51,204 nucleotides of DNA from Asterionellopsis glacialis (lineage: Eukaryota > Bacillariophyta > Plagiogrammaphyceae > Rhaphoneidales > Asterionellopsidaceae). The notes beneath the pieces were generated by a model. That model saw nothing but the letters and a program-made list of their open reading frames with translations. It was not told the origin of the DNA and made no database searches. Every line of letters begins with the position of its first letter. Position 1 is the first letter of the stretch. Location: positions 26,312 through 77,515 of the forward strand of contig WKLE02001996.1 of the NCBI GenBank assembly GCA_014885115.2, given 5' to 3'. Below, piece by piece: positions 1 to 51,204 of this stretch. Made by a program: the position numbers and the translations under genes.

Positions 1-1473
1 GAAATTTACAGTGTACACTTCCGGCGCAATCTTGTTGGAGTATACTTCTTTCTTTTCAGAGACTTCCGTTCAGACGAGGCTCCACATTATTTGCCTAATA
101 GGCCTCCTGAATTACTAGGTACACTTTGCTTGAATGTACTCTTAACACCTTATGACCTCGTTTTCTGGATTTAAAATACTGTATCAGGTACTGTAAGAAT
201 AAATGCCAGTAACAAAACGAGGTCATTGCATCCGAAAAAAAATAATAATCTAGGATAAAGTCTAAATACCAGTCCAATTGACATTTACCATGTACTGTAC
301 AGTAAATATACTTTTGGGGGATTTATTTACTATTCTTGTCAATAAAGATACAGTAATACTGTACTTAAAAAGGCAAACGTACGCATATAGTAGTAGATGA
401 GGTGTCTAATTCATTATGCTACGGAGCGCATGTAAACCACGTTTGAACATGGTGCTCAAAACAAAGGGATTCTTCTCTATCCTGTATAATGTACTGTATT
501 TTAACACCTGCTAGTCTTGAAATAAAGAAAATAAATAATGATACTCCTACCTGGGAGTTGTCTGAAAATCGAAATTTACGTGGAATTACGCAGATCAACC
601 GGAGTCTTGGCCGTACAGGTACTGTACTACTGTTTATTCTTTACTAAACCTTGTACCAAGGTACCAGTTGTTCTTTATCTGAGTTAGTGTACCAGGTACC
701 AGGTACGGTAGTAAGGTACCTGGTAGCTTACTAAAAAGATTTAGGAAAAACTGGAAATGCAGGTACCAGGTACTACTACTGTACAAAAGATTTCTCAGGA
801 AGTTTTATTTCACCAGTTCCGATTAATCCTTAGGACAGTACAAAAAAATTTCGATTTTCAGACAACTCCCTGATACCTGTAATGATTGGTCAAGAGGATC
901 AACGTTGTCATTGAACATTAGTGGGATGATGCATACTCATGCATCGTAGTGGTTCCAAGGCTTTTCAAAATTATTTACTCCGTACCTGGTATACCAGGTA
1001 CTCTGATGCCTGAAGCTATATAAATTTGAACGAAGATGACCCGAAATCCCAGAAAAGGTAAATACAAGTTGTATTTAACGGTACATGATGTACCAGACAC
1101 CAGGTGCTATTTCTAGCAGGAACTCCGGACTAGTTCAGCCTCTGGTATCAGTAAAAGGCACTGTACTTTTACTTCAGCTGGAGAGACATTCAAAAAGATG
1201 TCGTAATTATTTAAGAACCAAGTACGACAGTTCGCACGACATCTCTCTTGCTTTTTGTAGTAGAAATATTACTCGGTAGCATTAGAACAAAGAAAAACGA
1301 AACAACAGGTCCAGAACACTATAGGACTCTCTCTCATTTCACAAATCAAAACTGCACCAAACGACTTCCTCAAGATCAACAGTAACAAAGGTCTATAGGA
1401 CACAACCCTCCAAGAAAGGCATTTTGATTGATTCCTGAACAAAATAGATTTTACTCTACTTCTTAACACCAAG
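1..1473. other. Intergenic, repeat-rich
   Basis: No convincing gene is visible. The stretch is AT-rich with many short palindromic words built from TACCAGGTA/TACCTGGTA (690-705, 717-725, 764-772, 983-1000) and TACTGTAC. A 318-bp inverted-repeat element lies at 553-870 and is listed separately. Short open frames here (e.g. 1085-1279) have no recognisable protein character. Confidence 0.6.
553..870. mobile_element. MITE-like element with perfect 25-bp terminal inverted repeats
   Basis: The 25 bases at 553-577 (beginning gggagttgtctg) are an exact reverse complement of 846-870 (ending cagacaactccc). The 318-bp interval has no ORF of note and is filled with GGTACC/TACCAGGTA words. Non-coding DNA between perfect inverted ends is the structure of a MITE or of a decayed DNA transposon. 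I could not identify a clean target-site duplication: TGATAC occurs near both ends (ending 546 on the left, starting 871 on the right) but is not immediately adjacent on the left. It could instead be a large hairpin-forming repeat. Confidence 0.55.
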
Positions 1474-1761
1474 ATGACACTCATCTCCCACCTTACAATG
1501 CTCTTACTATTGGTAGGCGCAATGACAGCAAGAGCATCTGTTTTCCAAACAAATCTCAATAAATGGGATATTCAATTTGTCTACTCCTTCAGAAGCGAAC
1601 TGAATGCTACGTCTAGTGATAGACTCCAACCTGTTGATATGACCCAAGATCTCTCGAATCAAAACACAAATACTCAAGAGCACTTTCAAAGAAACGTTTC
1701 TCCTATTTTTATGGAGGATGGAAAATCTAGAATGGGTTCGATCTTTAGATATGATATATAG
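1474..1761 (+). CDS. Small predicted secreted protein, possible fragment of a BspA/DUF285-type repeat protein
   Basis: A 95-aa frame starting MTLISHLTMLLLLVGAMTARAS, which looks like a cleavable signal peptide (hydrophobic core about residues 5-16, Ala-rich end near 18-21). Directly after it, residues around 23-38 (VFQTNLNKWDIQFV) resemble one degenerate unit of the BspA/DUF285 repeat, whose pattern is F-N-x-D/N-L/I-x-x-W-D-V-x-x-V. The rest is Asn/Gln/Ser-rich with no motif. DUF285 proteins usually carry many such units, so if the resemblance is real this is a fragment or relic. An overlapping minus-strand frame (1269-1559) has no recognisable features. Existence as a gene is uncertain. Confidence 0.3.
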   Translation: MTLISHLTMLLLLVGAMTARASVFQTNLNKWDIQFVYSFRSELNATSSDRLQPVDMTQDLSNQNTNTQEHFQRNVSPIFMEDGKSRMGSIFRYDI

Positions 1762-2830
1762 TCTTTAGAAGCGACAGTGAATACAGCACTCGAAAAATAG
1801 AAGAATTATACAGAAAGCTGCTCTACACATGTTCTGAAATGCTGAGAAAAACAATGGTCATACAAAATACACAAAATTTTCTGATCATTTAAAATTTTAG
1901 AATGCTCGACTAAACTTTGATAGAAATTTCATTTATCTCCATAGACTTCATGAGCGTTGTGTTGTTTCTTTTTCTTTCGAAATCTGCAGTTGTGAATTTG
2001 GCTTCTCATGGTTTCAGTTTGGTCATTTTCTACACGCATATATGCCGTCGGTTTTTCCCTGCGTGCACGTACCCGCCAAGACCAAGATGCGACAAAAATT
2101 ACACCGAAAATGACTCTAATCCTGTTTTTCTTGCTCGTTTCCGAGTGACCTCTAGGGATAGTGACCATTTAACGAGTGTAGACCATGAAAGGCAGTATCA
2201 TGGTCGTCGTCAAAAATTACAAAAGAGAGAGGGTAAAACAGTTGAGTCAAAAAGTAAAACATTGAAACCATGATGACAACGTTTGATGAATGAATGAAGG
2301 CCAGAAAGAATATTGGTGATCGATGGCATTATGCAGTACACAGGACAAAAGTTCAAGACAGAAATGTTGGCGAAGTCAAACTATTTGAGTAGAACAAAAT
2401 AGCTCTTCTTGGAATCACAAACGAGAACCAACAAGTAACTGGTGTGTAACGTAGGTGTTGTTATTGTGTCATGAAGCTTGGAAGAGTTAGTTCCACATGT
2501 GATTCTATCTGACCGTTACATGATTTGTACTCACGGCAATATCTTATATCCAGGGGTTTGTTTTGTATGATCATCATTTGAAGGAAAAAGAAGAAGAAAA
2601 AAAAACACAGTGTTGAATGTATACAACCAAAGCTCTTTCTTAATACAAGTTTACAAAAAATGGTGTCAAAGTATACATATTAGGCGTGCAAAGCCTTTCT
2701 CTTGTTTGTTCTCTCTATCTCGCTTTCTATCTCTTTTTCTTATCTTTCGTTCTTGTTTCTCGTTTACTATCTTTGCTATATTCTTTGCTTTTCATCTCAT
2801 GTGTTTTTTTAATTTCACATTGTATTTTTG
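1762..2830. other. Intergenic, 3' of the RRGS-repeat gene
   Basis: No supported gene. Two overlapping open frames near 1917-2273 on opposite strands look like chance frames. Positions 2690-2830 are pyrimidine-rich on the plus strand and lie just downstream of the minus-strand gene ending at 2831, so they probably contain its 3' UTR. Confidence 0.5.
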
Positions 2831-5449
2831 TTATGCTGCAAATGCATGATCATTCTTGAAATTGACGGTATTGCTTTTCCTTGTTCTGGAAGGGAATCCA
2901 CATATCAAATCATCGTCATCTCTCTCATCATTTATCAGTGTACTTTTTTCATCCTCCTTCTTGTCTTCTTCTTCTTCAAGTACAGGGTCGTCATTACCAT
3001 TGCACGTGCATTTACTACCATCATCATCCGAATCGGAAACACAATCATCACCAAAATCAACCAATAATTCACCCAATTGATCTTGTGTCAAGACAAAAAT
3101 TGAATCACGCTCTTCACTCTTTGTAGGTGGGACGTAACTACCCACATGACTACCACGACGTACAGCTCGTCGTCCTCTTACATGAGATGGTGTCTTGTTG
3201 TTCTTGTTGTTGTTGTGTTCTTGTTCTTCTTGCGGTGGTGGTGGTTGATAATCATCAAGAGTAGCAGGAACCAAGGATAGAGTTTCCACAAGAGGTTTAT
3301 TACAATCTTTTGTAATAACTGGTGGTTGTTGATGCATCATGGATGTTACACAACTTCCACGACGTCTTACTCTACTCCGTGGTGGTGATGGTGATGGTTG
3401 ATCTTGCTGTTGGGATGGTTCAGGAGAAGTCGAAGAATAGGAAGGATATAATGCCTGCCGTTCTTCTTCTTCTTCTTCTTCTTGCTGTTGATGTGAATGC
3501 CGCATTTGCCATGGCTGTTCCTTGTCTTCATGAAGATTGGATTCCTTACTTTCTGCACTGGCAAGATCAGTATCACTATCCGTAGTAGTAGTAGTAGTAG
3601 TAATTGGAGGATAGTATTTTGTACAAGGTGGTGATGCTGATGCTACTGCCATGGATGGAAATTGTGGTGGATGTTGTTGTAACATGGTAGTGACACAACT
3701 TCCACGACGAAATGTCCTTCGACTTTGTCTTGGTGGCATAATGTCATCTTCCTCTTGCAGCTGTTTCTTCTCTGGTGGTGGTGGTCCTTGGTATTCTTCT
3801 AAAGAAGCAATAGATGGAATATGATCTACCGAAAGACTATAGTTTGAAGATTGTGATGGTGAGGATACTGTCTCTTGCTGCATTTGTTGTAGTTGATGTC
3901 CTTCTGAATCTTGTTCATCGTGGCGACCTGGTACTGTTTCTGCAAAACCTATTTGGTCCCACTGCTGCTGCTGCTGTTGTTGTGCTTCTTCTTGTTGTTG
4001 TTGCTCCACGACAGCCGCATACGAATCGTTGGCAACAGCACTATCGACAGCAGCAGTGGCATGATTATAGTCAGATGGAAATTGTGGTGCCTGTTGTTGC
4101 AACATGGTAGTCACACAACTGCCACGACGTACAGTTCGTCTTCTTGGTCTTGGACTACAATCATTATTTACCGGTTCTTCTGCTTGTTGTTGTTGTTGTT
4201 GTTGTTGCTGCTGCTGTGGTGATGGTGGTGCCAAATACTCAGGAGTAGTACTAATATTACTATCGGATGGAAATTCAGGTGGTTTTTGTTGGAACATGGT
4301 TGTAACACAACTACCACGACGTCGAGTCCTTCGTCTCATTGGTACTTCTTGTTCCTGTTGTGGCTCTGATTCTTGTTCCTGTTGTTGATGATCATTACCA
4401 TGTCCATTATAATTATAATAAGTATGCTCCATCTCATGAGTACCTTTCTTTTCAATGTGTTGTTGTTGTTGATCCTTATTCATGGTTGTTGTTGCAAGTG
4501 TTCTTGTTTCATATGCCAATGTATTTCCTAATATTTTAGAAACATTAGGATTTAATGGATCTTCCGTCAACACAACACGATCCTGTGAAGGTAATCTTGC
4601 TAAACAACTTTGACGACGAGGGACTCCATCAGCATCCGTATTTGTAGTAGACGACTCATTATTGTTGTCCTCTCCCTCTACGGTAGTTGTAGATGCAATG
4701 GTATCCATGGTACTACGTCTTGTTTGTCGCGATGAAAAAGGTGGATGAGTTTCATTGGAAGACAAGGAAGAATTGTTGTAGTATGATTCATACTGATGAT
4801 GATGATTATGATGAACAGGAGGCGATGTATCATACTCTTCTTCACAGTCTCCAGTTGCTAAATTGTTTGCCGCATGATTCGATGATGAATTAGTGTTTTT
4901 GTTGCCACCCAAAAATGACATGGCTGTACCAGAGGAATGATGACTATCGGATAATAAATCTGTATTACTTGTTGATGATGCTGTCGAAAATGCACTTGAT
5001 AATCGTCTTGTAAAGCCCATGGAAACAGCTCGTAATCTGGAAACACTCGATTTATCTACCGATTGTTGTTGATTTTGTTTTTGCAATGGATAAATATTCC
5101 CATCCGAAGCACGACGACGATTACGACGACGACTCCCACTTTGTCCAGTAGTGTTGCTATTGTCCAACGATTCTCGATGTAATTTCAAAAACTTTTGTGT
5201 TTCTGCTGACACACTTGCACTTGTCGTGCATTTATTCACTTTTAAATGTTCTTTCAATTCTTGAAATAATAAAGAATCTTCTACAAAGACGGCCGAAGAG
5301 TTATTATGAGTTGCAGTGTCCAACAGCACGGGTGTCGAGAATGTAAATGGTCCAGCAGAAGAAGACTGCTGGTGCTGTTGTTCTGATTTCCCTGGTAGAA
5401 TCAATTCCGACAAGGATGCTATACTTGATATACTTGATATTCGATTCAT
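2831..5449 (-). CDS. Low-complexity RRGSCVTTM-repeat protein, AA-terminal family
   Basis: An 872-aa single-exon protein of no family I recognise. It has no signal peptide or membrane segment and is probably cytosolic or nuclear and largely disordered. Five diverged repeats each carry Arg-Arg-Gly-Ser: RRGSCVTTM near residues 377-385, 441-449 and 581-589, RRGSCVTSM at 696-704, and RRGSHVGSY at 764-771. Several are preceded by an (E/D)Y-x-x-PPxP stretch and followed by QQxPPQFPSD. Other RRxS sites lie at RRRAS (111-115), RRLS (148-151), RRST (244-247) and RRQS (278-281). Such sites are the consensus of PKA-like basophilic kinases, so the protein may be a multisite phosphorylation substrate (inference). 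PolyQ tracts (412-422, 490-496) come from CAG/CAA microsatellites. Residues 56-70 (VEDSLLFQELKEHLK) and the C-terminus (DDLICGFPS...DHAFAA) match the protein at 9047-10234. The start at 5449 is the first Met and gives MNRIxxI, also seen in that paralogue. Confidence 0.8.
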   Translation of the reverse strand: MNRISSISSIASLSELILPGKSEQQHQQSSSAGPFTFSTPVLLDTATHNNSSAVFVEDSLLFQELKEHLKVNKCTTSASVSAETQKFLKLHRESLDNSNTTGQSGSRRRNRRRASDGNIYPLQKQNQQQSVDKSSVSRLRAVSMGFTRRLSSAFSTASSTSNTDLLSDSHHSSGTAMSFLGGNKNTNSSSNHAANNLATGDCEEEYDTSPPVHHNHHHQYESYYNNSSLSSNETHPPFSSRQTRRSTMDTIASTTTVEGEDNNNESSTTNTDADGVPRRQSCLARLPSQDRVVLTEDPLNPNVSKILGNTLAYETRTLATTTMNKDQQQQHIEKKGTHEMEHTYYNYNGHGNDHQQQEQESEPQQEQEVPMRRRTRRRGSCVTTMFQQKPPEFPSDSNISTTPEYLAPPSPQQQQQQQQQQQAEEPVNNDCSPRPRRRTVRRGSCVTTMLQQQAPQFPSDYNHATAAVDSAVANDSYAAVVEQQQQEEAQQQQQQQWDQIGFAETVPGRHDEQDSEGHQLQQMQQETVSSPSQSSNYSLSVDHIPSIASLEEYQGPPPPEKKQLQEEDDIMPPRQSRRTFRRGSCVTTMLQQHPPQFPSMAVASASPPCTKYYPPITTTTTTTDSDTDLASAESKESNLHEDKEQPWQMRHSHQQQEEEEEEERQALYPSYSSTSPEPSQQQDQPSPSPPRSRVRRRGSCVTSMMHQQPPVITKDCNKPLVETLSLVPATLDDYQPPPPQEEQEHNNNKNNKTPSHVRGRRAVRRGSHVGSYVPPTKSEERDSIFVLTQDQLGELLVDFGDDCVSDSDDDGSKCTCNGNDDPVLEEEEDKKEDEKSTLINDERDDDDLICGFPSRTRKSNTVNFKNDHAFAA
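3463..4220. repeat. Trinucleotide microsatellites inside the RRGS-repeat gene
   Basis: Several in-frame triplet arrays are present: TTC at about 3463-3481, GTA at about 3583-3602, and TTG/CTG runs around 3961-3985 and 4180-4215. They encode Glu, Thr and Gln tracts on the minus strand. Slippage here would change tract length without breaking the frame, so length polymorphism between strains is likely. Confidence 0.75.
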
Positions 5450-8400
5450 ATTGCAGTATATTAGTTAGTATACGTACAGTAGATAGTTTCGAAAATACGA
5501 GTCTACAATGGCGCTAATCGTAAAACACTTTTTGCTGACGTTGTTCAAGTGTTCGCTTCTTCTTTTCTATTTTACGGCAAACAAGCAAAATTGAAGGAAA
5601 AGAAAAAAAGAGAACAGAATGAATCACCACACGATTTCAAACTTCATTCACTTTCTTGTCTTATACTGCTTGCTTTGCTTTTGCCTTGCCTTGTGCAACA
5701 CTTCACAAGAGTAGACGTGTCAAACAATCTTTAAAACAAAAAACGAGATGTGTCTTGTCGTACAAAATTAATTGCACATGTAAAATAGTACAACACGACC
5801 TTTATATATAGAATCGCGAGTTTCACAACGCACACACTAAAATATACACCGGTAGGACAAGACGGATAGTGTTTATTGCAGCTGCCGTATCGTAGTCAAT
5901 CAACAAAGTTATTTCTCAATTGAAAACAAATTGGATTTCCCGTGAGTACCGTTTCGATATCCTTGTGATTTTCTTACCCTCCTTCTGGTCCGTTCTACAG
6001 ATCTCAATTGTAGCCTCCCGTACAAGAATAACAAAACCCCGAACTATCAGTGAGGAATGAAGTTTCTCCGGACGATGCGACAAGAACAGTTTTAGTTCTC
6101 CAGAAACTCAAACTAACTCATGTACAGTAATCTCGATAGTTTTACTCGAAACATACTAAGAAATAAATTCCTTTCTGTCCAAATACAGAGAGATATCTCC
6201 TTGAAGAGTAGTATTTAGGGTTTGCAATTTCTTAACGAGTTCACACTGTACCTAATAATACTTAAATATCCGTGAATACTGGATCCGAACACTGACTTTG
6301 AAAGTAATAATTTAGTACTGACGAATCATTCAAAACCAAAAAGACATATAACGTAAAATTCCACCTTACGTCACTAAATGCTTAGGGCATTTTTTGATAC
6401 AGAAACATCGTTTTGTCTTTTAAGAATTCGATGGATATGAACCAAGACTTACATCAGTTACATAATACTCTTAACTCTAAAGTACTGTACTTTTTGAATA
6501 CCAGGCATCCTACACGATTCTACGAAGCGTTTTTTCCATTGTGTGACCCAGTCATGTGCCCCTCCACAGATCCGATGCAGATAGGATCGAAAATACGTAG
6601 TGGCTAAAAAATCCAAACTACCCTTTTTGTATCTACCATGTATTATACATTGTTGAATGTATTAATACTCCATAAAGGAACAAATTCTACATTCGGGAAT
6701 CGATGTCCTTTGGTACAAAAGGTCTTTTACGACCATAATCAAAAAGGCCCAATTATCTTACTTTCCCAAACTTACCTGGCAGATCACGTCTGTATAATAA
6801 AATTCTGAGTTGTACAGGAACAGGTATGAGTACGTGGCCATTGAACACCATACCAGAGAAACACCCATAAATGTGCATGCAGTATTGATGGATTTTGCAC
6901 ACTCTGCGTAGTATAATGTATCTTCGCTAAAGTTCGCGTCACGCCAGCATCACTTTTTTTCTTGAACTACTACTAACTGGAAAGCCCCTGTTTGGGTTAG
7001 TCATGCTATGCTGGCTCGGATCCGTAATATTACTTCGTACACATTGTTTCGTAGTCAAATTGCAATATTCATTCACTGTACCAACATCTTTTATTATATT
7101 TCCTGCCATAAGTTCAATAACTTGAATATATGGAACTTTTACCTAAGAGTGCAGCTACTGACTTTCTTACCTTTCATTTTATGATGCAGATAATTAAAGT
7201 ACTGGGAGTAATCTTGCCGGCGCGCAAAACCTAGGCTTGCATTGCATTGCAGTATTTCCTATACTGTAGTCCTACTAGATTTTACAGTACTTTTTTCTGA
7301 AAAAATTAGTATGAGCAAAATACCTGGTATTGAAGAATCGCCTTTACATTATGGTCCATCCAATAGACTCCACCGCTAAATCCTACTTCTTCTACTACCT
7401 GAAACGGATGTCTTTGTAAGAACGGAATTTTTTTTTGTTCTTTTCCTTGTATTTTACAATGGTTAATTCTCAGAAAATTTCTGAAAGAAAGTGTCGAATT
7501 GAAGTATGTAATACTTAAGTGATTTATAAATATTTAAAAATGTTCAAAATTCAGGTGTTGGGGCGGGGTGTTTCTGCTGGTTGACATTCTTTTAACGAGG
7601 AAAGTATTCAAAAAAATAATCATATGTTCTACAGTTAGTACAGACTTTGAATGTTATGTGATAATTAAATAAAGTACCAGGTAAAGAAGATACCAAATGG
7701 TGTCACTATAGAGTAAAGAATGAACCAAATGGTTACTTTTTTTGTTATTATTTGATCGTGAAAGACGAAGCCAAGAGGCCATTTCGAAAAAGAAGATGGG
7801 TGTTCGGGACTCACAAAGAAATTTTTTCCTAGACTTGAAAGTATTTTGGACATTTTCCAATGATAACCTGTAATGTTCTCTACAGTAGAGAACAGACATT
7901 CAGAAAAGCAAATTCGTGAAACAGGTGTCAACAGTAGTCATAAGATGTCGATCACAACTATAAACTATGCATATCTATAATCAGATTCTCAAACAACATG
8001 ACAATCCTCCAATCATACAGTATAAGCAAGTATGAAATATGAGGAGTGTTTTAGTACTTTAGGTCTTGAAAGAGAAAAAGGTCCCCCCCCCCTGTGAACA
8101 ATATTTTTAAAAAATATAATAATAATAATGCTGGTAGTACTGTAGTCTCATTTACTCACTGTTTACTAGAATGTACACTTACTTTCTTTGACAATGATGA
8201 AGAATGCCACTTTCTTGATAGCGAACGTTCAATGTTTTTCCCTCTCATTTTATAGAACAATGGTGAGACAGGGCTGCGTAGAGGTTACAAATTTTTAATC
8301 TCTTACTTTGTAGGAGTGATTTCTTTTAAAAATAAATCTATATTGTGCACGTGCATAACTAACTACAGTAATCGTGATGTGCATTTTAAATTGTTCCTCC

Positions 8401-9046
8401 ACAGCTCTTCCCCCGCCAAACCATTAGAGGACTCCTATTATTTGACTTTTGACACCGAGAAAGAAGTTTCGTTTACAAAACTCACTGAGCCATGACACTT
8501 GCAAAAGTCTCTTTTGCGTAAGTCTTTGTTATACAAACTACCATAGGCATCACAGAAAAAGGGACACTTTAAAGTCTAGAATTCAATTTAATAGCATACA
8601 AAATAGACTGCAAGCCTGAAAAGTCTTGACACTATTTACTTAGTTCAGAACAATTCGAAAAATACTTTCTCATTTAGCTAATGTTGTATCATTTGTTGTC
8701 AACTTTTGGCACTTCTTTAACATGATAGCACCATGTGCATCATTTATTCAAGTTGACTTTTGGCACTTCTTTGACATGATGACACCATGCGTTGATTTAT
8801 CATCATAATATCCGCCAACACAATCAACCAAGCTCCACATGTCAACCCTCCCTTGAGGAGTAAAAAAAATCAGTTGGGTTCCAGGAATAAAGGTAAAGAG
8901 ATAAATAGAAGTATAGACTGCATATGATATACAAAAGTTCAAGTCCTGAATCTATACAATTTATTTTTGATAATATGTCCAACATTACTGTAGTTTCTCT
9001 CTCTTTTTGTATCTCTCTTTTTTTTCCTCATATAATTATTTTTGTT
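5450..9046. other. Intergenic, 3.6 kb without a supported gene
   Basis: It lies upstream of the gene starting at 5449 and downstream of the gene ending at 9047. All open frames are short and lack protein-like composition. Visible items are scattered TACC(A/T)GGTA words (7321-7329, 7675-7683), a C9-10 run near 8083-8092, and a 34-bp imperfect direct repeat at 8702-8735 and 8756-8789. Confidence 0.5.
8702..8789. repeat. 34-bp direct repeat, two copies
   Basis: Copies at 8702-8735 and 8756-8789 both read acttttggcacttcttt, then (a/g)acatgat, a short variable part and accatg. The 54-bp period suggests a two-unit tandem duplication. It lies about 260 bp beyond the stop of the gene at 9047-10234, so it could be in that gene's 3' flank. 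Confidence 0.7.
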
Positions 9047-10234
9047 TTATGCTGCAAAGGCATGATCTTGAACAAATTTCCTTGTTTTTGTTCTTCTTGG
9101 TTCTGATGGGAAATCACAAATTAGATCATCTTCATCATTCTCATCTTCATGGATCGTTTCTTTCTTGTTGTTCTTCTTATCGTCATCGTCGTCTTCTTCG
9201 GAGTTCCATCTTGATGATGCTTGAGATGACCCGAAACTTGATAAACTTTTTGATGATTCGAATTCAGCCACGGTTAGTAAACTTTTCATATACAGCGATC
9301 GTTCATAGTCACTACGCCATTGGCCATTTCCACAATCATAGCTATCATCATCACTATCTATTGCTGCAGCTTCACTAAGCGTAGCCGGTGCCAAGGCTAA
9401 TTTTATAGTTGCCATTTTTTCATCTAACTTTTCCATTGATAATCTTCTATGAATACGTTCACGGAATTCAACTAAATTTTCTTTCTTTGCTGCAGCAGCT
9501 GCCTCTGCTTCCTTTTGCATTTCAACTTCCTTACTAGTTGATCGTAACATTGATTTCAAGGCACTTATACTTGGTAACGGAAAGACTGGTAAATCTTTCA
9601 TGGCACTAATACTGGCAGCTACAGCAAAGGAATCAAACTTATCTGCTGTTTGCTCTTGATTTTCTCCGCTGACGCTTGATACTTCATCATCATCGTTTTC
9701 TCGGATCGCTGAATAATCGCTGCCACTATTGACAACTCTTGTATTGGTAGTATCTAAAGATGATGAACGATGATTCTTTTCTTCTTCTTCTTGTGCTAAC
9801 CGTCGTTCGTGAGCCGGTGAAAATCTTCGTCCGATAATCGAATCGGAATGCATCCGTCGAAATGGCATTTGTTTCTTTCGTTTCAAGCGTTTTAATTGAT
9901 CTTCCTTCTTCTCCACAAATTGTTGTACAGCTTCTTGTAAACATGCATTCGTCAAAACTTTTGAAGATCGTAGTTCTTTTTGTAATTCAGACCATAATAC
10001 ATCATGTTCAATTATACATTGTATGGATTCATTGTTTGCATCGGTTGCTTGACTACCAGAATTCTGAATTATTTCACATGTCTGAGGATCCGTCGGAGAA
10101 TCATCATTGTTGCTCACTGTAAGTTGACGTGCACTTTTTGTAGCCTTGAACAACCCCTGAGCAATTTGGTCCATGGTCGTTGAAGGTGCTATTTCATTGA
10201 TTCTATTCATATTAAAACTACTACCTTTCCGCAA
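9047..10234 (-). CDS. Paralogue of the RRGS-repeat protein, AA-terminal family
   Basis: A 395-aa soluble, charged, low-complexity protein of unknown function. Two blocks tie it to the protein at 2831-5449. The first is residues 74-90 (IIEHDVLWSELQKELRS), matching VEDSLLFQELKEHLK there, and followed in both by a K-x-x-T-x-A stretch and a helix ending QxF(V/L). The second is the C-terminal tail EDDLICDFPS...DHAFAA. RRxS sites occur as RRFS (136-139) and RRLS (263-266), with RRMHS at 126-130. An Ala/Glu/Lys helix lies near 235-262 and acidic tracts at 346-370. The N-terminus offers Met1 (10234) or Met9 (10210). The latter gives MNRIxEI, which aligns with the paralogue's start. The central RRGSCVTTM repeats are absent, so the family either gained them in one copy or lost them in the other. 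A nuclear or cytosolic kinase substrate is possible but only inferred. Confidence 0.8.
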   Translation of the reverse strand: MRKGSSFNMNRINEIAPSTTMDQIAQGLFKATKSARQLTVSNNDDSPTDPQTCEIIQNSGSQATDANNESIQCIIEHDVLWSELQKELRSSKVLTNACLQEAVQQFVEKKEDQLKRLKRKKQMPFRRMHSDSIIGRRFSPAHERRLAQEEEEKNHRSSSLDTTNTRVVNSGSDYSAIRENDDDEVSSVSGENQEQTADKFDSFAVAASISAMKDLPVFPLPSISALKSMLRSTSKEVEMQKEAEAAAAAKKENLVEFRERIHRRLSMEKLDEKMATIKLALAPATLSEAAAIDSDDDSYDCGNGQWRSDYERSLYMKSLLTVAEFESSKSLSSFGSSQASSRWNSEEDDDDDKKNNKKETIHEDENDEDDLICDFPSEPRRTKTRKFVQDHAFAA

Positions 10235-13200
10235 CTAAAGGTAGAACGAAAATGAATGATTCAATGAGATGGGCTATCTACTGTTATCATTTCTTTTCAG
10301 CATTCGTCTTCAACTTTTTTGGGAAATCGTTCTTTTATCGTTTTCTGGGAATGTCGTTCTTGGTATTGTTACGATTTATTGTCGAAGCAGCTTTTGCTAA
10401 ACTACGACCAAGACAGCCGGTATTCGCTCGGTACTCCCACGGTGTCAATTCGCTTGAACTGTCATGTGTCTGAAACACGCTCTTCTGATTTCTGATTTTA
10501 CTGTATTGTTTTTTGGACAACTTTTTCTATTTACAGAATCAGCTCTGTACTTCACGATCAATTCTGCATCTAATTGCCACATACCCAGGTAAGCGGGTCC
10601 CGCGGAATTTTCGTTACCTGTAAAAGCGGTACTGACAGTGGCTGTACCGGTAGAGGTAAGTGCAGGTTGGCTCGTTTATGCAAGCATCCGCGAATTCTCA
10701 TGTTCAGTCAGTCAGTTTAAAAAAGACTCCTCGTCCCATTAGTCATTTTCTGTGTTCCTTGAACAAATAATAATATGTATTTAATAAATCTACCTCTCTT
10801 TCTCGGTTCGGTTTAGTGCAGTCGTTTTTCGTACATACACCTGTGCAGTATAGGAGAAACAAGAACAACACGTCTTTTATATCAAAGTTATAGTGCGACT
10901 TTTTGTGAAGGGTCAAGTTTGGTATTGATGGTAATATAAGCAACCGCTACACAAATGGTCATAATACCTTTATTTTTTTAACAAATCTACGCCAGCACAT
11001 AAAGGCCATAAATTTCAATAATATTTATTAATTCTTTCTCCTTTTGGGGTAGTTATGTTGGTGATGTCATCGTGTACCGTACCAAGGGTAAATGTTCTAG
11101 ATACACTAAAAAACAAAAAAATATTATCCATGCATACAGATTCGACAGGATCCTTTTACTTATTTCTTATTTTTTATGTTAATTCCTATGGCAAATATAA
11201 TAAAATAATTTTTTAATACAGTAAAGGTTTTCAGTACCGTATTCTGACAGCTGCGTACATCGAATCAAGATACTTGTTCTTTTCAATAGAGAGTTACTGT
11301 ACCGCCTCGAATGATACCTGGTACCAGGTATGCCAATTTATGCAGATACCGGTATTATAGGACATGACAGACTACAGCTTCCGGACTAGTAAGTCTTGCT
11401 GAGATTAGTGAGCAAGTAACTCGAGTATCCCTGACTTCTCTTTATTATGATAATTTTAAGAAGCCAAAACTTCAAGTTTGGGGATAACCCGCACCATCCG
11501 CATACTTTGCTTCTAAACCAGCACAATTCAGGTGATACCTCTATTTAGTAGGACTACAGTAGTCCTAGCTAGAGGACCTAAGTAGTCTAGGCGACAACAC
11601 TCTAGGTCCCACAGTGGTCCCACTTCCTAAAGTAATAGAAAAAATTACAGTTCTCCTCTATGATAATACCATAAAGAAGTTCAATGATACTCCAAAGAAA
11701 CATCGCAGTATCTCATCGTCATGATAAAATTAATTTAAAATTAGGGTTAGGGTCCCTCTCACACCCCACGGTGCGGGATGTGCATCATCGTACAAAGACT
11801 ACAATGTCATTTATGATACAGAAATAACAAACACAAGTTCAATGATACCCTTTCGGAAATATTGCAGTGTCATTACTTTACAATGACTTTGTCACTACTG
11901 TATCGCAACACTGTATTCCCCTCGTCGGTTCCATCTTATCAAAACACCTCACATCATGAATCATTATATTGAAATTATAATATAGATTATTGAATGCATA
12001 TCATAAAAAATACATGACTATGATCATCAAGTGCTATTATTGAATACTACGAAGTTTCTTTTATTATATATGGTGGTTCAAAAACTCCGTACTACAGTAT
12101 ATAGCTCCAACTACAACAATGCTATAGGCTAATCTGAAGGTTATTTGAATAGGCAAAAGTTAAGGTGTCATCAAAGACACGAAAGCCTCGATTTCATGGA
12201 TTGTGGTGTCATAACTCAGATACTGTGATGGATGTACCCATCTACCATCTCCATTCTACCGGAATACTGTAGCAGCAATGGAGGTCGGAGCTACCTCAAC
12301 AAGAATACCAATGGCCTCGAAATCGTTACTGTATTCTAGAGACACTCTAGTTTGACAACCAAAACTTACAAGGTTAACCATTAGCTGACGATATTAATTC
12401 GTGTATTTTCGTCGTTTTTTGCTTTGAACAAATGAGTATTTTTCCTTTAAAAGTGGCTGTTCATTCAAAGTATAGTTGGATGTTTCATGTTGTCATTATC
12501 ATCAGCATCATATCCTGCCTGCAATACCGTATGAAGCTTGAATTGAAGAAATGCGGGAGATTTTAATACTTTGCTCGTTGGTGGTCAAGACTAGTTGTTC
12601 CAGCAAAAATATTGTAAGATTTGAGAAACAATATTTTCTAAAAGTATTCTGATCGTTGCCTTGTTGTTCCCTTTGCTAGACCCGTTGTCAGCAGTTAGGT
12701 GCAAATCGGGGGAAGAGAAATACAAAAGATACTGTTCATGCAGTATTTATTTCAGATCCAACCCAGTTTCTTTCCCTTTAAAAATGTGGTGTGTGTATAT
12801 TCCAGGAAAACGGCATACGTTTCATACATGGGTGATTATGAAGTGCACTATTTTTGGAAGTATTGTCATGTAAACATTGCTTCTGAACAAACAGAAAAGA
12901 GAGCAGTGCGGCATGCAACTCTTGTATATATTTAGTATTTAGTATTTAGTTTTTCTCTCCAGCAGTCTTTCGATAGGCGTGGCTGGCTGGTTGTGAAATC
13001 TTAGAAGTAGCATGATTGAATATTTGATGATGGTAGTTAAAAACTGTTGAAGTCAACCTCGGTGTAGGGAGTTCTTGATTCATTTCCCCCGAAAATAGCA
13101 TGTCATGGCATGGCATGAAAGAACAAAATCTAGGAATCGAATCGTACGTTATGACGGAGTGAGTTCACGACTGACTCTATGTCTTTCTACAAAGCCTGGT

Positions 13201-14497
13201 CTAGGACCTAGCCGGAGGAAAGCATGTCTCAAATAACGATGAAACTCTATCCCTGCATGATATGGACAGACAGCTCAGATGATGAATGATGATGTCATGA
13301 AGTAGCGTACCAGTTACTGGTACTGGTGTGTCTTTCTCGTGCCTGCTTTGTTTCCCTCCTCTTTCCTTTGTAACAGATAAAAATGTTGTGATCGTTGAAC
13401 ACTCAACAGTCAACAGAGCGTTTGCTGGCGACACAACATTCACATTCCTCCAGATGAACGGTGCTACTCCTAATTAGGAGTAATACCGTGTGGTATCTTG
13501 CTCCCAGCAGTATGAGATTTTGAGAAGTACCATTTGAAGTTTACGCGGGAAAGAAATCATATAATTAATTTAATCAAGCATGAATACCAAAATACCACAT
13601 CCTTCCTAAGTATCTACAAAACCTTTAACTCGAATGTATCAGGAAGCGGGATAGACTTCGATCATAAGACTTCACTCCTTAGAATGCACCTCGAGGGAGT
13701 GTTTATGAACGAAAATTCCATATAAATTTTTGGTGAGTATGATTTATATCATATTCAGATCTAAGAATATAATAAGGAGTCAAACCATCTGAAGAATTCA
13801 AAGCCCGCCAAATTTTGTCGCCCGCCAGGTCAAATTTTCCAAATTTTGGCGAGGTACAAAGAATGTAGAAATATACGCAACGGAATGAGCAACGGAGCAA
13901 CTTTTGGGCACGCCATCGCCAGCGTCCTAGGTGTGTCCGATACCTTATGTGTTGTTTAGAAGGTGCCTATTTATGACTATTTTGCATTTGTCGGATACTT
14001 CCAGCACACAAACGAAGCATCCAACAAGTGAATTTTGTGGCGTACGGAGGCAGTCCCAGATCAAAATTTGCATATTTAGGCTTAAGTGAAGAAAAAAGGA
14101 TTTATTGTTATAGCGAACCTACAAGCGGGATCTTCCGGGGCGCCACTTATTTACATCCTTTCACTAGTAACGAAAAAGGCTTCGCAACAGGCGAACGCGA
14201 GTAGACTAAAGTAGAGGGGCGTGGCATACACACTTTCGATCAGCTTCCATATTTCCTCCCAAAGATACTTTTGCGCTCGTTCCATCGCTGGGTTTCGATA
14301 GAGGCATCACAAATTAAGTTAACAATTAGAATCAACCACGAAAAAGAGTGAACAGGTATCTCCTGTCCCTCTCTCGTTTTAGCTGTGTTGTTTTCTTCAT
14401 TTTAACTTTCAAGGAAACGTTGCAATATTTAAAATCAAAAATTAGAAATCCAAGTCGAATACATCGTCACATTCTATATCTGTTTTAACAAAAGAAG
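10235..14497. other. Intergenic, 4.3 kb without a supported gene
   Basis: No convincing gene on either strand. Notable structures are a 17-bp odd palindrome aggactacagtagtcct (11550-11566), a 16-bp perfect palindrome TACCTGGTACCAGGTA (11315-11330), a two-unit TTAGGG run (11741-11752), and a loosely repeated segment (ttcaatgatac...gcagt) near 11678-11712 and 11837-11868. Around 13800-13860 is a GC-richer patch with repeated cgccaaatttt/cccgcc words, perhaps a TE relic. The last ~200 bp hold the promoter and 5' UTR of the LRR gene. Confidence 0.5.
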
Positions 14498-16747
14498 ATG
14501 ACAATGATGAAATCTCTCGCAGTGACAGCAGCTGCAACAGCTGCTGTTGCATCATCTGCGGTTGCAAAGGAAAATCAATTTCAACTAACTCCCGGGGCAC
14601 GAAGACTTCGAAATCATCACCAAAGGGCTTTGTACAATGTTAAAGCAGACCGCGTCAATGAAAAAAGACATGATGCCTTCACTTTCATGGAAACTGAAAT
14701 GGTTGATATGGAAGATTTTGCAAGAGCCTTGACTGATTCGTCCATGTCAATGTCCATGTCCATGTCGTTTGGAAATGGCGGTGGAGACAACGGTGGAGGT
14801 GGAGACAATGGTGGAGGTGGAAACAATGGAGGCGGTGACAATGGAGGTGGAAACAATGGAGGCGGTGACAATGGAGGTGGTGACAATGGAGGTGGAAACA
14901 ACGGTGGCGGAAACAACGGTGGTGGAAACAACGGTGGTGGAAACAATGGTGGTGGAAACAATGGAGGTAACCCTCCAACCCCAACGGAAATGCCTGTAGT
15001 TGTCCCAGATCCACCCACATCAAGTCCGTCTGATGTCCCATCAACATCACCAACAGCATGTTTCACTACGCAAACACGTGAAGAATTTTTGATGGAAGTA
15101 TTGAGTGACTTTGATGAAGCTTTGATCACAGATCCATCCACTGCACAGGGTGCTGCATTTGTGTGGCTCAACGAAACAGATGTTGAAACAACAGATTGTC
15201 TTTACCCCGCTGACGGTATCGTGCAGCGTTATGTTTTGGCAACCTTGTATTACGCTACCGATGGTGCTAATTGGGTTGACTCTTCTGGATGGTTATCTTC
15301 TGAAGACGACTGCACTTGGAGTGGTGTTGAGTGTGTAGATGGAATTGTAGCGGAAGTTGATTTAGGTAAGTCAAATGTTGTGTACTGTATTGGACAGGGT
15401 GGGTCATCATGATGTTTTTAAAAACTCAGCTTTCTCACCTCGTTTTTTCTTTTATACGTGCTGCTATTGTCCTCTCCACTCACTCTTTAAATAGCCCGAA
15501 ATGAGCTTAGTGGTGAACTTCCTGATGAAGAACTTGGTGCTCTTAGCCAATTGGAAACCTTGTCTGTCTGGTCCAATAAAATCACTGGTGAAATTCCTCA
15601 CAGTATATTCCATGAACCATTTTCCACGCTGGACATTGAATCCAACTTTTTTGTTGGGAGTATCCCAACTGAAGCTTTTGAAACGCCCACTTTGAAAAAA
15701 CTCCGGGTGTCCTTCAATGACTTGGAAGGTGATGCCATGCCATCTAATATTGGTGGTTTGGCCATGTTGGAAGATTTGTGGATTGCCGGAAACAAATTTG
15801 CAGGATCGACACCCTCTGAAATTGGACTGTTATCCAATTTGGATTCAATGTTTATTTATGGCAATATGATTACAGGGAGTATTCCAAGTGAAATTGGTTT
15901 AATGTCCAATCTCGTTGGCTTTCAAGTACAAGGAAATGACTTGAACGGTACATTCCCATCTGAATTCTTTGATAATAAATCCATGCTAAAGGTGCTCCGT
16001 GTAGATGACAATGATTTGTCAGGTCCCTTCCCTGCATCTCTTGCTCATGCCACAGCATTGACTGACCTCCGCCTTGCCAACAATGCCTTTACTGGAAAGC
16101 TGACGGGCTATGATAACTTGACAGAATTAGGTGAGTCCGACTGCCGTTTGCTGTGTGGATTTGTTGTTTGACGCATCCTTTCGGGTAAATCCTCCTTCCA
16201 GATTTGGTGCATGTGTGTGATTCGGTCATCTCTGTACCATGTAGAAAGGCCTCTCACGAGTCGCTGTTTTGTCCTTTTTCAAATTGTAGAATTCTTCCTT
16301 GTAGGAAATAACTCGTTTACTGGACCACTCGAACAAGACTTATCCAACCTTACTGCATTGGAATTCTTTGATGTACGAGACAATGACTTTTCTGGTCCTA
16401 TCCCAAGTTCTCTATTTGACACTGGCTGTATTAGCTTCATTTATCTGCAAGGTAATAATTTCAATGGTTCTATCCCTAGTACCTATGGTGAAGCCTCTTG
16501 TGTCAAAGATTTATATCTTTCTAACAATACATTATCTGGTGAAGTCCCACCTGTCGGTCCTGATGCCTTGCCTAATTTGACTGAGTTTTTAGTAGACGGT
16601 AATGACTTGACTGGTGCTATGCCGGACTCTATCTGTGATTTACGCACTATCGAGGGTGGCTTATTAGAAGATTTATGGGCCGATTGCGGTACAACACCAC
16701 CTGAAATTGAATGTGAATGCTGTACTACGTGCTACCCTCTTCCGTAA
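14498..16747 (+). CDS. Secreted leucine-rich-repeat protein with Gly/Asn stalk and Cys-rich end (three exons)
   Basis: Proposed exons are 14498-15365, 15495-16130 and 16290-16747 (1962 nt, 653 aa). Introns of 129 and 159 bp start GTAAG and GTGAG and end in AG. Both splice after the first base of a codon, and joining restores the LRR pattern across each junction (DLA|RNELSG and NLTE|LEFFLVGN). Residues 1-23 are an Ala-rich signal peptide ending near AVA. Residues about 90-160 are a (GGGNN/GGGDN)n tract, then a Pro/Thr/Ser linker. Next comes an LRR N-cap (RYVLATLYYATDGANW...W...C.W.GV.C) and plant-type LRRs with the x-x-L-x-x-L-x-L-x-x-N-x-L-x-G-x-I-P pattern to about residue 630. The end is Cys-rich (CECCTTCYPLP) with no membrane helix, so it is probably extracellular. 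LRR-only secreted proteins are common in diatoms. Ligand and role are unknown. Confidence 0.88.
14776..14970 (+). repeat. In-frame (GGTGGA-AAC-AAT)n minisatellite
   Basis: About 195 bp of 12-15-bp units encode GGGNN and GGGDN. Third bases vary (ggt, gga, ggc), so it is not a recent pure array, but adjacent units are nearly identical. It forms a flexible, hydrophilic stalk in the LRR protein and is a likely site of length variation. Confidence 0.8.
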
Positions 16748-17457
16748 ACACTGAACAAGCAAAACCACATTGTGAATGGTATGGCATTACATGTCTTGGA
16801 CCCACACACACACACTAACGCACGCTCAAGATAGTTTCACCCCATTTGATTATTGCAAGTACATGATCTATAACTTTGTTCGTATGGATGTAAGTATGCT
16901 TGTCTGTCTATAAATGTCGGCATAGTATAACATACATACGGTACGAATCAAGAAAAGGAAAGAAACAGCATTCTCTCTCAAGTATGGTATATATATTTAT
17001 TAAGTGAAAAAAAGAGAGAATGTTATTCTTTTTTATGATAAATATAATTCTATAAGTTATTATTATAGATGTAAGATTTGAAAACAAAAAGGTTTCAGAC
17101 AATTTGCGTTTTCGACCCAGTCTTTTGAGAGTGGCCTCTCATCATGCAAAACAGAGAATACACGTTCTTGTTTCACGGTATAGTGCATCTTTGACAAACC
17201 AATTTACAGCGGATAGCGCGTCGTACAGAATGAATGAGAGAAAACGGCACGATACCTCTGGAGCCGTGTATATTCCTTTTTACAATGCATCACCATGCTT
17301 ACCACAAACTGACTTCATTTCTTCCCGTTTTCATGTTAAGGACCGGTTTCTGTAGGTGTCACCAAGGGGGTAGTCAGCATTTCAAATCTCTCGTGCGATG
17401 AATGAGTCAAATGATTTCTGGGGGGTGTTCTTTTTTCATATCCAGCATTTGTCTTCC
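16748..17457. other. Intergenic between convergent genes
   Basis: Holds the 3' flank of the LRR gene with a short CA run (about 16802-16814). A plus frame at 17104-17355 (83 aa) has no recognisable domain and reads like chance sequence. Nothing else is supported. Confidence 0.5.
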
Positions 17458-18540
17458 TCAAGGAGAAGTGCCATCACCAGTAGAGATCGTGTCACGTTTC
17501 AAGTTTATCATAACTAACGCTATATGAGGCTCGCCCAGATAATCCGAGGTCATCCACGTCCCAAAGATCTCACCCGATTTGGGAATTCGGAGCACCATTG
17601 TACCAAACCAGCTCTTACGTTCGCCTCCTTCTTCATCAAAGTGGTACAATAAATGGGCGATACTGCCATCCAAATATCCCTCGGCGGCAAACTCAAAATG
17701 TGCCAAATTACCGGATTTTGAAAACCTCCACGAGGCTAGTCAGTGTTGCAACTCCATTACGCAATCGGAGTCGTCCCTTCCGAAATGGTGCTCTCCAGAA
17801 AACAGATTCAGGTGTCTTTTCATACCGCCTATCCCGTTGAATATGAATCAAGTCAACGATGAGTCCGGAACATTGGTTCTCCACAGCCTTGGAATTGTTG
17901 TTTGTTTGATTGGAAGGCAGTCGTAAGAGACCATTGCTAATACCGCCTACTGTGTATCCATATCGTGCTAGTAGAGGTTCGTGCTCGAAGTTCCTCTGTT
18001 CAAGTTCTCGAATGTATTGGGTTAGTTCATTCTGATAAGTTCCATTAAATAGTGGTCTTGGCTTGAGGTCATAACGTACGCATCGTAAATCCTTAACATT
18101 AAAGGGTAATTCTCCAACCTTTTCCATCATAATAATAACTGGCTTGCCTGCCGTCTGTACAATAGCGAACTCATAGAACACACATTTGGATTCTGCCCAG
18201 TCAATACTGCTACACAAAAGTCTACTTTCTAAATTAATTCAAACATTTGATCCGTGATGCGCCCATGCTTGAGGAGATGATCTGCACGAAGGGATACCAT
18301 GCCAGATTCTTCCACTACAGGTTTGATAATAAAGTCAAAGACATCATCTGCATGTTCTCGAACATCGGAACCCTCATCACCAATGGGACTAATAACAAAG
18401 CAACTTGAATCCTTCTTCCTCTTGCTGCTTGGATGAGATAGTGACGATGCATGATACAAACTTGTCATCTTGTTCGTTTCTTGACCTGTAATGTGTTCTC
18501 GTTTCTTGCTTTCTGTTCGGGACTGGGTTTTCCAAGTCAA
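17458..18540 (-). pseudogene. Broken gene for a bacterial-type nucleoside deoxyribosyltransferase/TIR-like domain protein
   Basis: Three minus-strand segments read as one protein interrupted by mutations. Segment 1 (18540-18229) contains SSCFVISPIGDEGSDVREHADDV, then FIIKPVVEESG and RADH, and ends at a TAG after MFELI. The same frame continues past the stop with a match to the next family block (LTGQNPNV near 18195). A GTGTG repeat there (near 18180) then shifts the frame by two bases into segment 2 (YEFAIVQTAGKPVIIMMEK...). A further one-base shift near an AAAA run (about 17720) leads to segment 3 (17706-17458), a beta-rich end with W-F-G-T and G-T-W motifs. The order FVISPIG, RAD, NPNVFYE, KPV is that of a bacterial family usually annotated as nucleoside 2-deoxyribosyltransferase-like or TIR-like (family assignment from memory). 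A single sequencing error would not explain three lesions, so I call it a pseudogene, possibly of horizontal origin. Confidence 0.65.
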
Positions 18541-19595
18541 ATTTGTAGCGTCTACAGTTGTTACTCAAACTAAAAACTACTGGGAGCGGTCCTCACTCTC
18601 TGGGATCTCGAGATCTCGACTTCATAAGTCTGTCAGGCATCCAGTTTGGGTCTGTACTGCAATGCAAGTTTTTGACCACTCTCCGGCGAAGAGATGGCAG
18701 AAAACCCCAAGGAGCAGAGAAAGGCTTCTTGTTGTCGATTCCGCGCCTTCGTACTATTCAACTACCTGGGTACGAACCGTTGTGTCACGAGTACTTATCA
18801 ATGTAAAAATAATTATGTTAAGATCCTACGTAGGAACTGGTACAACCGTACTCCTACATGTATAGAGCGTACTACCAGGTACAGGCAATATTAGATTTGA
18901 AATTGAGAGGAGCCGTTAAAAACCACAACGGTTCGGAAGCGACTAAAAATAATAGAGACGTGGTGTATACGAGTATGATTAGACACGTCGTCAAAAATTA
19001 TGCGTGGGTTCTGTTTTAAATGTAAATTTGAATGCTGCGTAGCAGGGGGTCCTATCATATTTGAAAGTTGGTACTAAAACTTCCAAAGTAGTATTTGATG
19101 GACCTGATCACGATGAAAAAGTAACATTTTTAGACATTATTGCTCCCCCCAAATGCCCCAAAATTCACATTTTTAGAGAGAACACCCCTACTCTGCTCAC
19201 CTCTTTACTCAGCTCTGCTCAAGTCACTCACCACATCACCATCACACACCAGGGGAATAAAGTTCGTGTAAAAAAGCCAAAATCTTGGTACCTGGTATCT
19301 TTCTTGCGGGATTCTTGAACGAGGAATACAACAGAAAGACCTACGACTCTTAGGGTCCCACCACCACGCCATCCACAACCACCTACAGGGACTCTTTTGT
19401 CTGTCGTTAGAGTGAGAGTGAACGAAAGAACAAGATCACACGATTCAGGAAAGTGGTTATAGACGAACAATATCGTCGCTTCGTGTTGAATATTAAACTG
19501 TACGAAAAATAGCAACACGAACAACGGCATTTTGACCCAATCAAATCAACTAAAGGAAACAATCAGTACTCGACGACGACAGAACAACTATCAAA
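18541..19595. other. Intergenic, shared upstream region
   Basis: Lies between the start of the broken minus-strand gene and the start of the PAP2-like gene. Contains TACC(A/T)GGTA words at 18873-18881 and 19289-19297. Overlapping open frames at 18491-18894 on the plus strand are mutually out of phase and not protein-like. No other feature is visible. Confidence 0.5.
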
Positions 19596-20798
19596 ATGAC
19601 TTCGCATCATGATCCGTTACAGCGCCAAGAACAGCAGCAACAGCAGCCGCAATCCTATGGTGCAACGACAACATCCCTCATGGGGAGTGCCAATTCTCTT
19701 CCAGTACTTGCATCATCGGGTAGTATAGAATCCTCGTCCGACGATAGTCTTTCCTCTGCAACCGTAACCTCATCGTATTATGCAAGTGATTCCTTTGTAT
19801 CCGATACTACGAACCATAATCATGATAAGAACAACAGCAAACTGTTTGTTTCCATTGGTCCATTTCCTACAAATAATAATGATACGGATTCCTCCGAGGA
19901 TGGCAGTGATGGACTTGATCCATTGCTTTCAAACAGTAACAGTGAAGAAGAAGAAGAAGACGATGATAATACTTCGTCTTCGTATTCTTCGTTTTTGTTC
20001 AAGTTGAAAAAGAAACAAAAAGATAGGATACATAAAAATCGTAAAGTATTGTATTCCTGTCTCATTTGGTATGTGACCTATATGATTATGGGTATTGTCG
20101 GTGGGACAGTAGCCTTTATGCATTTTCCACGAACAAATTTACCCTATCCCCATACCTTGCCTGATTACGGATATGATCTTATACCTTATTGGTGTCCAAG
20201 AATACCCATCATGGATGATAACATTCAAAGTTTGGTTCTATTAGTCTTGTATGGCTTAATCTTTGGAGGGATATGGACCGAATGGAAGACGACAACGACG
20301 ACAAGTGCTGGATACAGGTATAACAAGGGAAAACTTATTTTACAACAATTATTACATTTAAATTCCTTGGTATTTTTAACACGAACTACCACCGTGTGTG
20401 TCACTGGATTACCACAACCCAATCCAAGATGTACAGGCATCCAAGCCTTTCCTGTCAGGTACGGTGAAGCCTTTGAATTTGTGGTGGGACGTGGATTTCC
20501 ACCACGGGCCTGTGGTGATTTGATCTACAGTGGACATGTCGCTTGTACATTAGTCTGTATGACTATATTACACAAACACTTTGCCTATATGAGGACCAAC
20601 ATTTGGTTATGTGGGTCTATATGGAGCATGGCTATCTTGGGGATTTATGCCACCATTAGTTGTCGAAGTCATTATACAGTCGATGTGGTATTGGCATTTT
20701 ATTTTATCTTCTTTTTGCGTGAATATTACTTTTTACGCAGTCAAGGGATCGTCAATGGACCCGTGGCTAAATGTATTCAATGGTTTGAACAACAATAA
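19596..20798 (+). CDS. Sphingomyelin-synthase-like PAP2 family phosphotransferase
   Basis: A 400-aa single-exon integral membrane protein. Residues 1-145 form a hydrophilic Ser/Asp/Glu-rich cytosolic N-terminus. Hydrophobic segments follow near 152-175, 210-228, 250-270, 308-325, 336-355 and 361-376, the six-helix plan of sphingomyelin synthases. Family motifs are TTTVCVTGLPQPNPRC (264-279), CGDLIYSGH (306-314) and SHYTVD (358-363). The PAP2 catalytic triad is present as His314, His359 and Asp363, with spacing close to human SMS1. Such enzymes move a phospho-head group from a phospholipid to ceramide in the Golgi or plasma membrane. The head group (choline, ethanolamine or inositol) cannot be read from sequence. 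The long acidic N-terminus replaces the SAM domain of animal SMS1. The start at 19596 is the first ATG of the frame. Confidence 0.85.
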   Translation: MTSHHDPLQRQEQQQQQPQSYGATTTSLMGSANSLPVLASSGSIESSSDDSLSSATVTSSYYASDSFVSDTTNHNHDKNNSKLFVSIGPFPTNNNDTDSSEDGSDGLDPLLSNSNSEEEEEDDDNTSSSYSSFLFKLKKKQKDRIHKNRKVLYSCLIWYVTYMIMGIVGGTVAFMHFPRTNLPYPHTLPDYGYDLIPYWCPRIPIMDDNIQSLVLLVLYGLIFGGIWTEWKTTTTTSAGYRYNKGKLILQQLLHLNSLVFLTRTTTVCVTGLPQPNPRCTGIQAFPVRYGEAFEFVVGRGFPPRACGDLIYSGHVACTLVCMTILHKHFAYMRTNIWLCGSIWSMAILGIYATISCRSHYTVDVVLAFYFIFFLREYYFLRSQGIVNGPVAKCIQWFEQQ

Positions 20799-22604
20799 TT
20801 TACGAACTAATTAATGATTCTCTCCTTTAGAGAGGTGATGATGATAATGATAAGGATGGTATCTTGCGTGATGATAATTTTATAGATTAGTTACGGTTAG
20901 ACAAGTTCAATCAAGATTTTTTTAAAAAAACTAGTTGAACAATAACAACGACAAGAAGAATTAGAAGAAGAAGAATGGCCTCATCCAACAAAGAACTTAA
21001 GAACTAACTAGAGTAGCTCCATCAAAATCTGGCACTCTCTCTTTAGAGCAGAAAAGGAGACCATTTCAGAGAAAGTAACAGTACTAAAAACGAGAGCAAT
21101 CCATGTCTCCTGGGTGATATTTCAAAATGAAATGAATGATTAGATATATATTATTATAGAGACGACAATAGAAATATACTTACGATATACTACTGGATTC
21201 TTACCCTTCTTACTATATTAGACGGACCGTATTGCGATTTTTTTTGTTTCTAGTGCCCAATCCAAGAAAAAAACTAATTAATCCATTTACAATATGTCAA
21301 AAAATGGGGAGAAAGGACAATTGAATGATACGATGCGTCGCGTACCATCTGGATTACGAGCCCCCTCTTGTCCAGGTTTTCGCAATTTCAACTTGCCTAA
21401 ATTTAATCTGAAAAGGACATTCTAATCTAGTTGTGCAGTCAGAGCTGTACGAATGGACCTTTCGAGTAGCTCATATGTATTATACTATGTTTACTTTGTA
21501 CATCTATTACATGTCTCCACAGATTGTGTAATGTAATTTTTTGTATTCTCTCTACTTGTGAAAATTGACGAACATGGTAAAAAAAACATGACGTGGGCAC
21601 TTCGAAATCAGAGAACCATACATGCGGTACATGTCTTTAGGAATAGACTAGAGCACTACATTACTAGAGAAGCAAGGAAGCAAATTTTCAATTAGTGTAG
21701 ACACTACTTGAAGCAAAAAGGACATTTTGTGGGTGCGTTGCATAGAGCTGCCAGTCTTTTGCTCACCCTGCAAAACATTCATGGGTATATTCATAGTACT
21801 GTACATGTCCGTGAGTTTTGGGTAGGGCTAGTTATTTTCTTTTTTCAGAGAAGCCCCATCAGTACGTACAGGTGTACTTAGAGAATATTAATTAAAGTAC
21901 ATGAGAATCCTCTAACTAGGTAGGACCTATCCTGTAATGATCTCGACTTGAATTAGATGTCATCGTTATAATATAAAAGACTCATCTAGCCGTTTGCGGG
22001 ATATGCTATGATAAATTCATATGCAAAATAAGAATTGTGTTTACTTGTTACACATGTTACAGCATATCAACGGATTGCGTACTGTACCAGGCAATTGTAA
22101 TGTGCAATGCTTTGTATTTTCTAGTTGTAATGATCGACAAAAAAGAAAGTGGCGCTCCAAAGTCAGAGGACCACACATGCGGTACATGTTTTACATCTTA
22201 CTTAAGAGAGAGATGCAGCGAAGCAAATTTTCAATCAGTGATGTAGACACTAATTGAAGCAAAAAGGACATTGTGTGGGTGCCTTGTAGTCCTACCTGGT
22301 ACATGTCTGTGAGTTTTGGGTACCAGGTCGGTAGGGTTGGTTATTTTCTTTTTCGGAGAAGCCCCATCAGTACGTGCAGGTACTCAGAGAATATTAGTTA
22401 AAAGTACATAAGAATCCTCTAACTATGTAGGAACTATCCTATATTGATCTCGAATTGAATGTGCCATCATTATATAAAAGACTCATCTAGCAGTTTGCGG
22501 GATATGCTATGATAAATTCGTATGCAAAATAATGCAGGAAGAAAAAGTCCATTTCTTTTCATAGCATATTGTACTATTATCTTTTTAATATATTTGTTTT
22601 TAGT
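20799..22604. other. Intergenic with a tandem segmental duplication
   Basis: No gene supported. The first part is the 3' flank of the PAP2-like gene. From about 21485 to 22533 lie two diverged copies of the same ~0.5-kb segment (listed separately). The remaining bases show only AT-rich sequence. Confidence 0.55.
21485..22533. repeat. Two-copy tandem duplication of ~0.5 kb non-coding DNA
   Basis: Unit A runs about 21485-22029 and unit B about 22035-22533. Matching blocks in order are acatgcggtacatgt, gaagcaaattttcaat, tgtagacacta, ttgaagcaaaaaggacatt, gagaagccccatcagtacgt, gagaatatta, agaatcctctaact and aaaagactcatctag followed by tttgcgggatatgctatgataaattc. Identity by eye is about 75-85% with small indels. 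The copies lie side by side with no ORF conserved between them. This is either an old local duplication or two copies of an uncharacterised non-coding repeat. Confidence 0.8.
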
Positions 22605-23819
22605 TTATGCAGCACGAGCATCTTGTCGATGACTTCGTTCAGGAAGTGATGGCAATGGAGGGATGACAGAATCAGCCATCGTTTTTGGTAAAGCAGTAGC
22701 AACAGAGGAGGAGGCGCATGGTTCATCATCTTCCCAGCTGTAAAGAGACGCAAAATCATCATCCTCTTCATCGTCTGTCAAGTCGGAGCTGCTATAATGA
22801 TAATTAACAGCATTTGCATCAGAGTGAATTTGCTCATGATCAGCATAATGCGTTCGCCTAAATTCTTCCATTATTTCAATTGCCTTGGAAAGATGATAGT
22901 CAACACTACTGGAACACGTACGTGTAGTTGTTCCTGCTTGTGATGAAGAAAGCGACTCTTCTTGACCATCTTGATCCTCGTCCTCTTCTAGTTTTTCGTC
23001 TTGAATACCTGCATGGATATGCTTGCATACTCTTCTCATGAGTAAACTGTAGGGTGGTTTACGCTCATCAGCTTCAGTATCTTCTTCTGCTTCTGCTTCT
23101 GGTACCTTCAATTCTTCTGCAACTTGCTTCATAATTTTATGATATGTTTTACGTTCATGAAGTGAATCATGTTCACCAAACGCTCCATCCCAGAAAAGAT
23201 GGTTGTCTTCAAGTTGTTGCGCTTGCTTTTGGTTACTTGATTTTGTGCTTAGAAATTGAGATACTCTCTCACGTCTATGTAATGAATCTTTTTCACCAAA
23301 TCCACCAAATCCACCAAATAACGTAGATTCAAAGTCATCACAACAATCCTGCTGATTTTGAGGTTGCTCCTCCTCGTCCTTGAAAAGTTTTGTCTTGCGA
23401 AGATGAATCGAATCCACGTCTCCAATTAGACCAAGATTATCATTGTCGTAGTAGTCGCGATAATAATCATCACTATCAATATCATCTTCTAGATCGAAAG
23501 AATGTTGTGCATTGACACCAGTGATTTCAAAATCTTTCTTGTAATCATCAAATGCATCATACCATTCCTCTTCATCAGTTGTATCACCACTTCTAGCAGT
23601 CACGTAATGCAAAACAGATGAATTTTGAATAGACGAAAAAGATCTTTCATCATCATTCTCATCACCATAATGAGCTGCAACATTATTATTATGACGTGGC
23701 CAAGCAAACGGTTGATCGAGCTCATCTCTCAAACAACCTTGTTGATCCACCATGTCTTGATGTGTGTTTCTTGGTGCAGAGTTACCTGTACTGATATCTG
23801 ATAGCGTTTGTTTCATCAT
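22605..23819 (-). CDS. Acidic protein with three G(E/D)xDSxHxR repeats, AA-terminal
   Basis: A 404-aa soluble, very acidic protein of no known family. Three short repeats stand out: GDVDSIHLRK (133-142), GEKDSLHRRE (175-184) and GEHDSLHERK (215-224), spaced about 40 residues apart. Gly/Phe turns (GGFGGFG) precede the second and GAFG the third. Acidic tracts lie at 51-59, 108-119, 277-288 and 347-355. The C-terminus PPLPSLPERSHRQDARAA resembles that of the protein at 27853-28584 (MPKLPPVRRRESMGRAA) in having a P-x-LP step, Arg-rich part and RAA end, although the bodies do not align. No signal peptide or membrane helix. Two adjacent Met codons at the start (23819, 23816) are equally possible. 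Function is unknown. Repeats with Asp-Ser-x-His could be protein-binding or phosphorylation motifs, but this is speculation. Confidence 0.78.
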   Translation of the reverse strand: MMKQTLSDISTGNSAPRNTHQDMVDQQGCLRDELDQPFAWPRHNNNVAAHYGDENDDERSFSSIQNSSVLHYVTARSGDTTDEEEWYDAFDDYKKDFEITGVNAQHSFDLEDDIDSDDYYRDYYDNDNLGLIGDVDSIHLRKTKLFKDEEEQPQNQQDCCDDFESTLFGGFGGFGEKDSLHRRERVSQFLSTKSSNQKQAQQLEDNHLFWDGAFGEHDSLHERKTYHKIMKQVAEELKVPEAEAEEDTEADERKPPYSLLMRRVCKHIHAGIQDEKLEEDEDQDGQEESLSSSQAGTTTRTCSSSVDYHLSKAIEIMEEFRRTHYADHEQIHSDANAVNYHYSSSDLTDDEEDDDFASLYSWEDDEPCASSSVATALPKTMADSVIPPLPSLPERSHRQDARAA

Positions 23820-26800
23820 GGCGTTGTCTGTTTTTAGTATTTGACTGTATGTAAGAAAAGCAGTGATGATCGATTGTGTTATCTAAATGTATGCAACTCG
23901 CTTTGATTTTGTTTGAGGTGTTCTCTCGAGTGACTCTACCGCGCTGCAAAAGGCCTCTTGTCTCTTTTTCTAGAAAGACTTTTTATGTCGCTTTTATAGC
24001 TAAACGTTCTTTTTGTTTCATGTGTGGAATTAATTTCCAGTACGTGGCACATGTAGAATTATACATACCAAAAACAGTACCTGGAAACAGCAGTTGAATT
24101 ATGCCTGCTCTATGTAGGATTTTAATTATAGGTAAAGACTGTAGTCTTTCGTCTATAGTGAAAGTATGATTAGCAGTGATCAATGCCTCATTCAATTATA
24201 GGTACAGCACCTATTTACTGTACCTTGCACTACTGGTAACGGGATACAACATTCTAAAGGAAGCACCTGGCCCAACGGATTCTTCCTAATTATTGTACCA
24301 AATATAAAAGACTTTTTGGTAATGACTTTTTTTCACAAAAAACTGGCATACGTTCAAGAAATGCTTCAACAATGACATTTTGATGACGCTGGGTGTACTT
24401 TTCAAGCAATATTTGGATATTTTGGCTGTCAAAATTTAGCCCGGCATGCTCTCCTGTTTTACAAACAAGCGTCGGTTTTACTGGTTACATATGTCGTAGT
24501 ATATACGGTGCTATCAATCTACTAGGTAACACGTACATATCAACTTGTGATTGTATAGTTATTCAGATAATGGCAGACGGCTCCTGTGCAGCATTCTGTA
24601 TGGGGGACTATCCAATACCGCCACTTATTTCAACGTAGAATTCTACATGTTGTTAACCTGTCCCGTCTGTAATAGCAAATATTTCACAAGACTGCATACC
24701 TGGTATTGAAGAACCAAGTACCTGGTAGGCCCTTTACCTGGTACGGTATTGTCAGTGCAAAGACTACTGACTGAGTCAGTTTGTTCTTTGCATTTTCAAG
24801 ACTACCAATCAACCTTCAACACACCTATACCAGGTATTATTATGATTGGTGTTCCGGCACAACTTACATGCAACTGGAGGTACAGGTACAGAACATGTGC
24901 ATAATATATGGATTGAAAGAAGAAGAGACAGTTTTGTTTCAAGAGGTTTAGATGGAACGAATTCGAACATACCGACCTGGTACAATTCGCGTGTACCATA
25001 ACCTTTACCAGGTACTAGTATCTAAATTACTTGATACAGGGTACAGGCTACAATAGATACCTTTGAAGGTGATTTGTGGTATTATTCTGAATACAAGGCT
25101 ACTTCATGCAAGCATCGAAACCTTAAGTAAAGCTTCGTATGTGAAGATAGTCAAAGCTCTACGGTACTCTAAGTACTGCAGACTCGAACAAAATGAACCT
25201 CCGCTTCTAAAGAGGCCAAACTTTGTCCTGTCCATCTTCCATTTATAATGTAACACATCATAACAACCAAAGCAATATTGATGACAAAATCCCAATCACT
25301 GTATCAGTGACATTTACTTACTGCACAAAGGTATGCCAATCCATTTTTTTTGTATACTAATGCTTATGCATATGTAGCTGCATAAAGAAGCCAGCAAATC
25401 AATTCAATAATCTGTGTTGTTATCGACCACTGTACAGGAGGGGTAACAAAGGAAGTCGTGTGAGACCAGACATACTCAAGATTATGTTGTTCTTGTGAAA
25501 TTAAACACAATGCTACCTGGGCTCAATTGTTGAGCACAGACCCCTTCTCTGAAAGTCAAGAGTTGACATTCAGTCTAGCGCAAATTATCATCATGGCTGT
25601 AATACTACACCATCATGGCCTGTATTATAGTGCCACTACACTAGTGCTTGGTGGGAGTCCTTACAGTAATCATGATTAATTAAGATGACAAGAAGATAAG
25701 AATTTGAAGCTCTTATCCCTTCATCACAAGTTTTTATATTACCTGTGACTCCTGATCTAGTGATGCAGTGTGATATGTGGCTCCCCCATATTTACCTGTT
25801 ATTGGTAAAAACCTGGAGAGCTTTTTTTTTCTTTTTTTTAACTGCTTTTCAGCTTATCTTGTAACCTCTTTCTTGCTCCACCTCTTTCTTCTTTTTTGCT
25901 GTTGGTGTGCATTTGTTGAGGATTTGTATCCTTGTCTTGTTGGGTATAGCTGCCCCCTTGATTGCTTTTTGATGCTCATCAACAAAAGGCCCCCTTTTTC
26001 TAAATTATAACTAACCAACTCATTAATTAACTTGTTCTTGTGTATGTTACTGCAAGTTGACTATGTAGGCTTGTTCTTGTTGGGGGAAATCAGAGGACTA
26101 GGCATCATGCCCTTGAATGGGTTGTAGGAACATACCATTGTTTTTTCTATGTTTTGTTCCTCAGACCAAATTTTGGTGTACTACTAGTAGAGTGATGGGA
26201 TGATTTCAGAGGATCATGTCTTTGCTATAATGTTACTAATTCTGAGGTTTTGGTTGATCCCAGCTGAAAAGAAATTTAAAGACCCACCAAACAGCCAAGA
26301 AATGTTATTTCTCGACAACAAAAAATCTATAAGATGAGGTTTATGAAAAAAATCTTTCCCGGCCGTCCAGGTGTATGATTCTTGCACAAAAATAAAAAAA
26401 TTTACTGACACGTTATCATATACTATACAAAAATATTTCTTTTCTCTTGACATACTATACATCAATAACATTAAAATTAATGATCTACAAATAATGAAAA
26501 GATGAAAGCCACTGTCAGAATTTTTACCCTGTATTATGTAGTATGAGGCCTTTACTTCAACCAAAAGGCCGTTTTCATCTCGTGGGCCATGCCAACACTG
26601 TATTTTTTGTTGAAATATTAATATTCCTCCTCCACTAAATTTCATACTATTTTTACTCGTCAGCTTTAATAAAATATATTGTTTTTGCATTTACATGGAA
26701 CAAGAACCTTCAGACACTTTTTGAGATGGTTTTGGTCTTTCGTACACAATATTACGGATGCAATGCAGGTTGTGTATCTTGTTTTTAGGATGATTCTTCT

Positions 26801-27852
26801 CAACGTTTTCTGCATCACACGCGTGTGATGCAGTAATTGATTGAGCCTCAATCACATCGAGATACTGTCCCCAATGATAAAAATAATGCATACAGTGTAC
26901 CGGTATCATGACCGACCGGTATGTAAGAGAAGTCCGGGACCACATCATTCTGAGAATGTCGCAACGCTTCAGTGTCTGCTGGCATTTCAACTTTTCTCCC
27001 TTTTTTATTATAGCAAGGTGTACTGTACATATAAGGTAATTAAGCCTTCTGTCGTACTTTCTCAACATTATAAATATTTTTTTATTACACAACAAGCAAC
27101 CTTTTGTTCAATAAAAAAATAGTAAGCGAAATTCTCCACGACTAATGTTGAATACCGGTTCTGAACACTACTATGGAAAATGTAGTGATACATAATAATT
27201 TCTCCCTAATTGATTAGTACCGCTTTCAAAACGAATATTCTGGTTCTGGTTTCGAGACCCTATTAAATACATCGCCCCCGCCCTGGGATCATACCGCCAG
27301 GTATATAGCAGGTGTATCCTTGGCTATCCTTGTAAAAGGTATCACTGTATGTTGACACCATAATTAAATTACCGTACAAACAAACTTCAATGGAGCCTGT
27401 TGGGTTGACACGTTTCTGCTTTTGTTAAGAATTGAGTACCGAGTGTACATTTATTGGGCGGAAACAAATAATTTATCTATGTACCATCTAAAAACTACGA
27501 CTACGATTGTACTGTTTCAATGAAAGCCCTACCTGGTAAGAGTTTTCGAATTATCTTACTTTATTCGATTCAACAACTGTCAACACCAATTTACCAGGTA
27601 AGGTATGTAGACTATGGACGTTGACTACATACTGGTACAACATTTCTCATTTCGGAGAAGAGAACTGTACAGGTAAAAGCCAGATGCCAGAGTGAGACAT
27701 AACAAGGAGTCGTATCTTTTTACCTCATACCTGGTACAAAAAATCGAAGGTTTGCTAATGGTTAGAGGAAAGGAATAACAAAAATACCAATTGAGTGAAA
27801 CAGAGAAAGAGGGCTGTCGTTGAAGACAGAGATAGAATAGAGGAGAAGAAAG
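23820..27852. other. Intergenic, 4 kb with scattered relics
   Basis: No firm gene. TACC(A/T)GGTA words cluster at 24697-25014 (five copies) and 27530-27736 (three copies). Around 25400-26200 the texture changes (fewer such words, long pyrimidine runs near 25799-25830). This could be a solo LTR or other inserted DNA, but I could not find matching ends. A possible decayed frame at 26214-27095 is listed separately. Confidence 0.45.
26214..27095 (-). pseudogene. Possible decayed gene: two same-frame ORFs split by one TAA
   Basis: On the minus strand a 134-codon frame (27095-26691) and a 158-codon frame (26690-26214) are in the same phase, separated only by a TAA followed at once by ATG. Together they give about 290 codons with a single stop in AT-rich DNA, which is longer than expected by chance. 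Segments such as QCWHGPRDENGLLVEVKASYYI look protein-like, but I recognise no family. It may be a relic, an unrecognised exon set or a chance frame. Confidence 0.2.
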
Positions 27853-28584
27853 ATGAACAAAATGAAAGGGGATCATCAAAAACAATTATTGGAGCCTTTT
27901 CCATCTCGGCCAACCAGTGTATTGAAAATGTCCGAAAACTTTTTTAGTAATTCATTACGAAGTTTGAAAACATCGTTACAAGCAGAGGATTCTACGTATC
28001 TAACAGCAAGTACTACCACAGGGGAAGCATCGTTATCATCAACCTCAGAGGCTTCCATGTACCAAAACTTTTCATCATCATCATCATTAGATACAGTCAC
28101 TGGTGAAAAATTAAAGGCACATGAAATGTATCCACTTCATGTAGCAAGTGTTATCAATGATGATACAGCATTCCGGCAATTGCAATCTGATTTACGTAAT
28201 TCGCATATGGTTACTAGTTACGGTGCAAGATATATAATGAAACCCATGGTGGAAAAACGGGCTGAAGAAGCAATTGAGCGACAAAGAAATGAAGAAAGGC
28301 GAATGTACAAAGAACGACAAGAGCAAGAAAAACAACAGAGATTGAAGAATGACATCGAAATACAGCAGATGCAAGAAGAACAAAGAAGAAGAGACATCTT
28401 ACTAGCGAAAGCAAAAAGTTCCAACGCTTTAATGTCAAAAGAACAAAGAGAAAAATTCCTTGCCAAGGCTAAATCTATTACAAGTCTTGCATTTTTACAA
28501 CAAAAATCAGAGGATAACGAAGAAATTATTATGCCAAAGTTACCGCCAGTGAGAAGGCGTGAATCTATGGGACGCGCTGCGTAA
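27853..28584 (+). CDS. Short coiled-coil member of the AA-terminal family
   Basis: A 243-aa soluble protein. Residues 99-115 (SVINDDTAFRQLQSDLR) match the shared block in the 872-aa and 395-aa proteins of this window (acidic residues, aromatic, then x-x-L-x-x-x-L-R/K) and are followed by a T-S-x-x-A stretch. Residues about 132-185 form a long charged helix rich in Glu, Arg and Gln, a probable coiled coil. The C-terminus has a basophilic kinase-type site (RRRES, 234-238) and ends GRAA. The N-terminal 80 residues are Ser/Thr-rich. Possible starts are Met1 (27853), Met4 and Met26 (27928). I keep the first. No signal peptide or membrane segment is seen. Function unknown; dimerisation through the helix is likely but inferred. 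Confidence 0.8.
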   Translation: MNKMKGDHQKQLLEPFPSRPTSVLKMSENFFSNSLRSLKTSLQAEDSTYLTASTTTGEASLSSTSEASMYQNFSSSSSLDTVTGEKLKAHEMYPLHVASVINDDTAFRQLQSDLRNSHMVTSYGARYIMKPMVEKRAEEAIERQRNEERRMYKERQEQEKQQRLKNDIEIQQMQEEQRRRDILLAKAKSSNALMSKEQREKFLAKAKSITSLAFLQQKSEDNEEIIMPKLPPVRRRESMGRAA

Positions 28585-29665
28585 ATAATATACACAAGTT
28601 GAAAGAGAGTTACAAAAAGAGAGAGAAAGAGAGAGAACAAACACAAGTTGTATTACTAGACACACCGATTTGAAGGCAGAGAAGCTGTGTATACGTAGAA
28701 TATGTTTTTAAAATATAAACATGTATAGTTTATGGGAAATCTAGAAGTTCTTATTTGTGCTTTCAATTGTTGCATGCAACGTCAGGAGTTTTCATACACT
28801 GCTACCAAGAGCAGGGCACTATACTGTAGAACTTGACATTTGGCATCATGGTGGAGTTCAATGCCGCTGATTCTTTTTTTAAATACCGACAATAAAGGAT
28901 CAAGTCAAAAAGAAAGATCCCACCTATTGAGCACGACGCAATGATCAGAATCGAAAGCCTCATTTTTATGAAGGGTAAACGGAGGAGGGTAGGCATGTGG
29001 GGGGTATGAAGATCGGCTTTTGTACCTACGTGCAGAATATATTTTGTTACCGAAACAGAAAAGATGTCGTCACACATGCAATCTCTTACACAAGGTGGGA
29101 GATGCACCAAAAAAAAGTCACTTTAAGTGGTACAATTTCAAAATTAGTATACTCAGCAACCTTGTCTGTCTACGACAGAAAAAAAAAAGTTGGAGTAATC
29201 ACAATGTTGGGGGCACTTCATTCCATATAGGATTTAGTAATATGCATGCAAGATCGTACGGAAAGATCACATATTCCAGTAAAAATACCTGCTTCTCGTT
29301 AGTTTTACTTTCACACAATGACTTTGTTTATATGCATGATTCTAAAAGTGGTATGATAACCTTCAAAATCCACGTTTTGCAGTCCTGTAAAAGTAAGATG
29401 ACAATGTGGCGACCTGCACTGTACCAGTCCTAACTACTTCATTGAGAATAAGCGTACATTGTGTATTGCGGATCACAAGTGTAGAACAAAAATCGAAGAA
29501 TCAAAAGAGATAGACAAAAAGATGAATGAAAACAACAATAATAAATCCTGTAAAAATTTCTTGTAGATAACAACAATTACTACCCCCACCGATTGTGCAT
29601 ATTGCAAAAGTATGATTCGGAATACCAGTTTCTCCCAAACTGATTTGATAAGACCTCTTTCTATT
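28585..29665. other. Intergenic between convergent genes
   Basis: Starts with a GA-rich run (about 28617-28636) in the 3' flank of the gene ending at 28584. Overlapping plus frames at 28997-29433 have no recognisable domain or composition. The last part is the 3' flank of the minus-strand dehydrogenase-like gene. Confidence 0.5.
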
Positions 29666-32600
29666 TTAATACACGAGTTCAGAATATACTCCCATCACTA
29701 AGGACGCTAGAGGTACAACAAATGCCAATACGTTGCCTAGTGCCGTATTTGCTTTGACGCGATTGGCACTACTATGTGGTTGATCTTCTTCCTCCCGATC
29801 TTGTGTGATAGTACAGGGTGGTCCAACTTTAGAGCAATCACGAGAAGCGTCAGATACAATATGTTCACTGCAACAAGATAGTTCTGATTGATACTCGGGA
29901 CCTGCTCGTGAAATCGATGAACATCCTAAACCACCACATTTTCCACATTGCTTTGGACAACATGCCTTTCCCTCAACGTTTCCAAAGCGACAGAAAGGAT
30001 CAGCTTCTGAAATGATCCAACTTGAAGATTCCGAGGTCTCAGTTGGAGAGGACGTAAGACCTTGAGTAGGAGTTGATGAAGAGACTTCACTAGGGGATTG
30101 AGTAGGGGATTGAGTAGGTGACACCGAAGGATATGCCGTTGGAGACACAGAATGCATGGCGGATGGACTACTTGATGCAGTTTCCGTAGGTGAGGATGTT
30201 GGTGATACCGAGGGGGCATCTGTGAGAAGATTTGTATTGTCAACCCATAATCGATTAGCTACAGTTTCACCTGGAGCTGCAGTTTCCGGTGTTTCCTTAG
30301 TGATAATGACTACATGTTCATAGGGTACATATTGAAAGTAATAATCTCCTGTTCCTCCACCTGTAGAGCCAGTTACAAAGACCACATCTCCGCTTTTGGC
30401 AGGAGTTCCCTGACGACAAACAAGATTTCCATCTCCTTGGAAAATTGTATAATAATCACCAATAGGACCGGAATATTCTGTCGACCAAAGAATACCTTGT
30501 GAATCACCTGGTGATCCTGCATGGAGTACTAAGTTTCCATCAGTCTGCTGGTGGAGAAATGTACCCTTTGGACTTGATTCAACAATTGCGTCTGTGAGGA
30601 TAATTGTATTTTCTTCAAGTAATATAGGTGGGTCGGGCTTGGCTTCTTCGGTGAATTCGGCAATAAATCTGCGTGTGTCAGATGGGAGAACAGTTATGGC
30701 ATGTTTCTTACCCATTCCGTCAGACCACGCATTGAAGGTAAATTTCGACGATGCCGAATATTGTAACGGAGCTTCAATGTAAAATCGTTGATTTTCCCAC
30801 ACAGCAACAGTTACAGGGGTTACAACTGTTCTTCTATCAACAACTAGTTCACGATTACTGGGGATACTATCGAATTCCATGTAAACCATCCTTGGCATAA
30901 TGTCACGGGTGACGGTTGTTGACAAACCATCACTATCAGTGGCTGTCAAAATAACCTTTAGATAACTGCTAGTTGAAGCAGAGAAATCTTCTGGTTCTGG
31001 AGCAGGCAGCAAAGTAATGCCATTTCCTTGTGTTTGTGAGCCCAAGAAAGGGTGGTGATGATTCAAATGGTGCTGTTGAACCTCCCAGTGAAGTGCTCTG
31101 AAGTAAGGATGACATGTAGGAATTGCACACAAGAAGAGTTAGTTTTCTGTACCAATATTTGGATAAATGGGTGGAGTTTGATTTCGGAGATATTTGACTA
31201 ACTTACGAATCAGGGAGAATACTGCCATCTCCATGGACAGCAGATCCATAAAGAGTAAAAATATCACCAACAGCAAATGTTGTACCAACAGGAGGAGCAA
31301 TAATAGTTGGTAAAGGTCTGTCCCCAATACCTATCTCCATGGTTACAGTGTCCTCGCCACCCCGACCGTCATGGACTGTCAGAGACACTTGCTTATTACC
31401 AACACCAACAAATGTAAATGACGACTTTGCTTCGGTAGAGTCAGGGACTCCATCACCATCTGTATAATTAAATCAAAACAATGAAAATGGATAAGTAATG
31501 AACAGTCCCGCAAATGACTCGAAAACAGAGGAAAAGAATGGTCCCACTTACCAAAATCCCATTCATAATCAAGGTCATCACCATCTGGGTCACTACTTTT
31601 AGTACCATCAAACTCGATAGTCACACCATCTGGGCCACCATCCAGACTAGAAGTAATGTCCGCATTTGGTTTTCGGTTGGCATCACCAAGGTAAACATAT
31701 CGACGAACATCATGGGGAGACCTCGTCGCGTAGTACAAGGCTTGACCTTGGTTGCTGTTGTACGGACCAAAGGTCATAGCAACAACGCCCTCACCTCCAC
31801 TGATACTTTTAATAGTTTCAATTTCGTACTTGGATGTTGGTGGACTGCACGAACGGCATTCTTCACCACCTTCCCTCATAATGTTTACCTCATTGAATAT
31901 AAAGTCAGCGTAGATAAATGCACCATCATATTCGACAGGCCAAAGACCATTCGGTACGAAAGCTCCTGACGTACAGGCACCCTCGTATTGTTCATTGTGT
32001 GTGTAATAATGGAGAGGGTCATCAAAACCTCGATCTTCCATTTCTTCGCAGTCTTCATAGGGAAATTCAAATTTGTTGAAGTATTTTGTAGTATCACTGT
32101 ACCCATTGAACTTGCAAGGACCGTCCCTAACTGGCCATCCGTAGTTTGCTCCTGGAAAGTCGTCTCCACCCTCATTCAGTTCTTCCCAAACAGAAGCACC
32201 AACGTCACTGATGAGAAAGCGAACTTTGTTATCCTTTGTATTGGGGTCCATTGCAAATTTCCAAGGATTACGAAGACCACTGGCATAAATTTCAGCACAA
32301 GTAGCACCTTGTTCAGATGTTTCACCAGTTTCTCTACAACGGGGACCATCTGCGAATGGATTGTCTTCTGGAATTTCACCAGTATCCGTGATACGAATGA
32401 TAGTCCCCCACAAATTTGTCATATCTTGTGATGTAAATTCTCGATGCTGAAAACCATCGCCAATCGATACATACATCAATCCATCCTTACCAAATTGGAT
32501 CTTTCCACCATTATGCCAGTTCTTGGGGCATACAGGTGACTGTAAAATGAATGTTTCCGATGCCATATCTGCAATACCGTTATCCAACAACGTAAAGCGA

Positions 32601-33139
32601 GACAATTTGTTGACAGGACCAGTGACATAATTATCTACATCACAATTTCCATGTTTGGGCCAAGTCCAGTACGCATACATGTACCTGTTGTTTTCAAAGT
32701 CAGGATGAAAAGCTACAGATCCCATGGCACGTTCCGACCCAGTACAAATTTGATCGGAGAGATCAAGAATTAACCTTTTATTGTTTGGATCATTCTCGAA
32801 ATCCAAGAATTCCCACACTTTTCCCCATTTCATGCTAACCACCATGGTTCCAGTAGGAGTAAAAATGACGTCTGTAAAATCAGTTTGAAAAATAGAAACA
32901 GGACCAGAAATCGATGGTAAGACTTTTCGTTGCTGCGGCAGTATGCAGTTGTCAGATCCAAACATAAACATCTCTATTGCATTCTTACCAGTGATTCCGC
33001 CGCCATCAGGAATATTAAGATCCACTCTTGAATCTTCAAAGCCTTCTGGTTGGGCTACCACAAAATTTGAGGAACATGCAGCAAATAATGCTGCTACGAC
33101 TAGAAGAGACCTATTGAATAGTGTTGTCATCATCAGCAA
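29666..33139 (-). CDS. Secreted PQQ-type sugar dehydrogenase propeller with PKD-like, bulb-lectin and Cys-rich domains (three exons)
   Basis: Exons on the minus strand are 33139-31552, 31459-31207 and 31097-29666 (3273 nt, 1090 aa). Introns of 92 and 109 bp begin GTAAGT and GTAAGTT and end CAG, and phases match (1 then 2). Residues 1-29 are a signal peptide. Residues about 60-485 match the glucose/sorbosone dehydrogenase fold: NWHNGGKIQFG (207-217) holds the usual His, followed by SIGDG, GLRNPWKFAMDP (288-299) and GANYGWP (330-336). Residues about 487-580 form a PKD-like domain (SSDPDGDDLDYEWDF), continuing into a second beta domain with HPFLG. A bulb-type lectin domain lies near 773-880, with QTDGNLVLH (798-806) and QGDGNLVC (834-841). 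Then come a Ser/Pro/Thr stalk (908-972), a Cys-rich module (983-1044) and a hydrophobic tail (1069-1083), suggesting surface anchoring. A role in oxidising or binding extracellular sugars is inferred. Confidence 0.87.
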
Positions 33140-33227
33140 TCTCTTCTCGTTTGGAAGTTTCAGGTTTTTTGTTCTTCTTCTCTTTCTTCTCTCTTGATTG
33201 CTTTGTAACTATGAGCGATATATCAAA

Positions 33228-33395
33228 ATGAAACCAAGCAGTTCCTTTTCTTACACTCAAAATGACGTGGAGAGAGAAATATACCAATCCAAAGACTTTG
33301 CAGAGAGACGATCCTTCCTAATGATGGCAAGGCAGAAAAAAGAGAAGACCTCAACCTCTCCACCAGACATAAAATTTGGAAGAAGAACTACATAA
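33228..33395 (+). CDS. Possible small charged protein
   Basis: A 55-aa frame beginning MKPSSSFSYTQNDVEREIYQ and ending FGRRTT, rich in Lys, Arg and Glu and probably helical in the middle. It is divergent from the dehydrogenase-like gene whose start is at 33139, so it would share that promoter region. Composition is more protein-like than neighbouring frames, but no family is recognised and no other exon is apparent. The frame can be extended to 33198. Confidence 0.3.
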   Translation: MKPSSSFSYTQNDVEREIYQSKDFAERRSFLMMARQKKEKTSTSPPDIKFGRRTT

Positions 33396-33836
33396 TTTAT
33401 AAATATACACAAAAAACTGCCACCAACAGAAATTCTTTAAACACTTCTTTTTAGTATGAGATATGAGATGTTCTCTGTGTACACCGATATTTCCGTTGAG
33501 AGGTAAGATCTAGTACTGGTGGGACTCGAATACCATTTTTGAAGGCATATTTTAAGTACACAGACTCAATTGTTGGGCCTTCTTATAGAAAAAACATAAG
33601 TTCGATGATGAACGGCAAATAATTTTTCAATTCTATAGCTTTGTAACAATGTGTCCATTTACTTATATATCATTTGATGCTCAATTCCTATATATCATAG
33701 TCTTTATTTTTTCGTTGTTGCCAGCCATGCCCTTATTCTGCAAGCCGAACCTTTCGAAATTTCGAAAAAGAATAAGATACCTTGGGCGTTTCTGGTCATC
33801 TCAACGGGAATGAACTCTAGGACTCATACCTTGACT
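33396..33836. other. Intergenic
   Basis: About 440 bp of AT-rich DNA with no supported gene. It ends at the 24-bp palindrome that borders the mobile-element block. Confidence 0.5.
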
Positions 33837-33860
33837 CTACCTGGTACTAGTACCAGGTAG
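33837..33860. repeat. Perfect 24-bp palindrome CTACCTGGTACT/AGTACCAGGTAG
   Basis: The two 12-base halves are exact reverse complements. It contains both orientations of the window's dispersed 9-mer (TACCTGGTA and TACCAGGTA) and lies about 35 bp outside the left inverted end of the piggyBac-like element. It is the rightmost copy of the 9-mer in the window. Confidence 0.85.
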
Positions 33861-34517
33861 TCCTAAATGAACCTTAGGACCTAGGGTCCTACGTCCTCTC
33901 TAGTGTCTATCCTACCTTTGTCCTCAGCTTAGGATATACTTTACCCCATATCAAAAACCATGAAGAGTTCTTTTTCGACCAATTAGATGATTGCAGAATC
34001 GTGTTCTGCATCCCAAAAAAAAACTGGTAGTGGACGTCAACTTTAAATCGTTCGCGTGAAAATTTTGCTCGCTAAAAATCACTTGAAAAAAAATCGCCAA
34101 ATTTGAAACTCATCTCGACGACGTGACACTGATAACATCGACATTTGACCATGCTAACAGAGAATAGCAGGACCATAAGAGGGGAAATACAAGCCAAGGC
34201 CTTCCATGTTGTGACAAATGAGAGCAAATGTAGTCAAAGCCAAGAATAAGTGGTTGATTGGTGTGGTTTCCTCGGTTGAATTTGTAAGATCTGGAGGGAC
34301 TGGGATGAATTGCAATGCAACATTTGTAACAGCACTGTACAACCTTGATGCAACCACAACTAAGTCTGTTCCTTTGAATATTTGATCCATTCAAAATTAT
34401 GTAGAGGAAGAGGCTTTCAGTAGGTGAGTCGCGAGACTTGCGCAATAATATCAATCAACCGTAGTACGGACGTACCGTGATGTGATGATGTCACAGATAA
34501 GGACAGACGAGATAATG

Positions 34518-34531
34518 TGATGACGTCATCA
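34518..34531. promoter_or_regulatory. 14-bp palindrome TGATGACGTCATCA (CRE/ATF-type site)
   Basis: A perfect palindrome containing TGACGTCA, the core bound by CREB/ATF-type bZIP factors in eukaryotes. It lies about 430 bp upstream of the first transposase ATG (34947) within the element, a plausible promoter position. Activity is inferred only from the motif. Confidence 0.35.
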
Positions 34532-34946
34532 AGCAGACAGACAAGACCGTGCAGTGATGCACCACATACATGCAAATGCTGATGTCACAAACAAAGCATA
34601 TCATAATCCACTCCGCAGTAGTAGAAGCATGATGCGTCACACCGGGACGCAATGACACGCTGGTCCAACAAACTCTTATTGGCTGCCTCGGGGAGTTTGG
34701 TTCACATGATAAAACCAAACTCCATCAGGACCAAACTCTAAGTAGATCGGCCATAGGATCCTGTACTGAAATTAGGTTGAGAAGATGAATTGGTGAGTTG
34801 TCGGGTATTTTTAGAGACTAGTTAAAATAGCTCATAATTTATTCACTCTAATAAAGTTCACTCTATTTTCACCTCACTTTTCATTATTGTTGTCAGCATA
34901 GTGCAAGGCTCCAGGGGTTGATGGATCAGCAGTGGCATCAGGAGTA

Positions 34947-37024
34947 ATGATAAACAACAACAACAGTCCAGATTCTTCTGAAGTGGTTGCAGATCCATCA
35001 ACCACTTCAGTGATGACAATGCCACCTTCTGTTTGTCCTGCTACAGATGAAGCAGCCCTCCCTCCACCTTCTGATTTTCTTGGTGAGGTGGCCTCTGCTC
35101 CTTTAGACGCGGGACAAACTCAGGAGTTGGACAACGATGTGACCAAAAACTTGAAGATACTCCATAAGCAGCATCCACAGCAAGGACAAATACTGTACCT
35201 GTAACAATGTTGGGGAATGATAGTTTGGAACCTGCCTGTACTGCTCACAATTTTGAATGGTATAGAGATGATTTGAAGCTAAAGATGCCTGTGAATGGAA
35301 ACATACAAAGGAAGCAGTGGTCTGTATGATCTCTGATTAGAATTTTTTCTTCCTACAAATTCAGATATCCTCCAAGGTTGCATTTCACATCTTGATCACT
35401 TCAAACTAATGTTCCCACCTCCTGATCAACTAACACTTATTTGTACTTTAACCAACAGACAACTGAAAAAACAGGAAAACAACAAAAAAGAACTACAAGA
35501 AAAGGTGATATACTTAGATGGGTTGGAATCAATGTTTTAATCACCAGGTATGAATTTATGTCTAGAGCATCCTTGTGGAGTAACTCCCAGTTTAAGTATG
35601 GCCCTGTACTATTGTTTGGCAAGACAGGAATGACAAGACAGAGGTATGATACATTCACTAATTGCATTTGGTTTTCAGACCATCCAGGACAGAGACCAGC
35701 AATGATGACCAGCAAGGTTTACAGATGGAGATGGGTGGATGACTTTGTTACAAATTTTAATAACCATCACATGGAAATGTATACACCATCACATTGGTTG
35801 TGTGATGATGAATCTATAAGCAGGTGGTATGGGATGGGTGGACATTGGATTAACATGGGGTTGCCACATTATGTTGCCATCAATTGCAAACCAGAAAACA
35901 GATGTGAGATACAAAATATGGCTGACAGCATTAGTGGAATCATGTTGCATTTGAAAGTGGTGAAGACTACAGAACACCACTCATTACAAGTGTATGAAGA
36001 TGACAGTGGATTGTTGCATGGTACAGTTGTTTTGAAGCAGTTGACAAGGCCTTGGGCAAACAGTGACAGAATGGTGTGTGCTGATTCATATTTTGCAAGT
36101 GTCAAAAGTTGTTTTGAATTGAAGAACTTGGGTCTAAGATTTATTGGAGTTGTAAAGTTGGCAACCACAAAGTTTCCTATGAGGCATTTGTTGGAGATCA
36201 AGTTATTCAATTGTGGAGATTATCAAGGACTGTGTCATTACAAAGAGGAGGATAATGCACAAGGTGAGAAGGAAGTTGATATCATGAGCTTTGTTTGGAT
36301 AGATAGGAAGTGGCAACACTTTGTGGCAAATGCAGAAAGTTTGGAGGAGGGAACACCTTACACAAGAAAAAGATGGCAACAGGTTGACGCCAATCCTGAC
36401 TTTGTGGAGTTAACCATCCCCCAACCAAAAGCAGCAGAAGTTTATTATAGTGTATGTGGAAAGATTGATCAACACAATAGGCACTGGCAGGGTACTTTGA
36501 TGGTGGAGAAAAAAGTTGAGACCAGGAAGTGGGATTTCAGACTTAACATTTCTATTTTCTATTTGTATAGTCGACACATGGTTGGCCTATATGCAGTGCA
36601 CTACTGGAACCAGGACAGAATCATAGAGTGACTTCTATTACCTATTGGCAGAAGAACTTATTGATAATGACTTTGATGGGGTGGCAAGGAGATGACCAGC
36701 AGAAAGTACCCTACATGATGGTGATGATAGCCCAGCGATATGCACTGCACATGTACTGGCGATCCAAAATCAGGTATTGATGCACATCTGACACCAACAA
36801 AGAGAAGGAGGAAGAATAGGGACAGCACACTAACAAACCAACAACTTCAGGAAAGGTGTATGATTTGTAGTAGGAAGATGACAATGGTTTGTTTGAGTTG
36901 CAATGATGATATCAATACAGAAAATCATGTGATAAAAACACCATGGTTATGCTTCTCCAATACTGGACAAAAATGCTTTTCTGAACACTATCAGGACAAA
37001 CATAGTCAACCTACATTAAAATAG
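34947..37024 (+). pseudogene. piggyBac-type (DDE_Tnp_1_7) transposase, disrupted
   Basis: The longest piece (35441-36631, 396 aa) carries the PGBD core: ILRWVGINVLITRYE near the start, LLFGKTGMTRQRYD, then LCDDESISRWYG, VCADSYFASVKSCF and IDQHNRHWQG...KWDFRL. The Asp residues expected at the three catalytic positions are all present. After RIIE the frame stops, but another frame continues with DFYYLLAEELIDNDFDG, showing a frameshift near 36630. A later frame (36740-37024) has the C-terminal zinc-binding pattern CMICSRKMTMVCLSCNDD...C. An upstream frame (34947-35204) rich in Ser/Pro/Asp may be the N-terminus. At least two frame breaks make the copy inactive by itself, though the core is little decayed, so it is fairly recent. 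Confidence 0.8.
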
Positions 37025-37224
37025 TAACTATTCCTTTAGTCCAAATGCTTTAATCTATTGTTGTGCAATTGCCATTGTCATTTCCATTAAGCGCCATTGT
37101 CAGCCCTTTTTTGTGTAACCGTTGGTACATACTGTACATTAACCCCAACCATAAGGGTAAAAAAATCATGTCCTCAGCTGAGGGCAAATCAAGGTAGGAT
37201 AGACACCCTCTAGAGGGGTTGCTA

Positions 37225-37627
37225 TGAGATCAGTTTCCATAGATCCCAACATTTAAAGATTTGGAGTTACTATGGGATTAAAAGTACTCTAGAAAAACCA
37301 GAATAAAATAACATTCCAGTCCCCAATTTTCAGGAAACTTTTGTTTTTCCAGTCCTCCTTATTATAAGGAAGGAGGAACAAAGAAGTTTCTGTTTTTCCA
37401 GTCCTCCTTATTATAAGGATGGAACAAAGTTTCCTAAAACAATTCCTCTGGGTTGTAGTTTTGCAATTTGCGGGTCAAAACAGCAGATCAACACTAGTTT
37501 GGGGTCAAATATCCCAAAAATAGAAAATAAGATGAGAAGATTATACAAACAAATATTTTACTATTGATTTTAAAGTACTTTTCAATTTCAACAGGTACTG
37601 ATCCCCAGATGATGGAGGGAGTTTGGT
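37225..37627. other. Repeat-bearing gap between mobile-element remnants
   Basis: No gene. Contains the 28-bp direct repeats at 37343-37370 and 37392-37419 and the word ggagtttggttca at 37618-37630, which also occurs at 34692-34704 inside the piggyBac-like element. Confidence 0.55.
37343..37419. repeat. Two exact 28-bp direct repeats, each with a 15-bp palindrome
   Basis: Positions 37343-37370 and 37392-37419 are identical 28-mers, gtttttccagtcctcctta followed by ttataagga. Each contains the odd palindrome tccttattataagga, able to form a small hairpin. The flanking 5' half (caattttcaggaa...gtttttccag, 37320-37352) recurs at 44335-44365. Confidence 0.85.
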
Positions 37628-38513
37628 TCAAGGGAGTTCTGTACTAGAGTACATCACTTTTTCAGAACACCAGCTCGCACCTTCCTTTTTACTGACCATC
37701 ACTGTTGTGTTCACAACCACTCTTCTTCTTCTTCTTCTTCTCTTGTCCTTCATCATTCCTGCCAAGTAATGGCACAAATGGGGCTGTTGTAGGTAGACCA
37801 TACACATAGGGTCAGTAGGGGTGTGCTCATCAAGTAAAGGAGCGCTACTGTCGTCCAACAATTTTGTTGTCTCCAGCATCCCCCTTTGTCCCTTTTGTCC
37901 TTGCTCATGAACAGTATTTTGTAGTTGTTGGATGGTGGAAAACACGCTGTAGTGTCATCAGGACCAACACTATCACCATATTCTTTGACTCTCTTGATAG
38001 CAGCAGATTTTTCTTGTTATCTTGAGTAGTTTTTTGGGACTTGCACTGAGTTGATGTGTTGTTGCTTTTTTTTAAGGTTTTCTTGAACAGCAGCAGAAAG
38101 GTCAGGTAAGTTAAATATGTTTCCTGTAGAATCAACTAGCACATCCTCTCCAATGATTGGAAAAGACAGCTAATCAAAGCACTCAAAGAGTGCTGCAGTG
38201 TCACTTTTAAACTAAACATTGCCAATGTATAAACTGGCATGAGAGCTTCCATAATTTTTTGTAACTCATTGTACTCACCTTCAAGTTTTTCATACTTCCT
38301 CTTCTGTTCTTCCCTTTCTAGCACCACCTCATAGGCATACAACCTGGCAGTGTATTCACTAATTCAATGCACCACTTTGTTGTTTCCTTTCACTTGTTTG
38401 CATAACTCTTTTCTTGTCATTTTCATAATAGTCTTGTTGCCGTTACTGTCAAAACTAAAATCAGGAACTACTAGATGGGCAAGTATTGTATCACTTGAAC
38501 TTTTGGAAGTCAT
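37628..38513 (-). pseudogene. Decayed coiled-coil gene in the mobile-element block
   Basis: From an ATG at 38513 the minus strand reads MTSKSSSDTILAHLVVPDF, then a Lys-rich part, a TGA at about 38366, and continues in the same frame through a clear coiled coil (EREEQKRKYEKLEGEYNELQ, about 38315-38256). The frame stops at 38136. Further protein-like pieces follow in other frames (DVLVDSTGNIFNLPDLSA near 38140-38090; a Gln/Arg-rich end, 37945-37628). No family recognised. It sits head-away from the piggyBac-like element and may be a passenger gene of an element or a captured host gene. Confidence 0.45.
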
Positions 38514-38985
38514 GGTGGTATACAATAACAATCACTCAACAATCAATAAGCCACTGCAGATGTGGTGTATATGCTGATATTATGAAACAACAGTCAACAA
38601 CAAAGGACAGTCTCTAAATTGATATGTAGACTAACAATGCTAACTTTGGTGGCCTCCCTTAATCAAGTTGTGATATTTGTATGATGTTTACTAAAATAAG
38701 GTACAGTATCTTTTCACATAAAACAGTTATTTTACCAGCAAATTTATTTTTATGGTGTGGCAATATATGAAACAATGCTCATCAATCAAGAATGCTTTGA
38801 GATGACAATAATTATTTCTAAACAGTGCACCATAAAAAAAGGTGTTTTGTTTTGACAATGGATAACCTTTGCATGGACATTGTCAGACAAGTCATGATCA
38901 ATGCCTCTATTGTCATGTACAAGAAGGTCTACAGGTCTTCTACCTGTTTGTATTTTTGACTTCTTGTTCATATTCATTGTGAGAA

Positions 38986-40699
38986 TTGTTGTTCAAAATG
39001 TATTCAAAATTTGTTGAGAAGCCAAATTACAAATGCAAAAATGGAAATGGATGTGATTCTTGTTGTTCACACCATGGAATAAAGACAAATATGAGGGTCA
39101 AGCCTTTGGTAACAAGATGGACAGATACATTAGAGTGCAACAGGATATTTCAAAAATGGATATTTCAAAAATAACAGGAGTGCATTTTGTTATGAATTAG
39201 AGGATGACAACAATCCAATTTCTGAGATGAACAACATCCAAGATGTTCATCAAACCTCACAAAATCTTTTGGAGAATGACATTAGCAGTAGTTTAACAGA
39301 TCAAACTTGTATTGGAGCAGAAGAAGGGGATTCTATTGGAGAAGAAGAAGACCAACAAGATTTTACCCTGCCCAAATTAATTGGCTTCCAACTGTAACAG
39401 TTACACTATCACCTGTATCAGTATTACAGAAGCAAAAATAAAATGAAGAAGAGGATGTAAGGTCTGCATATACAACTTTGCATCCAAGAAAGATAACAAA
39501 GTGTACTAATGTAAAAAAATTGAATCAAAGGAAAACAATTGTCAAGATAAGGGTCTACATGCAAATACAGATTCCCATGATGCACAAGAGATTCTACGTC
39601 ACTGTCACTTAAATGTGATATCAAAACAGGACTTGCCACAAGTAAGGTGTACATTTGAATGTGTACTAGACATGGCTGATTTCAAAAAAGATAACAAAAA
39701 AGAAGAAGTGGCAGAAGAAAATTTTCTCAATAAACAAATTGTGGACAATATAAAAAGATTTGTATTGCATCACACAAGATTTAAAAAGGGAGTTATACAC
39801 TCTCTTACTTCACAACAAGCAGTCAATTCTATCCCAGCTGCAGTTTCATTTAATGAAAAAGATAAAGAAAATGATTATTTTCATAAAATTGCACAGGCCA
39901 TTAATTCTAATCATCATCCAGTTCAGGCAGCAAAAAAATCTGCTACTTATTTGATAGAAAAGGATCAAACCTAAGAAGAAAAAAGAAATATGTGAAAAGA
40001 TTATGTTCAGTCTGTAGCACATTTGTTTATTTTAAATTTTTGTCAGAGCAACTTGTACTCTAGACTGGACACAAACAGTCATTCAAGAAAGACCATCAAG
40101 AAGAATGCTTTTACTGGAGAAATAGAAAGGGTTGAATCCTGTATTTGGTTGATTCTTGGTAAAGAGAATCAGTATGAGAAGTTTGTTGAGTCATTGTTCT
40201 ATTCTGACTTCAGACGTCAATACCCTGGTTACACCATCTAAATCACTACATTTCATTTACACATCTGCCCATCAGTGGGTGATCCAAATCCCAAATCCTG
40301 CATTGATGAAAAAACAAGATCTGTTCAATATTATTCATGGGCTATTTTGTTGCATTTAAAACAAGCATCAATTAAAAACTCTCTTCAAAAATTTCAGCCT
40401 GCACATAATTGTCATGGTCTTAATTATGAAAAAACTGTGACCTTGTTCAACTCATCAAGTGCAACAGACATTTGTGAGGCTGTATGTTATATCAAGCTGT
40501 AGAGGAAAGCCATTTACAGTATGACAAACAAAACAATGAAAAGCATGTAGCAAAAATTATGCCATACAAATGTGCACATGGTGACTGTCAAAAATGTGGC
40601 ATAGACAAGACGTTACCTATACTTCAACAACCAATCCTATGTCAGTCTGAAGACAAATATGAAGTGCAAGAGTGGAAGGACATGGACTGGAAACAGTGA
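38986..40699 (+). pseudogene. Decayed multi-fragment ORF, mobile-element-like, Cys-containing
   Basis: Plus-strand pieces in changing frames look like one eroded gene. They include CKNGNGCDSCCSHHGIKT (about 39031-39086), an acidic segment (39180-39400), QIVDNIKRFVLHHTRFKKG (39737-39794), GDPNPKSCIDEKTRSVQYYS (40277-40337), NSLQKFQPAHNCHGLNYEK and KCAHGDCQKCGIDKTLP (40567-40618). Paired Cys motifs at both ends suggest zinc binding. At least five stops or frameshifts separate the pieces. I have an impression of similar repeated sequences in other diatoms but cannot name a family. Most likely a transposon-encoded protein. Confidence 0.4.
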
Positions 40700-41122
40700 C
40701 ACAAGCTCTGTTTGGTTGAGGACAGCATGGAAAAAGAACAAATTGGAAAAAACCAAAAATTGTCTTTAAAAACTTCTTTCATGCCCTGTCCATGTATTCA
40801 TTGTAGAACAAGACAAGATAAAAATAGTGACTAACCAGAAAAGTGCAAAATACAAGAACAGGAGGAAGACAAAGGTGGTAACAATTACCTGCAACAGAGT
40901 GATTGACAATGCAGGAGATGCTCGTGGTGATGACAACACAGCAGCCAGTAATAGTAGTAAAATAAACAAGAAAACAATTTGAGAATTGTTCATCAAATTC
41001 TATGTGGGTAATGTGTATATATAGATATGGACAAGAAGGACACAAAGGTGGTGAAAGATATGGATGAGAAGGACAAGAAGGTAATGTCATGCACTCTAAT
41101 GTTGAGAAATCCACACATCTAT

Positions 41123-41202
41123 GGAAGCTGATCTAGCAGCAATCCCTAGGTCCTAAGACCCTAGGAATACATATGGTAGGGTCCTAAACAAGATCAGCTT
41201 CC
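41123..41202. repeat. 80-bp hairpin element with perfect 12-bp inverted ends
   Basis: ggaagctgatct at 41123-41134 is the exact reverse complement of agatcagcttcc at 41191-41202. The 56-bp interior contains further self-complementary CCTAGG/GGTCCTAA words (ccctaggtcctaag at 41144-41157). That 14-mer also occurs in reverse orientation at 33873-33886, beside the left edge of the mobile-element block. Could be a tiny MITE or a transposon end. Confidence 0.65.
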
Positions 41203-41650
41203 CCAAAAACTGTACCTTTTATGGCAAATAAGTTTCAAAGTACCAAAAGTTTTGCATAAATCCTACATACATAATATATTGTTCAAATAGTACATTATGG
41301 TGTCACTGGCTCCTATGCAATATTACCTTACAGTACTGCTTAACAATCATTTGGAAACCAGCTAGTTGGCATACCAGAGTGAAGAAAATTTCACTCACAA
41401 ATTTGAATGAAGTTACTAATCACTTGAATGATGATAACAACAGCTGGTTTATGAAGCAAACTACAATTCTATATCAGATTCATCATACAGAGAAGATCAA
41501 TAGTAATCTACAGATCTTCAATGTTTGTATTTCAATTTCACTTGTACCATCTATATTTGTGAGATCAATGATAGTTGCATCTCAGAAATATTTCCCTCTA
41601 TGTTCTTTGACAAGTTTGTTACCTCCTTCATATTGACTGCAAACCAACCT

Positions 41651-43544
41651 TTATTCTTCTGTGTACATTTTAAAACTCCACTTCTTGAGACAAATGACTT
41701 TCCCATGCATCATCAATTCTTTTGGCAAGAGCATCATGATGACATCCTTGGCACATATGGAGCACCTCCATGACTGCTGTTTGTATAGACATTGCCTCCA
41801 TACACCCAAATCCAACATGTTGCAAATTTCAGGTGATCTTGTCACTTGCCAGACAATTTCTATATTATACCTTTGAAGTTCTTCTATATATTAAAACTTT
41901 GCATCATCAGTCCCATGACCTCCTGCATTATCAATCACTAAGTAAAGTTTCTCTGTCTCTGTGTGATCCAATGATATGAACTCCTCATAGCCACCCCAAT
42001 CTCAGGAATCCATTTCAGCATGAACTTGGAATTAAATGACACATCCTTGTCAACCTCATCATTTTTTTGGTAATCGCATACAAAGTTGAATGGTTCCTAA
42101 TTCTACAACCTTTTGATTCTGATCCTGATCTCTCAGCATTCTAAATATAATCAAATCTTGATCATCTTTTGTATCCATAAATGATTTCTTTTTGTTAGCA
42201 CCCATATGAGCAACATAATAAAAGATCAACCACTCTGTCACAAATTTATCCAAATCATAAATATATCAATTATCATACCTAACCCTTCTTGTACTTTAAT
42301 GTTAGTATCTATAGTCATGTTATACCACTGTCCCTTGACTTGATTAATTCTTCATTCATAAGCATGTCAACTGAAAAACAAGAATTTCTTGAACCCTTTT
42401 TTAGCTTCTTTCATTTACTTACACACTTGATCTACACTCATCCATCAAATGAGTGTGCTTGATTTAGGGCAACAACAACTCCAATGTATATCACCTGCAA
42501 AATGATAAGGAAGATAAAAAAGGTTCTTGTTAAAATATTAAAGATGTTGCCATCATACAAAATAAAGATACAGCACTATATATGGTAGATACTAAGCTTG
42601 ACAGGAGACCTTCCAGATCAAAATTAGGTCTTTGAAATTTTGGTATTTCAAACCATTTTTTGTCCAAAATGCAACTGGCATATTTTCATCACATAAAATA
42701 TTGAACCATTTCTTAGCCCAGGCTACTCTTTTTTTTTAATGCTTGTCTGTGAGTAGAGGGCAGTTTTGCAGCAGGACTCCTTTCCTTATCTCCCTGTCTA
42801 TAGAAACAACAAGTTCATTATTTGCATGAAAGATAAATAGTTGGTTGCTGCTCACCTGGTGATGCTGACTTTTCATTCATACACTCTGCAAGTTGTTTTT
42901 TAAATGTGTTCAAGAAGGATCCCTTCACTACCTCCAGGGCATAGCAAAACAGTTTATGTAGATATCTGAGATGTTTTCTTCAATAGGGTGTGTGTATCTT
43001 TACTTCTGGCATGAGAAGGTGATAGTGGGTCCTGACTTCCACTTACCTTGACCATCTTATTGATACTTGCAAACCATGATGCTATTCTTTGCGTATATGC
43101 TAAAATTTCTGTATACCCCAAATCATACCCTACTTGATTGCATGCTGCCTTTGCTAGTATTGTTGTCCTCCTGGCATACATAAGACAAGAATCATGCCAT
43201 CCCCATACTCTAGCTGTATGCACTACTAAATGTCTTGCATGTTTATCAACTTAATTTCATTGTATTCTTTTTATAGGTTTTGCATCTGTCTCTATATGCC
43301 TGAGTCTTGTAGTAAAGTTCAAAACTAAAGCAAGTGCAATTCAATTCTCCATGGGAGTAGCTGCAGCTGTTCTTTCTGTGTAAACATCAATAGCTTCTTG
43401 ATTTTCCTTGGCCATTTCTTTGTCTCCTAAATCTTCATTCATGACTCTATCATACACCCTGTGATTGAGAATCTGAATAGCTAATTCTTTCACAACATCA
43501 GTATTGTTTTGATTTGTCCTACTGATGTATGTAGGTATGAGCAA
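41651..43544 (-). pseudogene. Remnant of a DDE-type transposase with DNAGGHG motif
   Basis: Minus-strand pieces include, in order: 43544-43341 (charged, IPTYISRTNQNNTDVV...), 43223-42954, 42253-42059 (FYYVAHMGANKKKSFMDT), then YLVIDNAGGHGTDDAK at about 41946-41899 and WQV-x-RSPE-x-x-NMLDLGVW at about 41850-41800. The pair 'D-N-A-x-x-H' followed after about 30 residues by 'x-x-PRSPxxNxLDLGVW' is how Tc1/mariner-IS630-type DDE transposases read around the second catalytic Asp and beyond. That pattern is from memory. Numerous stops and shifts show long inactivity. The link between the upstream pieces and the catalytic part is uncertain. Confidence 0.45.
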
Positions 43545-45616
43545 TCTAACTTTATCTGCAGAATAAGTGAAATATACTTAAGGGCAGAGTACCAAAACAA
43601 AAGTAATATCCAAGAAGAATGATTTTTTGATGGCAGGTTGTAATATTGGAGATTGTTTTTTTTATTTCAGAGGGCCCATGTCAGTTCACTCCAGTGTATC
43701 AAGATCAAACTTTCATATCAGAAGATATCACTGTTGAGTGGACAAACCAACAAGATGATAGCAATGGAAAATGGTGATGTCAGCCAATACTAGTAGCCTT
43801 CTGTAGCATACTTGAAGTCAGAAACTGGTAAAATACAGTACCAGCAATCTTCCTTGGATGACAACAAAATGCCTATCAGGAATTTGAAGCATACTGGATC
43901 CAGCAACCAATCCTTGTTGTGCTCTCTTGGCAGCCTATTCCCTCACCATGTTGGTGTTTTTTTGTGTAACTGGCAACGCAGGTCCAACTCCAGATGACTG
44001 TTGCATTTTCACTATCATTGAAGGGGTCCAAATTCATAACAAAATGTGATTTTGGGCCCTGTGTAGCCTGGTACAATTTTGACAGCTGCATGCATTGGAG
44101 GCAACTTGAACTCCTATAATTTGCTTCTCTTGCCAAACAAGGATGTGGACAGTGGAAATGACTATTATTTGCCATAATGGATTGTCCTATACATCATGAT
44201 TGGGGGTGTATATAAATCTCTACAATAGCTTCCTACTTAGAAACTGATTTGCTACAAAAGGTAAAAAGATGACATTACTATGCAACAAAAGTGCTACACT
44301 AGTAGAAAATTCAACATAAATTGATGTCCTTGGGTCCCAATTTTCAGGAACTATTGTTTTTCCAGGACAGGGTGGGTGCATGGTACTCTGAAACCTCAGT
44401 ACTGTACCTGTTAGGACTTTTGCAACCACCATTTGCATTTGCCACAATCCCACAGGGCTTTTGTGGGCCAAAAAGCCTAGAACTAATCACCACCCAGAAC
44501 TCATCCTTGAATGTTAAACTAGGTGACATCTTTTTTTGGAAAGACAACAATCATGATGATAAATCACCCAAAAACACAACAATAAACCTTTTTAATGTCC
44601 AATACTGAGATAACACCATTCAAATTGCAACCTAAATATTGATTGCATGCAGCAGTGATATCAGCCTTAGAACATATGAATGATTATTGATTAAATTTGG
44701 TCATTCTTTTTGTGAGTATTGCTCCAACAACAAAACAATACTTCACCATACATTTGAAGCCCAAAGTCTCACTTTTTTGTATTTTTTAGACATGGATGTT
44801 CCATTTTAGGTGCATTTGATGCATTAGGTGGTTATTTGGTTGATTGTGGTGTGTTGTGAATGAATTTTTTTGATATTTTGTCAATTATTTATTAATATAA
44901 GATTACATTGTTTGAAACAAAATTGCTGGGTGATCCTGTAAAACATGACTGCTCAAGCTAGCCAAATTTGGTTTACTTTGTAATCTATGAGGCATTTTGT
45001 TTGAGACTAGCTATGCATATCAGCCAAATGAATGAGAAAAATAACAGATTTTTGTTTGCAGGAGGATGCCCAGCAGTGTTGACAGTGGCAATACCAAGTA
45101 TGAGACCAACAGCATGGGATTGTTTTTATTCTTGGTGTGTGCTGACTCTGTGTATTTCTAACAATGCTATTTGCCAGATCTTGAGATATCAGATTGAGTT
45201 CAAAATAGTTCATTGAACTGTGCTATTCTGGCAATTTTGACTGCTGGATGAAACAATGATACAAGTAGTACTACCTTTGGGACCTATTCCTAGAGTCCTA
45301 GTCCTAGCCTAGTGGAGGAGAGATATGATTTGTGACATGCCCGTCAGCCCGGCCAAGCTACTCCTAACCCAATCTGGTTTATTTCACTCCTTGGAAATAT
45401 GCAAAAACAAACTAACCAAAAACGACAAAAACAAAATATTGGAACTACAGTACTTGTGAAGAGAATAGACGACAATATCATAAAAAACACCACCACAGCA
45501 GGAGTGTAATTTTGTTCTCACGGAGACCAAAGTCCAACGACCTAAAACCGTAGAGGGATAGAGTCACTGCGTTGTGAAATACAAAAGGAGAAATATAGAA
45601 AGCAAACCTTTAAGAA
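43545..45616. other. Intergenic / end of mobile-element block
   Basis: No supported gene. Antiparallel open frames at 43876-44608 lack recognisable motifs. A repeat shared with the 37.3-kb region lies at 44335-44365. CCTAG-rich sequence at 45280-45320 resembles words at both sides of the block and may mark its right limit. The final ~200 bp hold the YOS1 promoter and 5' UTR. Confidence 0.45.
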
Positions 45617-46006
45617 ATGGGTTTCTCGTTGTGGAATATCTTCAAGGTAAGAACGAACGGACTGCTGCAGGACCGGGCTTAGCCAATGCTTTTCTCAGGT
45701 TTTGATTTGTTGATTGATTCTTCCGTGCACTTCATCAAACTAACTTATATCACTTGGTAAACGTCTTCTGTTCATGCCATTTAGGCTGGTTTACTAATGA
45801 CAAATGCTATAATGATTTTACATCGACGACGATTTTTAGCCAAATATGGATTAGATCATGTTGATAATATGGGTTGTGATCCAGCTCAAAAACCATTGCA
45901 AGTACAAGCGATTGGTTTGTTACAAGCTGTTGCATATCTAAAGGTTCCTGTCATTGCTGCAAATGCAGTGACAATTGTTTTTGAAATGATTTTGGGAGGA
46001 ACATAA
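45617..46006 (+). CDS. YOS1: Yos1/IER3IP1-like ER-Golgi transport protein (two exons)
   Basis: Exon 1 is 45617-45646 (MGFSLWNIFK) and exon 2 is 45785-46006, giving 83 aa. The 138-bp intron starts GTAAGA and ends TTAG, and splicing is in phase 0 (NIFK|AGLLMTNAI). Length, order and motifs fit the Yos1/IER3IP1 family (80-85 aa): an N-terminal membrane helix (about 5-22, with LLxxNAIxxLHxxRFL, here LLMTNAIMILHRRRFL), a short loop with G and P, and a second helix (about 64-81, VPVIAANAVTIVFEMIL). In yeast Yos1 works with Yip1 and Yif1 in COPII vesicle traffic between ER and Golgi. It is tail-to-tail with the Golgi glycan enzyme at 46418-50620, about 410 bp apart. The short first exon explains why the gene is easily missed. 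Confidence 0.92.
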
Positions 46007-46417
46007 CAGAAAAATGAAGCCGGAAACCATTTTCAAAGTATTTGGAGTTTTTGATGGACTTTTTGGTACAAGTGTAAAGGAATTGGAATGATGATGAGCA
46101 TTGATTATGGCAATGCTGTTGTCAGCCGATAAAAGTAACAAACAAAAGAATTGACTCTCCTTTTGCACTTGGATGGGATGATTTTTTTGGGCTGCTAGAA
46201 TTGAGAGTTTATTCTAGTCTAGTCTCTAGAACAGGAAACTAAAGTTTAGATTTGGAAATTGAAACTCTAGAACTATTTTTATTATTTATTGGATTTGATT
46301 CGACAACTTTGAAAAACTGTTTTGCTTGGCTTAATACAGCCTATCAAATGCAAGATTTGGTCAATACAGTTACGCTTGTTGTTACACAAAGGATGCCTTC
46401 TTAAGTCCTTGCCCTTT
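46007..46417. other. Short gap between tail-to-tail genes
   Basis: Shared 3' flank of the YOS1-like gene and the mannosidase-GlcNAc-transferase gene. AT-rich, with no gene; a repeated tctagtctagtctctaga word near 46212-46230 is the only structure seen. Confidence 0.6.
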
Positions 46418-49400
46418 TTATAACCAGGACTTGCTGCTTTTTCCTAAAACCTTTAAACAGTGTTCTTGGTCTTGTGGGTGACCCCAACCACCAAATCCTT
46501 TTGCAATGTTCCAAAAATCTCCGGTATATCTGTATATTTTTTTATTGAAAATTTTTTTCCCGTGGAAGGGGTTTGCTTCCGTGGGATTTTCACTAAAGGG
46601 TATCCAAAAGCCAGCACCATGATCATGCATACCACCCTCCGTTCCAATATGGACTGTTTGAGCCTCGCTAGGCTGTAAGACTCGACCCGGTAAAAGCTTT
46701 TTATCCATCATATGAACAACAGACCAATCCCAATTATAATCATCAAATTTACAAAATTCATCAGCATTGGCAATGAATTTTTGATAGATTGGACGTGTCA
46801 ATACCATTGGACCACTTGAAAAATGGGCAGGATACCATCCTTCCTTATCAAACAAACCAAAGTTTGGATTTTCCGTACCACCACGTGTAGGGTCCATCCC
46901 AACACCAAATAATTCATGTCCCTTTTTAGCCAACTTTCGTAAAAGATACAAACCTGTCCATACAGTTTCGTAGACGGTTGGTGCTACGATGTAATCTTCT
47001 TCCATAAATAAAAATCCATCTGCATCCTTCACTTCATTCAAATCTGTAAACACGGTCTTGATCATCCATGCAAAGTGATGTTTGGCACATGTGACTTGAT
47101 ATTCACGAGGATTCCCGTACTTGTCACCACCATAATTCTTGTTCAAAGACTCATCGTTCCCCGGAAAGGTATCAGGATGATCATAACAAGAATACGGATG
47201 GACCAATACGATCAACTTTGGAAATTCAGTCTTGAGGCTTTCGACATATTTTTTCATTTCAGGAACACTCCCATCTATAGAAACAATTAAAGGTGTTGTA
47301 TCTCGATCAAAGTCGCTGTAAATCAATGTATGCATTGCTTTTTTAAAATAGTCAACACGTTTGTAAACCATATAAACGAACGGTACCAATGGTTTCGGTC
47401 CAACCTCCTTTTCAATTTCAGAATCAGCTCTTCGAGAAACTACAACTCTTTGAGATTGTTGTAAGGTAGTGGATGCCATATCTTCTTGTCTCTTGTTATT
47501 GGTGCTAACGGAATCATCCAGCTTAACTTCACCAAAATCACCAGGTAAAATATCATATTCACCTTCATTCAACCCTGCTTCATCTTCTTTTCTTACCCTT
47601 GTCTGCTGCTGCTGCTGCTTGGATTCATCTTCCCACCCTGTGACACGAAACATTTCTAATGGGTGATTTAATTCTTCCCACATGTCTTTACAAAGTTGTG
47701 TAATACGAAATTCTTCTAGAAATAAATCTTGATTTTTCCCCTTTTTCTTATCAGACTGTGTTGCTGATAATGGACTTGGTTCTAATAAAAGTCGTAACCT
47801 CGTTCGTGTGGGGACATTATCTTGTACACCCTGACCTAAACCTCGATTATCGTCTTGTGACAAACGTCGATCTAACCAAATATCAATGGATCCCTTTTCT
47901 AGAGATGCTGTACCCTGTGCATGTTCACTCAACACAGTCATTCGTGTATTGTAATCTTCGACCGACGCCAATGTAGGCATAGGGAATACTTGACTTTGAA
48001 TAGGCATATCTTGTCGAAATTTATGTGTGTCGAAATTAAATCCATTCAAATCTGTATGGAAGACACCATCATTAGCAATATTATCACTTGTAAATCGTAC
48101 AATCCATTCATGATTGTTCATTTGAAGATTAGTTTCAAAAATAAAATCAACAACCACAGTTGCTTCTCCTCCTTTACCAATTGTCATTCGTTCAACAATT
48201 CGTCGTTTCCAATAGGGTGTAGATACGATATATCCATTCTCTTCAATCACAACCTGCTCCTCTACGATAGGATAAGGTTCTAATGTACCAGGGAAGAACA
48301 AGTAGGCACCACCTTTTCTCACTTTCCATACCATCCATTCTTCTTTGATAGGATAGGTCATAAGACCTGTTTGCGAATCAAATTTTAATTTTGAATGTGG
48401 TAACGGTTTAGATACTTCACATGGAAGTTTAGCACGTGTTGCGCGTTGAGGTGAAACTTCTACGTTACCACACCACTGTCTACGTTGCAATGGATTGTAC
48501 ACTACAACATCCATAGCCTTCCCTTCATCACCTTCAATCATACATTTATTAAAAGTCAAATCTCTTGGTTTGTTTGCTTTCCAACATGGTTCAAATTCTA
48601 TGGTTGGTTTCTTGCTTTCTCCTCCTGGTACTACTTCTTTTTCATTTCCTCCACCAAATGCATGTTGTGTACAATTGCCATAATCATGTTGTAATTTAGT
48701 ACTCATCCATTGTTGTGTATCATGTATAGCATCATACATACGTTGTGCATAATCATCTACAACATGATTCTTAGCTGTACCAGTCACACCATCATGATGT
48801 TGAAACAAACTTAGGGATCGTCGTGATTGTTGCATTTCTTCCTTTGTTGCCCCCATGGATGTAGCTGCAAATAATGATCGTTCTAACGATCTATCCAAGG
48901 CCTTATCGAAGACACGTGATGTAAAGTAACCACTCCAATAATCTTGTTCGCGATCACTATAGGTGAAGAAGCTACCCTTAAGTAATGGTGGATCAAATGT
49001 TTCTTGTACAGATTCAAAGTATTGACTGAGTGTACCAAATTGTATTTTCACACCATTTACATTTTGATTGATATAATCAAAGATTTTTTGATAATTGGTG
49101 AACTGCGCTTCCGCTTCTTCTTTCGATTGATATCTAAAGTCATCACCCAGCGGTATCAAAACACTATTCCCACGATATAATGATGCCTTTTTCAAATATT
49201 GATCCAAGAGATGCAAGGATCGTTCTTCCACATTACGTTTGGTTATAGGTTGGGGATGCTTCCCCCATGGACACCTTTCGCCATTGGTGGTATGTATACC
49301 ATTTTGTCGTGCAAAGTCATATTCACAACATACACTTGGATCTGGACCACACGTATGTGGTACATCATAGGAATAAAATGGCATGACATGTGTAAAGATA

Positions 49401-50620
49401 TCATATTCACCCACTGCCGATGTATCCCAGGTCTGACGCCATATAAATTCTAAATGTTGATGTTGAGCCAATTCCTTCTTAATGGCATAATGCACACGTT
49501 GAATCAACATGGCTTGGAACTTGTATTTCTTTAACAGGTATGCCATGGTGGGTGAGTATCCAAATGGATCTATAGCCCATCCATACTTGGGTACATATTG
49601 ATCTCCAAATGTTTGACGTATCCAATCATGTCCTTCTTGTAATTGTATTTCCATGGCATATAATTCTGTATTGGCTTCATCTGGTTGTACCCACCCACCA
49701 GTGACAAATTCTAATTGTTTCGTTTCTAATAATTTTCGTGTACGTTCTTGCTTGGCGGGTGTTTGTTCTTTCCACCACCATTCAAAGTAAGATATTTCAG
49801 CCCATATAAAGGTACGTTTTGGATCTTGTTCCAAGGCATCCGTAACAGTTGTTAAAATTTGTTTTGTTTGGCTTTGAAAATAATCATCAAATGTTTTAAT
49901 CCAACCAGGATCGCAATGTGAATGTGGTATGACATAAATATGTTGTATCGGTTCTTCTTGTGTCGTACCAATTTGTTTAGGTTGTACATCCCACCCCTGT
50001 TTCCATACACCACCATCTTTATCATCAAATGGCAATTCTTGATTCAAGACTTTCATATCAATAGTTACATTCGAATGACGCTGTGCCTTTGGATGTATAT
50101 GCTCAATCGTATCGACAAAACGTTTCGATTTCATCCATTGGCGTTTAAATGGATTGCGATTCTGTTCTTGTTGACGTACTTCCAAAGGTATTTTTCCTCC
50201 TCCTCCTCCTCCTTCTTTACCGCGCCGTAACATGGGTGACATATCCATTGGTGGATCCACCATTCGTTTCAATCGTTCTGCCTTTGCATTCTCCTCCTGG
50301 CGTTGTTGATGAAGGCGTTGATGATGATTGTGACGCATCATCATCATTTTCATTGGATTTGTCACATACTTTGTATCGTGATTGATTTCAACATTATAAT
50401 CATCGTCTGCACCATCCAAAAGACCTGAAAAATGAGTTAAGTACAATGGTAATAATAACCATACAAGAATACCTAAAGGTATCAAATACATGACGAGTTT
50501 GTTTGTTTGTACATTCTTTGATAGAAGCAAGAAGGGTGACATTCTCTTTGGAACTTGACGTCCTTGTCTTTGCTTCCGTAAAGATGAGGATGATTCTCGA
50601 CTCGATGAAACAAGTGTCAT
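46418..50620 (-). CDS. Golgi alpha-mannosidase II (GH38) fused to GlcNAc-transferase II-like domain (GT16)
   Basis: A single 1400-aa open frame without introns. Residues 1-40 are a basic cytosolic tail; 41-64 (LVMYLIPLGILVWLLLPLYL) a type II signal anchor; about 65-220 a stem. Residues 225-990 are GH38: HSHCDPGW (233-240; zinc ligands His235 and Asp237), WAIDPFGYS (348-356; nucleophile Asp351), IPLGDDFRY (489-497), FQHHDGVTGTAK (606-617; zinc ligand His609) and DRRLSQDDNRGLGQGV (917-932). A Gln/charged linker (about 1000-1075) leads to a glycosyltransferase: FMEEDYIVAP (1205-1214, metal-binding EED), LTRPIYQKF (1274-1282), CKFDDYNWDWS (1290-1300) and HIGTEGGMHDH (1324-1334). These match MGAT2/GnT II rather than GnT I, which has EDD and DWDDW. 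Man II removes two mannoses and GnT II then adds GlcNAc to the alpha-1,6 arm, so two successive steps sit on one chain. All key residues seem intact. Confidence 0.93.
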   Translation of the reverse strand: MTLVSSSRESSSSLRKQRQGRQVPKRMSPFLLLSKNVQTNKLVMYLIPLGILVWLLLPLYLTHFSGLLDGADDDYNVEINHDTKYVTNPMKMMMMRHNHHQRLHQQRQEENAKAERLKRMVDPPMDMSPMLRRGKEGGGGGGKIPLEVRQQEQNRNPFKRQWMKSKRFVDTIEHIHPKAQRHSNVTIDMKVLNQELPFDDKDGGVWKQGWDVQPKQIGTTQEEPIQHIYVIPHSHCDPGWIKTFDDYFQSQTKQILTTVTDALEQDPKRTFIWAEISYFEWWWKEQTPAKQERTRKLLETKQLEFVTGGWVQPDEANTELYAMEIQLQEGHDWIRQTFGDQYVPKYGWAIDPFGYSPTMAYLLKKYKFQAMLIQRVHYAIKKELAQHQHLEFIWRQTWDTSAVGEYDIFTHVMPFYSYDVPHTCGPDPSVCCEYDFARQNGIHTTNGERCPWGKHPQPITKRNVEERSLHLLDQYLKKASLYRGNSVLIPLGDDFRYQSKEEAEAQFTNYQKIFDYINQNVNGVKIQFGTLSQYFESVQETFDPPLLKGSFFTYSDREQDYWSGYFTSRVFDKALDRSLERSLFAATSMGATKEEMQQSRRSLSLFQHHDGVTGTAKNHVVDDYAQRMYDAIHDTQQWMSTKLQHDYGNCTQHAFGGGNEKEVVPGGESKKPTIEFEPCWKANKPRDLTFNKCMIEGDEGKAMDVVVYNPLQRRQWCGNVEVSPQRATRAKLPCEVSKPLPHSKLKFDSQTGLMTYPIKEEWMVWKVRKGGAYLFFPGTLEPYPIVEEQVVIEENGYIVSTPYWKRRIVERMTIGKGGEATVVVDFIFETNLQMNNHEWIVRFTSDNIANDGVFHTDLNGFNFDTHKFRQDMPIQSQVFPMPTLASVEDYNTRMTVLSEHAQGTASLEKGSIDIWLDRRLSQDDNRGLGQGVQDNVPTRTRLRLLLEPSPLSATQSDKKKGKNQDLFLEEFRITQLCKDMWEELNHPLEMFRVTGWEDESKQQQQQTRVRKEDEAGLNEGEYDILPGDFGEVKLDDSVSTNNKRQEDMASTTLQQSQRVVVSRRADSEIEKEVGPKPLVPFVYMVYKRVDYFKKAMHTLIYSDFDRDTTPLIVSIDGSVPEMKKYVESLKTEFPKLIVLVHPYSCYDHPDTFPGNDESLNKNYGGDKYGNPREYQVTCAKHHFAWMIKTVFTDLNEVKDADGFLFMEEDYIVAPTVYETVWTGLYLLRKLAKKGHELFGVGMDPTRGGTENPNFGLFDKEGWYPAHFSSGPMVLTRPIYQKFIANADEFCKFDDYNWDWSVVHMMDKKLLPGRVLQPSEAQTVHIGTEGGMHDHGAGFWIPFSENPTEANPFHGKKIFNKKIYRYTGDFWNIAKGFGGWGHPQDQEHCLKVLGKSSKSWL

Positions 50621-51204
50621 TTTACTTTTTTTTTTTTTTTAAATTCTATATAGTTTTGTGTTGAGAGTATTTTTGGTTTGCAAAATGATATTTAAAAATA
50701 TAAATGATTTTCTACTCCTCAAACTATCTTGATGCGAGAGAGCGCTTTATTCTGTGTTTTTGTCCTCCGCTTTAGTTGTCTTTGTAGAGAAATAAGAAAC
50801 GACGAACACTTGTGCAAAAGAGAGGACCTTGGCAACAGAGCCAGTACGTAACCACTGCGCCACTTTTTCTCTTTGGTGCTCTCTTTGTTTGGTGGGAGGA
50901 ATGATACGATCACACAATCTCACGTCTACAGGAGAGTTACAGTACGCAAGGAAAGGTTGCGGTCGATCTCGATCGACGATGAGATTTGCCTGTTCTACAA
51001 ATGACGGGTTTACTATCCCTGTAAATACGAGCTCTCGGGGAAAGTCCGGTACTCCTACGTAGGAAAATAACGGATATTTACCCGACCTTCCAGGAAATTG
51101 GTGTGGACATCGAAACATTATATATTCTTCCACTAAAACAAAAAAGAAAGGGTGCAACGGTTGGCAAAAAACGAACAACAGTCTAAGGATGGAGTTAGTC
51201 TACT
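50621..51204. other. Upstream region of the fusion gene
   Basis: A run of 15 T on the plus strand (50626-50640) gives an A15 tract six bases before the ATG of the minus-strand fusion gene, probably in its 5' UTR. A minus frame at 50747-51178 (143 aa) has no recognisable motif and I do not call it a gene. The window ends here. Confidence 0.5.

What the first reader, a model, noticed from the sequence alone, without database searches (positions are those of the whole stretch)
46418..50620. Two consecutive N-glycan enzymes, Man II and GnT II, fused in one polypeptide
Seen: one uninterrupted frame joins a complete-looking GH38 Golgi mannosidase II (HSHCDPGW, WAIDPFG, QHHDGVTGT, DRRLSQDDNRGLGQG) to a GT16-like domain (FMEEDY, CKFDDYNWDWS, HIGTEGGMHDH) through a low-complexity linker. 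Known: Man II makes the substrate of GnT II in the Golgi, and in animals and plants they are separate genes. Inference: the fusion would channel the trimmed glycan straight to the alpha-1,6-arm GlcNAc transfer and fix a 1:1 ratio. I know of no description of this fusion.
Basis: partly seen in the sequence, partly recalled or inferred. Interest (0 to 1): 0.92.

Follow-up and report, generated by a model that had tools for sequence, protein, structure and literature searches.

The report
Diatom mannosidase II–GnT II fusion enzyme
One unbroken 1,400-residue reading frame in a likely diatom genome joins two enzyme domains that are known from animals and plants as separate proteins, and that are predicted to act one after the other on the sugar trees of secreted proteins; the same fusion was reported in other diatoms in 2025, while some distant relatives in metagenomes carry the same two domains together with further sugar-enzyme domains in one chain.

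Summary
In detail: window 46418-50620 (minus) is one 1,400-codon frame with a predicted membrane anchor, a Golgi-type GH38 mannosidase II, an 82-residue poorly conserved linker and a GT16 (MGAT2/GnT II) domain. The catalytic positions checked are intact. In the window's assembly it gave the only GT16 match and the only Golgi-type mannosidase II match. The fusion is not new: a September 2025 review (PMC12507850) describes it in Phaeodactylum tricornutum, as a single transcript, and predicts it in other diatoms; I file this as a new member. What I add: 102 of 194 proteins examined carry GH38 then GT16; stand-alone mannosidase copies arose repeatedly within this family (single clade rejected, p 0.0004); and 19 carry the pair in the opposite order, 14 of them with further glycosyltransferase or LicD-type domains, in chains up to 2,193 aa. 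The coupling therefore likely arose or was renewed more than once. MGAT2 and MAN2A2, separate proteins, interact in a FRET study of cultured cells (PMC6453868); here the pair is covalent. Channelling is untested; no GnT I was found in this assembly; no structure prediction was obtained.

The parts
46418..50620 (-). single 1,400-codon open reading frame, Man II/GnT II fusion protein
   Evidence: own-genome hit unbroken over residues 1-1400
50441..50497 (-). predicted transmembrane anchor (residues 42-60), type II topology inferred
   Evidence: mean hydropathy 2.24 over 19 residues, the only segment over the threshold of 1.7 in the protein
48959..49942 (-). GH38 N-terminal catalytic domain (residues 227-554): H235, D237, D351, D494, plus anchor-site positions Y416, H422, P451, W452
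   Evidence: Pfam PF01074 E 8.1e-75; residue mapping
48689..48940 (-). alpha-mannosidase middle domain (residues 561-644), position H609
   Evidence: Pfam PF09261 E 1.1e-19
47843..48316 (-). GH38 C-terminal domain (residues 769-926)
   Evidence: Pfam PF07748 E 4.1e-13
47399..47644 (-). linker between the two enzymes (residues 993-1074), frame kept
   Evidence: mean identity to fused homologues 0.11 (35 of 73 rows covered over half), against 0.48-0.71 in the domains on either side
46457..47389 (-). GT16 / MGAT2 (GnT II) domain (residues 1078-1388): E1207, E1208, D1209, D1298, H1324
   Evidence: Pfam PF05060 E 8.3e-39; alignment to 5vcm; conservation

Best explanation
Window 46418-50620 (minus strand) encodes one 1,400-residue chain that carries a Golgi-type alpha-mannosidase II domain (GH38) followed by an N-acetylglucosaminyltransferase II domain (GT16/MGAT2), and that is predicted to perform both of these consecutive N-glycan steps as one type II membrane protein of the Golgi. 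Shown: one frame, both families, the catalytic positions checked intact, and no other GT16 match or Golgi-type mannosidase II match found in the assembly. Inferred mechanism: the anchored protein would bind GlcNAcMan5GlcNAc2 with the help of the GlcNAc that GnT I has added, remove the two outer mannoses, and the tethered GT16 domain would then add the second GlcNAc to the alpha-1,6 arm, giving GlcNAc2Man3GlcNAc2. The tether would keep the two activities at a fixed ratio and in one place. Real substrate channelling is possible but untested. The likely origin is a gene fusion in the diatom line, later undone several times by duplicates that kept only one half.
For: Domains and E-values. By the printed alignments, Drosophila GMII H90, D92, D204, D341 and H471 fall on window H235, D237, D351, D494 and H609, and human MGAT2 E259-E260-D261, D347 and H374 (chain position plus 28) fall on E1207-E1208-D1209, D1298 and H1324; the roles and reference numbers of these residues are recalled. 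In domain-only alignments, among 74 fused GH38-GT16 proteins with a near-complete GH38, the non-gap letters are H235 69 of 69, D237 70 of 70, D351 72 of 72, D494 74 of 74, H609 74 of 74; among 73 with a near-complete GT16, E1207, D1209, D1298 and H1324 are 73 of 73 each. The positions of the fly enzyme's GlcNAc anchor site (Y267, H273, P298, W299; role recalled) are Y416, H422, P451 and W452 here; in the 74 fused rows they hold Y 44/F 29/gap 1, H 73/gap 1, P 73/T 1 and W 74. Linker identity 0.11 against 0.48-0.71 in the domains. One PF05060 match in the 40.3-Mb assembly; three GH38N loci, of which C1073 is jack-bean/lysosomal type (270 and 249 bits against 117 to GMII) and C464 matches cytosolic/Ams1-type enzymes, leaving this one as Golgi type. 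Transcript ORF of a homologue spanning both domains (P0053). Published description in P. tricornutum and prediction in further diatoms (PMC12507850, section 9). GH47, GT10 and GH20 matches in the same assembly. MGAT2-MAN2A2 interaction by FRET in cultured cells (PMC6453868, section 12).
Against: No GnT I was found in the assembly: three queries in four searches, PF03071 at E 1e-3 and at E 10, a GT13 piece of P0172 and a recalled motif pattern, gave 0 matches. No diatom control was available, and the tool itself says that such an empty answer shows nothing; the assembly is fragmented (1,503 contigs; the two GH47 matches lie on two contigs) and introns could hide the gene. Without GnT I neither step would have its usual substrate. 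Reported P. tricornutum glycans are nearly all high-mannose, with one GlcNAc1Man4GlcNAc2 among 69 (PMC8678454, passages), so the double-GlcNAc product is not seen there; the authors say their method may miss core-modified glycans. In the whole-protein alignment A2 (80 rows, unfused ones included) the transferase positions look less uniform (for example D1298: D 50, Y 8, gap 22); I take this as misalignment because the domain-only alignment gives 73 of 73. A predicted N-terminal anchor was seen in only 56 of 102 fused proteins, part of which are fragments. Stand-alone mannosidase copies in relatives show the fusion is dispensable. No structure prediction was obtained. No enzyme activity is reported for such a fusion; the review says biochemical data are missing.
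Confidence: 0.85

Rival explanations
1. The fusion serves co-production and shared targeting only: the poorly conserved linker is cut by a Golgi protease and the two enzymes then act separately, without channelling.
For: Linker identity is only 0.11; stand-alone halves exist in relatives; recalled: many Golgi enzymes are cut in their stems.
Against: If cut, the GT16 half would lose its only predicted membrane anchor: no segment over the hydropathy threshold lies between GH38 and GT16 in any of 102 fused proteins. The four stand-alone GT16 proteins inspected for this, P0143, P0136, P0148 and P0133, each have an N-terminal hydrophobic segment of their own.
Confidence: 0.2
2. Only one of the two domains is active in the window's organism, the other being a scaffold or a regulator.
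For: One fused homologue, P0074, has changed residues around its mannosidase active site (DPGW to DVGR, IDPFG to VDGTGG) while a close stand-alone copy, P0097, with the same longest-contig length, keeps them.
Against: In the window protein every catalytic position checked is intact in both domains, and no second Golgi-type mannosidase II or second GT16 was found to take over.
Confidence: 0.08
3. It is an artefact: two neighbouring genes joined by an assembly or annotation error.
For: No transcript of this gene itself was available.
Against: The join is in raw sequence without stop or frame change; 102 of 194 examined proteins, from several sources, have the same order; a homologue is a transcript ORF marked complete (P0053).
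Confidence: 0.02

Closest known systems
Bifunctional Man II/GnT II of Phaeodactylum tricornutum and other diatoms (PMC12507850, 2025)
   Same: Type II membrane protein of similar size (1,453 aa there), Man II N-terminal, GnT II C-terminal, catalytic residues reported or found present.
   Different: Another genome; transcription of the window gene is unproven, and GnT I, reported in P. tricornutum, was not found in this assembly.
Golgi alpha-mannosidase II (GH38; Drosophila 1hty)
   Same: Zinc/catalytic positions and GlcNAc anchor-site positions conserved (roles recalled).
   Different: The last about 150 residues of the fly chain have no detected counterpart; a GT16 domain follows instead.
GnT II / MGAT2 (GT16; 5vcm)
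   Same: EED motif, catalytic Asp and His positions conserved; match covers chain positions 87-412 of 419.
   Different: No predicted transmembrane anchor of its own; tethered behind a mannosidase.
MGAT/MAN2A2 assemblies of the medial Golgi (PMC6453868)
   Same: MGAT2 and MAN2A2 are held together; here the same pair is joined.
   Different: Non-covalent association of separate proteins there, one chain here.

Membership tests
GH38 Golgi alpha-mannosidase II | GH38N, middle and GH38C domains over the curated cut-offs | tested here: met
   252.1, 70.7 and 50.5 bits against cut-offs 25, 31.1 and 25
GH38 Golgi alpha-mannosidase II | zinc ligands, nucleophile and acid/base at the fly enzyme's positions (roles recalled) | tested here: met
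   H235, D237, D351, D494, H609
GH38 Golgi alpha-mannosidase II | Golgi rather than lysosomal type: closer to GMII, GlcNAc anchor-site residues kept (role recalled) | tested here: met
   565 bits to GMII, 221 to the jack bean enzyme, 129 to a lysosomal chain of 298 residues; Y416, H422, P451, W452
GH38 Golgi alpha-mannosidase II | full length of the fly enzyme's C-terminal part | tested here: not met
   match ends at chain position 898 of 1,045; not a residue known to be catalytic, and shared with stand-alone relatives
GH38 Golgi alpha-mannosidase II | activity on GlcNAcMan5GlcNAc2 | not testable with these tools
   needs an enzyme assay
GT16 GnT II (MGAT2) | PF05060 over the cut-off across the catalytic domain | tested here: met
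   134.1 bits against 27, profile 26-349 of 349
GT16 GnT II (MGAT2) | EED motif, catalytic Asp, metal-site His (roles recalled) | tested here: met
   E1207-E1208-D1209, D1298, H1324
GT16 GnT II (MGAT2) | GlcNAc transfer to the alpha-1,6 arm of GlcNAcMan3GlcNAc2 | not testable with these tools
   needs an enzyme assay
Diatom bifunctional Man II/GnT II | both domains in one frame, Man II first, behind one N-terminal anchor | tested here: met
Diatom bifunctional Man II/GnT II | single transcript spanning both domains | not testable with these tools
   no RNA data for this genome; a homologue transcript (P0053) spans both
Diatom bifunctional Man II/GnT II | diatom host | tested here: inconclusive
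   window record unnamed; the fused hits whose source shows an organism are diatoms (that these genera are diatoms is recalled) and the window domains fall among them, but on a long branch without a supported exact place

The most novel reading that the evidence does not exclude
The diatom fusion is the simplest case of covalent N-glycan assembly lines: in organisms so far seen only as unnamed metagenome contigs, single membrane-anchored chains of up to 2,193 residues string GnT II and Golgi mannosidase II together with GT13 (GnT I/POMGnT1)-, fucosyl-, beta-1,4-galactosyl-, GT61-, GT17- and LicD/fukutin-type domains in variable sets, so that much of a medial-Golgi pathway is written into one gene, and Man II-GnT II coupling arose more than once.
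Probability: 0.5. Interest if true: 0.85.

Novelty: new member of a known kind. Interest (0 to 1): 0.5.

Why it matters
Golgi enzymes are thought to work as loose assemblies, and whether such contacts speed up or order the reactions is an open question. A natural covalent version of a pair that associates in animal-type systems would allow a clean test: compare the joined, the cut and the unjoined enzymes. That relatives repeatedly undid the fusion, while other lineages carry the same pair in reverse order and add further enzymes, turns it into a comparative experiment made by evolution. It also matters for using diatoms to make medicines with defined glycans, since one gene would likely control both steps.

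Tried and rejected
Viral origin: viral-contig scans with P0170, the window protein, alignment A1 and P0185 found no relative. Bacterial or archaeal origin: one genome-contig scan with A1 found no relative. These scans need exact short peptide patterns, so they do not exclude either.

Single origin of all couplings: in the GT16 trees P0118 and P0169 (diatom-like order and GH38) group with the reverse-order proteins; holding them with the other fused proteins is rejected (p 9e-5). The matching GH38 test does not reject joining P0118/P0169 to the reverse-order group (p 0.29), so the direction of the exchange is open. In the large GT16 tree the reverse-order group is not one clade (5 changes), because P0118/P0169 and some GT16 proteins without a GH38 match lie inside it. 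Both groups were named after the first trees had been seen, which weakens the p-values.

Stand-alone mannosidases as one ancient paralogue: rejected (11 changes for 15 of the 34 GH38-only rows, chosen by me among 33 rows; p 0.0004). Some may be truncated gene models: of the 34, 9 carry tails of more than 50 residues or an odd end, the rest mostly end 0-39 residues after the domain.

Second Golgi mannosidase II in the assembly: the two other GH38N loci turned out to be lysosomal-type and Ams1-type.

The missing C-terminal part of GH38 rests on sequence alignment alone.

NCBIfam gave nothing for the window protein and two matches far below their cut-offs for P0170 and P0179.

Literature: 10 searches. 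Only PMC12507850 was found to describe the fusion; the passages seen of PMC5225481, PMC7773692, PMC7140410 and PMC9826595 do not mention it. The RNA-seq paper cited by the review for the single transcript (PMC6156597) does not contain words beginning with mannosidase or GnT in its main text, so that statement rests on the review. The listings showed no title about multi-enzyme N-glycan chains; most subscription papers are not held.
Full report
What is there. Window 46418-50620 (minus) is a single frame of 1,400 codons without an internal stop. The open frame at this place in the assembly is 1,406 codons: a stop, six codons within an A-rich stretch, then the ATG. Residues 42-60 are the only segment over the hydropathy threshold, so a type II anchor is predicted. 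GH38N, middle and GH38C domains follow at 227-554, 561-644 and 769-926, then the MGAT2 domain at 1078-1388. The best solved relatives are Drosophila Golgi mannosidase II (E 3.4e-168) and MGAT2 5vcm (E 2.8e-18).

Are both halves likely to be working enzymes? The printed alignments place the fly enzyme's H90, D92, D204, D341 and H471 on H235, D237, D351, D494 and H609, and human MGAT2's E259-E260-D261, D347 and H374 on E1207-E1208-D1209, D1298 and H1324 (chain positions plus 28). The roles of these residues are recalled; the MGAT2 paper I tried is not held. I gathered 193 proteins in three searches: one search listed 120 of 1,814 hits, all 48, all 28 (25 of them new). With the window protein this makes 194: 102 have GH38 then GT16, 19 GT16 then GH38, 34 GH38 only, 39 GT16 only; many are fragments. 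Among 74 fused proteins with near-complete GH38 and 73 with near-complete GT16, the listed positions hold only the expected residue wherever a letter is present, apart from E1208 (E 71, D 2). A cruder alignment of whole proteins (A2, 80 rows) was less uniform, for example D1298: D 50, Y 8, gap 22; I take that as misalignment. Mean identity of the 73 fused rows of A2 to the window protein is 0.71, 0.70 and 0.63 in the GH38 domains, 0.48 in GT16 and 0.11 in the linker, the last on 35 rows. Selection therefore likely keeps both active sites, and the join varies freely. The four positions of the GlcNAc anchor site of Golgi mannosidase II (roles recalled) are Y, H, P and W here, which fits a GnT I-dependent enzyme.

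In its genome. The assembly (40.3 Mb, 1,503 contigs) holds one GT16 match, this one, and three GH38N loci. The C1073 locus is closest to the jack bean and lysosomal enzymes (270 and 249 bits, against 117 to GMII), the C464 locus to Ams1-type enzymes. So one gene would likely supply both steps. GH47, GT10 and GH20 matches are present. GnT I was not found by three queries in four searches, without a diatom control. That is unexplained: a gap in the assembly, short exons, or real absence.

Known already. PMC12507850 (Front Plant Sci, September 2025; section 9 read whole, passages; [quoted passage not shown] and Mayamaea pseudoterrestris. It proposes the same two-step reaction and notes that biochemical data are missing. 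The window gene is thus a new member of a described kind. Three of the named species are among my fused hits: N. inconspicua P0003, M. pseudoterrestris P0007, S. robusta P0016. P0053, a transcript ORF marked complete, 1,275 residues, independently shows one message in one species whose name the listing does not show.

How the fusion has fared. In the GH38 tree of 126 proteins the 34 GH38-only copies are scattered among fused ones; starred branches alone force at least 10 changes. A careful tree of 33 chosen proteins gives 11 changes for 15 GH38-only rows, and holding these as one clade is rejected (p 0.0004). Several lie beside a fused partner by name or number: Cylindrotheca fusiformis AAC.26 fused and AAC.27 not; SGBAC_005744 fused and 005745 not; Seminavis P0016 and P0073 with the same longest-contig length. 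So the fused gene likely duplicates in tandem and one copy drops the transferase. P0074 may show the complementary loss: its mannosidase motifs are changed (DVGR, VDGTGG) while the close stand-alone copy P0097 is intact. Stand-alone GT16 proteins with their own hydrophobic N-terminus also exist, among them P0143 of Attheya septentrionalis. Whether Attheya never had the fusion or lost it is open.

More than one coupling, and longer chains. One search, which scored only the GT16 part of a distant fusion (P0118), returned proteins with the opposite order. By the domains listed, 14 of the 19 GT16-then-GH38 proteins carry at least one further glycosyltransferase or LicD-type domain; two of the 19 (P0192, P0193) hold only the end of a GT16, and P0192 only the start of a GH38. 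Pfam scans of part of them give, for example: P0172 = GT2, MGAT2, GNT-I family (GT13), LicD, GH38 in 1,956 residues; P0179 = MGAT2, GT61, beta-1,4-galactosyltransferase type, LicD, GH38 in 2,188; P0170 = GT2, MGAT2, GT10, a weak MGAT4-like stretch below its cut-off, GH38 in 2,183. Relatives without a GH38 match carry GT17 (P0184, P0185). PDB sequence matches: P0179 to beta-1,4-galactosyltransferase (E 7.8e-24), EOGT for the GT61 part (3.6e-8) and fukutin-related protein for the LicD part (1e-4); P0172 to POMGnT1 (1.3e-12) and more weakly to GnT I (5e-11), so which of the two activities is meant is open; P0170 to fucosyltransferases (1e-13). GH38 catalytic positions are kept in the 18 proteins tested, except Q for H235 in P0188; the GT16 ones in 17, except D for E1207 in one and D for E1208 in 16. 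The reverse-order GH38 domains form one clade. P0118 and P0169 have the diatom order and a GH38 that groups with the diatom kind but a GT16 of the reverse-order kind; joining their GT16 with the other fused ones is rejected (p 9e-5), while joining their GH38 to the reverse-order group is not (p 0.29). Coupling of these two steps therefore likely arose or was renewed more than once. A further variant, P0070, has a sulfotransferase domain between GH38 and GT16. These are predicted proteins from mostly unnamed contigs: what organism, what acceptor and whether the chains stay whole are unknown.

How it likely works. In a FRET study of cultured cells MGAT2 interacts with MAN2A2, and MAN2A2 is called a hub of the MGAT assemblies; MGAT1 did not interact with MAN2A2 there (PMC6453868; abstract, section 12). 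The fused chain makes the MGAT2-MAN2A2 contact permanent. The likely benefit is co-localisation and a fixed ratio; true channelling is a hypothesis. It is not needed everywhere, since several relatives have separated the halves again. Against strong flux through the second step, the glycans reported in one P. tricornutum study are nearly all high-mannose with one GlcNAc1Man4GlcNAc2 among 69 (PMC8678454, passages); the 2025 review suggests that hexosaminidases remove the GlcNAc afterwards.

Verdict. Real, well conserved, probably bifunctional, and already reported as a kind in 2025. The part that goes beyond the literature I could search is the repeated splitting of the fusion and the multi-enzyme chains in unnamed lineages.

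Noticed in passing
P0170-P0192, e.g. P0172, P0177, P0179: Metagenome proteins of up to 2,193 aa join MGAT2 and Golgi mannosidase II (reverse order) with GT13-, GT10-, beta4GalT-, GT61-, GT17- or LicD-type domains; relatives P0184 and P0185 carry MGAT2, GT10 and GT17 without a GH38 match. Organism unknown; not found in scans of the viral and prokaryote collections.
   Followed up: partly
P0070: GH38, then a sulfotransferase domain, then MGAT2 in one 1,720-aa protein: a third enzyme where diatoms have the linker.
   Followed up: no
P0074 and P0097: Fused copy with changed mannosidase motifs and a close, intact stand-alone mannosidase (same longest-contig length): a possible division of labour after duplication.
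   Followed up: partly
own assembly G000: No GnT I match by three queries in four searches, although GH47, Man II/GnT II, GT10 and GH20 matches are present.
   Followed up: partly
window 2831-5449 (-), 9047-10234 (-), 27853-28584 (+): Three predicted proteins share a short ELQ/QLQ...L-type motif, and the first two end in a similar DDLICxFPSxxR...DHAFAA tail: they look like a paralogue family of unknown function (judged by eye).
   Followed up: no
window 35441-36631 (+): DDE_Tnp_1_7 transposase (piggyBac-type, name recalled), E 2.6e-27.
   Followed up: no
window 31379-33139 (-) and 29666-31132 (-): Glucose/sorbosone dehydrogenase-like protein with a weak PKD match, followed by a second frame rich in SPT-type repeats with no Pfam match, possibly one gene split by an intron.
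   Followed up: no
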